Part shown: positions 1-64,000 of the stretch, one piece after another | Layout: every line of letters starts with the position of its first letter | How positions within the stretch are numbered: position 1 is the stretch's first letter | NCBI RefSeq assembly: GCF_964204645.1 | Contig: NC_134030.1 | Span: 12,026,278 to 12,090,277, forward strand | DNA from: Tubulanus polymorphus | Lineage: Eukaryota; Nemertea; Palaeonemertea; Tubulaniformes; Tubulanidae | Direction: 5' to 3' | DNA: 64,000 nucleotides | The notes under the pieces: model-generated | Databases searched by the model: none | Told to the model about the DNA's origin: nothing | Seen by the model: only the letters and a program-made list of their open reading frames with translations | Program-made: the position numbers and the translations under genes

Positions 1-600
1 GGTGACTATATGGAATAACTAATGTCCTTAAAAACTCACCACAATCATAGACGATGTCATGAACTACAACTTTGCCATTGATCGTGGTAACAAAATATGC
101 CTTGGTACAAATATAATATAGCGATACTAAGTTATTGTATTATTCAACGCCCCCTGATGGCCACATACAATGACCAATGACCTTGAAACTCACCAAAATC
201 ATAGAACACGTTATGGGCTACAACTTTCCAATTGAATATAGTAACACAATATGCTTAGGTATCAATTAATTGTGGAAAAACTTTTTCCCACCTACGAATG
301 AGTACTGATGACACCAAGATGGCCGCCAATTGCGTCATATTTGGCTGATCAAAAATACCTGTCCCAGGTATAAAACATCCCTCTCTAAAGAATATCCATC
401 AGCAATTGCAATGAGAAATGGCAAACCAGTAGGAAGCTACAGGACCTAGAATTCTGGCCAAAATTGACATTTTTGGGCACTAAAAAGGTCATAGGACGGC
501 CATCTTGAGTCAGATCGACCCAATTTTCTTATGCTGATGGGCCTTTGGTAGATTCAAATATAAAGGAAAGATCAAGGTAATTGATCAAAGCGTCTTCAAA
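1..600. repeat. Diverged dispersed repeat, two tandem copies
   Basis: No gene seen. A block near 31-110 (starting ACTCACCACAATCATAGA) recurs, diverged, near 190-265 (ACTCACCAAAATCATAGA), each followed by an ACTACAACTTT-like or GGCTACAACTTT stretch. A third partial copy lies near 50587-50625 (ACTCACTACAATCATAGA). This is probably the edge of an old dispersed element of unknown class. Confidence 0.45.
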
Positions 601-606
601 ATTTTC

Positions 607-2554
607 TTCGGGTGACAAAACCAAAATAATGAATTGTCGCGGGCGATAAAACCAAAATAATGAATTGTCTCGTGCGACAAAACCAAAATAATGAATTGTC
701 GCGGGCAATAAAACCAAAATAATGAATTATCGCGGGCGATAAAACCAAAATATTGAATTGTCGCGGGCGACAAAACCAGAAAAAAAAATTGTCGCGGGCG
801 ACAAAAACAAAATATAAAACCAAAATAATGAATTGTCGCGGGCAATAAAACCAAAATAATGAATTATCGCAGGCGATAAAACCAAAATATTGAATTGTCG
901 CGGGCGACAAAACCAGAAAAAAAAATTGTCGCGGGCGACAAAAACAAAATATAAAACCAAAATAATGAATTGTCGCGGGCGTCAAAACCAAAAGAAGAAT
1001 TGTCGCGGGCGACAAAACCAAAATAATGAATAGTCGCTGGAGATAAAACCAAAGTATGGAATTGTCGTGGGCGATAAAACCAAAATATTGAATTGTCGCG
1101 GGCGACAAAACCAAACTAATGAATTGTCGCGGGCGACAAAACCAAAAAAAGAATTGTGGGGGCGACAAAACCAAAATAATGAATTGTCGCGGGCGACAAA
1201 ACCAAAATGGTGAATTGTCCAGGCGACAAAACCAAAATAATGAATTGTCACGGGCGATAAAACCAAAATGATGAATTGTCTCGGGCGACAAAACCAAAAT
1301 AATGAATTGTCGCGGGCGATAAAACCAAAATAATGAATTATCGCGGGCGATAAAACCAAAAAGAAGAATTGTCGCGGGCGACAAAACCAAAAAGAAGAAT
1401 TGACGCGGGCGACAAAACAAAAATAATGAATTGTCGCTGGAGATAAAACCAAAGTAATGAATTGTCGCAGGCGACAAAACCAAAATATTGAATTGTCGCG
1501 GGCGACAAAACCAAAATATTGAATTGTCGCGGGCGACAAAACCGAAATAATGAATTGTCGCGGGCGACAAAACCAAAATGGTGAATTCTCGCGGGCGACA
1601 AAACCAAAATAATGAATTGTCGCGGGCGACAAAACCAAAATAATGAATTGTCGCGGGCGACAAAACCAAAATGGTGAATTGTCCAGGCGACAAAACCATA
1701 ATGGTGAATTGCCGCGGGCGACAAAACCAAAATAATGAATTGTCGCGGGCGATAAAACCAAAATGATGAATTGTCTCGGGCGACAAAACCAAAATAATGA
1801 ATTGTCGCGGGCGATAAAACCAAAATAATGAATTATCGCGGGCGATAAAACCAAAATATTGAATTGTCGCGGGCGATTAAACCAAAATAATGAATTGTCG
1901 CGGGCGACAAAACCAAAAAGAAGAATTGTCGCGGGCGACAAAACCAAAATAATGAATTGTCGCTGGAGATAAAACCAAAGTAATGAATTGTCGCGGGCGA
2001 TAAAACCAAAATATTGAATTGTCGCGGGCGACAAAACCAAAATATTGAATTGTCGCGGGCGACAAAACCAAAAAAAAGAATTGTCGGGGCGACAAAACCA
2101 AAATAATGAATTATCGCGGGTGATAAAACCAAAATATTGAATTGTCGCGGGCGACAAAACCAAACTAATGAATTGTCGCGGGCGACAAAACCAAAAAAAG
2201 AATTGTAGGGGCGACAAAACCGTAATAATGAATTGTCGCCAGCGATAAAACCAAAATAATGAATTGTCTCGGGCGACAAAACCAAAATAATGAATTATCG
2301 CGGGCGATAAAACCAAAATATTGAATTGTCGCAGGCGATAAAACCAAAATATTGAATTGTCGCGGGCGACAAAACCAAAAAAAAAATTGTCGCGGGCGAC
2401 AAAAACAAAATATAAAACCAAAATAATGAATTGTCGCGGGCGACAAAACCAAAAAGAATTGTCGCGGGCGACAAAACCAAAGTAGTGAATTGTCGTGGGC
2501 GATAAAACCAAAATATTGAATTTTCGCGGGCGACAAAACCAAAATAATGAATTG
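607..2554. repeat. 31-bp palindromic minisatellite array
   Basis: About 60 tandem copies of a unit of roughly 31 bp. Each unit contains the inverted repeat TTGTCGCGGGCGACAA followed by AACCAAAATAATGAA. Variants include short units with AAAAAAAA runs and a longer unit containing ACAAAATATAAAACC. Because 31 is not a multiple of three and the unit lacks stops on the minus strand, all minus frames stay open for hundreds of codons; those frames are a by-product of the repeat and not genes. The array runs directly into the 5' LTR with no unique sequence between. Confidence 0.95.
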
Positions 2555-2622
2555 TCATAATCATATAGATCTACAATGTCATATCGAACAGTTCATAACA
2601 TTTCATAGCTCTACTACATATT

Positions 2623-2671
<49 letters not shown>

Positions 2672-3096
2672 TAATATAACTTATGACTATAGTGTCAATA
2701 TGTGCTTTAAGGTCGTAATCAACATGTGACATTACTCAACATGTTTTCACGATAATTAGCTATAGTCAGTGCTCATCGATAATTAATTAATGTCTCTCAA
2801 ACATGTCACTAGGTGTTTGTTTGTGCGTCCTGATGTCTACAACTTGTCTGACACCTAGTTCTCACATTATACTCATGATTCTGTATATAAAGACTATGTA
2901 AAGCTATGATAATCATTCTCATTCCGGGATGCAATAAAGATTGTACATATAAGGTTTAACTGCCTTGTTGTTCCTGATGGATGGAATCCTGTACCGCTGG
3001 TGTAAATGCTAGTTCCCCAGCCAGCCTGCCGATACAACAACCAGCCGGTTACAGATGGCGGAGAACCGGGTTTACCTTCACAGATCGAAGGTTACA
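2555..3096 (+). repeat. 5' LTR of Ty3/gypsy-type element (5' end truncated)
   Basis: This is a direct repeat of 13612-14144, differing at two substitutions plus the length of a (TAA)n tract. It has a TATA-like TATATAAAG at about 2884, an AATAAAG polyadenylation signal near 2933, and ends GGTTACA. Compared with the 3' LTR it lacks the first 26 bases, which in the 3' copy start TGTCACCCTG. The loss fits either a deletion between two TCA triplets or a breakpoint in the adjoining minisatellite. Confidence 0.9.
2620..2672. repeat. (TAA)n microsatellite inside 5' LTR
   Basis: A pure TAA run ending ATAATATAAC. It is longer than the equivalent run in the 3' LTR (about 13680-13720), and is the main difference between the two LTRs. 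Confidence 0.9.
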
Positions 3097-3508
3097 GATG
3101 GTGGAGAACCCAAATTTAAGTCCTCGTGACTTACACAAGTACAGATGAAGCTGCTGATATACGGATTGTGACTGAAACATACCACAAAATAGAAGATCGC
3201 ATTCAACTACACTTGTGACAAGACCGTGCTGATCGCCGAAATCGCTGCTGTTTTGGTGGATCCAACACATTATGGTAACTTGTTGTCAGCCATAGGTAAT
3301 ATAATTGAATCTTCATCTCGAATTAGTGGTCGGATATTGAGTATAGGAAATTATAGCTCTTTGAGTTTGGGAGCATTACTGTGTAGTTGAGCAGTTTGAT
3401 ATATATCTCAAGTTTCGATTGTTCAATTCAAAGCATTTTTCTAGCAAACATTATTCATAATCAGTTTCATTTCGTTCTGTACACTTACGTGGTATACACT
3501 TCAAAAAG
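3097..3508 (+). other. Primer-binding/leader region, rest of gag-pol missing
   Basis: A TGGTGGAGAACCC stretch begins at 3099, two bases after the LTR end, and is the likely primer-binding site. Beyond it I see only a short open stretch near 3145-3222 and no recognisable gag, protease, reverse transcriptase or RNase H. About 3-4 kb of a normal gypsy element is absent between the leader and the integrase. Confidence 0.5.
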
Positions 3509-4927
3509 ATGAAGCGCATACATTGTAGTAAGGATGTTTGTCGCAAAGAAGCATCTCGATTATGGGTACCTGATATCAATGCGGTTGATATAAGCTTAGT
3601 TTCAGGGTTGAATCGGAATATTATAAAACGGAATTATCATAGTCATCCAACACCCTTACAACCATTACCAATTGAAGGCTTATTCTCCAGATGGCACATT
3701 GACTTCCTTTGCAATCTTCCGGAGACACCTGATGGTAATAAGCATATTCTACTCGTGGTAGATAGCCGGAGTAAATGGCCCGAGGCTTTTCCTCTCAAAA
3801 CTCAGGAAACAACAGAGGTAGCAAAGGTTCTCTTTAAAGAGATATTTTCGCGGTATGGTGCTCCTCATTCTTTAGTCTCTGATCGCGGTAAAACATTTAT
3901 GTCTAAGTTAGTTGCAGCTCTCTGTGAATTGTTTCACGTGAAACAACATTTCACCGCTCCGTACCATCCTCAATCAAACTCAGTTTGCGAAAGAACTAAC
4001 CAGTACATTTGGCAGTCGCTTAGGTCGTATTGTAACTAGGATCAGACTAATTGGGATACACTAATGCCAAGTGTAATGATGAGTTATAGGCATGTTCCCT
4101 CAACTGAAGGTTCAGGTTTTAGCCCTTACCACATGTTATTTGGTCAAGAAATGCGTCTACCAATAGACACGGCTTTAATTCCACGGCATTCGTTAGCTAC
4201 TGATCATAAGGCATACTTATCACATATATTAAGGCAGCTGGTCATATCACGAAATATCGCTAACGAGAATATTAAAAGAGCTCAAAATGAGTATAAAACT
4301 CAGTTCGATAAAAAGGCATTAAAACCTCAGTTTCAGATTACTGATCGCGTTTGGCTAAAAGTCATGAAAGTTAAGAAAGGAAAATCACCAAAACTGTGTA
4401 AAAAATACGTAGGTCCCTATTTCATTCAGTCAATAGCTAGTAAAGGGGCTTATCAATTACGAAAAATCTCTGATAACGTTTTACTCCCATCGCATGTCAA
4501 TGGGAACCGTCTTAAGTTATACAAAGATCCCTCATCGCGTCCAAATTATGAAGAGGTCGCATGGGATGGTTCAACAGCTGAGGAAAACCCTGAATTATTC
4601 GACGAGATTCATGGGCGCTTAAAATATAAACCTAGCAATTTAGCTGATACTCCAACTGACACTCAAATTTCGGCTGACGATAACAAAGATAGACCGGTAG
4701 TTACTGAGACTTTCAATGAAACAGATATTCAGAAAATTCTACAGTACAAACTAGAAAGTGGTTTATGTAAATATCGCGTAAAATGGAAGTCAGATTTAAA
4801 TCGTGGAAATTCTTGGGAATTAGGAAAATGGATCCCAAATAAACTAATTCGACACTTTCACGAAAACTATGCGGCATCAGGCAAAAAACGTAAGAAACCT
4901 TGCAAAAGTGGCTCAAGTCCATTATAG
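3509..4927 (+). pseudogene. Ty3/gypsy integrase with C-terminal chromodomain-like tail, in-frame stop
   Basis: This is the integrase end of a gypsy pol gene. The catalytic Asp codons are at 3701 (in WHIDF) and 3881 (in LVSDRG) and the Glu codon is at 3989 (in NSVCERTNQ), giving the D-35-E spacing of retroviral-type integrases. The frame is broken by TAG at 4037-4039; the same frame then continues open to 4927. The downstream half has the integrase C-terminal segment (VGPYFIQSI) and ends in a chromodomain-like stretch (KYRVKWK, then NSWE and PNKLIRHFH), the usual targeting module of chromoviruses. There is no HHCC zinc finger at the start. With no reverse transcriptase upstream, this is a dead remnant. 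Family assignment is firm; clade is inferred. Confidence 0.9.
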
Positions 4928-5041
4928 CATTAAATAGTTCCAGCAGAGACTTATTACATCGGACTGGTATTTGAAATTAATCCGCCAATATCGGACATAT
5001 TGAATCTTATATTACGCACGAATACGACATAACGCTATACG
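4928..5041. other. Interior of LTR element between integrase and nested TIR element
   Basis: No gene or repeat recognised. It ends where the CCGACA-rich terminal repeat begins, and no clear target-site duplication is visible against the sequence right of 9896. Confidence 0.4.
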
Positions 5042-5215
5042 GACAAACCAACATACCGACAAACCGACAAACCGACATACCGACAAACCGACAAACCGAC
5101 AAACCGACATATCGACATTGGCATTTAACAAAAGAGAAATATTATTACGGAACTTATTATTAATAGCAATAACATACTGAATGCTTGGCGGATTATGTAT
5201 CTTTGGGTTTCACAC
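5042..5215 (+). repeat. Left terminal inverted repeat of Merlin/DUF3987 element
   Basis: An inverted match to 9720-9896. The outer 80 bases are tandem CCGACAAA and CCGACATA octamers. The inner part includes ATTATTACGGAACTTATTAT and a stretch ending ATCTTTGGGTTTCAC. The two arms are roughly 90% identical by eye in the inner part. Confidence 0.85.
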
Positions 5216-5396
5216 GTTTAAAAGTTTTTCCAGTTATTTCATCGTATAAATGCTTTTAATATAAGTCTATGAATTGCAACGATTATAAATGATATCGGCC
5301 ATAATATCGACGACGAGCGACCACCCATAATTGGTTATCAAATCATGGGATAATCTTCAGATACTTTAAGACGGGTTTACGGTTACTTGATGAGGT

Positions 5397-8300
5397 TCAA
5401 GATTCATCCGACTCATCCGTGTCGTCGACCTGCGTTAACATTTCTTCAAACGCCTCTATTTCTGGATGATGAATTCGACAAGTGGTTTTCATGGCCTCGG
5501 ACATACTACTCGTATCATTAAACTTTGCCCGATATACGTCTAAAGTTGTGTCTGTGCATTTGAACAGACTGTCTTTTTCGAAAAGTGCGTCTGGCAATTT
5601 CTTGAAGAAAAATAGTGTTGATCTTCCAGCTCCTGCTTGTTTTAGTGTTTTCAAGTGACCCAGGTTTTTCCTGCTCAGCTCCTGCAGACTTACTGGAATA
5701 AGAGAGACGAAGTATATCAAATACATGTGCATGTGATGGCTTTTGTTGAATTTGCATTCCATTACATATAAGCCAGCCAATTAAAGAATATTCTTTTAGG
5801 CCTTTTTTAATGTTATAGAAATTATCCTTTTTTATCGGACGAGTTTAGCCGATTGTTCATTCGTTCGTTCGTTCTTTAAATTGATACTATAGAAACCAAC
5901 GTAGTATTATTAACAATCCTTACAGTTTCAACCGAAATTGGTAAAATAAGAATGGTGAATTTCGTAGCATGTCCCGGTCTATTGGAAATTTCTCCACTTT
6001 TTCATGATTGTAAAAAAGCAATTGATTTTCTGCTAGATCATGAAGTTCTTTAATCAGCAAATGATTGTGATGTGTGCATTAAACCAATGTTATTAGTACC
6101 AAGAACATCAATTACTGATGGATTTATTTGGTTGTGTAATGAATGTGGCTGCAATCGGTCTATCCGAACTGGAAGCATCTTTGAGGTAATATTGTTGTTT
6201 TTTCAACGTTATGATTTTGGGACGTGTGTATTAGCGTGTATTACACTTTATAACATTATAGAGATCGAGGAGCCGAGTGTGCCCGTGTATTACACTTATA
6301 TAAAGTGGCTGAGATCGAGGGGCTTTGAGGTGCGTGGATTACCCTTATATAAAGTGGCTGGGATCGAGGGGCTGTGTGTGTGCGTGGATTACCCTTATAT
6401 AAAGTGGCTGAGATCGAGGGGCTGGGTGTGTGCGTGGATTACACTTATATAAAGTGGCTGAGATCGAGGGGCCGGGTGTGTGCGTGGATTACCCTTATAT
6501 AAAGTGGCTGAGATCGAGGGGCTTGGTGTGTGCGTGGATTACCCTTATATAAAGTGGCTGGGATCGAGGGGCTGTGAGGTGCGTGGATTACCCTTATATA
6601 AAGTTGCTGAGATCGAGGGGCTGTGAAGTGTGGCTGAGATCGAGGGCTGTGTGTGTGCGTGGATTACCCTTATATAAAGTGGCTGGGATCGAGGGGCTGT
6701 GTGTGTGCGTGGATTACCCTTATATAAAGTGGCTGGGGTCGAGGGGCTGTGTGTGTGCGTGGATTACCCTTATATAAAGTGGCTGAGATCGAGAAGCCGG
6801 GTGTGCCGTGTATTACACTTATATAAAGTGGCTGAGATCGAGGGGCCGGGTGTGCCCGTGAATTAGGCTGCATTATAAAATATTTTTTCATAATTTCTAC
6901 AGGGATCCAAACTGTCGTTGTGCTCTGCTCTGTTGATCGTGTACGGATTTGCAATTGATCTACAGATTTATCAAGTGCAGAAATTGGAACCTAATTTGAA
7001 CGTGAAGACCATCATGAAATGGTATGACAGGTTGCGTGAAGTTTGTAGCGATTTTCTAAGGCGTAACCCTGTCATCATAAAAGGTGATGTCGCAGAATCA
7101 ATTTCAGAAATTGATGAATCACTTTTCGGAAAAAGACGCAAATATAACAAAGGAAGCGGAAAACAGGACACATGGGTTTTTGGAATCTTTGAACGTGGTA
7201 CACGGAATGTTGTAATGTCAATTGTGAACCGTAGAAATCGTGAAACTTTATTGCCGATTATAAAGAAGCACGTTGCAAGTGGCTGCACAATTTATTCAGA
7301 TGGTTGGTCGGCATATTCGGCGTTAAATGAAACGTATAACCATGGTGTTGTTAATCATTCCAAAGAGTTCAAATCTGTCGAAAATGTTTGCACGAATGGC
7401 ATTGAAGGTATGTGGGGTATGATGAAAGGTAGGATCAAGAAAATGAAGGGCGTTGTCCACCAAAGAATTGGAATCTATATTGATGAATTTGTGTATAGGT
7501 ATAGATTTGGACACTCAAATGGAGACATTTTTTGGGCATTTTTCCGTCATATAGGGCAACTAAAAAGAATGGAAAAATTGAGTCGGCCTAACTTACATTG
7601 AACATTTGAAGCTGTGACTGCTCGTCCGCTGAGATTTTTCTGGATCATACGGAGAGTAACCAGTGGCCCAGGGGAATGAATGACAACTCTCCAGACTTTT
7701 TCGTCGAAACTCTTTATTGATTTATTCATTCTGACGGTTTTTGTGTCATTTCTTGAAAAGCTTTTAACGGCCTAAAATGATCAAATAATCATAAATGTGT
7801 TCATATTTTCATTAATTAGCAGTTAAATAAATGTTACCAGGTTATATTGTACTATATTTGTATGTTTAATAGAAAATATATTTTCATTTACCTGTAAAAT
7901 CACATCTTTTTGTTGAACAATTACATGATATAACGTTTTGGCGGCGATGACGGATTCTAATCCAATCGTCTTATTGAATCGGAATTCATTTTCTTTGTCC
8001 GTTAAAAAGTGATGTAGGTATTGACTTTGGATACTTAAGATGGCTGCAATCCTTAGAATATGCATAGCATCTTTTGAACTTACGAGACTCGTTTCTTCAA
8101 TATTTTCATCTGGAACAAACATGATTTTTGAGTGCAATTGAAGGCACGAACCCGTGTTTTAATATTGGTTATTTTGAAATAGCAACTGAGACTTGAAATC
8201 CTGAGTTAAATTTTTTGTGAATTCTGTCATTATGCAAACTGAATTTAAACGAACATATAGTGGTAAATTAGATATAAACTTTCTTTATCAATGATTTTCT

Positions 8301-9240
8301 TTAACTTTCTACTTGAAGAGGTTTTAGGATACATACCGTCACTCGAGTCTGAATCGTACATTCGGTTCATATACATTACGAATTCGTCACGAATTTTGTT
8401 AAACGCGGTTGTTGCCTCTAGTGAAAGTTTTAAAACCGTTTCCTTAGATTTGAAATCATTGTAAATTGCCTCGAATATAGGAATGAAGCTTTCTAATCCT
8501 GATTGTGACAACAGTTTATAATTGTCTTTACAAACGCTCGATGGTTGGATCATTGGTTTTGAGACGAGGAACAAGAACCTATCCCAGAATCCGTCACCAC
8601 ATTGCTGACTTGCACCGTTAATCATTTCCCTAAACATGGGTTCTGGTTGAATGAAGACAAGCATAGATATTGCTGTTTTTTCGAACCCTCTGGTTCCTGT
8701 TGACAATGTTGATGCATCGCCATGTCCACCCCATACTTTATTAAGGAAACTCCTTTCTGATTCGCCATTGCGTTGTTTCGTATTAATTTCGGCCATCAGC
8801 TTCGCACCTTCATCCTCGCTTATCAAGCCATACCCACGGTTTTCTTTTTGATGGTTTTGTATTCCAGCGGAGGTGTATTTACCGATCAACAATGATTTAC
8901 CACTTTTTGTTGCATAAACCCTATCGGCTGGTATTACGATCTCATCAAATGCTCGCGATTTACCTCCTCCACACTCGCAAAGACATGCAATAAACGTGTT
9001 CAGGGTTGATGTAAAATCGCCGTCTTCCGTTTCAGCTACACATCCAGGCCCTATCAGACTTGCTGTTATTGGTAGCAATGCCCCAACTAAAAGATCGAGT
9101 GGACAGTTTTTTACCCTTGAGTAGATCCTTAACCATTCTAGTTCCTGTTCGTTGACAATTTCTGCCCATGGTACTTTAATTTTCCATGCTTTTTTATATA
9201 TTTTAGCAATATCGGAGCTGCATAGAATAGATCTCGACAT
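5397..9240 (-). CDS. DUF3987-type P-loop (helicase/primase-associated) protein, 4 exons
   Basis: Proposed exons on the minus strand are 9240-8337, 8109-7892, 7771-7597 and 5692-5397. Every junction is GT-AG, and the joined frame is 1593 nt (530 aa plus stop) with no internal stop. The Walker-A-like ECGGGKS is at residues 89-95, an acidic SEDEG at about 141-145, then WGGHGDAS and a GDGFWDRFLFL block, in the order seen in DUF3987 proteins. Those are phage, plasmid and mobile-element ATPases related to primase-helicases. Exon 3 holds a winged-helix-like IHSPGPLVTLRMI stretch and the C-terminus is acidic (DDTDESDES). Met 9240 is the first start in the frame; a further upstream exon is possible. 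The last intron (about 1.9 kb) contains the antisense transposase gene. The role in transposition is inferred. Confidence 0.75.
5952..7601 (+). pseudogene. Merlin/ISXO2-like (IS1595-type) DDE transposase, 2 exons, one in-frame stop
   Basis: Exon 1 is 5952-6185 and exon 2 is 6903-7601; the phase-0 intron is 6186-6902 (GAG|GTAATA to TTCTACAG|GGA). The join restores the family motif SIFE-GSKLSL. Exon 1 has a zinc ribbon (CDVC and CNEC) after a typical AIDFLLDHEVL stretch. Exon 2 has the DDE triad: Asp codon 7113 (SEIDES), Asp 7299 (IYSDGW), Glu 7404 (NGIEGMW), with 34 residues between the last two, as in IS1016/Merlin transposases. TAA at 6051-6053 interrupts exon 1 between the N-terminal helix and the zinc ribbon, so the full-length enzyme is not encoded unless that stretch is spliced out. 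A product starting downstream would keep the catalytic core but lose the N-terminus. Family call firm. Confidence 0.85.
6222..6864 (+). repeat. 50-bp minisatellite inside transposase intron
   Basis: About 13 copies of a 50-bp unit with the core GGATTACCCTTATATAAAG followed by TGGCTGAGATCGAGGGGC and a GTGTGTGCGT tail. Each unit carries a TATA-like TATATAAAG. The array almost fills the intron at 6186-6902. The same unit forms the array at 10749-11810 on the same strand. Confidence 0.95.
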
Positions 9241-9719
9241 CTTGGCAATTATCTTTGATCTGACTTAACAGTTTAATCAGTTTAATTACGAATTCAATTA
9301 AGATATGTATCCATAGTAACACTAATTACAGTGGCTAAAAGAAACTATGGACGCAGTGTTTGTTCTATAACAATAGAATTTTCGGTATCAAACGAATGAC
9401 ACTGTAGGTAATGAAATCAATTCGCAAATTCTTATTATATTTTCATCATTTAAATATAATGATGTTATTGGATTAAGTAAAACATGTCATCGATTAATTT
9501 GTTACAGAAATACAAGTAGAAACCATTAACAAACAAACATGGGGACCCAAACATGGTTACAAACATTACATTTAGTTTAATGAGAAGAGATATGACACAA
9601 GAGGAATTTGCAGTACCAACTGAGCCACAACATTTCCAACAAACTTGAAATCTATTAATCAATTTATTGTTTTAATGTGTGCAATATAATAAGTCTAATA
9701 CAATAAGAGCATCGCAAGA
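9241..9719. other. 5' flank of DUF3987-type gene
   Basis: No gene recognised. It lies between the first exon of the minus-strand gene and the right TIR, so it is the presumed promoter region of that gene. It is AT-rich with no obvious TATA box placed for the Met at 9240. Confidence 0.35.
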
Positions 9720-9896
9720 CGCGTGAAACCCAAAGATACATAATCCACCGAGCATTCAGTATGTTATTGCTATTAATAATAAGTTCCGTAATAATATTAC
9801 TTTTTTTATTAATGCCAATGTCGGTTTATCGGTATGTCGGTATGTCGGTTTGTCGGTATGTCGGTATGTCGGTTTGTCGGTATGTCGGTTTGTCTT
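9720..9896 (-). repeat. Right terminal inverted repeat of Merlin/DUF3987 element
   Basis: Reverse complement of 5042-5215. The outer end is tandem TCGGTATG and TCGGTTTG octamers up to GTTTGTC at 9896. Confidence 0.85.
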
Positions 9897-9939
9897 GAAA
9901 AGTATGCAGCCGAATTACTCCCTTTAAAAAAATGTATCT

Positions 9940-10350
9940 TTGAGCGGGGAACTATTCCACGCTATACTGGACTTGAACCGCAGAGGTAAGTTTTTTTATC
10001 GCATTACAGACAATTCTGATAATAATCAGGGACATCAAAACGATCGAAATGAAAACGAGAATGACGTAGCAAATATTATAATCACAAATAGAGATAGATG
10101 TCAGGATAGTGAAGTAGAGATACGTGAAAAACCTAGAAGAACATTAAATGGAACCGTAATACAGGGTGTATATGTTACTAATGATCGCTTACAGGAATTT
10201 GATAATCAGATGTCTAATGAAGACTCATCAAATAATGAGAATGTAAATAGAGTATATTGTTCAGCTCGATCGAAAACTCACCAAGATCATACGAATCAGG
10301 GCTCAACTCCAGAACAGGTAAAAGTAGATCTGCCCAGGCTGAGTACATAG
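9940..10350 (+). CDS. Unrecognised open frame, Asn/Asp-rich, low confidence
   Basis: An open frame of about 136 codons, rich in Asn, Asp and Glu, with no domain I recognise. It sits between the two inverted-repeat elements. A short stretch at 9917-9975 in another frame reads GTIPRYTGLEP and resembles GTILTYSGVEP at about 12150-12220. It may be remains of the LTR element's 3' coding region or cargo. No good start codon: the listed start is TTG. Confidence 0.25.
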   Translation: MSGELFHAILDLNRRGKFFYRITDNSDNNQGHQNDRNENENDVANIIITNRDRCQDSEVEIREKPRRTLNGTVIQGVYVTNDRLQEFDNQMSNEDSSNNENVNRVYCSARSKTHQDHTNQGSTPEQVKVDLPRLST

Positions 10351-10375
10351 CACGTATTCTTCCGCGAGCCAGGTA

Positions 10376-10748
10376 GCCGACCTGTTTTACTCGTCGACAA
10401 TTCCGACGATTTAGAATTGCCCACCTATTATACTCGTCGATAATTCCGACGATTTAGAATTGCCCACCTATTTTACTCGTCGACAATTCCGACGATTTAG
10501 AATTGCCAACCTATATTACTCGTAGACAATTCCGACGATTTAGAATTGCCGACCTATTTTACTCGTCGACAATTCCGACAATTTTAAATTGCCGACCTAT
10601 TTTACTCGTCGACAATTCCGACGATTTAGAATTGCCGGCCTGTTTCATTTGTCGACAATTCCGACGATTTAGAATTTCCGACCTATTTTACTCGTAGACA
10701 ATTCCGACGATTTAGAATTGCCAACCTATTTTACTCGTAGACAATTCC
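10376..10748 (+). repeat. 44-bp tandem array, left foldback arm
   Basis: About eight and a half units of roughly 44 bp with small variations (CCCACC, CCAACC or CCGACC at the join). It runs straight into the minisatellite at 10749. Confidence 0.9.
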
Positions 10749-11810
10749 ATGGATTACCCTTATATAATGTGGCTGGGATCGAGGGGCTGTGTTTTTGCGC
10801 GGATTACCCTGATATAAAGTGGCTGGGATCGAGGGGCTGTGTGTGTGCGTGGATTACCCTTATATAATGTGGCTGGGATCGAGGGGCTGTGTTTTTGCGC
10901 GGATTACCCTGATATAAAGTGGCTGGGATCGAGGGGCTGTGTGTGTGCGTGGATTACCCTTATATAATGTGGCTGGGATCGAGGGGCTGTGTTTTTGCGC
11001 GGATTACCCTGATATAAAGTGGCTGGGATCGAGGGGCTGTGTGTGTGCGTGGATTACCCTTATATAATGTGGCTGGGATCGAGGGGCTGCGTGTTTGCGT
11101 GGATTATCCTTGAATAAGGTGGCTGGGATCGAGGGGCTGGGTGTGTGCGTGGATTACCCTGATATAATGTGGCTGGGATCGAGGGGCTGCGTGTGTGCGT
11201 GGATTACCCTGATATAATGTGGCTGGGATCGAGGGGTTGCGTGTGTGCGTGGATTACCCTGATATAATGTGGCTGGGATCGAGGGGCTGCGTGTGTGCGT
11301 GGATTACCCTGATATAATGTGGCTGGGATCGAGGGGCTGCGTGTGTGCGTGGATTACCCTGATATAATGTGGCTGGGATCGAGGGCTGTGTGTTTGCGTG
11401 GATTACCCTTGAATAAAGTGGCTGGGATCGAGGGGCTGCGTGTTTGCGTGGATTACCCTTGAATAAGGTGGCTGGGATTGAGGGGCTGTGTTTTTGCGTG
11501 GATTACCCCTGATATAAAGTGGCTGGGATCGAGGGGCTGTGTGTGTGCGTGGATTACCCTGATATAAAGTGGCTGGGATCGAGGGGCTGTGTGTGTGCGC
11601 GGATTACCCTGATATAAAGTGGCTGGGATCGAGGGGTTGTGTGTTTGCGTGGATTACCCTTGAATAAGGTGGCTGGGATCGAGGGGCTGTGTGTTTGCGT
11701 GGATTACCCTTGAATAAGGTGGCTGGGATCGAGGGGCTGGGTGTTTGTGTGGATTACCCTGATATAAAATGGCTGGGATGAAGGACCGTGTGTAGATTAC
11801 CCTTTATAGA
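10749..11810 (+). repeat. 50-bp minisatellite, foldback loop
   Basis: About 21 copies of a 50-bp unit matching 6222-6864. From 10749 to about 11050 a 100-bp higher-order dimer repeats three times, alternating CTTATATAATG/TTTTTGCGC and CTGATATAAAG/GTGTGCGT units. Later units drift to TTGAATAAGG. Confidence 0.95.
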
Positions 11811-11872
11811 TACAAACTGCAATCGGCATCAAGTGGCCGTGTCGTTGCTTGAAAATTTATCTTCCCTTCAAC

Positions 11873-12133
11873 AATTCTAAATCGTCGGAATTGTCTACGA
11901 GTAAAATAGGTCGGCAATTTAAAATCGTCGGAATTGTCGACGAGTAAAATAGGTCGGCAATTCTAAATCGTCGGAATTGTCTACGAGTAAAATAGGTCGG
12001 CAATTCTAAATCGTCGGAATTGTCGACGAGTAAAATAAGTCGGCAATTCTAAATCGTCGGAATTGTCGACGAGTAAAATAGGTCGGCAATTCTAAATCGT
12101 CGGAATTGTCGACGAGTAAAATAGGTCGGCAAT
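11873..12133 (-). repeat. 44-bp tandem array, right foldback arm
   Basis: About six inverted units (core GAATTGTCGACGAGTAAAAT). The junction with flanking DNA is at GGTCGGCAAT. Confidence 0.9.
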
Positions 12134-12346
12134 TAGAAACCGAACCACTCACTTCATTAAAGAAAATCCTCCACGATGGAACTATATTGACCTATTCTGG
12201 AGTTGAACCCGAATCAGGATAGCGTTAAGAGTAGTTCAGATTCAAGTAATGTCGCTATCGAAGAAGCTATTCGGACGGGAAATCGTCGAGCATTATGACC
12301 GTGCCCTACAGGAAAAACGGTTGTTGCTACCAAATTTCAAAATAAT

Positions 12347-12709
12347 GTGCTATTCGTAAAATATTACCATGACAGTCCATGGTACCGGGCATCAAAACGA
12401 GATTGGTTTGAAGTAAGTGATTACGGAGAGAGTCTTAAACATGTATGGGGTATATATCATGTCATCTTGGAAAATGAAAGGCCTCCCACCGAAACCGAGC
12501 TCAAAAACATTATACCTACTGCCGCACGAGCCGTATCAACACGTTTCAACGACCAGGGAGTCTTAGAATACTATGTTTTATTTGGGCGGTTCGCTCCCCC
12601 TGCATGGCGGCCTTGGTATGAAACAACTCCTGGCACACAAAGTCAGTACGCTTCTCGTTTAAAATCTATTTCTTCGAAACTCAGTAGTAGCTACAGTAGG
12701 TTTTCTTAA
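12347..12709 (+). CDS. Unrecognised 120-codon ORF, probably part of a longer broken frame
   Basis: The peptide has coding-like composition (for example WYRASKRDWFEV, HVWGIYHVIL, APPAWRPWYE) but no family I recognise. Just upstream (about 12281-12351) another frame reads EHYDRALQEKRLLLPNFK before a stop, so one frameshift may separate two parts of the same protein. It sits near the 3' end of the LTR element, where gag-like, envelope-like or extra ORFs can occur; which of these it is cannot be told. Confidence 0.4.
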   Translation: MLFVKYYHDSPWYRASKRDWFEVSDYGESLKHVWGIYHVILENERPPTETELKNIIPTAARAVSTRFNDQGVLEYYVLFGRFAPPAWRPWYETTPGTQSQYASRLKSISSKLSSSYSRFS

Positions 12710-13585
12710 GCTTTCCAGGATATCATATGGATATCAACGATGAATTGATCAGCTTATTACTCGTACGTATATTTTCAGTTTATTTACGCCCTGAACGGTT
12801 CAAAGATCGGATAGTTCATACGTTCAATTAATATATGCTAGTCATTTTAAGTAGAGTACATGAAATCTTTCGTAGAAAACACGCAAATAACGTCATTGTA
12901 AATCTAATACGAGACATAACTGAGATGAGTGTACGGTACGGTATGAATTTATCAATGATATAATATAACGTGGATTAATTGAGACAGCGATGATAGGTGT
13001 TAAAACAGTTCAGTTATGCTGGTGGTATCATCTTTGCTCAATTACTATGGTTATTCTTTATTTACTTCTGACCACTTATTTTGGATGATGATAATTTTTT
13101 CCTTTTGGCTGACAAGGGTAACTGTATTTGTGTTGTGTCATTGCCTGAACTCTGCTCTGATGTCAAATGTTGCATGTTACTATCATTGTGTCACGAAGTT
13201 ATTTCCAGTCAGTAATCGAAAGATCTTCAAAACAGAGAAATGCGTACTACTTGCAACTTGCATCACCAACTGATCTTCGGGACGCTATAACTACACAACA
13301 CGTCGCTACTTCTGTTCGTCGCAGAACCAACCAGAATTCGGGGATCGTTTGCAGATCATTCAAAATTACAGTTAACGTATCATCGCATCGTCCGTATATA
13401 ACGACAACATGTGACTCTTTCGTGAATGACTGATAATCCGGATGTTACTGTCCAGCGTTTGCACATTTTTGCGCGGTGAAAGTCAATCTTTCATGTTTTC
13501 GCGATGGAAGGAGTTTTGATGAACTTATAGTATCTGCGTTTTCCGCAAATTCGGAGGACCAAATTTAATTGGACAAGGGGGCATC
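12710..13585. other. 3' untranslated interior of LTR element with polypurine tract
   Basis: No gene recognised; short open frames at 13016-13433 lack coding character. The purine-rich GGACAAGGGGGCA at 13571-13583 directly precedes the 3' LTR and is the probable polypurine tract for plus-strand priming. Confidence 0.6.
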
Positions 13586-13679
13586 TGTCACCCTGATATA
13601 ATTTGCATATTTCATAATCATATAGATCTACAATGTCATATCGAACAGTTCATAACATTTCATAGCTCTACTACATATT

Positions 13680-13719
<40 letters not shown>

Positions 13720-14144
13720 TAATATAACTTATGACTATAGTGTCAATATGTGCTTTAAGGTCGTAATCAACATGTGACATTACTCAACATGTTTTCACGA
13801 TAATTAGCTATAGTCAGTGCTCATCGATAATTAATTAATGTCTCTCAAACATGTCACTAGGTGTTTGTTTGTGCGTCCTGATGTCTACAACTTGTCTGAC
13901 ACCTAGTTCTCACATTATACTCATGATTCTGTATATAAAGACTATGTAAAGCTATGATAATCATTCTCATTCCGGGATGCAATAAAGATTGTACATATAA
14001 GGTTTAACTGCCTTGTTGTTTCTGATGGATGGAATCCTGTACCGCTGGTGTAAATGCTAGTTCCTCAGCCAGCCTGCCGATACAACAACCAGCCGGTTAC
14101 AGATGGCGGAGAACCGGGTTTACCTTCACAGATCGAAGGTTACA
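13586..14144 (+). repeat. 3' LTR of Ty3/gypsy-type element
   Basis: Begins TGTCACCCTG right after the polypurine tract and ends GGTTACA, giving standard TG...CA termini. It is 559 bp, with a TATA-like TATATAAAG near 13932 and AATAAAG near 13981. It differs from the 5' LTR by two substitutions and the TAA tract, so the copies became identical recently. The flank after 14144 is ATTGT; the same five bases occur at 2551-2555, but they also belong to the minisatellite unit. Confidence 0.9.
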
Positions 14145-15761
14145 ATTGTAAATAGTTGATGTATATATATTTTGTTACGTTTTCATTCTCTAAATTTTAA
14201 TCGCTTCAGTGTTGTTTTGTAAATATTTGTATATACATGTGTAATAGTTTTCCTCCATATACCATGGAAATGGTTGGAGTGTAAATAAATCGTAATCGTA
14301 ATCGTAATCGGTATCGTAATCGTAATCGTAATTGGAACCCAAATCTCCATGCTCTAGTTCATTTGCAATGAAAATCTCTCGCTTCAAGTTTTCAATGAGC
14401 GATATTTTACTTACTATATATCGTCACGTGTAATCCTTTAAATATGTTATCCTACCGCTAGGTTGGATATGATAAAACCTCACTGCAAAGGCTAGAAATC
14501 ACTATAAATGTCCCAAAATTATCAAAAAAACATTTTGCAACGGCTGAAGATGTAAAGACTGGCTGCCAGGTATCACATGGTGGCAGCACTTGACGGCCCA
14601 ATTTCGATTGTTGGTTCGAGTCCTGGTACTTGTCATATTTTTATTATGAATCTACGAATGTAGTCCCTCTAAAATCAATTTTACTTCGTAATATTATTTC
14701 ATATTTATCAGCGCAAATCACGGATTCGGACTCACATTAGTCCGGACACATCAATTCTCGTAGACTGGTAGCCTGTCCCATTCAATATGGGAATTAATTA
14801 GGTTTTGCCCGTCCGCCATCTTCCGCGGAATATGCGGATCCAATCAGATTTCAGTATTTCATCACGTGAACAATGTAACATGGCCGCTTATAGTCAGTAA
14901 CCTGACTGTGGTTTAGTTTCACGATCGGATATTTTCGCAAACCATAGTCAAGAATAGGAAGGTCATTTTTCAATGATATCTTCGTGAGTCAATTTGACTC
15001 ACGAGTAATATGCCTGGCATTTTCTGGTCTTTTGAGATATCCGTCTAATTTTTGTTGTAATCATCGTCAATTCAACGGCGGCCATTTTGAAAAATTGTGG
15101 AGGGTACTGGCACCTGTGGACTGAGGCCAGGACCACAACACAAACTAACGAAACGAAACGACGAGATTGAAAAAAATTAAGAAATCAACACTTATTCACA
15201 TTTCTCTTCAATCAGAATTAATTTTATTTATTATTTATTATGGAAAACACGAAGATTTGAAATATAAGTTGGAAAACTATCAAAAATGAAAATTATTGTT
15301 TCGTTTTGAAAGTTTTATATAAATCCTTGTAGGTCACCTTGTCTATCATGCCACATGTATGCAATACAGAGAAATTGCGGCCAATGGCGAAATTTGTGGA
15401 GAAATTAATTAATTAATTAATTCTCAAAATAATGTTGATTAATCGCTCGAAACATACATAAAATTGGATTATTTCAAAAGATACCTGTGTTAGTGTGTGA
15501 ATTAAGCCATTAATTGTGGACTGAAGTCAATAGAAAGTATATTTTTGAAGAGTTACTTTTTTCAACCGTGTTTTGGCCCTAGTCATCCCTAACGTTGGTA
15601 TAAGCCCATCCCATTATAAAAAGCTTACCACCAACGATTAGGTAACTAACTAGGCAGCCTACAGACTGTCTCGATTAACGTTCCATGGATCTCTTTAAAG
15701 TCGTTTTTAAATCAATGAAGAAAGAAATTCCATTGATATTGCCAGGAAACGCTTCTGGAGG
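14145..15761. repeat. Repeat-rich gene-less stretch
   Basis: No gene seen. It holds an (AATCGT)n-like run at 14288-14333, a tRNA-like segment near 14570-14635 (box-B-like GGTTCGAGTCC), and a block near 14755-14825 that matches 19018-19090 in inverted orientation. AATCACGGATTCGGACT near 14705 resembles AATCACGTAATCGGACT near 19144 in the same orientation. Confidence 0.5.
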
Positions 15762-16097
15762 TTTAACAACACTAAATATTACTGATAATTGTTATACATA
15801 TTTCATCTATATTTCGTATTTCTTTATTGGTTTATGTCTCCATCTTATTACTCATTGTCCTCTGAGACTGTTTGTCTGTGTCAGAATGTGTTAATTGTTG
15901 TTTGTCTCACTGTCATGTCACTACTCGTCACCTTTGTTTTTGTATCATTTGTTTTATATAAATAGCTATGTGTAAAAATAAAGTCAGTCCAGTTTTGGTA
16001 TTCCAAACTGATAGTTCGCTCGTTACTCTTTCGTTCTGCTCCGGATTTCCGACGTCGACCATTCTTCGAGAATAGGACAGAATATAGCTTTGCTAAA
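15762..16097 (+). repeat. 5' LTR of small LTR element
   Basis: About 336 bp and close to 95% identical by eye to 17084-17449. It lacks the roughly 30-bp segment TTTTTCCATGTCTCAACC... present in the right copy. The sequence just left of it (CTTCTGGAGG) is purine-rich like the tract left of the right copy. Confidence 0.8.
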
Positions 16098-16188
16098 TTG
16101 GTGTTAGAACCGGCGGGCAAGTTTTACATTCAACTGCCCGTATAAGATCCTGGTACCGCGCTCTCACCAGCTAGTTTTCCCCATCACG

Positions 16189-16962
16189 ATGAATATTCTA
16201 CCACCGGCAGTCGTAGTAACTCTTCAAGAGGCTGGATACCACCAGGCACCTCAGAATTGGACTATTAATGCCGAAGAAGGATGTATCAAAGTTTCACTGA
16301 CATGGACAGTCCAGTCATCGAAGCCTTCGAAAGCGGTGAAATCGAAGTCTACTCTGAATCGGGACCGTAGACGTATGCAGGAATTCCTGAACCGAAGGAT
16401 GCTGAAAACAGAAGTTCCGAAGTCAACGAAATCAGATAACGCTACCATGGACACAGCGGTCATGACTGTCAACACGACTCATGAAATAGGATCTCAGACA
16501 GTTGAGGACGTCATAACTACCGCTGAAATAAAGAAATTGGAAGAAATCTCGCAGAAACTTTCAGGTGAACTTGTCGATTTGAAGGTCAATGTAGAATCAA
16601 AAAAAAGAACTATTATTGGACAACAAAAAGAAATCTTTGGACTACAATCAAAATTGGATAAATTAGAAATGCAAAATTATCCGTGTCATTGCGCTAAAGA
16701 TCCGAAAAACACTCAAACATGCGAAGATACATTAACTGATATCGGGGCTCTTTACGAAGCAGACCAACCGAAAATCATGGCTGCAAAACGATCAGGAATA
16801 TTATATGAGGTCCGGGTACAAGATCCAATCTCGAGAAAATATGCTGATTTCTTTGTGCACTGGGGACAATCATTATCATCAGTTTTCTATGACATTTTGA
16901 ACAGATACGATTTGGATATGAAATCATTCACCTATCGCGAACCAAATTCCAAAAATGATTAG
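16189..16962 (+). CDS. Gag-like or unknown coiled-coil protein of small LTR element
   Basis: A 257-codon ORF starting at ATG 16189, about 90 bases after the LTR, so it is the only large frame of the element. The N-terminus has an LPPAVVVTLQEAGY-type stretch and a short beta-like segment (IKVSLTWTV); a basic region follows (NRDRRRMQEFLNRR). Residues of about 120-165 look like a coiled coil with regular Leu/Ile spacing, and a small Cys/His group (YPCHCAKD) comes next. A structural (Gag-like) role is inferred from position and coiled coil only; I do not recognise the family and see no CCHC zinc knuckle. Confidence 0.55.
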   Translation: MNILPPAVVVTLQEAGYHQAPQNWTINAEEGCIKVSLTWTVQSSKPSKAVKSKSTLNRDRRRMQEFLNRRMLKTEVPKSTKSDNATMDTAVMTVNTTHEIGSQTVEDVITTAEIKKLEEISQKLSGELVDLKVNVESKKRTIIGQQKEIFGLQSKLDKLEMQNYPCHCAKDPKNTQTCEDTLTDIGALYEADQPKIMAAKRSGILYEVRVQDPISRKYADFFVHWGQSLSSVFYDILNRYDLDMKSFTYREPNSKND

Positions 16963-17083
16963 CTTGTGAATGATCAATACTTTTAATGTATATATAAATA
17001 TTGTTCTCAAATTGATAATTCTTCATTAAATTCATTTCATCTAATTTTCGGGGACGAAACTTTCAGAACGTAGTGGAGGAGGA

Positions 17084-17449
17084 TTTAACAACACTAAATA
17101 TCACTGATAATTGTTATACATATTTCATCTATATTTCGTATTTCTTTATTGTCTTATGTCTCCATCTTATTACTCGTTGTCCTCTGAGACTGTTTGTCTG
17201 TGTCAGAATGTGTTAATTGTTGTTTGTCTCACTGTCATGTCACTACTCGACTCGTCACCTTTGTTTTTGTATCTTTTTCCATGTCTCAACCTGTCTGAAT
17301 CTGTGTTATATAAATAGCTATGTGTAAAAATAAAGTCAGTCCAGTTTTGGTATTCCAAACTGATAGTTCGCTCGTTACTCTTTCGTTCTGCGCCGGATTT
17401 CCGACGTCGACCATTCTTCGAGAATAGGACAGAATATAGCTTTGCTAAA
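17084..17449 (+). repeat. 3' LTR of small LTR element
   Basis: Direct copy of 15762-16097, preceded by AGTGGAGGAGGA (likely polypurine tract, 17072-17083). TATATAAATAG is near 17308 and AATAAAG near 17330. Confidence 0.8.
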
Positions 17450-19810
17450 CAGGCACACTTGTTTAGTGTGTGTTACCGAATATATCGGTATTCAATTCAG
17501 GATGTCTGCGTTACAGCGCCGTCAAAACCTACAGGTCGTCAATCAGCAATTTGGACTGGAATCAACAACTGACTACTACTGACATACTGCACCATGCATC
17601 AGAGGCTACTTGTTTGTTCACTCGAGGCGATTGATTGTTCTGAATGTGACATTGGACATCAGCAGTTGATCCAGTGAAAATAAAGACATCCAGGTAACAT
17701 CACTTGCTTACTTAATTCATTCAAAACAATTGTAAAAATATGAACAATTGAATATTATGAGTGCTATTTCACAAATACTATATTGATTGTCTATTGTAGA
17801 TTATTGTGAGTGTTTTAGTGATGATTTTGTGAATCACAACTCGTAGGATGTAAAGGAATTGAAGTAATGCGTATCAAATTAGCTCAACAGTAAAGAATAG
17901 ATTGCAATGCATTAAGGTAAGTTTGAAAAACGGATTCTGAACCATAAATTGAAAAGTCAATCCAGGTTTAATTGTAAGTGATATGTATTTTAATTTCAGA
18001 AAGATAACATCATGCAGTAATCAAAGAGAAAAAAGAATCAGCACTAGCTGTCATGAAATGAGATTCCAAATAACGGGCGTTGAAACTCCTTGATTCTGAT
18101 TAACTGATGAGGTTTATAGAGCTGGATTCTGTGAATAACTGCACTAGCAAGCCTTCAATTTGAATTGTGATTGGATTATCTGTCTGGTCAAGGCTTGGTC
18201 TATATGATTCTAAAGACGCTATTATTCAAATCAGGGATATCAGGAGCATCTCAATTTGTCGATGATTAAAAAAACTACTGTTTTATGTCATGGAATACAT
18301 AGTGTCATTGCTTATTCTCTTGTCAGGGGCTGAACAAGATTTTGTACCAGAAGTGAACAATAAGTATTGAATTCAGTGAAAAAGAGTTTGAAAGTCAATT
18401 TTGACATTGTGTGGTCCAGGAGAGGAGGATATTGCGAATTTCCAGTGTGATCTGAATAACTTGTCTGGACCAAGTCTCTTAATTATAGTGTCCCAACTTG
18501 CTGTCTGTATCAGGAAATCAGTTGACTAAGGTAGATCCAAATATCTGATCGCACAAAGCACTAAAGAGTTCAACAATTGTGAACTTTATTCAGATACTAA
18601 ATATAGTCATTTTACAAAACTGTATTAAAACATCAATTCACTAAATACATCTCACGAACGGTAGATATAGAAAAGATGTCCCCTGTTCCTTCAGAATGTT
18701 CTGTATTCAGTGACAGTCGGGGCTGAGCTCACCTCGCAATAGATTTCGATCCTGCTTGTTAGTTTGTGTTCCGAGTACCAGGTAAGTTATCAGCGGATTT
18801 ATCTGATACCTACAGCAATTAATGTCTTTCCGTCCATTGTAAAGTATCCTTTTGTTTGTTGATTACATTGTTGATTTGTTGATTATTAGATGCTATTGTA
18901 ATCATTTATACCAGGGCAATTTCGATATCGCTCGAAGCTAAGCCGATTCGAAGAGACGCCATCTTAACCAGGAAGTATCTTGCTTCTTTACATGTTTGAC
19001 CTTATTTGACATGATCGAAAATGCAAAATGGAGGATGGGCACAACCGGTCTCTAATTGAAAATAGAGACCGGTAACCAGTCTACAATTCTCGCTATCTGA
19101 TTCATATATGAGCGATTCAAAAAGCCACCATTTTGTTTTTGCAAATCACGTAATCGGACTAATTTAAGTCCCGATCCATCATTTCCCGTTTCTGTTTCAT
19201 CTATCGCCGCCATTTTGTACCATCTTGATGCAGATGAACCTAACATTACCTAAATCGCTTTAAAGACGTCGACGCAGTTGATGCCACATCATGTTCGAAT
19301 CCCGACAGTGCAATAATTTTGATACCAATAATTCCCTCTTTGTGATTGAAGTGAATTAATGTTCATTGAGTATACGTGATTAAGTTTGTTTTCAAAGTTG
19401 TATAGTTCAAACATATGTGCAATATGTAAACCGTCACAGATAGATGAAAACAAAAACAACTTTTTTTAAAATCGTTGTATATTCTGAATGCAAATTCCTC
19501 ACTGAACAAATTGATGCATAAAGGTAGAGCAACCTAGTATAAACGAAATTATCGATCAAAACGCGCAAGGAGAGCATGTGCGACACACAAGTTCATGCAA
19601 CTGCCACCAGGGGACTTTGAAAGAACCATATCTTCCGTTGAGCCATTTTGGTACATCGATACTTTTTACGTGGTAGCCCTTGTATGTAGCTGGATCCACA
19701 TATCCAGCATAGTGTTGACCCAGGTTGCGCATCTTGGAAATAAGTCATATGTTATGGATGTAGAATTATTTCGATGACCCTTCCCAGTGCGATATATGAA
19801 CCATTTAGGC
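17450..19810. repeat. Gene-less stretch with old repeats
   Basis: No convincing exon. A hairpin (ACCGGTCTCTAATTG ... TAGAGACCGGT) lies at about 19046-19076. The block around it, 19018-19090, is an inverted relative of 14755-14825. A box-B-like GTTCGAATCCCGACAG occurs near 19292. Short starts such as the 26-codon frame at 17502 have no support. Confidence 0.4.
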
Positions 19811-20055
19811 AGAAACCTATGGTGGCTGATTCGGGCCATGTAATAAGAAAATCACAAACGTTACAAATTTCTTTTTGCAGACGCTTAAAAGTTGTTTTAT
19901 TGCGCAATAACGTGTTTAACGTGGTAATTTCTGTTTTTAACGTGGTAATTTTCGTTTTATTGCGCGATAAAACGACTTTTAGGCGTCTGTGAAAAAAAAA
20001 ATTGCACCATTTGTGTTTTTTTTTAGATGGCCCGAATCAGCCACCATAGAAACCC
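19811..20055. mobile_element. MITE with 8-bp target-site duplication (copy 1)
   Basis: TIRs begin ATGGTGGCTGATTCGGGCC at 19819 and end with the reverse complement at 20047. The flanks AGAAACCT (19811-19818) and AGAAACCC (20048-20055) match at 7 of 8 bases. Inside is a second inverted pair, CAGACGCTTAAAAG near 19879 and CTTTTAGGCGTCTG near 19976, with TTATTGCGC motifs. Same family as 36087-36270. Confidence 0.8.
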
Positions 20056-20529
20056 GTTATCGCTGCTATGCAGCTATATTTAATATTATGTTTCGAGTCC
20101 ATGCTTAATTAGCCGACATAGAAATAGTCGTCCAGCGATCAACATCGATTGAATTGTAGTTTATTTGCTATCGATAAGAGTTTAATATTCATCACATTGA
20201 AACAGAGAAAGTACGCAGCAGTAAATTATCTAGGAGGGGTTCATTTGTGAGAATGTTGAAAAGCCATCTACCACTTTGGGAACGAAATGCTTTTTCACCA
20301 AATCAACGATGCCGTTAGGGCCAGGGAGTCCGGTGGTCCCCCCCCCCCCCCAAAAAAAAAAAGTTGATGAAAATAAGACTTTAAATGATAATTTTTGGGG
20401 CTCCAATGCATAAATTCCTGGCCATGGATATACTCAATATACATAGCTGCCGGTTTGTACCAACATGTACAACAACGGTTTTGTTGCCTATAAATAAAAC
20501 GTGTATCATTTCACCCTATCCTATTTCCG
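20056..20529. other. Gene-less stretch with poly-C/poly-A
   Basis: No gene seen. A run of C followed by A occurs at 20338-20362 (possible assembly-sensitive site). Confidence 0.4.
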
Positions 20530-20858
20530 ACCATCCTCCGCGGCAGGGTTTCGAACCTCGAGATTGCCACGGTACGAAACCCTGCCATACTAGAACGAGT
20601 GCGCGAATGTCATTATATGTCTCTCATTATATTAGATGTCATTATAAGCCAATCAGATATCCCATTTTAGTCCGGGTTTCCCATTTAGAGTTCTTCCGTG
20701 AAATGTACCTCAGCGATTACACAATCTGATTCGTGCCGCAAGTTTTCGCACGGCAAAGCTGCGCGTGTATCTGCGCACTGGTCTAGTATGACAGGGTTCG
20801 TGCCGTTGCTGGGTGAAGCGATGCCATCAGGTTCGAATCCCAACCGAGGGAGGATGAT
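20530..20858. mobile_element. Palindromic tRNA-like element, copy 1
   Basis: The left arm at 20530-20592 (minus) and right arm at 20773-20858 (plus) are inverted copies of a tRNA-like segment. The right arm has GACAGGGTTCGTGCCGTTGC and box B GGTTCGAATCC. The same arrangement occurs at 62289-62584, and single arms at 26432-26500 and 40900-40950. Read as a tRNA-derived SINE in inverted-dimer form or a foldback MITE whose ends resemble a tRNA. Confidence 0.65.
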
Positions 20859-20904
20859 TTCCCACGATTCTGTTGCAGAAAAGGAAAGCTTATTTAGGCG
20901 TTAA

Positions 20905-21003
20905 TATCGCTATATGCATCGGCCCAACTCCGCGCGGTTTCGCCACCGCGTGGGATTTACGCGAAGCAGCAGGAGGCAATAAACATGGCCAAACTTCGTA
21001 TAT
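20905..21003 (-). repeat. Dispersed GC-rich repeat, copy A
   Basis: Its reverse complement contains GCTGCTTCGCGTAAATCCC, GCGGTGGCG and CCGCGCGGAGT followed by GGGCCGAT. The same string of motifs is on the plus strand at 48441-48515, including the flanking GTGGCCATGTTT. Class unknown. Confidence 0.6.
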
Positions 21004-24000
21004 TCAAAATGTAGAAAATCTGTATGGATTTCAATTATTTCAGCTGTGAGGGTTTCAATGCACAATAAAACTGTTTGATAGGATATGGCAGCGTTAAGGA
21101 GTGATATTGCCGCAGTGAAGCTAGTGAGGAACTGTCCCGATTGGGTGTACAGCGGTCAAAAACATGTAAATTTGCGTGATTACGTAACTTGTTGCAGTGA
21201 TTTGCAGACGAAACATGAAGCCTTTAATGGCCGTTTACAAAAAGATTATAGCAATCACAAAAGTAAGGAAATTATGAGATAGGACCTAAGTTAACATTTC
21301 TAAATTTTCTAAGACTATTTTACTTATTTTATTTCATTCACTCCAAATGTATTATAACGTACTAGCTGAATACCCGTCTAATGGACGGCGCATAAATGCA
21401 GAATCCTGTTATTTTTTGACAACGAAAATCATTCATTAATTGGCCGGGAAATGAATCTAAATGCTTCACATGTTTAGAGTTCTTGGAACCAACCCCACAC
21501 CCCCTACCCCGTCTGACCTGTCTGTGGTACAAAATCTATCATTCAAATTACTAACAGTAAATTCTGCCCCAGCCGTTTTTAGGCCCCTCCTCGTTCGATC
21601 TAAGCACTTTCTATATTGACGGCGCCACCCGTACGTTCATTTAAAAAGCCCTTCCATTTCAACCAACGAATTGCATGATATTATGCTTAAATTGAGGGAC
21701 TATTAATTGAAAATTGCCGTGATATTAGGATTCTGTATTTTGTATTACTATTTGACATTTATTTTTTTTATATCTCTCACATACATTTTCTTAAGAGAGC
21801 TCCTGTCAGAATAGTACGTACATTTTGCTTTGACCCCCTCCCCGTACAAAGTTTTACATTATTTCTTTACCCTTCCCCAAAAACCGTATGTACCATTTGA
21901 AAACTCTCTTATAAAATTTACCACGAACGCACGCATCGGCAGCCCCCAGAGCCATTCCGAGAGGCTGCGTTTGGGCCTCCCTATCTGTGGTATGGAACCA
22001 TTCTGAAAAACTGCGCAATGGGCCTGTCCCCCTTCAAGAACCATTCTGAGACGTATGCGTATGGGCCGGCAACACGGTCAGGACATATCGCTAAGTCCAA
22101 TCATATTAATTTTGATCCAGAGATTACGTGTGATGAATGTCTTAACCAATGTTTTAAACAACTGAGGCACAAATCAGTGTTGAGAGAACTGTGTCGTGTG
22201 CTGTTCTGATGCTGCAGGTCAGTAAATTACTGTATGTACTACTACAGAAGCATAGTACGGTACTTTACTGTTAGATGGCGAACACATCTTTTTTAACCGA
22301 ATTTTAGCGCGGGCTTAGAATGAATATTGTGACTCCCTCGGACCACTAATCTGTTTGAAACATGTAACTTGATGACTGGAAAAACTGGTATTAAGCATCA
22401 GTAAAAGGACGTTTCAATACATGCATCAATTTCCCTATAATGTGTCGCGGTAAATACCGTCTGTTCTGCTTTATAGTATAGATTATCCAGCAAGTGCTGC
22501 CAACTCAGCCAGATCAACATCTAAAAATTATAATCTTATTGGCGTCTGCTCCGCACATTAATAAAATTGCGATATTCCATCATCGATGCGGACGTTTGTT
22601 ATTTTCCCAATATAAACAGTACTAGTCTACTCCGCCTAACTCGACTCTATTTGGACCGCTGTTTTTACTGAGTTAACCGAATACCGACTCAAGAGATTAA
22701 GAAATCCTAGAATGTTTACGTTGGGGATTGGTAAATTTATCACCGATGCAGTCGCTTTACCCTGTCACCGGTACCGAGTAGGGCGGAGTCTCTTGTACAT
22801 AAGTTGCTATGGATGGGTTGCCTTGTTCACAATTCCACTCCCTACCTAATTTCCCCCGTTACCTCTCCCTTAACATTGACAACTACCTCTCCCTCAACAT
22901 TGACAACGATCGTTGTGATCTGTGTGCTGGCTAAAAATGCACTCAAATCACGCACTACCGACCGGACCACTAGCTACCCCTAACTGCTTTGCCTTCCAAT
23001 TATCTAGTGTGTTTCTCCCTGGATCGTAAGATGACGATTGATATCTCGGGGGAGTTGGTATCCATGCAGTTAAACTTTGTGAAGTGTCAATGGCGAAATG
23101 AAGTGCTAGTATCGTCAGTACAGTTAAACGCTACTAAATATCGTTCTTCCGTTCGTGTTATGTACGAGAGCCTATGCACTGATATTGCCAAGTACATGTA
23201 TTGTATTCCCTGCTTGAGGCCGTCACTTTGTTTGGTGATCCGAAGTAAATTTCCAATACTATTTAACGTTGGTTTACAACCATCGTTACTCATGAATGCC
23301 GCACAGATATACCTATACTAAATTGCTACACGTTCCTTCTACTAAAAGCGACACATATTGAGCATCATTTTTATCAGTAAAAGATGGACAATCGATATTT
23401 CATATTCGTTTTCATTAATTCTTATTTTTGGAGTTTACATATTCCATTTATTTTGTAACATATGCTGACAGCATTGTTTTGATGAGCAGACATCAAGTCT
23501 GAACAAGTATTGTTTAAATCTCAGAATAGCTACTGAGCCGGAACAGCTAATTATCACAAATTCACTAATTACTGACATTGGTTTGAACCTAGTAACAGGC
23601 AATCTCGGTGTCGAAAACAATGCCTGACCAATCAAAAAAGTACATCGGTTACCTAGTCCAAGGAGGCGGAGTCAAAACCATCGACGTCCAGTACCGGCCA
23701 TACTAGGACACTCTAGTTTTGGACTCCGACGAATTAAAACAATAATCAAATATACGATATATATATTTGTCTATCTTCTTGGATATTACAGGTTTCTCGT
23801 GTTGTTCGCTCTCACCACGCTAGTTACCCCAGAAATAGATATCACACAGTTTTGTGATGTTATACAGCTTTGCGGTTATCCAAGTCAAAAATTGCTAGCG
23901 ATTATTGCAGGTGTTGAGCGAAGATCGTCCAATGCAGGAACGGCACGATATTCAGCCGCACAATATAAATCGGTGCTGGCTATCCTCAGTATGCGTGTCA

Positions 24001-24349
24001 CATGACCACAAGATGGGAGCTTACAATTTATCATGTTGAGATTAAAAAGTGTTCTCCTCATTTGAATTAGGATACATAGATAAAAAACGATAAGTTGCAT
24101 AGCGTTTGAGCCGGAAACGGAGGGAGCGATGTGTGTAGACCAGAAAATAAAGACACGTTAAGAAGAGAAAATTTTAATCCGGCCAATTTATCACTGTTTT
24201 TTTTTCTAAGCATCCCGACATTATAGTGCCGACATCGACGTCTAACTAAGTGAACCCGTTCCTAGTATTTCGAATGTTTAGCATTCATATCATCTTAAAT
24301 CCGTACGTGCAATATCAATATTTAAAAGAAACATTAGAAAGTTTATAGC
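21004..24349. other. Gene-less stretch
   Basis: No supported gene. Short frames at 21085-21282 and 22989-23321 lack domain signatures and splice context. No array or clear inverted repeat recognised. Confidence 0.35.
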
Positions 24350-24934
24350 CAGGGGCGGATCCAGGATTCTAGGAAAGGGGGGCGCCCATCTCAATTTTTC
24401 TTCTACCTGCCGAAGCGCGAAGCGTGCTCGGCTTCGTTAAAAGCGTTTTTTTCGCCCGAGGGCCGAAAAAACACGCAGGAACGAACAGGGAGAGCGCGCG
24501 AGGGAGATGAAATTTTCGAAATTCCTGCTTCTCAGACTCAGACTTCAAAGACAATCTAAAGGCTCAAAATTCAAATAGTGTGTCTGAATTTAAACTGATC
24601 GTTTTCTCTTTTAAATCGTTGATATCAGTAATAAACTCTTTAATTACAAGTTCTGCGTGTGTTATATGGTCGTCCGCGCCCGAGGCATGAAACGTGGCCG
24701 CGGCATGTCCGGTACCAGGTATAACAAAAGTTTAAACAGGTGAATAACCCACTATCAGGAGGCGCCGCGTTGGCCTAATCACAAATGTGATTGCTGCTCT
24801 TGTCTATATACAATGCCGATGCCTTTGTGAGGTAAAATAACGTACGTATTATGATAATTGCGATGAAAAAATTTTCGAAAAAGGGGGCGCGCGCCGGCGG
24901 TGTTCCCCCCCCCCCCCCCATGGATCCGTCACTG
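24350..24934. mobile_element. hAT-like non-autonomous element (MITE)
   Basis: The ends are CAGGGGCGGATCCAGG (24350) and CATGGATCCGTCACTG (ending 24934), an inverted pair of the CAGNGGCGGATCCA type common in hAT MITEs. ATAGC occurs on both sides (24345-24349 and 24935-24939), shorter than the 8 bp expected for hAT. A C run lies near 24907-24919. A possible solo end, CAGTGGCGGATC, is at about 25504. Confidence 0.6.
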
Positions 24935-25772
24935 ATAGCTGCCTATCAATTTACCGAACATTCACTGTTATTCAACATATTATTTTTGTATTGAATAATG
25001 TACTTCAATAGATTATTTCTCTTTGATAAAAAAGCGTCCTGATATAAATAGATAGATAATGTGTTCCTGATATTTTTATTATTTCTCGTTGAGTTCTTCT
25101 CTTTTGTAACATTCGAGGGTGACACATAAACACAGACACCAGCTTTCTTTGTACTATCCTCGCTTGCTTGTTCTGACATTTCATATTTCTTTTATTGCCG
25201 AATGTTGTTACACAAACGTACATGTAATATATCAATATGTATGAATATATGATGTAAAAACAATTGTATTAAGATGAAGTTAGATACTAGTATTGCAACT
25301 GAAAGTAGTGAAGTTCGTGTAGAATGGGTGAAATGTAGTTATCACACATATAGATGAAAATTCGTTTTCAAGCACTTTGTAGGCGACTATATAGTCAAGA
25401 CTGAACGCAATTGCCACCACTATATTGTTTTCTCATGATTAATGAGCTAGGAGCAAAAATCTCATTTCAATCGGGTACCGGTCCTCGACCCAGTACCGCG
25501 CACAGTGGCGGATCAAGCCTTCTGCTGCTACCGCTTGAGCGGTATTCACGTTTGTAGAGGTGTCCTTCTATTTTTCAAGTTCTGGTAGAAGTTATTTAAA
25601 TGGTCATTTTTGAATAATCGAAAGTGATCAACTGATTAATGTGATTTTATTTAACAGGTCAAAATGCCTTATATATTTTGTTGATGCATAGAGGTATAGA
25701 TTTGATGCCCCAAATATGCTCAGATTGCATCTCAGAACCTTTCAAATTCATGTTTAGTTACGATAAGGATGA
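24935..25772. other. Gene-less stretch
   Basis: AT-rich; no gene recognised. It includes the solo hAT-like end near 25504. Confidence 0.35.
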
Positions 25773-26587
25773 GGGTCCTGCTAAAGTACGAAACGACGAA
25801 ATTACGAAATATGAAGCGAAATAACGAAATTTCGAAATGCGAAACGAAATTACGAAATGATAATTTTTCTGCGATTAGTGCTAAAGTACGAAACGAAATG
25901 GTCATATTTCAAACACGACCATACAATAGTCAAAGCTCGTTATAATGCGACGGGACTGTCAAAATTTTCGCGGTCCATGTAAATGGTCTTTCGAAAGTAT
26001 TCAAGAATTCATGTTCTTAAACTGGAAAGTTTTTAGCCTATTGGCATTTTGAGACGGTTCCAAAGTTGATATGATAAATATAAATCCGTAGTGTGGTCGT
26101 TATTTCATTTCCTCCATCGTGGATCAAAAACATGGTTTGCTATAAGGAACGAACCAGAGTCACCTGTTCAGCGTAAATTCAAAATGAAGGTTCCAGGAAA
26201 CCAATAATGAAGCCTTAGGCTAAAAAATTAATACTCTAGGGCACTACCCCTTTTTGGTACAGCCTTTAGGCTTGGGGATGTACTTTCAATGATGTAGCGC
26301 AATGTTCATTAAATCATTATAAAGATCTTGTACATATATTGATGAATAAACATTATATATTATTTCTTATTATACATTGTTTCTCCGCATGGCCGGGTCC
26401 CTTCACGTTGCATGATAGCATGCACAGATCATTCTCCCCCGGCAGGGATTCGAACCTGATGATATCGCGCGGAATCCTGCCACACTAGATGGGTGCGTAT
26501 ATGTTTAAGCCAGCTTCACGAGTCCGCTGCTGTAGCGAGAAAATTATTATTTTGTTTCGTATTTCATTTCATACTTTAGCAGGACCC
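25773..26587. mobile_element. Inverted-repeat element with ACGAAAT-rich ends
   Basis: GGGTCCTGCTAAAGTACGA at 25773 is mirrored by a near reverse complement ending at 26587 (ATACTTTAGCAGGACCC). Inside the left end are many ACGAAAT and TTACGAAAT repeats. A tRNA-like arm (26432-26500) is nested within. No ORF and no clear target duplication. Confidence 0.6.
26432..26500 (-). repeat. tRNA-like arm (solo)
   Basis: GGCAGGGATTCGAACCTGAT, the reverse complement of a tRNA-type box B. It corresponds to one arm of the palindromic elements at 20530 and 62289. Confidence 0.55.
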
Positions 26588-26596
26588 GCGAAAGAA

Positions 26597-26736
26597 TGGC
26601 CATTTCGTTACGTATTTCGTAATTTCGTTTTGTATTTCGTCTGTGGGGTACTTCTAAAATACGAAATTACGAAATATGGAACGGAATTACGAAATACAAA
26701 ACGAAATTACGAAATACGTAACGAAATGACCATTCG
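26597..26736. repeat. Foldback palindrome of ACGAAAT units
   Basis: The arm at 26597-26642 (CATTTCGTTACGTATTTCG...) is reverse-complemented at 26690-26736 (...CGAAATACGTAACGAAATG). It directly adjoins the element at 25773-26587 and shares its ACGAAAT motif. Confidence 0.75.
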
Positions 26737-28440
26737 GGAATTGGAATCTTCTTTCAGGTGACATCGCGCCGCGATATGAGCAGGAGATACCCCATACCTT
26801 CATTCTTCCGGCAACGCACTATAAGCACACTATATGAACACTACAGGACCTACCAGACAGGAAGGTCCCAACAGGCATATGGCCATTGTTGCCCGATCAG
26901 AAAGTCATACAATAGTTGGCACTTCGCAGTTCCGTTGGACGTAAAAGGATTATACAACCAGTAGGTGCTCACTTTTAGGTTACATTACGTTTTTAGGAAA
27001 AATGTATGTAGCACTTACAAGATTCGTAACGATAAAAGAGCAAGAAAAATGATTTAAAGCACATCCAGTGAAATAGGTGCTACTATAGTTCGAGTCGCTA
27101 CTAGTTAGAGTAACATAATCATCAATACTTATCTGTTTTATTTTACAGAAACCACTTCAAGCATAATGGTTCATCCCTCCGACTGCAGATTCATTTCATG
27201 TGGTATTTCTAAGGTTTCGTGATTGGCCGAAGACAACAAACGTTTTGATTAATTAGTAGACGGGATCTCCTCGTACAGTAGCGACCATGACATGATCCAT
27301 TCGAATCATAGTCAATAGTTTCGGAAAGTATTAGGTGTAGACTATAAGTAACCTATGCTGTGGAACAAATATCAAAATATACATTTTGGGGGTGAAATGA
27401 TATACGTACTAAAGACAGTAGGTTTGCTATCTATTATAAACAAAGAGCAATGTAATAGTGGCCGGGATCCTCCCAGATTCAAAAACTTTGGTTTAAGTAT
27501 GGATTTTAATCGAATATTATTGTTTTTTTATCGGATGGATAGACGACGAGCGAAAGGTATACAATAGGCCCCCGCGACCTATTGTATGCCTTTCGCTCGT
27601 CGTCCATCCATCAAAAACTAAGAGAAATATAAATCAAAATTTCTGATCTTCCGGAGGAAAAAACTAACTTGCCGAGCAACTACGTGTTGCTGACAAGTTT
27701 CTTTGACAAATTTCAAAAAATTCTTTAAGTTATTTTTCTTGAAGGAAAATCCACAACGCAGCCGGCTTTGAGAATATAGTTTTTTAGCACTTTTTTTTAA
27801 GTATAGACTTTTGATGATCAAATATATTTGTCCGATTTAGGTTGGTATCCGATTTGCAAAATACGCTTTAGATTTTACAGTCGGCTACCTCGTAACAACG
27901 AAGTCCGTGGGACGAGAAAAGATATAACCGTAATAACTCGTTATAACCAATACTTCATAGTAAACGATGAAAGATTATGTCGAACTGCAAAGATTGTATA
28001 ATGATGCCATAGGTTTATGACTCGAGTTTTGAGTTCTTACCGCAATGCTTTTTTTGAAGAGCTAATATACATGAATAATTGAACCAACTCGGTCTGAAGT
28101 CAATCGGGAGCTCTTGGAAGTGATACGCAAATAAATATAGGCCTACACCATGAAGAATATTATCGTTAATGGCGTCAACAGATTCACGTATCAGTCATAT
28201 CTAACGTGTTCGTCGGTCAACAAAGGTCCGTATTCTCCGAAAAAAGCCTATCCACAATGATGAGTGATTGATCATTGTACAGTTTTGTTGAAAGATTAAT
28301 TTGCTGCCGTGTCTGCCTGTGAGCCGTGGTGCCGCTTAATACAATACTTCGCCACAGTAGCCTGTTCCGTTTCGTATACTTGGAAATTTTTTCTCATCCA
28401 GCCAATGTAGGTTCAATTTGCACAACAGATTTTTTTGAAA
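26737..28440. other. Gene-less stretch with one strong hairpin
   Basis: No gene recognised. The hairpin at 27534-27612 is listed separately. Confidence 0.35.
27534..27612. repeat. Near-perfect 35-bp stem hairpin
   Basis: The left arm GATGGATAGACGACGAGCGA... (27534-27568) and right arm (27578-27612) pair over about 35 bp with two mismatches and a loop of about 9 bases. It could be a tiny foldback element or an RNA hairpin. Nothing identifies a transcript. Confidence 0.75.
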
Positions 28441-29427
28441 CTGCATTCGTAAAAATACCTTTAAAACGTGCGTAGCGACCGGTTGACTTGAGCGCAAAGC
28501 GCGCGTGGGTGGTTGACCGTCGATTTTTTGCATACGCAGATTACGCTAATTTCATGGAAATTTTTAAAATTTTCAAAGATTTTTTTGTATTGAAATCATC
28601 GTTTCATTGTTTCCATGATGAATTGAGGGAGTTTCTCCAGGGTGAAATTCATATTACGTTAGAGCTCAGTAGAAATTCAAGATTTTCATTAGCAATAAAC
28701 ATGAAATTAACAAAACGGTACATCAGTCAATTTGTTCCGGGAGGGAGCAAAACGTGAAATTCAATAGTTAAACAGCGGACTCAGAATATTTTATATGTTT
28801 ACAATGGATATGATACGCACTCGAATGGCAATTGCAAAACTGTCTGTGTCTATGCTTATTTTTCTTAAACTATATATGCAAGATTAGAGACAATACATTT
28901 ACTTTTGCCATGATGTGCAGCATTACATGTATTGCACGGCAAACCAACGATCTATTCAAAATATGTTTAATGTCTGTAAACATACCAAATGCAGTAAATC
29001 GGTAACTTCGAATTGGGATTGGATCTAGTCCAGAAAAAAATGTCAAGAAACTTGCCTTATCTGACCAATAATGTTCAAAATCGTCGAACGCTAAACATGG
29101 GACCAAGCGATCAACGAATAAATAAAAGGATAACTGCTGCTAGGTGACGCGACTTTAATAAAGATACAGCGTTTCAATATAAAAAATCGGTCTGTGCGAA
29201 CATCAAACATCGTTGCAAATTCAATTACCCTGGAGAGACACCAAGTACCATCAATTCAACATGGTAACAATCAAACGATGATTTTAATTCAAAAAATTTT
29301 GAAAATTTCCATGCAATGAGCGCAATCTGCGTATGCAAAAAATCGACGCTCGACCACTCACGCGCGTTTTTGCGCTTCGCTCAACCGGTGGCCACCCGCG
29401 TTTCTATGAAGATTTTTACGAATGCAG
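28441..29427. mobile_element. 1-kb foldback/TIR element
   Basis: Inverted arms of about 200 bp: 28441-28650 and 29225-29427. Shared blocks include CTGCATTCGTAAAAAT, GTCGATTTTTTGCATACGCA, and near the inner end TCTCCAGGG. The arms are about 80% identical by eye. No transposase-like ORF inside, so non-autonomous. Confidence 0.75.
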
Positions 29428-32400
29428 TATCATTAAAATCCTCACATGAAACTATGTCTTCAGTGAAAAATTCTACATTGTATCTCAAAAAATTAAAAGC
29501 CAATGACATCAAATTACCAATTTTTTGAGGCGCCTTCATAAAAGTGACGTGTCTTCTTTAAACTGACGATTGTGTCCGATTGTTGCAATCAAGAAAAATG
29601 AAATAAACACCGCATCAGAAAATAGAAATTGTGACCTTTCTAACGATTCATTAGTTTAGGTTTTGTGCCGAAAGAGGAATGGACGACAATTAATCGCGCC
29701 AAAGGTTTTAGTTTAAAAAGTTAAAATCTGTCCAACAATACGAGACCTGTGGGACCGCCTCAAAATGGCGCCTGGTAACTGAAAACTTCCCTATTGAAAT
29801 GACAGATTTAATTTTTTCTCGTCTAGAAATATTTTGTTAAAATCGCTCACCAATCAACATATTGATTGGCCCATTGTAACCACAAATTCGCGTTGTCTTG
29901 TTTTAGCGTAGTCTAAAAATATTCTTTCTATCAGAATGTGAAAACATTGCTTAATTTAGTGATATGCATTAAACAAGGTGTTAAGTTTATTTATTCTGCC
30001 GTTAATCGCATACTATCTCACATTGCTTTCCTATTCGCGTTTAACTGAAACTAAAACTTAGAATTATTGAATCATTTAAGAAATGGATAACTATGTTGTC
30101 CATTTCAAGATTGATATTTCTGATAGTATAAGCGCATCTTCATACAAATAGATGAATATTCAATGAAAAATATGTGGGCTGTAAACGTCAATTACATCAA
30201 TGGGTTCATTTGTAGCTATCGCTACTCTTCAGGCAAAAATAAGTGGAAATTTAATCATTCAATCTCAGAAAATGGACACCAACCATTACCTTACATATTA
30301 TACTCCTTGAATACACGGCTATATAATTTGATAGTATTAACTAAGGAGATAAGTCTGTATAAAGGGACGGTCGGTTGAGGACAGAGCATGGTGATTACCC
30401 ACTAAAATAGTCCATTTGACATTCAGTCTATATCCCAAGTGAAGCTTTCAGAATGGTCGCATCCAGTTTGCTAATCCACTAAAACGAGAGATCAGTGTTA
30501 TTAATACGTGGTTTTTAGTTTCAATACTATCAATCTTGAAACCCATTAGTAGGCACTGTTAAGACGCCCCTTTGGTCGCACATCAGTTCTTCACATCTAC
30601 AAGTGTACTGAAAGCTCAATTTTTAACACTCGCCTATTATACTGTACTAACTACTCGAATACCGTTTTATCCGTAACGTCTTTCTCATCATATTGGAGCC
30701 CCATAGTCCCGTCGTTTATTTCGGTAGAGCCAGACTTTAAGCGTATGAATTGTCCCATTTTCACTTGTGGCCAGGATTCGCGATGGGGATCCATTCTTCG
30801 AGCGTGATTTGAATGTAAACTTACCTAACACTTTAAATCAATGACATCAACACGTGTTGACGCATTAACAAACATAGCAGGGGGGCCTGGCATTCTCAAT
30901 TAGAGGTAATCACCGCAATGACTTGGGAATGCTTTACTATATTGCTGTCATAACCATGCTATTTCCGTGATTGTTTCAGTTGTTAAGCCCACGTCATAAA
31001 ACTATGCACTCTCGATTCAACTGCTTGGAATTTTGAGTTGAACATGGATTTTTACATCCGAAGAATTCAGAAAATAGATTACGGCTTGTGCCCTCCCAAT
31101 TCATGACGCTTTAAAAAAATGAAATGTTCATACGTGGAAACTATAATGTAACAGTTATTGATTAAGTGAAGACCAGAAAACAGATCTGGTTGTCTGGAGT
31201 TCATATGTTCAGAAAAAATACTACTTTATTACAAAACATATCGAATGGATAGATATGCGTCGTATTGGCCGTTGAATGGCGGTCAATCTTAACATTTTAT
31301 AAAAAGTCATTTGCAATAACTGAACTTGAAATACTAGCACTAACGGCTAAGCAAAGGATAACGTCACGTGCACAGTGTCTATAGGCCTCAGTATTCTCAG
31401 GATTCATATAGCTCTATGTTAAAAATCATATTTTGAAAGAAGCAGAGTTACATGGAATGTTGACAATCATCTGATCTATTTCACAATCTATTCAACAATA
31501 GTAATCATTTCGCATATATAAAAAGGAACTTGCACTGGGTGCATAGTCGAGACATGAGTCCAAAAAGTGCTCTTCAATCCATTGGTCATGTTATATTAGC
31601 TATAGATAGTCTTGACTAGCAATGACTATATGGAACCGGCCCCCGGAGAAGGGGGTTGTTGCAATGACATGCAAGTCATAACACGAACCCATGAAATGAC
31701 AGCGGATGCGAGTACGATAATTTATTCATCTTCAGTAGACAGCTCTAAAAAATCCAATTTAATAAAATCTAAAAATATACGTCTGTATGGAATGCATTTC
31801 AATTAACTTGAATTAGACAAAATCTTCATGCGCCGAAATAAATTTATTCTCATCTACCTCATCTAAATCTAACGAATATCAGAATGGGAAAATGTTGATG
31901 TCATCTGGTGGGTTAAACCACTGGGGCAGGGTATTTCAATACTGCGCGAGTTATTGAGAAAATATCTTCTGATCACGTGTGCGAGCGTGGGCGCACAAAC
32001 TGTACACGTCACAGCAAGCGAAGCGTGGATTTGAAGTATACGCAATGCAACTTAGAAGCAGCGACACTCACCTCACTCTAATGGGAAAACGACAGAAGTG
32101 ACTCTCACATCAGACCAATCGGAGATATATGCGGGCAGGTTCGTTTCAAGCAAGAAAGCCAACTTACAAACATATTAGGTAAGGAATAACATTTTTCGAA
32201 TATTCGAAAAATTCATTCATTCATTCAAGATAATTTAGCATAACCTGGATTATCTAAAACTAGACTTTAGGGGATATTTCTAAAACCTGCATTAATTTAG
32301 AGTATTTTTCGTATGGATATGTTAAACAGATTTTGCGTTACGAAGCTCGACTTCTTACAATATCATACGTAATAGAAACGATATGTGGGAATTTTTCTTT

Positions 32401-33704
32401 CAATAGCAATACTTTTCATGATTATATCCGTATTTGTTATCCTGGGATACGATGGTAAATCACAAACATCTTCTAGGCCAGAACAATATTTTTATATGCA
32501 TGAGCTAGTTCCAGTGGACATTGAATTCAAAAGATTTTGTTGCTTGTCTACAAATGTTTGAATGATTTAGCAAAACTATTTCTAAAAGAACTCCATGACT
32601 TTCCATGTGCCAGATGTCGCTTTTGCCCAGTAAAGACACAAGTCGTCCAGTGTCGTCCGTATTAAAACCAATTTAAAAACTTACTTTTTCGAAAGAACAT
32701 ATACTTCAAAAATTTTCTTTTTTACTTGTATCTGTTTACTAATCCTATTGTTTTACTAGAAGCTAACTTATATGTATTAATTGTGTTTTTTTGTTTGTTT
32801 AGCGCACATACTAGTATTATCTACGCGCTATCATAAGAAACAAATTAATGTCATAATTATCGTTGAACGATAGCTCGCGATGTATCATATTTTCTGACAT
32901 AGCCAAAACTCGATCATTCACCAACTTGATAATGACTTACGTATGGAAATTGTTTTCAATTTGGTCATACCTTGAAAACGAAAATATTTTATAAGTGGCA
33001 TTCTAATAAAAAGATTAAGAGAGTTCGCTACCTAGAAAGAAGTTTGTTGTACCAGTAATCAATTGTTGCGTGTATAATAATTGTGTGCTCAAATATTTTG
33101 TTACATATTTCATCTCATGTCACACGAGTCCAATAGCATTAGTATCTAACAAACAATAGCAAAAGCAACGTCTAGTGTACCTGATATCCTTTTCTTTTGT
33201 GAAGATTTCAATGAAAAAAGACAATGCTTTCGTAACAAAATAAGCGCCATTTTGTTGTTGTTTGGTGTCCTCCCAGTTGCAAAAAACCGTGAATTATGAT
33301 CGTTTGATCATCTTCGTCGTATTAGTATGTACAGGGCCTATTTCGAACCCAATCCATTTCTTCAATTCAAGAATTCTTCTATTTCTAGAGCAATTCATAT
33401 TTGAAAAAAAACACTAAATATAAAAATGTTATAAATATAAAAATCATTTTTGAATTACCAGTACTGAACCAATTTGTACAGCGTCTTAACTCACGATATC
33501 TAAACCTGACCGAATAAGGGGATCTGCATACAATTTCTTTTTTCAAACACCGAAGTTGAAGACTATTTTTCGAAAGAAGCGCGGTTTATTCCGCACCGAT
33601 AGTTTATTTCAGCCCTGTCTAAATGATTATTCATAGATTTGTAGCTCAAAATCATTTGTAAATTTGAATTGCCGAAAAACCATCGGTTAAAAGGTGTTCT
33701 ATAC
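29428..33704. other. Gene-less AT-rich stretch
   Basis: No gene recognised on either strand. TATA-like strings with plausible spacing occur near 30357 (TATAAAGGG) and 31516 (TATATAAAAAGG), but no transcript can be tied to them. Confidence 0.3.
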
Positions 33705-33896
33705 CTGGAATCGTTATGAGTATTAAATCTAACCACATTTCGTTCTGCAAAGCTGAAGCTTGAGCAATAGGGGCACCACGTGCATTCTTCACATTGCGTA
33801 AGATTATACGTTAGATACGAAGCCGTCAAGTTCTGCGCTTTGCCAAGTTGAGCTCACCTCTCGTGTTTGCATCCATGTGACGCGCTTCGTGCAACT
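33705..33896 (-). other. Two possible micro-exons on the minus strand
   Basis: 33896-33858 (39 nt) has acceptor TTCTATTTCAG and donor GAG|GTGAGC; 33744-33705 (40 nt) has acceptor GCTTTGCAG and donor CCAG|GTATAG. The phases agree (1 then 1), and the joined frame reads LHEARHMDANTR then ERNVVRFNTHNDSR. No family recognised. Splice-like strings this short can arise by chance. Confidence 0.25.
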
Positions 33897-34363
33897 CTGA
33901 AATAGAAGTAACTAATAGATGAAATAATGTTTGATATACTGATTATGTTATAACGGGATTACAAATTTTATGAATATTTTACCATACTAAGAAAAAATAC
34001 GATATCTCGATAGAAAGAAATAGATTACTTAATTTGTAACTACGTAATTTGTGCAGTGATTTGATGATGCTTTTCAAAGTGATATTTCTGAATTCTTGTT
34101 CGGCTTACGTTGAAAGACTTACGGTTTGTCAATAAAGTTTGTCAATAAAGCAGCTATTATTTTCTTGAATGATAAATTATCAAAACCCGTGCACGTAGAA
34201 TATAACATCGTATATACATACACTGTGTATAAGATGCTGGTAAATAAATAATTTGAGAAAAAAAATTATCCTGTGTCTAAAACCGGGATCTAAAATGATA
34301 ACAAGTTTAACTAGAATTGTGCGTTTTGGGATTAATAACATTTCTTCGATTATAGGTAATCAA

Positions 34364-35334
34364 ATGATGGAGAAATATCTTGTGACACTGGTCTGTGTAT
34401 TGTTCGCAACGTTAACCGCAAGTATCTGTGGTCATAATCTCCCGGGTCCACCCGAAAGGCCACAGGTATTCACATCACCAGAGGCGCTTAGAGATTACCT
34501 TCGGCAGTTGAATGAATATTTTGCAGTAGTAGGTAGGCCGCGGTAAGTAAAACTGATATCTAATAGCCCTGTACGTATATTGACAGAGGTACTGGTATAA
34601 ATATAAAAAGACAGGAATAGAACGCGACATCCATGGTCATCATTTCATTAGTTTGACAGCTTTAGAAATATTTCAACCGTGTGAATCTCCCATTATCGGT
34701 GATAAAAAATCCTTTTTTTCAAATTTGCTGCAATGCGATATGGGAGCAATGTTTAAGAAAAATTGTCGCCAGCTTTTAAAGAACACGTGCAAAAATTCAG
34801 GTTACTCAAATATGTTTGTTATTTCTATAACTAATTTTCCAAAAATCTAAACATAAGGCCTACAGAAACTGTGCGCATAAACGCCCTACCTTTCAAGTGA
34901 AATTTAAGATTTTAAGATATCTTGCCTCGTTTTCATTCCATGGCAATTTAAGCGCAGCGCATCGATCGTCATTCCGAGTTTCAACGCCGTTTTCTCTGCG
35001 TGTGTTTCGGTAGATGGGTGTTACTCCGGGCAAAAGTACCCTAACAAAATTGCGGCTCTAAAATGGTACCTTATTTACGCCGTAGATTGACTAGCCCGTC
35101 GAATTCTGTGCTATCTGCAATCGCCGTCAAAAACAGAACGGCAACCAGACTAGGTTTAAGAACAAAAAAAAAGGCTGAGACCGACATTTTTCTTTTCAAT
35201 GGTAAACTCAGGGACCAAATGGCCGGAACCCATGCATCTTTCTGTTTTATGGCGCCGTCAATTCAATTGAATTTAGCTTTATTGACATCACCTTAGTTTT
35301 ACCAAGAAACAGGTAGCAAAATAATCAGAGAATA

Positions 35335-35402
<68 letters not shown>

Positions 35403-38400
35403 GTAGTAGTAGTTTATTAAATCAAAAAATACAAATCTGTTTATGATACAACGCAATTCCTTAATACTGTATGGCTCATACATGAAGCTAATTCAGGTAT
35501 ATAAATACATTAAATCTTATATCATATATCTGCTTCATGCATTTTTAGCTAAATTATCTAAATTAGCTAGAAATTAGCTGAAATATATAACGCAATAACT
35601 TCATGCGGCTGTGATGCATTCATCAATCAGTACAGCTATTGCAAAACCAAGTAATAAATAAAGTAACTGACGCATCGATAGATGCGTCAATCAATGCATC
35701 AAAAATATTTCAAGTACAAAAAGGATGTTATAATTTTGACAGAATATATTGTCATATTGTTTACATTATAAGATTTTGACGCATCTTCACGCCATATATA
35801 AACAGTAAAGGAGACCACGTTTGCTCAGAAAAAATTGTTTCTCTTTAATTTCCGTTTTTTTTTTAATCGGAAAAACCGTTCATCTTTTCCTGATCTTTTC
35901 TCGATCTCGATGTACGGGGACAGGCGAGATTATGATAGCTGCCGATTGGCGTAAAAATCGTGAGCTCGAAAAACTCTTTTGATATGCTAAAATAAATATT
36001 TCTTTCCAGAGTACATGTATATACTTAAAAAGAAAGGAACATTTCATCCGTTATAACTGCAGGGGGTTTCAAAGGGGTACAAACTCACGGATTAATGGTG
36101 GCTGATTCAGTCCATACCAAAAAATCTTTCTGACGGCTGGAGGAACGATATAAAATTTTCATTTGGCCTGTTTTTCGGGTTTCTCGCATGAGAATTCACA
36201 ACTTTTGGTTTTCTCGCGACAGAATTCAAAATTTTTTTGTTATGGCCCGAATCAGCCACTATATGGATTAGATCACAACTGTCGCAAAGATATATTCATC
36301 TCTAGATTACCTATATCTACCTTGTAATGTACCAAGGCAACTTGCATTACTGCCTTTTCTACCCTCACTTATCTTATTGCAATATTGAATGGGGCCGCAA
36401 CAACTTTGACTTCGCTCTAGGAAAATTATTGAAACTCAAAAAAATAATAGTCATAAAAATCATTACCGAAAGTCACTACTAGAACCCACGGTCCGTTATT
36501 CAAATCCACTCAGATCGATATGATGTAGAAAACCATCTCGCTTGTCAACTTGTGCATTGTAATTTACACAACCTTCTACCGTCCCATAATTTTGAGATGC
36601 ACAGTCATTATACCAGATCAAGGACTAATCTTCAATGCTCGGTTTATACAATCTTTGATTTTTTATCTTTACCGCAGCTTTATATTACAACAATATGTAT
36701 TTATTGTCATATTGTAATCGTCGGAAATGAATAAATAGAAAATAATATTAAGGGTTATGCTTGTGTTGAAACCCTGAAAAGGAATTTGAAATGTGGAATG
36801 TAGTACTTAGCCAAGATAAAACTGCAATACAGAGATGTGAAAATATGACGATGTGGACATTAATAGCTTAAATAGCGGTCCTATACCGATAATGAATATA
36901 TTTCTGCGTTTGAATGCTAATGACTCAAATAAAAACTAGTATTTACCTTGAATTCTGCTACATTATTGCGTTTGTATATTCTATGTTAAAAGGGAAGTTG
37001 TGTCCTAATGAATTCGTAGTGAGTACTACAAGTCGCATTCAATTCGAAAATCAGAGACAACCTGACGGACCGCTGATGAGCTTGGAGTCCGCTGGGCTTC
37101 AAAACACGTCGGAGTTTCTTGTGGAAATGAATGAAAATCATTTTCCACTGTTACACACTTCAGCTATCGAAAAATTCCCCTGGACGCTCTTGTACATTAA
37201 CCCAACAAGGAAATTCAGCGGGACGACGCACAAACTTTAACCGATCCAACGCACTCATGGTAAAGATAAAACATGTAGCAACAGGGGCACGGGTTCAACG
37301 GCGTTTGAATTTAACATGTTGCTTGTTGAGGCGGCGTTTAATGAAATCAAATCTATTGAAATCACGATTCGTGTGTATCAGTTTTCTGTAAAGTATTTCA
37401 TTTTAGCAATAACTTACGTTTACCACGCACATAATTTGGAACTTCGTCGTTTTCAGGGCTAGGGCAACAAAAGGAGTTTGGTCTCATTAATATGCAGTCA
37501 GTAGCTCATATCTCCGTCTTTACTTTTTTGTTTTGTATCCATATTTGTAAACTTCAATATCTGATCAATCCTGCCTGCCTGGTGCAGAATCTGCACAAAT
37601 ATGTGTTTGAAAAAAAATAATGATAATTGTAAAAACACCTGCCTGCCTGATCACTTCGATTTGTAGAAAAGGGCGAGAAACAAGTTATCATTTTTAGCCG
37701 TAGTAACTCAAATTATTCAGACGGTGCTAAATGGTAGGTATGCCTATAGTCCCATTTTGTCTGAAATTTATATCCATTCTCGAAGGATAATGTTTCTGCA
37801 ACCTGTCAGAAGTGGAGGGAGACTTTGGCACAATAAAGAAGTTTCCTGTTTCTAGGCACCATTTTTGCGGTCCCTCGAGGTCCCAATTCTTGCGATAATT
37901 TTCAATCTTTTTTTCAATCATAAGTTTTGATTGAATTCCAATTAGCTCTACAGTCCCTTGTTTGATAAACTTGATTGATACACCATTCTAAGCGAAATGA
38001 AACGCAGATTTTTCCCGGTGATTCTTGGTTTTTAAAAAGCAACTATTGAGAAAAGTGAAGATGTAAAACCAAGGACCGCATATTTTAATCGCACGTCACT
38101 GGTGCTTACACTCAAGCGGTTACAGATCAGTCGTCGGGAAAGTTATTAAAAAATTTCCACGCAGGCCCAAATTTGAAATAAAGGTTTTTAACCGATGAAA
38201 GAAATTGAAAATTTAGCTATAAGAGATATTGGGATATTTGAAAATTAATTAAAATCGCAAGGTTACGATAGAGCAACTCTGTAAGAGTGAAATCTGCGTA
38301 CAGGCCCATTACATATTTTTCGATCAGTTAGATTTCGTCTGATGTAAGCTACTTTGGAGGAATAGACCATTTTCTAAGATGAATCTGGGGTACGAGGTTT

Positions 38401-41400
38401 GAGTAGCCAAATGATTTAATGCCACACTGCCGGATGAATCATTTCTAATACATATTATGAAATGGTTACGAACGAAAGGTAACTACTGAACCGAAAGTCC
38501 GATATGTGCTAGATATTTTGGAAAATCCTTGGAATATTTCATGGTTACTATTTCAATGAATGCTATCTAAATAGCGAACGCTGTATCATCATAATAATTC
38601 ATGGTCGATCTCCTTTTTTTGTTTTTTTTGCAAAGAGCTTATTACTATGTCAGTGAACGTTTCGTCGCTCAACAAGTTTAGCGATGTTTTCTTTATGGGC
38701 AATATTTCGACGACGAAAATGCTCTTTCAAAAGTTTCAAAGATGTCCAGTGGAATTGCTGTTCTTAAGTAATTTTGTCAGACGGATTTATCAGTTTATTT
38801 TCAATGTTCATTTTATTCATATCCCGTTTTTCTTCCGTTAGCCGGGTTCGAAAAAAATAGATTGAAGAGATAATGATGATGCTATGTCCAGTGGAATTGC
38901 TGTTCTTCAGTAATTTTGTCGGACGGATTTATCAGTATATTTTCAATGTTCATTTTATTCATATCCCGTTTTTCTTCCGTTAGCCGGGTTCGAAAAAATA
39001 GATTGAAGATGTAGACTATATTCATTTATATCTTCATATATTTTTATTTCCGCGTTCAGGAGCTAATACCGTGGCACACAACCAACTCGTATTCTGAGCG
39101 AAAACTAAAAACAAATAAAACATTTCATCACGTTTATGCAGATCGCATTCATTCATCGCAGAAACGGAAATCTCATCAGTATTTTTTGGTAATCCGAGAG
39201 GACGAAAACAAATATATCTGGTATTCGAGAGCAAAATGTGGCTCCAGTAGTTTTGGTAATTGCATTGTGTGCTGATATTCCGTGGGTGTGTGTATTTTAT
39301 TCTCCCATTAGCCTCTAAATTGATGCAACAACACGTTGCATCTGGCATTCGAAGAATCGGATATACGATTTTAGTTACCACGAATGATTAAGTCTAACTT
39401 CCTGACATTCTCGAATATTGTCCACATTTGCTATTCAGACATATGTATGACCGGTTAACGAATATTTGCACAATTTCTAAACTTGACAAAAGAATAAAGA
39501 CAGTAACATTTTTCTGGATGATGGAAATATTAACCCAATAGCTTGATTTCTATGTATAGATACAGCTTGGGATGTATTTTATATGTGTGCAAGTTATTAA
39601 AAGTACCGATTCCGAATCTAATTGATTAATCTTAACCTGTGCTTCTCCAAAGCTCATGGGGGTTTGCTTGAGGAATCATGACACACAAAATGGCTCTGAT
39701 TCAATCAAATGCGACGTGATTGTGATATCGTATTTCGTATCAGTCCAGCCATACACATAGAAATGAAGTCCATCTCGTAAAAGGGTCGTGATTCATGCCT
39801 TGGATCCTGGAAAAGAATTTGGAACACGTTGACTTGATTTACTATATTATTAAAATAATATAGTTCAATATTTAAATTATGTTCTTAATGGGCTGCTTAT
39901 CATCGTTATTTTCTAATCTTATAAATGATAATACATGCATTACGCATAGATTATTTTTTCAAGTAATACGAGACATGAATAATGAATAACGTTAAAATGT
40001 CAGCGGTTTCAGACAGTTTGTGGATAATACACTGTAGTAACAATCTGTAATCTTGCGTGAGTGTATCAAGTAAATATACGATATGCATGGTGTGCCTACC
40101 AAATTGCCTTCCTATGAGTTCATTACATTAAACGTCACTTAATGTACACCGCCATTGCGTGCAAGTAATGCCACAACAATCCGTGGGATCCCTCAGCATC
40201 ATCTTTATCATCAGTTTCTGGTGTGAAACTGTGGTGGAGGTTTTGTTTCGGCTTATGTTGAAATTCAATGTACATTTTTTATATGCCTGCCCTTGATATT
40301 TGATTTCTGACCAACTAGTATGGCTTCAAACTTACCAACCACATAAATTTATCTTGTTACTTATGTCAGTTAGTGGTAACAAATATCCATACATGCATGA
40401 TGATGATTTTCTAATTTTAATCTTAGACATGTACGAAAACTATAACGTAAGCATCGGTAATTTAAGCTTTATATTTTGGAAATCTGCGTTCTAAAATCAT
40501 ACGGTTGTATTGAAGCGTTCAAAATTAAAGATTATTTTACTAATTGAACGAGTACATTTTTAGATGAGCCGCGTACCAAAAAGTATGGGAGGGGAAATAG
40601 AAAAGACATTACATAACATAACTATAGGTAACTCAAAAAAGAATTTCGTTGAATGTTGTTAATGACATAAAAGCTATATAGAAAATATTCAGTTCCTTAC
40701 TTATCAACTTGTTTAGTTGAATAACTTGAACAAATTCCAAATCATGGGTTTGTCGATTGACATCCTGTTATAATCGCGTGATGCAAATCAACCTTCAGCT
40801 GGTAAGTTCACGTGGGTTCGGTTCCTGCACGGGTTTTACCAAAAAAGTTTGAAGCATGAAGCGTTGATCGATGACGATAAATTTGCACCTAATTCCCTAT
40901 CCTCCCTCGGCAGGGATTCGAACGTGATGCCGCGGCACGAAAGGCAAATTCATGGATATGTACAGTACATGTATAAATGGAATAACCCTCTGGTTCATTA
41001 AGTTAAAATCCCTGGCGGAAGATGCTACCATGCGGTTTTTATTTAATCCTTAGTGAATTGCTGACTGATCACAGGGTATAAAAAGTGAAGGGAACCAACT
41101 GAAATAATCGATTTCGGGACTCGAATTTCGGCTTTCTGAATATCTAGTATTAGTATAAAATATATCCACATTATCATGTTTTAAGACGAGTCTAAAAATT
41201 TCGTTTTAGTCTTGGTGGGGATTGAGTATCATATTTTTTTCAATGTGGCTCGAACGAATCATCCAGCATACATTTATCATAAGAACCAATATTTACATTA
41301 CGCCCGATTTCGCTAAAAAGAATCATGAATCAGTCTCAGGCTAGTATGTTCGAATTCCTATATTTTGAAATCTACTTGATATGGCAACTAGTACAATAGT

Positions 41401-43123
41401 ACTGCTTAATAAAGCACGTGTATGAAAATAATAATCGAAACGAACAAGAAATGTGTACACTAAATTCTTAATCTCAAAAAGTAAATGTACCGTATTGGTG
41501 ATAAAATGCATCTTAATTTTGGACAACGTTTTTTATCTTGGACATAATTGATGACTATCAGGTATTCTTAAATTATGTTTGCATAGCCACGCATTATTTA
41601 TTCTTTGGTTTGCTAAAGGTAAACAACGCACTGATAATTGATGATTACTGGCGAAAGTCGTAAGCAAATAATACGATTCTTCATGGGAAAAAAATAATTC
41701 TATTTTCCTTGCAAGTCCAGCATCACGAAGGCTTTCCAATTCTATGTAAATTCAGTAGCGGTGCTCATTTACCATCAATATTCAATACAAAATGATGGTT
41801 AATATAAAGTTTTAAACGCCAAAGTCAAGCAAATACTTTAACTGCAAAATTTTTAGGAAACAATTTATTTTACATTCCGTGCGAACCCAAGATCACGAAG
41901 GCGTTCGTATCGTAAGATTACTTCGCTAGTATTCTTCGTTTGTCGAAAAACATGGCCGATAGCAGCGACTAGAATGAAGGATTCTATAGAATTTTCCATT
42001 CATCATCGATCTACAACTTGCATATATTCAAATATTTCAATACGAAATCTTATTTCTTAGATCAAATAAAGCATAGCAAGCAAAGTAAAGTAATACATTC
42101 TTTTATCTGTTACTTTTTTCAGCGTATCGACATAACCAGAATAGATTGAGTTCTTTACAAAACATAGCGAGGTGATAATATCATAAAGTTTAAATGTCAA
42201 AATCAATGTTTTTAACCTTGTTGTTATTCGCCGATAATTAAGTATTTTTCTTCACGAAGAATTAATGTTACCTATGAATTTGGTGTACACCCTGACTTTT
42301 GACACTAGAGTGTAGTTTACTAAACCACCATGGCTCCTAAACACCTCCCCCACCCGTTTCCTGTAATTGAGTACATAATAACGTAAAAATTATCCCCAAC
42401 ATCATGTTCACTGAATACATAGAATAAACATCCCTAAACATAGATAGTCACGGGTCATGTCCATGGATTTCTGTACAAGGCAAACATATATATGGTACTC
42501 ATTATAGTGATGCCTTCTCTTTGCATGTACGAACGTTCATGAATATCCAAAGGTTCTGACCAATTATCCCCGCTGAGAGAACGATAATTTGTTGATTGAA
42601 TCATGAATTAACAATTTTTAGATTTAATTTGGCATGTTTTCCCATCGGTAATTTCATGTAACTCCATATATTTGTATATTTTCTAGTTTTGGACGGAGCA
42701 TACAGAAGCGACATCCATTCATAACCAAAGTAGGCATACCTTCTTCAGAATCAACATTATATGGTGAGTATGACGTCATTGGCAGGTCATTTTCAATTAC
42801 CATTGTAAGGGTAGGGAGCTTTTCGCATGTACAAACGCGTACAATGCAATTATTTCATTTCTCTAAATATATCTTTAATCAATGATTTTCAGAAAGTTAT
42901 TACGAGGAACCTCACCACGCCACTCGAATGCCCAGGACTTTGATTTCTTATTTGTTTCCCTCAGTGATCAAAATTAGTTCCCCAAGATATTTCCTAATGC
43001 CTGCCCCGAAATAAGCCAGATTTTCTGCTTGATGGACGACTAGTTAATACAAACCATTTCTATTTCTTTCTTTTAAACTTCAGCTTAGATCAAATGAACC
43101 CCAAGACTATTTGGAAACGCTAA
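34364..43123 (+). CDS. Neuropeptide F/Y precursor (3 exons proposed)
   Basis: Exon 1 (acceptor TATAG at 34351-34355, coding 34364-34542) gives a signal peptide ([20 protein letters not shown]) and most of a mature peptide with the PP-fold marks [22 protein letters not shown] and GRPR. Donor CG|GTAAGT splits the Arg codon before the terminal Phe, the intron position typical of NPY/NPF genes. Exon 2 (42687-42763, acceptor TATTTTCTAG) restores Arg and continues FGRSIQKR: Phe for the RPRF-amide end, Gly as amide donor, then basic cleavage sites. Donor GTGAGT. A possible exon 3 (43089-43123) ends MNPKTIWKR-stop; the sum is 291 nt, 96 aa, normal for the family. The mature hormone would be about 38 residues, secreted, acting through a G-protein-coupled receptor. 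Exon 1 is strong, exon 2 likely, exon 3 tentative. ATG 34367 is an alternative start. Confidence 0.8.
35336..35402. repeat. (ATT)n microsatellite
   Basis: About 21 ATT units followed by AGT units (35401-35412). Confidence 0.95.
35675..35790. repeat. TTTTGACGCATC-motif repeat, copy A
   Basis: TGACGCATCGATAGATGCGTCA is a short palindrome here, followed by ATAATTTTGACAGAATAT and TTTTGACGCATC. The same motifs dominate 56300-56730. Confidence 0.5.
36087..36270. mobile_element. MITE with 8-bp target-site duplication (copy 2)
   Basis: The TIR ATGGTGGCTGATTC starts at 36095 and its partner GGCCCGAATCAGCCACTAT ends at 36262. The flanks ACGGATTA (36087-36094) and ATGGATTA (36263-36270) match at 7 of 8 bases. 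Shorter than copy 1 (19811-20055); an 8-bp duplication fits hAT, P or Merlin-type transposases. Confidence 0.75.
38742..39009 (+). repeat. Tandem duplication, 142-bp period
   Basis: ATGTCCAGTGGAATTGCTGT at 38742 repeats at 38884. Both copies run to GGGTTCGAAAAAATAGATTG with only a few differences, indicating a recent duplication. Confidence 0.9.
40900..40950 (-). repeat. tRNA-like arm (solo)
   Basis: CCTCGGCAGGGATTCGAACG then GATGCCGCGGCACGAAA, matching arms at 20530 and 62289. Confidence 0.55.
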
Positions 43124-46100
43124 GAGATAGATAGGCTACGTAAATGATTCCAAATGAAACTTTGCTGACAATAAACGGTAGAAAATTATTTTCTAAAGGT
43201 CGCATGGAAAATTATATACCCACGCCAGAAATGGTGATGTGCGGTCCATTTTTCAAACTAATGGACATTTGGGGGGGTTATGAATTACGTATATCAATAA
43301 GTTTCAAGTTCTGGAGTTCGATCGTGACAATAGGGCTAAGGAAGTTCAGTTCCGATATTTGATCAGATTTTAACGGGTGTCAATGGAACTGGCTCTTGGC
43401 AGTCAAAGCTTAATAATGAAAGTCACAAAGGAGTGATGAAAAAAATTCCACAGAAATTATTTTGTTTCCTAGATTCTTAATTTCTAAGTAGCTAACGGTA
43501 GACCTAACATAGTATAGCGTGAAACTATCCTGTGTTAACTATGCCTAGCGCATAAGTGCACTGAATATTAGGTAATAACAGTGCTACTAGTCTGCTCGAA
43601 GGTCAACCGAGGACAACTTAACACACCTTTGCATGGGTATCATTCAGTTTTTTTAAAAAAGTACCTGATATAGTGTGGCACCAATCTATTCAATTATCAT
43701 TATCATTCATTTATTAACTGGCATGAAACCGCACGGGTTGATAACACAAACAATTCTCATACCAAAACACATTATTTGAATTAACTTCTATGACACTATT
43801 TTCAATTCGTCGGATAGACTTTCACGTAAATATATATTTCGGCAACTGATTCACGATGGCAAGTGGTGAAAAGTGAAAAATAAAAAACTTACTACCAATA
43901 AAACACTTCGGGTTATGTACATGTATAACTAAAATTGTTTTCAAACATCTCTGAACAACTATGATTTGGTTTCGTCAGTAAAATCCACGAAGAAAAGAAA
44001 AACTTTAAAATTTGCTTCTAGGTAAATCGTTTACAGGTAAGCTCTGGAGAGTGACATTGAAAACATTTTGAATATGAAAGTGATAAAACGGGTCTCTTTA
44101 GTCACATAACGAAATTTTATTAAATTTTCATCAATCACCGTTATGTTCAAAATGACATCTGTTAGATCGTGGTTTGCTTATGCTCGTGGCATAGTAGTTG
44201 AAAACGATTTTGCCGTTGGAACGATTCATTTTAGATCACTTGTAATAACCGGATATGTGTAGTAGAAATAAAGTTACAGTACTTTTTATGAATTCATTTT
44301 CATTCTAAAAAAATCCGCATGGTAACATTGGTAGCATGGTTTCAATTTGGGTTTATTGTTTCAAAAAAGATATGATTTCTTCCGACATTAAACATAGGTA
44401 CAATTTTCTAGTGCAATTTCCTCGATTTCCTTCCTCGATTGTATCTCGCCATGAAAATTAACCCTTTTAGTTTACCGGTACAGCAAATGGATGGGGTGGA
44501 TCAGGACTTTCAGAGAGTTATTCAAATAGTAACGGATGTTAAAATTTTAAGATGCTCCCTAAATGAAATATGGTGTATGTTTTATATTTTAAGGTATTTA
44601 TAGTCAGGCCTACCTATATGTATTTCATAATGTGCATTTTATCCTAATATTTCAAACGAACCTATATTATCGTCCTGTTTTTAAAACAGATGTATTCAAT
44701 TCATTATACAGGGACGATTTCTGACGCATCTATCATGAGCTAGTCTCATTTTTAATTTTCAACAATGAAAAAGTCACTATTTCTAAATATCTAGCGATCT
44801 TAAGAAGATTCAGATTCATATTTTTGTTCTCCGAAAAAAAGATAATTTTCTCTGAACAAAATAGATACCATGTTACATATATAAGTTTACAGTAGGGAGA
44901 TACAATGCAATACATGACATAGCAAGGTTATGTTGAACAAGCATTTAAATACAATCCCATGAGGTATACAAAGGCCAAATGTACACCAAAATTTTAAAGG
45001 TTATTCGTCAAGTTAAGATCAAGTGATTATCCGAACTAACGTTCACATATCCTTATGATATACTGGCGCTAAAAGTATTATTATTCAGGCCGATGTAACA
45101 ATCAAAAATCTAAGATAAAACATCTAAAATTACACATATGATAGATGATAATGATATATATTATTTATATATATTTTAAATCAACCCATTTGAGTCATGC
45201 GTGATAGATGTAACCTAAAATTCCGCTCGCGGCTTCATGAAGAATCAAATTCATTGACCGTATTCACTCTTAAAATGAAATGTTTTCTATTTTATTTATG
45301 CGCAGAATAGACGATGACGATGAATATTATCGCCACCTCTCATTCGACCCAATATACTAATCATTGTTGCGCACCTAAACTCGGCGACATTGAAATGGAA
45401 CAGTCGTTTCATCGAGATGTGAAGAATCGATAGAGACGCACGAGCTTGGCGAATCATATCAACAATTTACATCGTTACTGATAATCCTGTCTCCCTTAAA
45501 ATGTAATTGTCTTAAAAATAAAATGACATCAGAATATTTTTAATAACTATCAAAAGCGTTCTCTTTTTCTTGCACAGCACTCGTATGCAATGTGATGATT
45601 CAAAGTATAGTCGATAAGTTTTTCATTTATCGGGCTGTTGGTAAGACCGAATCATAAACTGGTAAGATATTGAGAGGGATGGTGGAGAAAGAAAAATTGT
45701 CATAAAATCTACAAAGGAAATAAGAGAGATTAAAGGTGGAGTGTCGGCAGTTGTGGACACCATCTAGTTTTTGAAATCCACAACTTACACGGATCTCTTC
45801 AGTGAACCGGCCGATGACCAAAGACTACAACGTACGGCTCCGATCCTACAACGTATCAACAATGAGTATCGCTTGAGATCACAAGACCAACACGTATCAG
45901 TCAAATGGTGAAGATGTTCATTTTACAACTACATGTATTTCAACGATTATGTCGAAGTTCATTAGACCCGAAGAAGTCCAACATAAATACAAAATGCTTT
46001 AAAACAGCACAACAAGCTGGTCATTTATATGAATATAATATTAATGCTTTGCCTAGTTAAGCTAAAAAAAGAAGAAAAACTCGGACGGTGATAATTGTGG

Positions 46101-47264
46101 ATAAAGAGGAAAATATGACACTAAAAAATAACGGATCATCTTAGTTGCTGCCAGGTAGGTGTATATTCGGTAGTCATTTTGATACGTAAACCGACGCACG
46201 AAGGCATGTCGTTACTTTTATCTTAAACCCTGAAAACGGGCAAAGATGCAAAAACCACGGGCATATGAAAAAAATTTTGCAAGCTTAAATGAAACGTTTA
46301 CTAAAGAGCCGGATGGTCACGAGTTAATTCAGCTACGTTACAAACTGCAAACAGAATTTCAAGGCAATTTATATTTAGATTCAGCGATTGATCGATCAAA
46401 AACACGTCACATGAAAAAGAAACAATTTAAAATTTCACAAGTTAGCGAAATTTTGAATTTCTATATCATGAGTTGGGGTTTCTTTGCGCTTTCGGTAGTC
46501 AAAAATTAAAGAAAGCAGAGGTTATTCCTACGAAGTGGAATTCGTAATCAACGATAGTGTTACAAAATGTACAGTATACTCGCTTGCCAGGGTTTGGTTG
46601 CCTTTCATCGATGTTCACGCTTATAAAAGCCTGCCCTGCACTTCCTAGCAAGCGAGGGTGAGTATGTTAAACTGATTATATCGGTCAGTGAAATTCACTT
46701 CTTGGTTGATATAAAAAGGTCTACGGGCAGACACCAAATGGTAAAACAATGCAGACAGTGAATATAAGTTCATTTTCAATGAAATTCAATTTGAACTGGA
46801 TTTTCAAGCTCAAATCTGAATGTTGTTATAAAACGAATCTCAAACAATTATACGATTTTCTTCCCTCCCAGTACATGGCGTTGATTTCACTGATAAGTGA
46901 CTCACTCGAGAGAATAGTTTATTCGAATTCTGTTGAAATGTAGAAGACATTGGACATTAGCTGAACCTGGTGGGTCCTAGTGTAGTCCACCCTCATGACA
47001 ATTAGCATTGGAAAATAATATTTAGACTAGTAATCATCGAATATGGTATGAACGTTGATCGAATATAAGAATTAAAACTCAGACACACATATCATTCCGG
47101 CAGACGTGGTGGGTTTGTAAAGGATACCAATTTAAATCAAATTTTATCAACCAATCAAATAAAAAAGAGGGGCGAACAGCCATATTTCAAGATCAAAACA
47201 TACTTGTTGTTGTTCGTTTTGTTGAAATGTATTGTGAAATCAATCCTCCTAGTCTGTTGGTTAT

Positions 47265-47378
47265 CTGGATCCGGTTCCATAGTTGTGGGTTAAAGTTAAC
47301 TCTCAGTTAAGATTAGTTCATTTTCAATGTTTTAACTCGGGATCAAATCTTAACTCACGACTGTGGAACCGGGCCCTG
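47265..47378. mobile_element. Palindromic mini-element with CCGGTTCCA ends, copy 1
   Basis: CCGGTTCCATAGTTGTGGGT is mirrored by CGACTGTGGAACCGGG, with AGTTAACTC/TTAACTC inner parts. Relatives at 62799-62887 and 62960-63030. Confidence 0.65.
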
Positions 47379-48440
47379 GATGATAGATAACCCGGAGGGT
47401 TATTAGGCCTATTATACGTTTTAAGCTTCAATATATAAGAATGATTTGTCCGACTATGAATTTATTAGAGAAGCAGGTTCATAACTAATAAGATGGATTC
47501 AATCACTAATTCTACAAGGAAGAGCCTTTCTCAGCGTGTTATATCATTCAGTGGTATTGCTTCTATTAAATCCGCTATGGCATTTGTGAACAATGAATAC
47601 AAAGCCTTCCACTTTTCAAATACAGTATTTTGTAATCCATCGAACCGAATGCTACTTTGTTTGTTTTTTTTTTGTTTGCTTTAAGCCGCGCTGAAAATCG
47701 GCCCAGTCAAAAATTATGAAGCATGGAAAGTTAACGTTAATTCCAAGGACACAATCATCGGACACTGAGTCTTATTTCTGTATCAGCCGCAGGGAATATC
47801 TGCTAAACGAGGCTTTCATTGCCATGCTCGCTATAAAATCATTTCCGTCCATTATAATCAAGTTAACTCGGCTACTGTCATTCTCTAATTCATTACGTAA
47901 GAGGTCATTTACATACATCGAGATATATTTGCTATATGAACAATCGTAGGCCAGCACACAGATCACATTGTTCAATGGGGTTTGGTCCAGGTCTCGCGAG
48001 ATTTTCAACAACACGGAAGTAACGTGTAATAAATGATGACTTGAATTGCATGACTACCTACCACCCCTCATTATTGTTGGAAAACTAAACGTTCGGCACT
48101 GACTAAAAATTAGTAATAACACTTTAGAAATGGCCAGAATTTTAACTTAGGTTCTATCTCATTTTTATTTTACAATTGCGATTGGTATAATTTTTTTTTA
48201 AATGGCCGTTAAGGCTTCATGTTTCGTCTGCAATTCACTGCAAATAGTTACGCAACTACGCACATTTCAGTGTTCTTGGCAGCTGTACACTCAATCGGCA
48301 CCGTTCGTGATTAGCTTCACTGCGGAATTAACATTAATTAACATCGCCATATCACATCATCAACTTATATTGTGCCTTAAAACCCTAACAGCCGAAATAA
48401 TTGAAATGCACACACGTTTTCTATCATTGAAAATTGAGAG

Positions 48441-48515
48441 AGTGGCCATGTTTGTGTTTGCTGCTTCGCGTAAATCCCGCGCGGTGGCGCAACCGCGCGG
48501 AGTGGGGCCGATACG
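48441..48515 (+). repeat. Dispersed GC-rich repeat, copy B
   Basis: GTGGCCATGTTT, GCTGCTTCGCGTAAATCCC, GCGGTGGCGC and CCGCGCGGAGTGGGGCCGAT in the same order as the reverse complement of 20905-21003. Confidence 0.6.
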
Positions 48516-51500
48516 TCCAGCTATTCCCTTTAAAACACCCGCAGAGCGTCATAAGTAAAGTACGTAACCGGAAGGAGTTTCTCCGAACCTGCCACTCAAC
48601 CCCATTACCGTCCATCACGTTAAACAATTAAGATACAGATTCTATAAACAATTTAAAAAGAAACTTTTTTGGCATGCAGAATCTATCTACACATGTATGT
48701 TCCGAGGATACCGTAATGTTTTAACTATAACCATGGACTATACGTCCATGCTTTAACGAATTTGGCGATGATATGAATGGACTGATGACGACTGTCGAGC
48801 ACCATGGATAAACGGGAATGTGGGTGAAACCCCACAGCAAAATTCCTTGTTAGAAAACCCCCTGAATGTAGCAAAAATCCCCCACATGAATCCAGTGCAA
48901 ACATTCATTTTAATTCAATCATGATCTGTGTATTCAATTTATATATGTATTCTACTCTATTTCGTGTAGGAATATTTTGAGCATGATGGTAAAAGTTTTT
49001 GTACAATTGAAGTTGAAATAAATCAACAAGAAAGTCCAACTTGAAAAATTGGAAATTATAGATTTTTGCGGGAGCTCCAACAATAAACAGTGTTGAATAC
49101 TTTTGCAAACAAACGATTACATTGCAGAGACGACTTGTTTGTTATGATGCTATCCATTTTTCAATTTGCCTTAATTAGTGAACGGTGATGCATATACATA
49201 ACCCCCGATATACCGCCCTCCCATATACCGCCACCCCCGCCTACCGCCAAATTTTCTCAATGTACGTCTCAATATAAATAGCCTACATAGTAAAACAACC
49301 CCGGTTTCCCTTCGTTCTCTCTATACCGCCAAAATCGTTCTGCACCGATGTGGGTGGTATATCGGGGTTGACTGTAGGGGGATTGGATCGGAGACTTACG
49401 TACTAAAAGTAACCGTGGTGGCTCTAACAACAATACTGATCTCCCCCTTATCCGTGGACCGAATAGACAACCAAATACCAACATAGCCTCCAGGCACGGA
49501 TTCAAGAGTTGAGACCCCCCCCCCCTGCTCAGCTACCAAAAATGTTTTTTAATCGTTCTCTTGAAGGAATGTATTCAAGACAAAGTGGGCGGACAGCACC
49601 AAATAATCGGTACCATATCATCTTATGTTTGGCCAAACAATATGCCATATATGCCCCTATCATTAAACATTTTAGTCGGCAGTTTAACATTTTTATGAAC
49701 CCTCTGCTGGAAAAAATCCTGGATTCGCGCATGGCCTCTCATGGAAATTTTGCAACATGTACGCCATGTTATTCCAAGGTATTTCAACTAAAATAAATTT
49801 CACTAATGACCTTGAACTACGACCTTTTATTCCCAAATATTAAGAAATACAAATTCTACCTATCACACAACATGTTAAGGTCACTGATCTCAAAGCCGGA
49901 TGCATATACGGTCGTTCCTACTGGCGTAGGTGAACACAATCATATTCAACTTCGTACATATTCATTTTCAGTCAAGGCACTCTCGCGTTCAGAACTCTGG
50001 CTCCCATTTTTAAGAGTTAATAACAACCATTGTACCCGGGTAACATTTGTAACCATGTACCCATTGTAACCATGCTTTTACACGTCAGTTGCAGACTTCA
50101 ATACATTGACATTGGATTTATAAATTTCGGGGATCTATGATGCGTATCTCGTCAATATGGCGTCGTACGTGCATAGCTTCGACGGGCCCATGAGAACGTC
50201 TTACAGAGCCATAAGGACATTCTATGGGTTTACGTTAGTTGAAGTTTGCTCGATTTAAATTTCCCGTTAAATACTCGATGTGGGTGGTGCGTTTAATTCA
50301 TACCTTAATTACTTTGTAGATTGAGCTTTCGTTGTTACTGTTAATTCAATGAATTTGAGGAATTCGGCTCTGCGCCTCACATTTTAGAAAACTTTAAAAC
50401 TATAAATTCGAAATCTCAAAATTGTTGAAACCGCATGAAATAGACTTAGAAACCACATTTATTCTTAGCAATACTCTTACGATGAAATTAATCAGGGGCC
50501 TGGGATACAATACCCACTGGGTGAATGCTCTATTGATTTCAACGATCAAAGCACGCCTGCGATAAAGATCGATAATTTTGAAATAAACTCACTACAATCA
50601 TAGATCATGGCATGAGCTTCAGCAATAGGGAATTTTCCAGGTGTCATTCTCAGGTGGTCCTATGGGTACCGCATTTGTTGTAAAGACTTTGATATTTCTT
50701 ACACTAAGATCTTTTTTCTGACGGTGTTTGTTTCATTTTTCTCGGATGCAACAAGTAGACACAGTTGCCGTTAAAAATGTAACTTTTAGGAAGGCGCCTC
50801 AAAAATTTCAGGCCCGAATTTAGGCGGTCCAAACGACATCGTTCAATCGTTTCTCTATTGAATATAGGGTATTTGCAGTGTCGACATTTTTTTAGTTTTG
50901 GCACAAACACGATTTTAAAGATATTTCCTAACTGAACTAATTATTTTGCGATGCTGGGGATCATGTTTATATACATTCCAAAGATCAAAAGATCATCTTC
51001 AAAATTTCCCATGTTATTTTGAGAAATAAATCAACCAAAAGCTGATTTTGTAGAATATAAATTCGGCCAACGAGATTAACATCGGGATAAGTTTGGAACA
51101 GCAGGTGATTCGATTTGGGGCCACGAAAGCTGATCAAAAACCAAAATCGTGTAACTCACGAACAGTAAATACAGAAGTAAAATGGAAATAGTACAAATAA
51201 ATCTTGTCTAGCTTATCCTCGCTAAAATAGCTGTTACGTTACTAATTCCTCTATTTTTCTGCCTTTTTGATATTTCATAATTCATCGTTAGTTCCGATCT
51301 GCGGTGCTTGCTCGGAGTTAAGTCAGCCTGTGTCTACTACGAAATTTATGCCAATTTGTTCTACCAGCGATTGCGTTTCAGCCAATCGTTAGCCTCCCAA
51401 TGATTTTTCTTAGCTGGATAAGAAAGTATCACGGAATGAGTGGGAATAGATTGCACTCACATCTCGTCGTTGTATTCAATCACTATTTCCAGTACATCAG

Positions 51501-51522
51501 CGGAATACCTGTCACCTTTTAA

Positions 51523-54500
51523 ATGAATAAGAATAAGAAGGAATATTTCAAATCTAAAACAGCAAGTATGTCCTTCGATATGGGCCTTTTAACAATCAAT
51601 GATACTTCTGTAGAAGATCAGTCGAGGAAGGTTGCTCAACTGATTTGCGGGAAAATACTTGAAAACCAGGATACGGAAAATAAGAAACTCAAAGTCGAAA
51701 CTGAGGAAGATGAGAAATCTGAACCGGATTGGTCCAGATTTGAATCAACGTACGCGAGAGGTATGTTAAATCAAACGATGTTTAATGTCCTTTATTTCTT
51801 GTCATACTTACGTCCGAATGAAGTGGAATACTTTGAAATGATTGCTATTCTTTGATCGCATATTACAATGTACTTCTAAATCGAATATTTATATTTCACG
51901 TAGTCATAACGGTATCTACGTTATTTTTTATCAGCGATATTTGATTATTTCGTTATATGAATGTTTGAGAATATATCTGTAAGAATAAGTAAACTTCAGT
52001 ACGTACGTAATATTCTAATCATAATTTTTGACAATTGGAATATATTCTGCAAAGATAAAGGTAATCATCTTTGTTCTTCGAAAAAAATTTCCAAAATATA
52101 GATTTAAAATACATACGTATATACAAAATGAATAAAACAATCTCTCTGAATTTTCGTTCACAGTACTACTTACTTAATAAAGACCTATTTTATTATGTAA
52201 ATTTTGAAAGTTAGTAGCTACACATAAACAAATAAGTACAAAAACCGAAATCACGAGGGATTGTGATTCAATTACGAGGGATTGTGAGTGATTCAATTTA
52301 TAATATTTGTACATACAATGCGATATTGATCTGTTGGAGCAGGTGCATTATTTAGTGTGAACTAGGCTAATGCTATGGCACGCATGTCAACCCCTTTCAT
52401 CATTTGTCGGTATTGAAACCGACAAGCATAAGGTACAATGACACCGGGTATGATTCCTATGCGCACTTGTTATGGTTATCGGTTCTTTTGTTCAAACATC
52501 ATTACGAAAATATAAGCGCATCGTAGTTAGGCATAAGTCAAACAATAAACAATTCTAATTAGGTTCATGGCAAATTTGAGTTCAATTTATGAGGCCGAAA
52601 TCATTTTTGTGTCGCGTTTAACCGGGAAATAGTTTTACGAAATTCTAGATACCGGTACTACGCTGATAGTACGTAATGCTAAATCAAAAATGTCGTTTGC
52701 ATCGCAAGAAAAACGTTAGCTCAAGTTTTAGATCATTAATTCTGGAAACGCACGAACCAATCAATTCTTTTTGGTAGTCGTGATCTAATACGCACATCCA
52801 GCAGTTGAAGTATGTATAATCATTAACTTACATCTAATTGTCGCAACTTGAGGGCTCTCATAAAACGCACACAGCAGAAGTGTATCGGTCATTAATCTGA
52901 TGACGCTTGAATAACCTGTGTTATTTTCAAGAAACATTCCATCTCCAGCTTCCCCTACACGGTTTCAGATTTATTCACCACACTGCTATCTAGAATTGAA
53001 AATCTCTGTTTCGTTACAGAATTATATCCGGCTATCGATGGCGCTGACACAACTGTCGAGTTCCTAACCGAAGTAGTAGATATTCTTATCGACTATATAA
53101 AACGAGTGAATGACCGTTCTTCAAAGGTACTGGATTTCCATCACCCGCACCAGTTGAAGGAAGCCCTCGACCATTGCCTCGAGATTCCCGAAACCCCTCG
53201 CGACCTCGAACAGGTCCTTAGCGACTGCAAAGAAACGTTGAAATATGGAGTGAAAACAGGTTCGTAATCATTTTATTCGCATAGACGCAGGTGCAAAATC
53301 CCAGAAAGATATATCGCTGCAATGACAATACATGTGTATCATAAGTGAATTTTAGTGGATTTGATATTCTTAAAGAGTGTTTCCCTGCAACTCTCAACTA
53401 TCCTCTGCTTTAATAATGTCTTCGATTTACTGTCTGCAATTAACTGTCACAGATTCTTTATTCTCACATTCGAATTTCAACTACCGATTACTCCAATCTA
53501 CTAAATTCATTGCCAACTTGTGAATTTTGAAAGATGTTCATGACGATTCAGTCAGCATAACTGCCATTATGTATATAGTGTGTAACTTTGAAGTTCGCTG
53601 ATATTCGTCGGCGTACTGGGATGCGTAACGATCGATATGAAACCATCTGTGAATTTCTCAAGAAGGATTGTCATCCGGATAGAATCACTTAACATGCGCC
53701 GAAATGAGGACTAATCGCCTCGCAAAGGACTTTCTAGAGATACTATTTCTTAAGCGATTATTCGTCTCAGAATGGCCGTTTCGTTCGCAATACAGCCAAT
53801 GTCCTGTAAAACAAAATAAATCAAATACATTTCTAAAATGCAGGCAGGTAATGCCAATAATAAATGTATTCATATTTTGAAATGCAATCGAAATTCAGTC
53901 GCACTCTCCTCGCCTTAGATAAAGCTTGTTCAAAATATTTGGAATGATTTCCTTTTTTCATTCCCTAATATAATGATGAAACCATCCTTCGACAAAACCA
54001 CCACGAACCTCTTACCGGCTGTGCCATGGATCCCGGGGGAGGAAATCAATAACGAGTCTTCCTAAAGGAAGATGTTGGCGAAACTAAACAGAGGTATATC
54101 AATAACCAGATAGGGAGCTTACAAGATGGAAAAGCTTACAATAGAACAGAAAAACTGCAGCAAGACGATATCTACATCTTTGATCACTTTACACGACACA
54201 TTCTTTCCTTCAGGGGCGCATCTCACAATGTGATTCAAAACATTATACATAGAATAGGATTGTGTTCGTATTTCTTAATTTACCATACACACAAATCTCG
54301 TGCTTTTACCCATCTTCTAGGAGCTGAGTAGAAGCATTCTATCCGTAACGTTAGTGTACCACTGGAATTTTATTTTTTGATCGTCAATGTAGATTTCTAT
54401 ACGTAATTCATAAACTGCACCGAGTACGAATTGATTTTGCTTGATCGTAGATTAATAACTTTCAAATATCATACCTTTTAGATGACAATAAACTTCCATA

Positions 54501-57500
54501 CCTAGGCCAATATATTCTAGGCTTATTAAACCAAAGGCGACTACTTTATCACATCACTGATCTGGAAATTTGAGAAATCTTAGGCTTAATACAATGTTTG
54601 CGTACTGAATGAAGAATTATCGATATCTGAATTTGTAAAAAGCTATCCATGCGATGAATTCATATTTTCAGGTCTAAGATTTTTGAAGCATCTGTGATAT
54701 CATTAATATACAATAGAAATAAAAGGGATCGTTGAATTGAACCTTGTGGTATTCCTGAAATAACAGGTTTAAAATTTGATAATGCTGAGTTAATGCTGTT
54801 TATTGGTGTCAATCTGTTAGGTACCTCATAAACCATGTGTTCGTAATACCTCTTATGCCATAATGATTAATGATTCATTTTGTACAGTAAAGTCGAATGA
54901 TCTATTGTATCAAAGGACTTTTAAGATCAAGTAAAATAAGGGCTGTAATTTTGCCATCTTCATATTATTCCTCTCGGTCAAGTATATTGCATTTGATTAA
55001 TTTTTCACCCAAAGTAAATTTAGTTACGAAATTCGTCATAACGCTATTAAAAGCGTTTCAAGTTAATGCGTACGTATCCAATAGAAATCATTCTTATGGC
55101 GATGTAAACTTGATTGGTAGGTTTGCCATAAGGAGTAACGCTGAACTCAATTATGTTCATTGAATATTACAAGATTAATATTTACAATTTCACAGGGCAT
55201 CCAAGATTCTTCAACCAGCTTTCGAGCGGATTGGATATGATTGCCGTCGCGGGAGAATGGCTAACGGCTACAGCCAATACTAATATGTAAGTAATTGAAC
55301 AAGAAGTGCCCAGTGATACAAATAGAAATTTTAACAAATACATGTACATACATCTGAATTTCCAGGTTTACATACGAGATCGCACCAGTCTTTACGTTGA
55401 TGGAAGAAGTGACACTTCAGAAAATGCGAGAATACATAGGCTGGCAAGAAGGTGACGGAATATTTGCACCAGGTGGGTAACTGCAAAGGATTTCTCCAAG
55501 TGAATCATTCTGGTAACTACAAATTGATTTTGCTCTAAACATCCGATACATTGAGCTTAACTTTTTTTCTAGGGGGTGCGATATCGAATCTGTATGCGGT
55601 TCATGCAGCACGTCACAAGTTCTTCCCAGAATGTAAAGTAAAGGGTATGAAGGCAATTCCAAGAATATGTATTTTTACGAGTGAACAGGTTTGTTTAATT
55701 AGAAATAGCAAACTCTTCGATATCATACTACGTAAGTCACTTAACGAGCAGTTCGGTGGAGACGATCATCTTTATTCAACGAAAATATAAGCTGTGATAA
55801 AATTGTGATTAAATCTGTCGATTTACGGGACATTTCAACATGTCACCAAGCACTTTAACTTATAGCAAGAGGATTTCCCAATAAAGGAAGTAAGCTTCCT
55901 ACGATCAATCAGATGTCGGAATGTTTTCCAACATTTTACTGCCCGCCCTTTCACGTGAATGCACGATAATTCATCAAAGCGAAAATCTGAAGCAAGTAGC
56001 AGTTTAATCAATGACACATTTGGTGAAGCAAATTGCATATATTCTCGGATATGAAGCCCGAGGTGACAGAAACATGTGCTGACGTAAAGTATCGATATTT
56101 CCTGTGAATAAATGTGTCGAACACAAATTGCAGTCTGGTTAGACGTATCTTTGTATTTTCTGGTGATGTACACCGTAAGGAAATACTGATCACCTAAAAC
56201 ATTAATTGTTCTAGACATTACGATATTGCGTTGAAATCCGAAATGCTAGTACACATACGTTATTTGATGCGTAGATAATCAAACTAAATACGTTTTTGTC
56301 AGGCCATAGGGTGTTTTAATTTTGATATGAATATCAACACGATATCGCGAATACACTGTCAAGATCAAAAACTTAATATTTTACTCGTCAAAACTTATTT
56401 TGACACGTATGACACGTATTAATGGTGTTTTGATTTCGACAGTATAACATTAGTGTTTGACGCATCAGATACGTATAATGCTTTAATTTTGACAGAATAT
56501 CTACATACCGATTGTGGATGCGTCAAATGAATTAGTTTTGACGATAAACCATGATAGCGATTAGGTTTTTTTGAGTATATCGGAGATCGGTTTTGATGCG
56601 TTAATTGTGTTGTTTTGCTCGTCAAAATGCCTAAATTGAATGTAGTCTTGGCGGGTTAAGAAAATCGAAGTAAAATATGCAAGGTTGACGAGTGAAATGC
56701 GAAAGTTTGACGGGTAAATGTTTGATTTTGACAGTACACCTATATATCATAAAAAAAGATGATCAGATGATACATGCATCGAATCCAACAACTATTTATA
56801 TAATTTCAATTGTTAACGCTTGGACTGCGGGACGTAACAGCAACTAACATACATTTCAGAGTCATTTTTCATTGAAACAAGCTGGAGCAGTACTAGGATT
56901 TGGCACGGAGAGTGTCATTACTGTAACTTGTGATGAAAGGTAAGAATTGGAATATTTATCTTAGAATTGAATATTTTACATGCCCGTTGCGTCACTGATT
57001 TTATGGGCAGTTCGTTTTCTCGACGGTCAAAGGCTCGAAGGCAAATGCTTATGCTTGCCTTTTTATCTGATTCGTATGGTACCCGGTACTGATTCATATC
57101 TAAATTCGGCGCTACTTATCTATTTAGAGGAAAAATGATCCCCGATGTTTTAGAAGAGAAGATACTAGAGGCGAAAGCGAACAACATCACCCCGTTTTTT
57201 GTGAGTTGTACAGCTGGTACAACGGTTCTAGGAGCATTCGATCCAATCAAATCCATTGCAGAAATTTGCGAACGGTACAATCTTTGGATGCATGTTGACG
57301 TAAGTTTCTCAAAAGCAAAAAGATTGATTTCGAAGTCCCATTTTACAAAGGTTATCGTGATTAGATTGAATTTTGTGAGTTATTGACGATGAGAATATTA
57401 CCATTAGTGACAAACAATAATTTCACTAATAGCTCTCTGGTAAATAAGCGATTTGCACGCACGTGTATTTCAGCCTACAGTTTTATTATCTTTCATACAT

Positions 57501-60500
57501 ATCACTGCTATTTATTACGCACGTACGATGCGATATTTTGCAAATTCACGCTTTTTTCATTTTTCTCGGGTATATGTTGATGTAGAGGTTCTCTACGCAA
57601 GAACCTCTTCGGTGGCGCTGAAAGTGTATCAACATTCTAGCGTGCGATTTCTTTGTAGCACGTCTTTCGTGACTTAATTCGCGCTATAGACTGGCTGTGA
57701 CACCTTTCAAAACGTTTTACCGCCAAGCGACAATTATACTTAACTGTACACCATCGTCATCGACTCTATTTCACTAGCACTATGACATTCTAAAGGGTAT
57801 TGAATATACGTAATCTTTGTAAGAATATATAGGTACAAAGAACTTCAGAGAATTTCCAAATACAGTTGTTTTAAGCCAGCATTCTTTTGTGCATCTTTGA
57901 TACGTTGATTTTCAACCCATTAACATTTCGCATTTTTTTCTGGACGCTGTTCCCAGATGGAACCAAGGCTTAACGAAGTGCGGCTTAGTAAGCGTTTAAA
58001 ACTGGAGTTTGGGAGGGGGATCCTGTCCTACATAGAAGGCCGGGAGATTGTGTTGTTGTGACGGTTGCTGTGTTTATCTTGACGAATATGTTTTACTTCT
58101 GGAGAATCCTTAATAAGAATTGCCACCGAATCCCCGAAAAAGTCAATAAAGATTCTTTCCCGATTCGAGTCGAATCATAGAAATAGAATGCGTTACTGCA
58201 ATGGCTTCTCCTTATAAGAAAAGCGTACGTTATATTTGGACCGTATCTATTTGTAGTGCGCATGGGGTGGTGGTGTATTGTTGAGTTCGAAGCACAGACA
58301 TGTGACAGCAGGTATTGAAAGGTAGGCGCATAAGAATGCGATGACTTCGACATTAATATTTCAATTATTCTAATTTTCAGGCAAATTACTAACCATTTTT
58401 TCCGGCCATATAAATAGTGACTACGATTATCTCACTATTACCAATCATCTCGATAAATGATTGTTTAAAAAGGTGTTTGTTTACGATATGACGTACGTAA
58501 ATGCCGTATGCTCTATTTTCAGGGCGGATTCGGTCACTTGGAATCCTCATAAGATGATGGGGGCAACTTTACAATGCTCAGCTGTATTAGTGAAAGACAA
58601 GGTAAGAATAAAAAACATTTCGTTGATTGAGCACATACATATATTTTCATATACAGTTTGATCTGTTTTGCAAATAATTGATTTTTTGATTGAAAATTTT
58701 AGTCACTTTGGCCTCAGAATTATGGTTTTTCCAAATATAGATATTTGCAAACGCGTTGGAAATTTATTTTGAGCAGTTGAAAAATATACAGAAAATTATT
58801 CATTACTAATTCGGGATCATCAACTAAAAGAAAAAAACTGTGATCAGTAAAAGTAAACAGCAGTACTGGTTAGAAAGGGTCTGGTGCTGTGCTACGTTAG
58901 CAATGTTCATAGAAATATCGATGCCCTCGACATCTTGCACGAAAAGTTTAAGTCTAAATGCCGAAGACCAATCATCTTGATGTTGCATACGTGTGGGTAG
59001 ATCGTACACAAGATGACCCGTGATCTTTTTTGTGACAACGAGGTTGGCCTGAATTCCGAACCCTGTAGCTTCTGGATCCTTTGGCTTTTTGATTGAAGTT
59101 CGTGATGGGTATATTTTTGGGAAGGGGTCTTTAACATTATCCTCTTACATTTAACGATGGGCTTTTGATGATAGACAACACAACATCACCTCACATGGAA
59201 CAGCGATGACGCTTATTTTTTTCTCCCCACCAGAGGGCGATAGACATTGAATCTTATACACGTAACCTCTTTATATTGGTGCCTACGCATAATTCGTAGC
59301 TACAATCAATTGCAAATATGTAATTCATAACATGTTATATGACCACGATGATTAATAAGTATGGGTTCGGTATCATAAAAATTCAGTTCAATGAGTTGAG
59401 CGAATTTTGACAACGTTCGTCACATTAGCTTTTACTGCGTTCTTCGGTCAGTGTTAAAGCAATTGACCGTTGACGGTCGACAGCTCTAGAGTAAACGATG
59501 AGAAGCGGTGGCAAACTGTTGATCTGTTTAATACAACCGAAGTGTCAGTCTTTTCATATGCCCTTAACTGCCATTTTTTCATTATTTTCATTGTTTCTCA
59601 TAAATCCAGTGCGTACGTAGATAATCATAAGATTTACGGTTGCTAATTCGGGCCAAATTTTCACATTGCCCGTTTCTTTGTTTCATAGCGCGAGAAAAAA
59701 GCAAAGGTCAACTGCCAGAACCAGGTGCAATTCACACACTATCATTTTACTCCTGCTAAAATTTACCAAATGGGCCTGTGCCTGTTTGGCCCGACCAAAA
59801 ACGTCGGACCAGGTCCGAACCAAATTTTAGCACGGGGCGAATATTGCGTTTGAATAGCAACTGGTACGGAAGTGACTCACTTAGCATTGTTAAGTGTCGA
59901 GTGAGTGATTTGCGTGTGAGCGCGCTTTCCAAGTAGGCCAGATTTGGCTGGGGCCGGATCCCTGGCATTCTAGCTGCTCGTGTGAACAGTTCTTCCGGGC
60001 CGAAATGCTCGTGTAATCGCGGCATACACCTATTGAGGATCTAATTTTATAAAACGTCTTTCTATTCCATATTACTGCGCTTTCATATTTCGTAAAGCAT
60101 CGCAATATGATGCCGCATATCGGACTTAGGCCAGATATTGTCCAACGTCGCTTCATACAAAATTGTCAGGGGTTGAAATTTGAACACAAAAATACTGTTT
60201 TTTCCCGTGTGAAACATGTATTTTCAACTGTGTACGCGTTGGGCTTTATTTCGAGAATTTCTCTCTTCTGAAAAAGATATCCACTTACACGAGGAAACCG
60301 TAGTAATGTTATTCGATACAAGTGAATTGTAGAACGAGCGATGGGACCTTCTGTTTATTTGTCTATCATCAAAAAATAGTTTAATACGACCCACTGTTAT
60401 TGGAAAAGAATTATTTTGCTAAATTCTATTACAAGTGATACGAATTCTCGTGAGATAGGTCAATGATTATTCGAGGTGTTAGTGGTTTAACCGTTTCCCT

Positions 60501-63500
60501 CTATTTTACATTAGAATATACTGGCAAGTTGTAACTCAATGCACGCTGACTATCTATTCCAACAAGACAAACATTATGATACCAGCTATGACACCGGTGA
60601 CAAAGCAATCCAATGTGGGAGACATAATGACGTATTCAAACTTTGGCTCATGTGGAGAGCGAAGGTAGGAAAAGCTTGATTTACTTTATCAAATGTAGAA
60701 ATCTGGGAAGCATTAGCACAGATTATACTAAAAAAGTGATGCGTTATATATTTATTCTTGCTTTTGAATATTGTTCGCGTAAAACACGAAATAGCGATTT
60801 ATATCGAATTCTTCCCTTTTATTTCCTGCGACAAATATAAATCATTCATTTTCATACGGACATGTTAAAGCACCCGATGCGGTTAATGAACCAAATTATA
60901 GGTTGATCCCGTGCGGATATCATACAGTCGTTTGAACCCTGATAACCGTCAAACGACGCTTTTAGTTATATGTGGTACGTTTGACATCTATCTTATGGAA
61001 TAAGAAGTTTATTTCCCTGAAACATAGCTTTCGTCTTAGTGAAAGCCTACGAATACCAATACTTGTATTGCACATTTGTAAATGTAGAAATGTATGGGGA
61101 AATTATATTTGTGCTTTTATGAATAGGGAATTAATCACCCAGCATGAAAGGTGTGCTGAGAAAAAAAGGTACAGCTTGGAATGGAGTTAACATCGTTGAC
61201 GTTTATTTTCAGTTTTATTTGTGAACGTTTGAAATGCAAAATTATTGGCGTTTTGAAAAGAAATTAAATGCGATTAAACTAAATTCTAAGGTCTACCGTA
61301 GCTTTCGTCATATTAAGACGTGACAAACTGTGATTGTAACTAACTCGACGATGCATTATCGTGTTATTTCCAGGGCGAATCTGGATTTGAATCACAGATA
61401 AATCGGATATTTGACTTGGCAAGGTAACATCTGCATAATGCACCATGTATATGTATCTCAATACAAAAAAGAATCTTAAAGAAATATTTGATTGATCAAT
61501 TTCCTTGATCACGATGAAAGCCATGGCATCACAGACTAATTGGATCTGATAGTTCAGTTTCTTATCTTCCAGGTATCTGAGAGACAGTCTTCGTATGCTG
61601 GAGGGCTTTGAACTAGTTTTGGATGAGGTATGAAAGATCATTAATGAGCTCAAACAAACTTCAATAAATTCCCCTTCACGCAACAAACGTGCACTGTGAA
61701 AAAGTTCGCGCACGAAAATAAGCGCCTGATCTTATATAAAAGAGATTTCACATTGACTTCATCATTTTTTTACCTTTTCTTCACAATATTTTATATACAT
61801 GATTGTGTAGTCGTGTACTTAGTCCTAAGACAGATATTGCCCCTCTTATTTATTTGGTCTCTAGATTTGATTTATTTGATTTGATTTGATATGGTGTCCC
61901 TTAGAAACCCACTGCACCTGCCGGGAATGAAACAGGGGTGTAATTGTGGAATAAGGAAATCGATTTACATTGAGTGATCGGTCGAATTTACAGAACATTT
62001 TGCTTCAATCGAAGTACATAATTTCGGTTCCGGTTCATGTAAACAATCTTCCACCCAGCCTGAACCGGCAATCGACTGTGTGGGGTTGATTTTGTTGGCT
62101 GCCTTATTAAGTACATCGAGATTTGCAAGTAACTAATAGGGCTGAAGATCAAATTGTCAGTTTTCATATTTTATCGTCTTCCACATGTAAATAGTCTTAT
62201 TTAGTTATTTTAGTTTTTTGGTATAGATGATAGCCCTCTATATTGTTTGTCCCGCGTGTTGACTTGATTTTATTGATTATTAAAAAGCATCCTCCTCGGC
62301 AGGGATTCGAAGCTGATGGCATTGCGACTCACCACGGCACGAAACCCTATACCACATTAGCCACATTTCAATTCAGCCTGGGTTTTCCATTTCACGGTTT
62401 ATCGGTGAAATTTTCCAAGGCAAATTTCACCGATTTCACTTGTATTTGACAAGAATACCGGCAATGTGATTGGTATTGCAAGTTTTCTAGCGCTAAACAT
62501 GCGCACCCGTAGTGTGGCAGGGTTTCGTGCCGTTGCTGAGTATTGATGCCATCAGATTCGAATCCTTGCCGGAGATCGGATGATCGAAGTACATCAAAAC
62601 GAAAATTATACAGATACGGGTGTTGTCCTGGAATCCGAAGTATAGTTACATCGATGTGTAATTGTACGAGTTAACAAATATTTTATTTCTAGCCTGAATA
62701 TACTAACGTATGCTTTTGGTATATACCGAAATTCCTGAAGGGAATACCACAAGGAAAATTGAAGGATGACAAAGTTAATAAGGTATGGAAGCGTCCTCGA
62801 TCCGGTTCCACAGTTATGAATTCTGATTGGGAATAAACTAATTTCAACTCGAAAGATAAATCTAACTCAGACTGTGGAACTGGGATAGAATTATTTCTCA
62901 AAATTTTGATGGTTAAACTATATTCAAAATTAGTCTGCGAACCCTATTGTTATTCTCCTGAATCCAGTTTTACAGTTGTGGGAGTTAACTCCAAGTTAAG
63001 GTTGGTTCATTTCCCAACTCCGATTCGTCTCCAAGCTGGGTCCTGTAATAGGCCGAGGGTCTTTCAGCTTTTCGCCGAAAACCCAATCGTAATTTTTCCG
63101 ATTTGTTTGGCTGCGGCAACTAAGTATTACAAGACTACAGTAGAACAAACGCCATTTTGTATTTTAAGCGCATTATGACACTTCATGGGCACCAGGGTTA
63201 GTCGCTCGTGCAATTTTTAGTTCATTGTAAAATTCTTACAAGTTTGGTGCTAAATATTGATGTGCTGCCCATAAAGGAAGTTTTCTTTAGGATAATTATT
63301 TGTGCAGAAATTATCTATACTTATAGGGGCTAGCAATTTTGACATGGAAAGTCTCTTAAATAATTTCAGATTGCGCCTAAGATAAAGTCAATGATGATGG
63401 AAAAAGGAACCACAATGGTCGGTTATCAGCCTCTCGGAGAAATTCCGAATTTCTTCAGAATGGTAATTTCAAACCCAGCTTCAGAGAAATGCGACATTGA

Positions 63501-63552
63501 TTTTTTGCTAAGTGAGATATCTCGACTTGGTGAAGAAATTCAACCGTTCTAG
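51523..63552 (+). CDS. GAD1: Glutamate decarboxylase (GAD65/67 type), 14 exons
   Basis: PLP enzyme making GABA from glutamate in neurons. Exons: 51523-51760, 53020-53259, 55196-55286, 55366-55472, 55573-55688, 56860-56939, 57128-57299, 58257-58321, 58523-58601, 60515-60664, 61374-61423, 61573-61627, 62693-62782, 63370-63552. All junctions are GT-AG; the total is 1716 nt, 571 aa, close to vertebrate GADs (585-594). The start is supported by an in-frame TAA just before ATG 51523. Landmarks: FHHPHQL (about 119-125), [35 protein letters not shown], the PLP-ring Asp in HVD (348), and [10 protein letters not shown] with the Schiff-base Lys 380. The [14 protein letters not shown] wording separates it from cysteine sulfinate decarboxylase. 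The first 79 residues are acidic and unconserved, as usual. Oddity: HVDCAWGGG, where the family has HVDAAWGGG. Symbol given by homology; GAD1 versus GAD2 is not meaningful in an invertebrate. Confidence 0.95.
56300..56730. repeat. TTTTGAC/GTCAAAA motif cluster in GAD intron 5
   Basis: More than a dozen TTTTGAC or GTCAAAA heptamers in both orientations, several extended to GACGCATC or ATGCGTCAAA, interleaved with unrelated sequence. TTAATTTTGACAGAATAT is shared with 35730. Looks like a decayed inverted or foldback repeat rather than coding or splice sequence. Confidence 0.6.
62289..62584. mobile_element. Palindromic tRNA-like element, copy 2 (GAD intron 12)
   Basis: Left arm CCTCGGCAGGGATTCGAAGC (minus) and right arm GTGGCAGGGTTTCGTGCCG then GATTCGAATCCTTGCCGG (plus), with a centre containing TTTCCATTTCACGG. 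GGCAGGG and CCTTGCC in the right arm could form a 7-bp acceptor-like stem with one G-U pair. Same structure as 20530-20858. Confidence 0.65.
62799..62887. mobile_element. Palindromic mini-element with CCGGTTCCA ends, copy 2
   Basis: ATCCGGTTCCACAGTTATGA at the left and CAGACTGTGGAACTGGGAT at the right; lies 17 bases into GAD intron 13. A third partial copy (ATCCAGTTTTACAGTTGTGG) is at 62960-63030. Confidence 0.6.
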
Positions 63553-64000
63553 ACTATATCCGTAGACGTATAATGGCCCAAGCGTAGATCACGGTGAATA
63601 GTGGCACGGGCAGATTAGTGACTTACATCTTAGTAAATGAGACTTTAACCTAACCAAAATGTATCAACGCGAAATGAAATTTGGTTTACCTTTGTATACT
63701 TAACCGAAGACTGGTGTACATGTATAATCAAAGATGGACAAACATTACTGTCCCGGAAGTGCGGTTGTTCTTTTAGCCAAAGTACAGAATGATCCTGCCC
63801 ATCGCTTTTTCCACAACATTCTTTCTACGCTTGGGTCAACGGAATTCAGTTCTACAGTGGAACCTTCACGGGCCCAGAAAATATGTTCGTTGTAAGGCCA
63901 CACCAAAAAACCTGTTTCTCGGGCTGGGCAATCACTAAAATGGGTAGGCAGGGATTTTTTTCTTTTTATAGAAAAAGATTGTGAATATTCTTTTGAAAAT
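63553..64000. other. 3' flank of GAD
   Basis: Presumed 3' UTR and downstream DNA. No AATAAA is evident in the first 200 bases after the stop, so the polyadenylation site may lie further on. Confidence 0.4.

Follow-up and report, generated by a model that had tools for sequence, protein, structure and literature searches.

We found that a transposable element in the window, the whole 64,000-nucleotide stretch of DNA analysed, carries a Merlin-type DDE transposase gene together with a DUF3987-type ATPase gene, that the two genes lie and move as one unit, with 8-bp duplications on either side of inserted copies, and that the same pairing is found again in several divergent families of this genome. 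These elements probably represent a Merlin sub-lineage in which a DDE transposase and an MCM-like AAA+ ATPase (DUF3987) share one pair of terminal inverted repeats (TIRs), with the ATPase, we infer, acting in transposition. Pairing a transposase with a helicase-like ATPase would be new for the Merlin family; no paper listed in searches of a largely open-access literature collection described a Merlin–DUF3987 pairing in its title, abstract or passages. A superfamily described with the transposase alone would gain a partner of the helicase class, and DDE transposition in eukaryotes would be tied to ATPases that are otherwise a topic of phage and plasmid work.

Boundaries and insertion site of the element

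The element exists and is mobile, and it extends further than the earlier note had it. The ends given there, 5042 and 9896, are only the start and stop of an internal 8-bp array, (GACAAACC)n, and were rejected because comparison of copies and empty sites place the true ends at 4910 and 9979. The inverted repeats of about 175 bp described at the same time are real, with 5042-5217 pairing with 9719-9894 over 176 nt (91%). The element and its insertion site comprise the following features:

4910..9979, no strand: whole element, 5,070 bp, with GG...CC ends (GGCTCAAGTCCA... / ...TGGACTTGAACC)
4902..4909, no strand: left target-site copy, GCAAAAGT, matching the right copy at 6/8 bases
9980..9987, no strand: right target-site copy, GCAGAGGT, from copy comparison and unoccupied sites
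4910..5217, + strand: left TIR in three segments: 32 bp at the terminus matching at 27/32, an imperfect stretch, and the 176-nt repeat (91%)
9719..9979, − strand: right TIR, from the inverted-pair search
5042..5117, no strand: 8-bp tandem array (GACAAACC)n within the left repeat
9818..9894, no strand: 8-bp tandem array within the right repeat

In the copy comparison, the left end was common to all four copies and the right end to the two that keep one. The window copy sits in a gypsy-type retroelement whose relatives carry the unoccupied site, and 15 of 18 such sites showed an exact 8-bp overlap. Target duplications and empty sites, which the earlier note proposed to look for, were both recovered, the duplication matching at 6/8 bases in the window copy and perfectly in copy C10. 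Merlin target duplications measure 8 or 9 bp, and those here are 8 bp. The 5′-GG ends and a TIR length within 24–462 bp agree with Merlin elements, the eukaryotic relatives of IS1016 and IS1595, as characterized in the accessible portion of PMC8101967. The same ends were also found on many short non-autonomous elements.

Coding content of the window copy

The DUF3987 gene runs on the opposite strand to the transposase gene and holds it within an intron:

5952..6185, + strand: transposase exon 1, CxxC...CxxC, with an in-frame TAA at 6051-6053
6186..6902, + strand: transposase intron, GT...AG, with a 50-bp satellite inside at 6261-6865
6903..7601, + strand: transposase exon 2, which encodes the DDE_Tnp_IS1595 domain; the D-D-34-E residues are at codons 7113, 7299 and 7404
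8337..9240, − strand: DUF3987 exon 1, with P-loop (8973-8956), DEG motif (8817-8806) and DRF motif (8586-8575)
7892..8109, − strand: DUF3987 exon 2, in phase with exon 1 and by eye like Mercenaria protein P0010
5397..5840, − strand: DUF3987 C-terminal coding region, conserved in 4/4 copies

Both gene assignments of the earlier note were borne out in Pfam scans. The Merlin/ISXO2 transposase, with its full triad, matched DDE_Tnp_IS1595 (2.7e-28, 99.4 bits against a cut-off of 27), and the partner gene matched DUF3987 (PF13148; 8e-19, 68.5 bits against a cut-off of 27), with the protein of a second family reaching 96.8 bits against the same cut-off. The frames claimed for them survived in part. 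Catalytic exon 2 of the transposase is intact and exon 1, whose CxxC...CxxC pattern we take to be zinc-ribbon-like, is broken by the TAA, at which position the C10 copy is open. The DUF3987 gene was said to be intact over 530 codons. Its first two exons share a phase for 374 codons. The C-terminal exon reads as a single frame throughout in C3 and C4, but in C10 and the window copy the frame shifts by one base near 5700, barring a difference in splicing. With a stop in transposase exon 1 and a shifted frame at the C-terminal end of the ATPase gene, the window copy probably depends on other copies for help. The nearest named relatives of the transposase came from Mytilus edulis, and that of the ATPase from the clam Mercenaria mercenaria.

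The gene pair moves as one unit

Further copies now support the earlier proposal, made from the window alone, that both genes belong to a single mobile unit. Both genes were present in all four large copies found of the window family (two of which, C3 and C4, lack the right end), and C10 is flanked by a perfect 8-bp target duplication. A second, divergent family contains the same gene pair between family-specific ends, with perfect 8-bp target duplications at 4/4 insertions and both genes open in 2/4. Both genes are probably also present on two contigs elsewhere. Copies whose repeats flank one gene, which the earlier note held would speak against a unit, were of two kinds: C9, where the catalytic part of the transposase is gone through internal deletion, and a separate lineage of the same genome, a classical Merlin family with one gene, which also moves. 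Because this one-gene family moves, the ATPase is a mark of a sub-lineage and not of all Merlins.

The predicted fold of the ATPase core resembles replicative helicases

In one structure comparison, the DUF3987 core modeled as an MCM-like AAA+ domain (pLDDT 93; an earlier model from 10 sequences, pLDDT 49.4, was set aside). Among the matches listed, those closest to its predicted fold were the AAA+ domains of MCM helicases, and 49/50 were MCM, CMG or replisome entries, at ~10% sequence identity. It differs from MCM helicases in this low identity, and its Pfam MCM signal is marginal: the second-family protein reached 12 bits (cut-off 23.3, E 0.11), and the window exon gave no MCM match among those listed at E 0.1. 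A PDB sequence search with the ATPase profile returned weak matches only (best E 0.13), and viral and prokaryotic genome contigs yielded pattern matches, with no confirmed ATPase relative among them. Sequence profiles point towards phage DNA helicase. The partner had been described as helicase/primase-like; on the fold and profiles, MCM-like AAA+ ATPase is the better description, and a primase domain was not seen in Pfam scans.

The two proteins might cooperate as follows. The transposase would bind the ends and cut and join them at 8-bp staggered targets, and the ATPase would act on DNA as a ring or filament at a step beyond the transposase alone. The most likely such step would be to unwind DNA where the element has been excised or copied, and spread coupled to replication would then be favoured. 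We put forward only tentatively the stronger proposal that this Merlin sub-lineage has its own MCM-like replicative helicase for copy-out transposition, its transposase obligatorily paired and its motor swappable only within the DUF3987 class.

A less likely step would be selection and remodeling of the target, the role of the AAA+ proteins MuB, IstB and TnsC. Their partnership with DDE transposases is the precedent for regarding the ATPase as a target-selection factor instead of a helicase, a reading that we nonetheless consider rather unlikely given that the top matches of the modeled fold are MCM helicase domains and that the profiles suggest a phage DNA helicase.

Persistence and replacement of the DUF3987 partner

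Genome-wide, 15/26 DUF3987 clusters had a Merlin transposase within 10 kb, where ~0.1 would be expected. The main sister pairs of the transposase and DUF3987 gene trees were concordant, and the pair is kept across transposases of only 35-40% identity, in at least three layouts; in other families the genes lie head to head or in tandem, without nesting. For two families, L042 and L050, the stretches examined showed no TIRs. One subfamily with 97%-identical transposase DNA has a different DUF3987-like gene. The second DUF3987 type, in the C2 element, scored 25.4 and 25.6 bits on two separate exons, just below the cut-off of 27, and an 8-bp duplication around this element was not found. Near-identical transposases with two DUF3987 partners, alongside single-gene Merlins in one genome, offer a natural comparison for the role of an accessory ATPase.

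The DUF3987 gene might instead be self-serving cargo, for instance from a plasmid- or virus-like replicon, that gives no help to transposition. Consistent with this, some DUF3987 loci have no Merlin nearby, Merlins with one gene move, and helicase function is predicted for the DUF3987 proteins of mobile elements in bacteria and archaea (PMC5862659, accessible portion). We regard such cargo as improbable in view of the divergence, shared sister pairs and varied layouts over which the pair persists. Where the original gene is missing, a different gene of DUF3987 type occupies its position, and a random passenger would not be expected to be replaced in kind. Least plausible by far is that a Merlin inserted into an intron of a DUF3987 element with its own TIRs and the composite then spread, as the nested, opposite-strand position of the window transposase might suggest: of 32 inverted pairs, the 25 longest included neither a separate short-TIR Merlin around 5.8-7.7 kb nor any inner TIR pair, the outer ends bear the Merlin signature (GG, 8-bp duplication), and the nested arrangement is not shared by the other families with their head-to-head or tandem genes.

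Relation to known systems

The accessible portions of the sources cited here place the Merlin–DUF3987 elements among several known systems. With the Merlin superfamily they share a DDE_Tnp_IS1595 transposase, GG ends, long TIRs and 8-bp duplications (PMC8101967), but they depart from its transposase-only organization in having a second conserved gene, DUF3987. IS1595-family members carry the transposase gene alone, which for Merlin is not a strict criterion, and one dinoflagellate Merlin has an extra overlapping ORF similar to nothing (PMC8101967). KolobokH (PMC9587614) and AcademH (PMC10045372) likewise combine a DDE transposase with a helicase-type accessory protein, but belong to other transposase superfamilies, whereas the element here is IS1595-type with 8-bp duplications; Kolobok makes 4-bp TTAA duplications and the KolobokH helicase is RecQ (PMC9587614), as against a predicted MCM-like AAA+ protein here. 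Prokaryotic DUF3987 (PF13148) ATPases belong to the same Pfam family, are predicted to be replication helicases of mobile elements (PMC5862659) and occur in PICMI satellites (PMC10803314); their partners in plasmids, phages and satellites are primases, whereas here an intron-bearing eukaryotic gene accompanies a transposase.

Structure and target sites of the window element

As the earlier note had proposed, one pair of inverted repeats encloses both a Merlin-type transposase gene (+ strand) and a DUF3987 gene (− strand); both genes and the repeats were recovered. The catalytic exon of the transposase is intact, with a D-D-34-E triad, and its GT-AG intron is filled by a satellite. Two exons of the DUF3987 gene are well supported and stay in phase over 374 codons; the transposase gene separates them from its conserved C-terminal region and so lies inside a DUF3987 intron. 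Features of the region are as follows.

3461–4927 and 9980–10300: gypsy-type retroelement, host of the insertion (integrase core rve match)
4910–9979: two-gene Merlin element, 5,070 bp
6261–6865: 50-bp satellite in the transposase intron
10376–10748 and 11872–12134: inverted 43-bp tandem arrays
10750–11793: 50-bp satellite, related to that in the intron, between these arrays

Comparison with the C3, C4 and C10 copies (together with the window copy, the first family) defined the left end as GGCTCAAGTCCA (window 4910), common to four copies, and the right end as ...TGGACTTGAACC (window 9979), common to both copies that keep one. Target duplications and empty sites, both suggested as checks in the earlier note, were found. 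The C10 copy is flanked by a perfect 8-bp duplication, GAAATAAC, and has inserted into a palindromic repeat; of the two arms, the one without the element shows the unoccupied site by eye. This repeat (L009, 1092–1590 and 7905–8406; arms of ~500 bp, 96–98% complementary) is another TIR element family. The target-site copies of the window element, GCAAAAGT and GCAGAGGT, are identical at 6/8 positions. Its retroelement host, in which SH3_Tf2-1 and chromodomain matches are weak, has many genomic copies with 87–100% identity; among the 18 that match both flanks, the flank matches overlap by exactly 8 bp in 15, the others showing an overlap of 7 bp, an overlap of 2 bp and a 3-bp gap. The 8-bp overlap is the unoccupied site including its target.

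Association of the two genes across the genome

Across the 267.8-Mb eukaryotic genome, 64 transposase matches and one match of a further search formed 54 clusters, and 40 DUF3987 matches formed 26. DUF3987 clusters lay near a transposase in 13/26 cases within 5 kb, 15/26 within 10 kb and 16/26 within 20 kb, compared with chance expectations of ~0.05, ~0.1 and ~0.2; these clusters include copies of one family and are not all independent, and the C9 cluster was scored as a miss despite belonging to the second family described below. Conversely, 16 of the 54 transposase clusters had DUF3987 within 10 kb. The genes converge on opposite strands in the window element and locus L042 (where two transposase pieces flank DUF3987), diverge at L053, L040 and L050, and share a strand at L049 and L044. 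DUF3987 profile matches with no Merlin nearby occur at C8:175486 and C4:17716189, one in a 779-aa open frame, and could possibly represent a host gene or another element type.

A second, recently mobile family

Locus L053 (C4:11671000–11678000) contains a divergent element of 4,738 bp with ends GGCTTGGC and GGTGCACC, in which open frames for transposase (350 aa) and DUF3987 (467 aa, perhaps including an unspliced intron) lie head to head. Four insertions (C4, C7, C6:23.0 Mb and C9) are 99–100% identical to it across most of their length, and each has a perfect 8-bp duplication (GCTGCAGT, CCAGTACT, AGCAGAGC, ATGAAATG) and keeps the 467-aa DUF3987 frame open. The transposase frame is open at 350 aa in C4 and C7. 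That of C6 spans 268 aa, with its match ending at query residue 144, short of the catalytic E, and C9 has lost the catalytic part by internal deletion. One-gene copies, which the earlier note held would count against a single mobile unit, thus exist, as decayed or deleted derivatives of this two-gene family.

We compared a transposase tree of 28 loci with an ATPase tree. The window element groups with L042 in both (0.98 transposase, 0.998 ATPase), as does L053 with L040 (0.97, 0.84); L049 and L050 fall within a clade at 0.76 in the former and group at 0.83 in the latter. Deeper branching orders disagree, and L044, a 79-residue piece, is out of line with this agreement.

An element on contig C2 shares its ends with the second family, as well as 1,481 bp of transposase region at 97% identity; its remainder is unrelated in sequence and encodes a different DUF3987-like protein (two exons, 1e-5 and 8.7e-6, slightly below the Pfam cut-off). 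Three copies of this gene with a P-loop exon were found, all adjoining second-family DNA, the C5 copy through a single 135-bp match at 75%. Searching with the protein gave 21 matches, mostly short fragments of its first 40 residues, which are probably a repeat. We looked for a target duplication around the C2 element and found none, so its two ends may have been joined through rearrangement. By eye, its left flank (L030/L054, C2:12127500–12133904) lies within an ORF resembling a piggyBac-type transposase.

Coding state of the first family

The earlier note had read the DUF3987 frame as intact over 530 codons; unless splicing differs, the C-terminal exon of the window copy shows a frame change when set against C3 and C4. 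Exon 1 of its transposase is interrupted by an in-frame stop, at a position where the C10 copy stays open. C10 in turn has a frameshift in its DUF3987 gene, and stops, indels or insertions occur in C3 and C4. Hence, on this reading, each of the four copies is defective in at least one gene. In the C3 and C4 comparisons, dN was below dS: 0.017 and 0.025 versus 0.043 for transposase exon 2, and 0.030 and 0.024 versus 0.076 and 0.110 for DUF3987 exon 1. Changes in the comparison with C10 are too few to tell; exon 2 has no synonymous and two non-synonymous ones.

Relatives in other species

ATPase relatives numbered nine by single-sequence search and 44 by profile, one of them named, from the clam Mercenaria mercenaria; transposase relatives numbered 157, of which the best 120 were examined. 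Contigs of at least 5 kb (20 and 31 entries, respectively) were paired by equal size, and sizes of 9,451 bp and 457,807 bp occurred in both sets, on the transposase side among the matches listed. Proteins from each comprise one Merlin transposase and one DUF3987 protein; judged from equal size, each contig probably holds both genes. Shared short sizes (907, 1,230 and 1,321 bp) were taken as chance.

Possible role of the ATPase

The genome also contains a classical Merlin family (L033, L034, L037, L038), whose sole gene is the transposase. Where both ends could be read, its duplications are perfect 8-mers (AAACCGTG at L033, GGCGATTT at L037), and the genome-wide DUF3987 search gave no match at these four loci. 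Merlin movement in general therefore does not need the ATPase.

The 8-bp duplications suggest that the transposase would cut and join at 8-bp staggered sites. Kept as a partner and swapped only within its class, the ATPase would most likely work on the DNA while the element transposes. We favor the proposal that it would unwind DNA, coupling transposition to replication; the main alternative is that it would instead serve target selection.

Passages in the literature describe accessory helicases in Kolobok and Academ transposons (PMC9587614, PMC10045372) and count DUF3987 proteins among the predicted helicases that prokaryotic mobile elements carry (PMC5862659). Transposon-borne helicases are thus already known; we found no description of DUF3987 combined with a Merlin transposase in the literature searched (Repbase and most subscription journals lay outside its scope).

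Non-autonomous relatives and satellites

The terminal 100 bp of the first family's left end occurs at at least 39 further places (40 matches scored among 129 candidates). Several adjoin the 50-bp satellite and an 8-bp array, and many end in them, consistent with non-autonomous elements mobilized in trans; these copies are probably non-autonomous, satellite-carrying relatives. The intron satellite itself recurs at many genomic places. At L048 (C10:4473500–4483499), a Merlin piece lies beside several long opposite-strand ORFs, one DNA polymerase-like by eye, and this locus is possibly a virus-like element.
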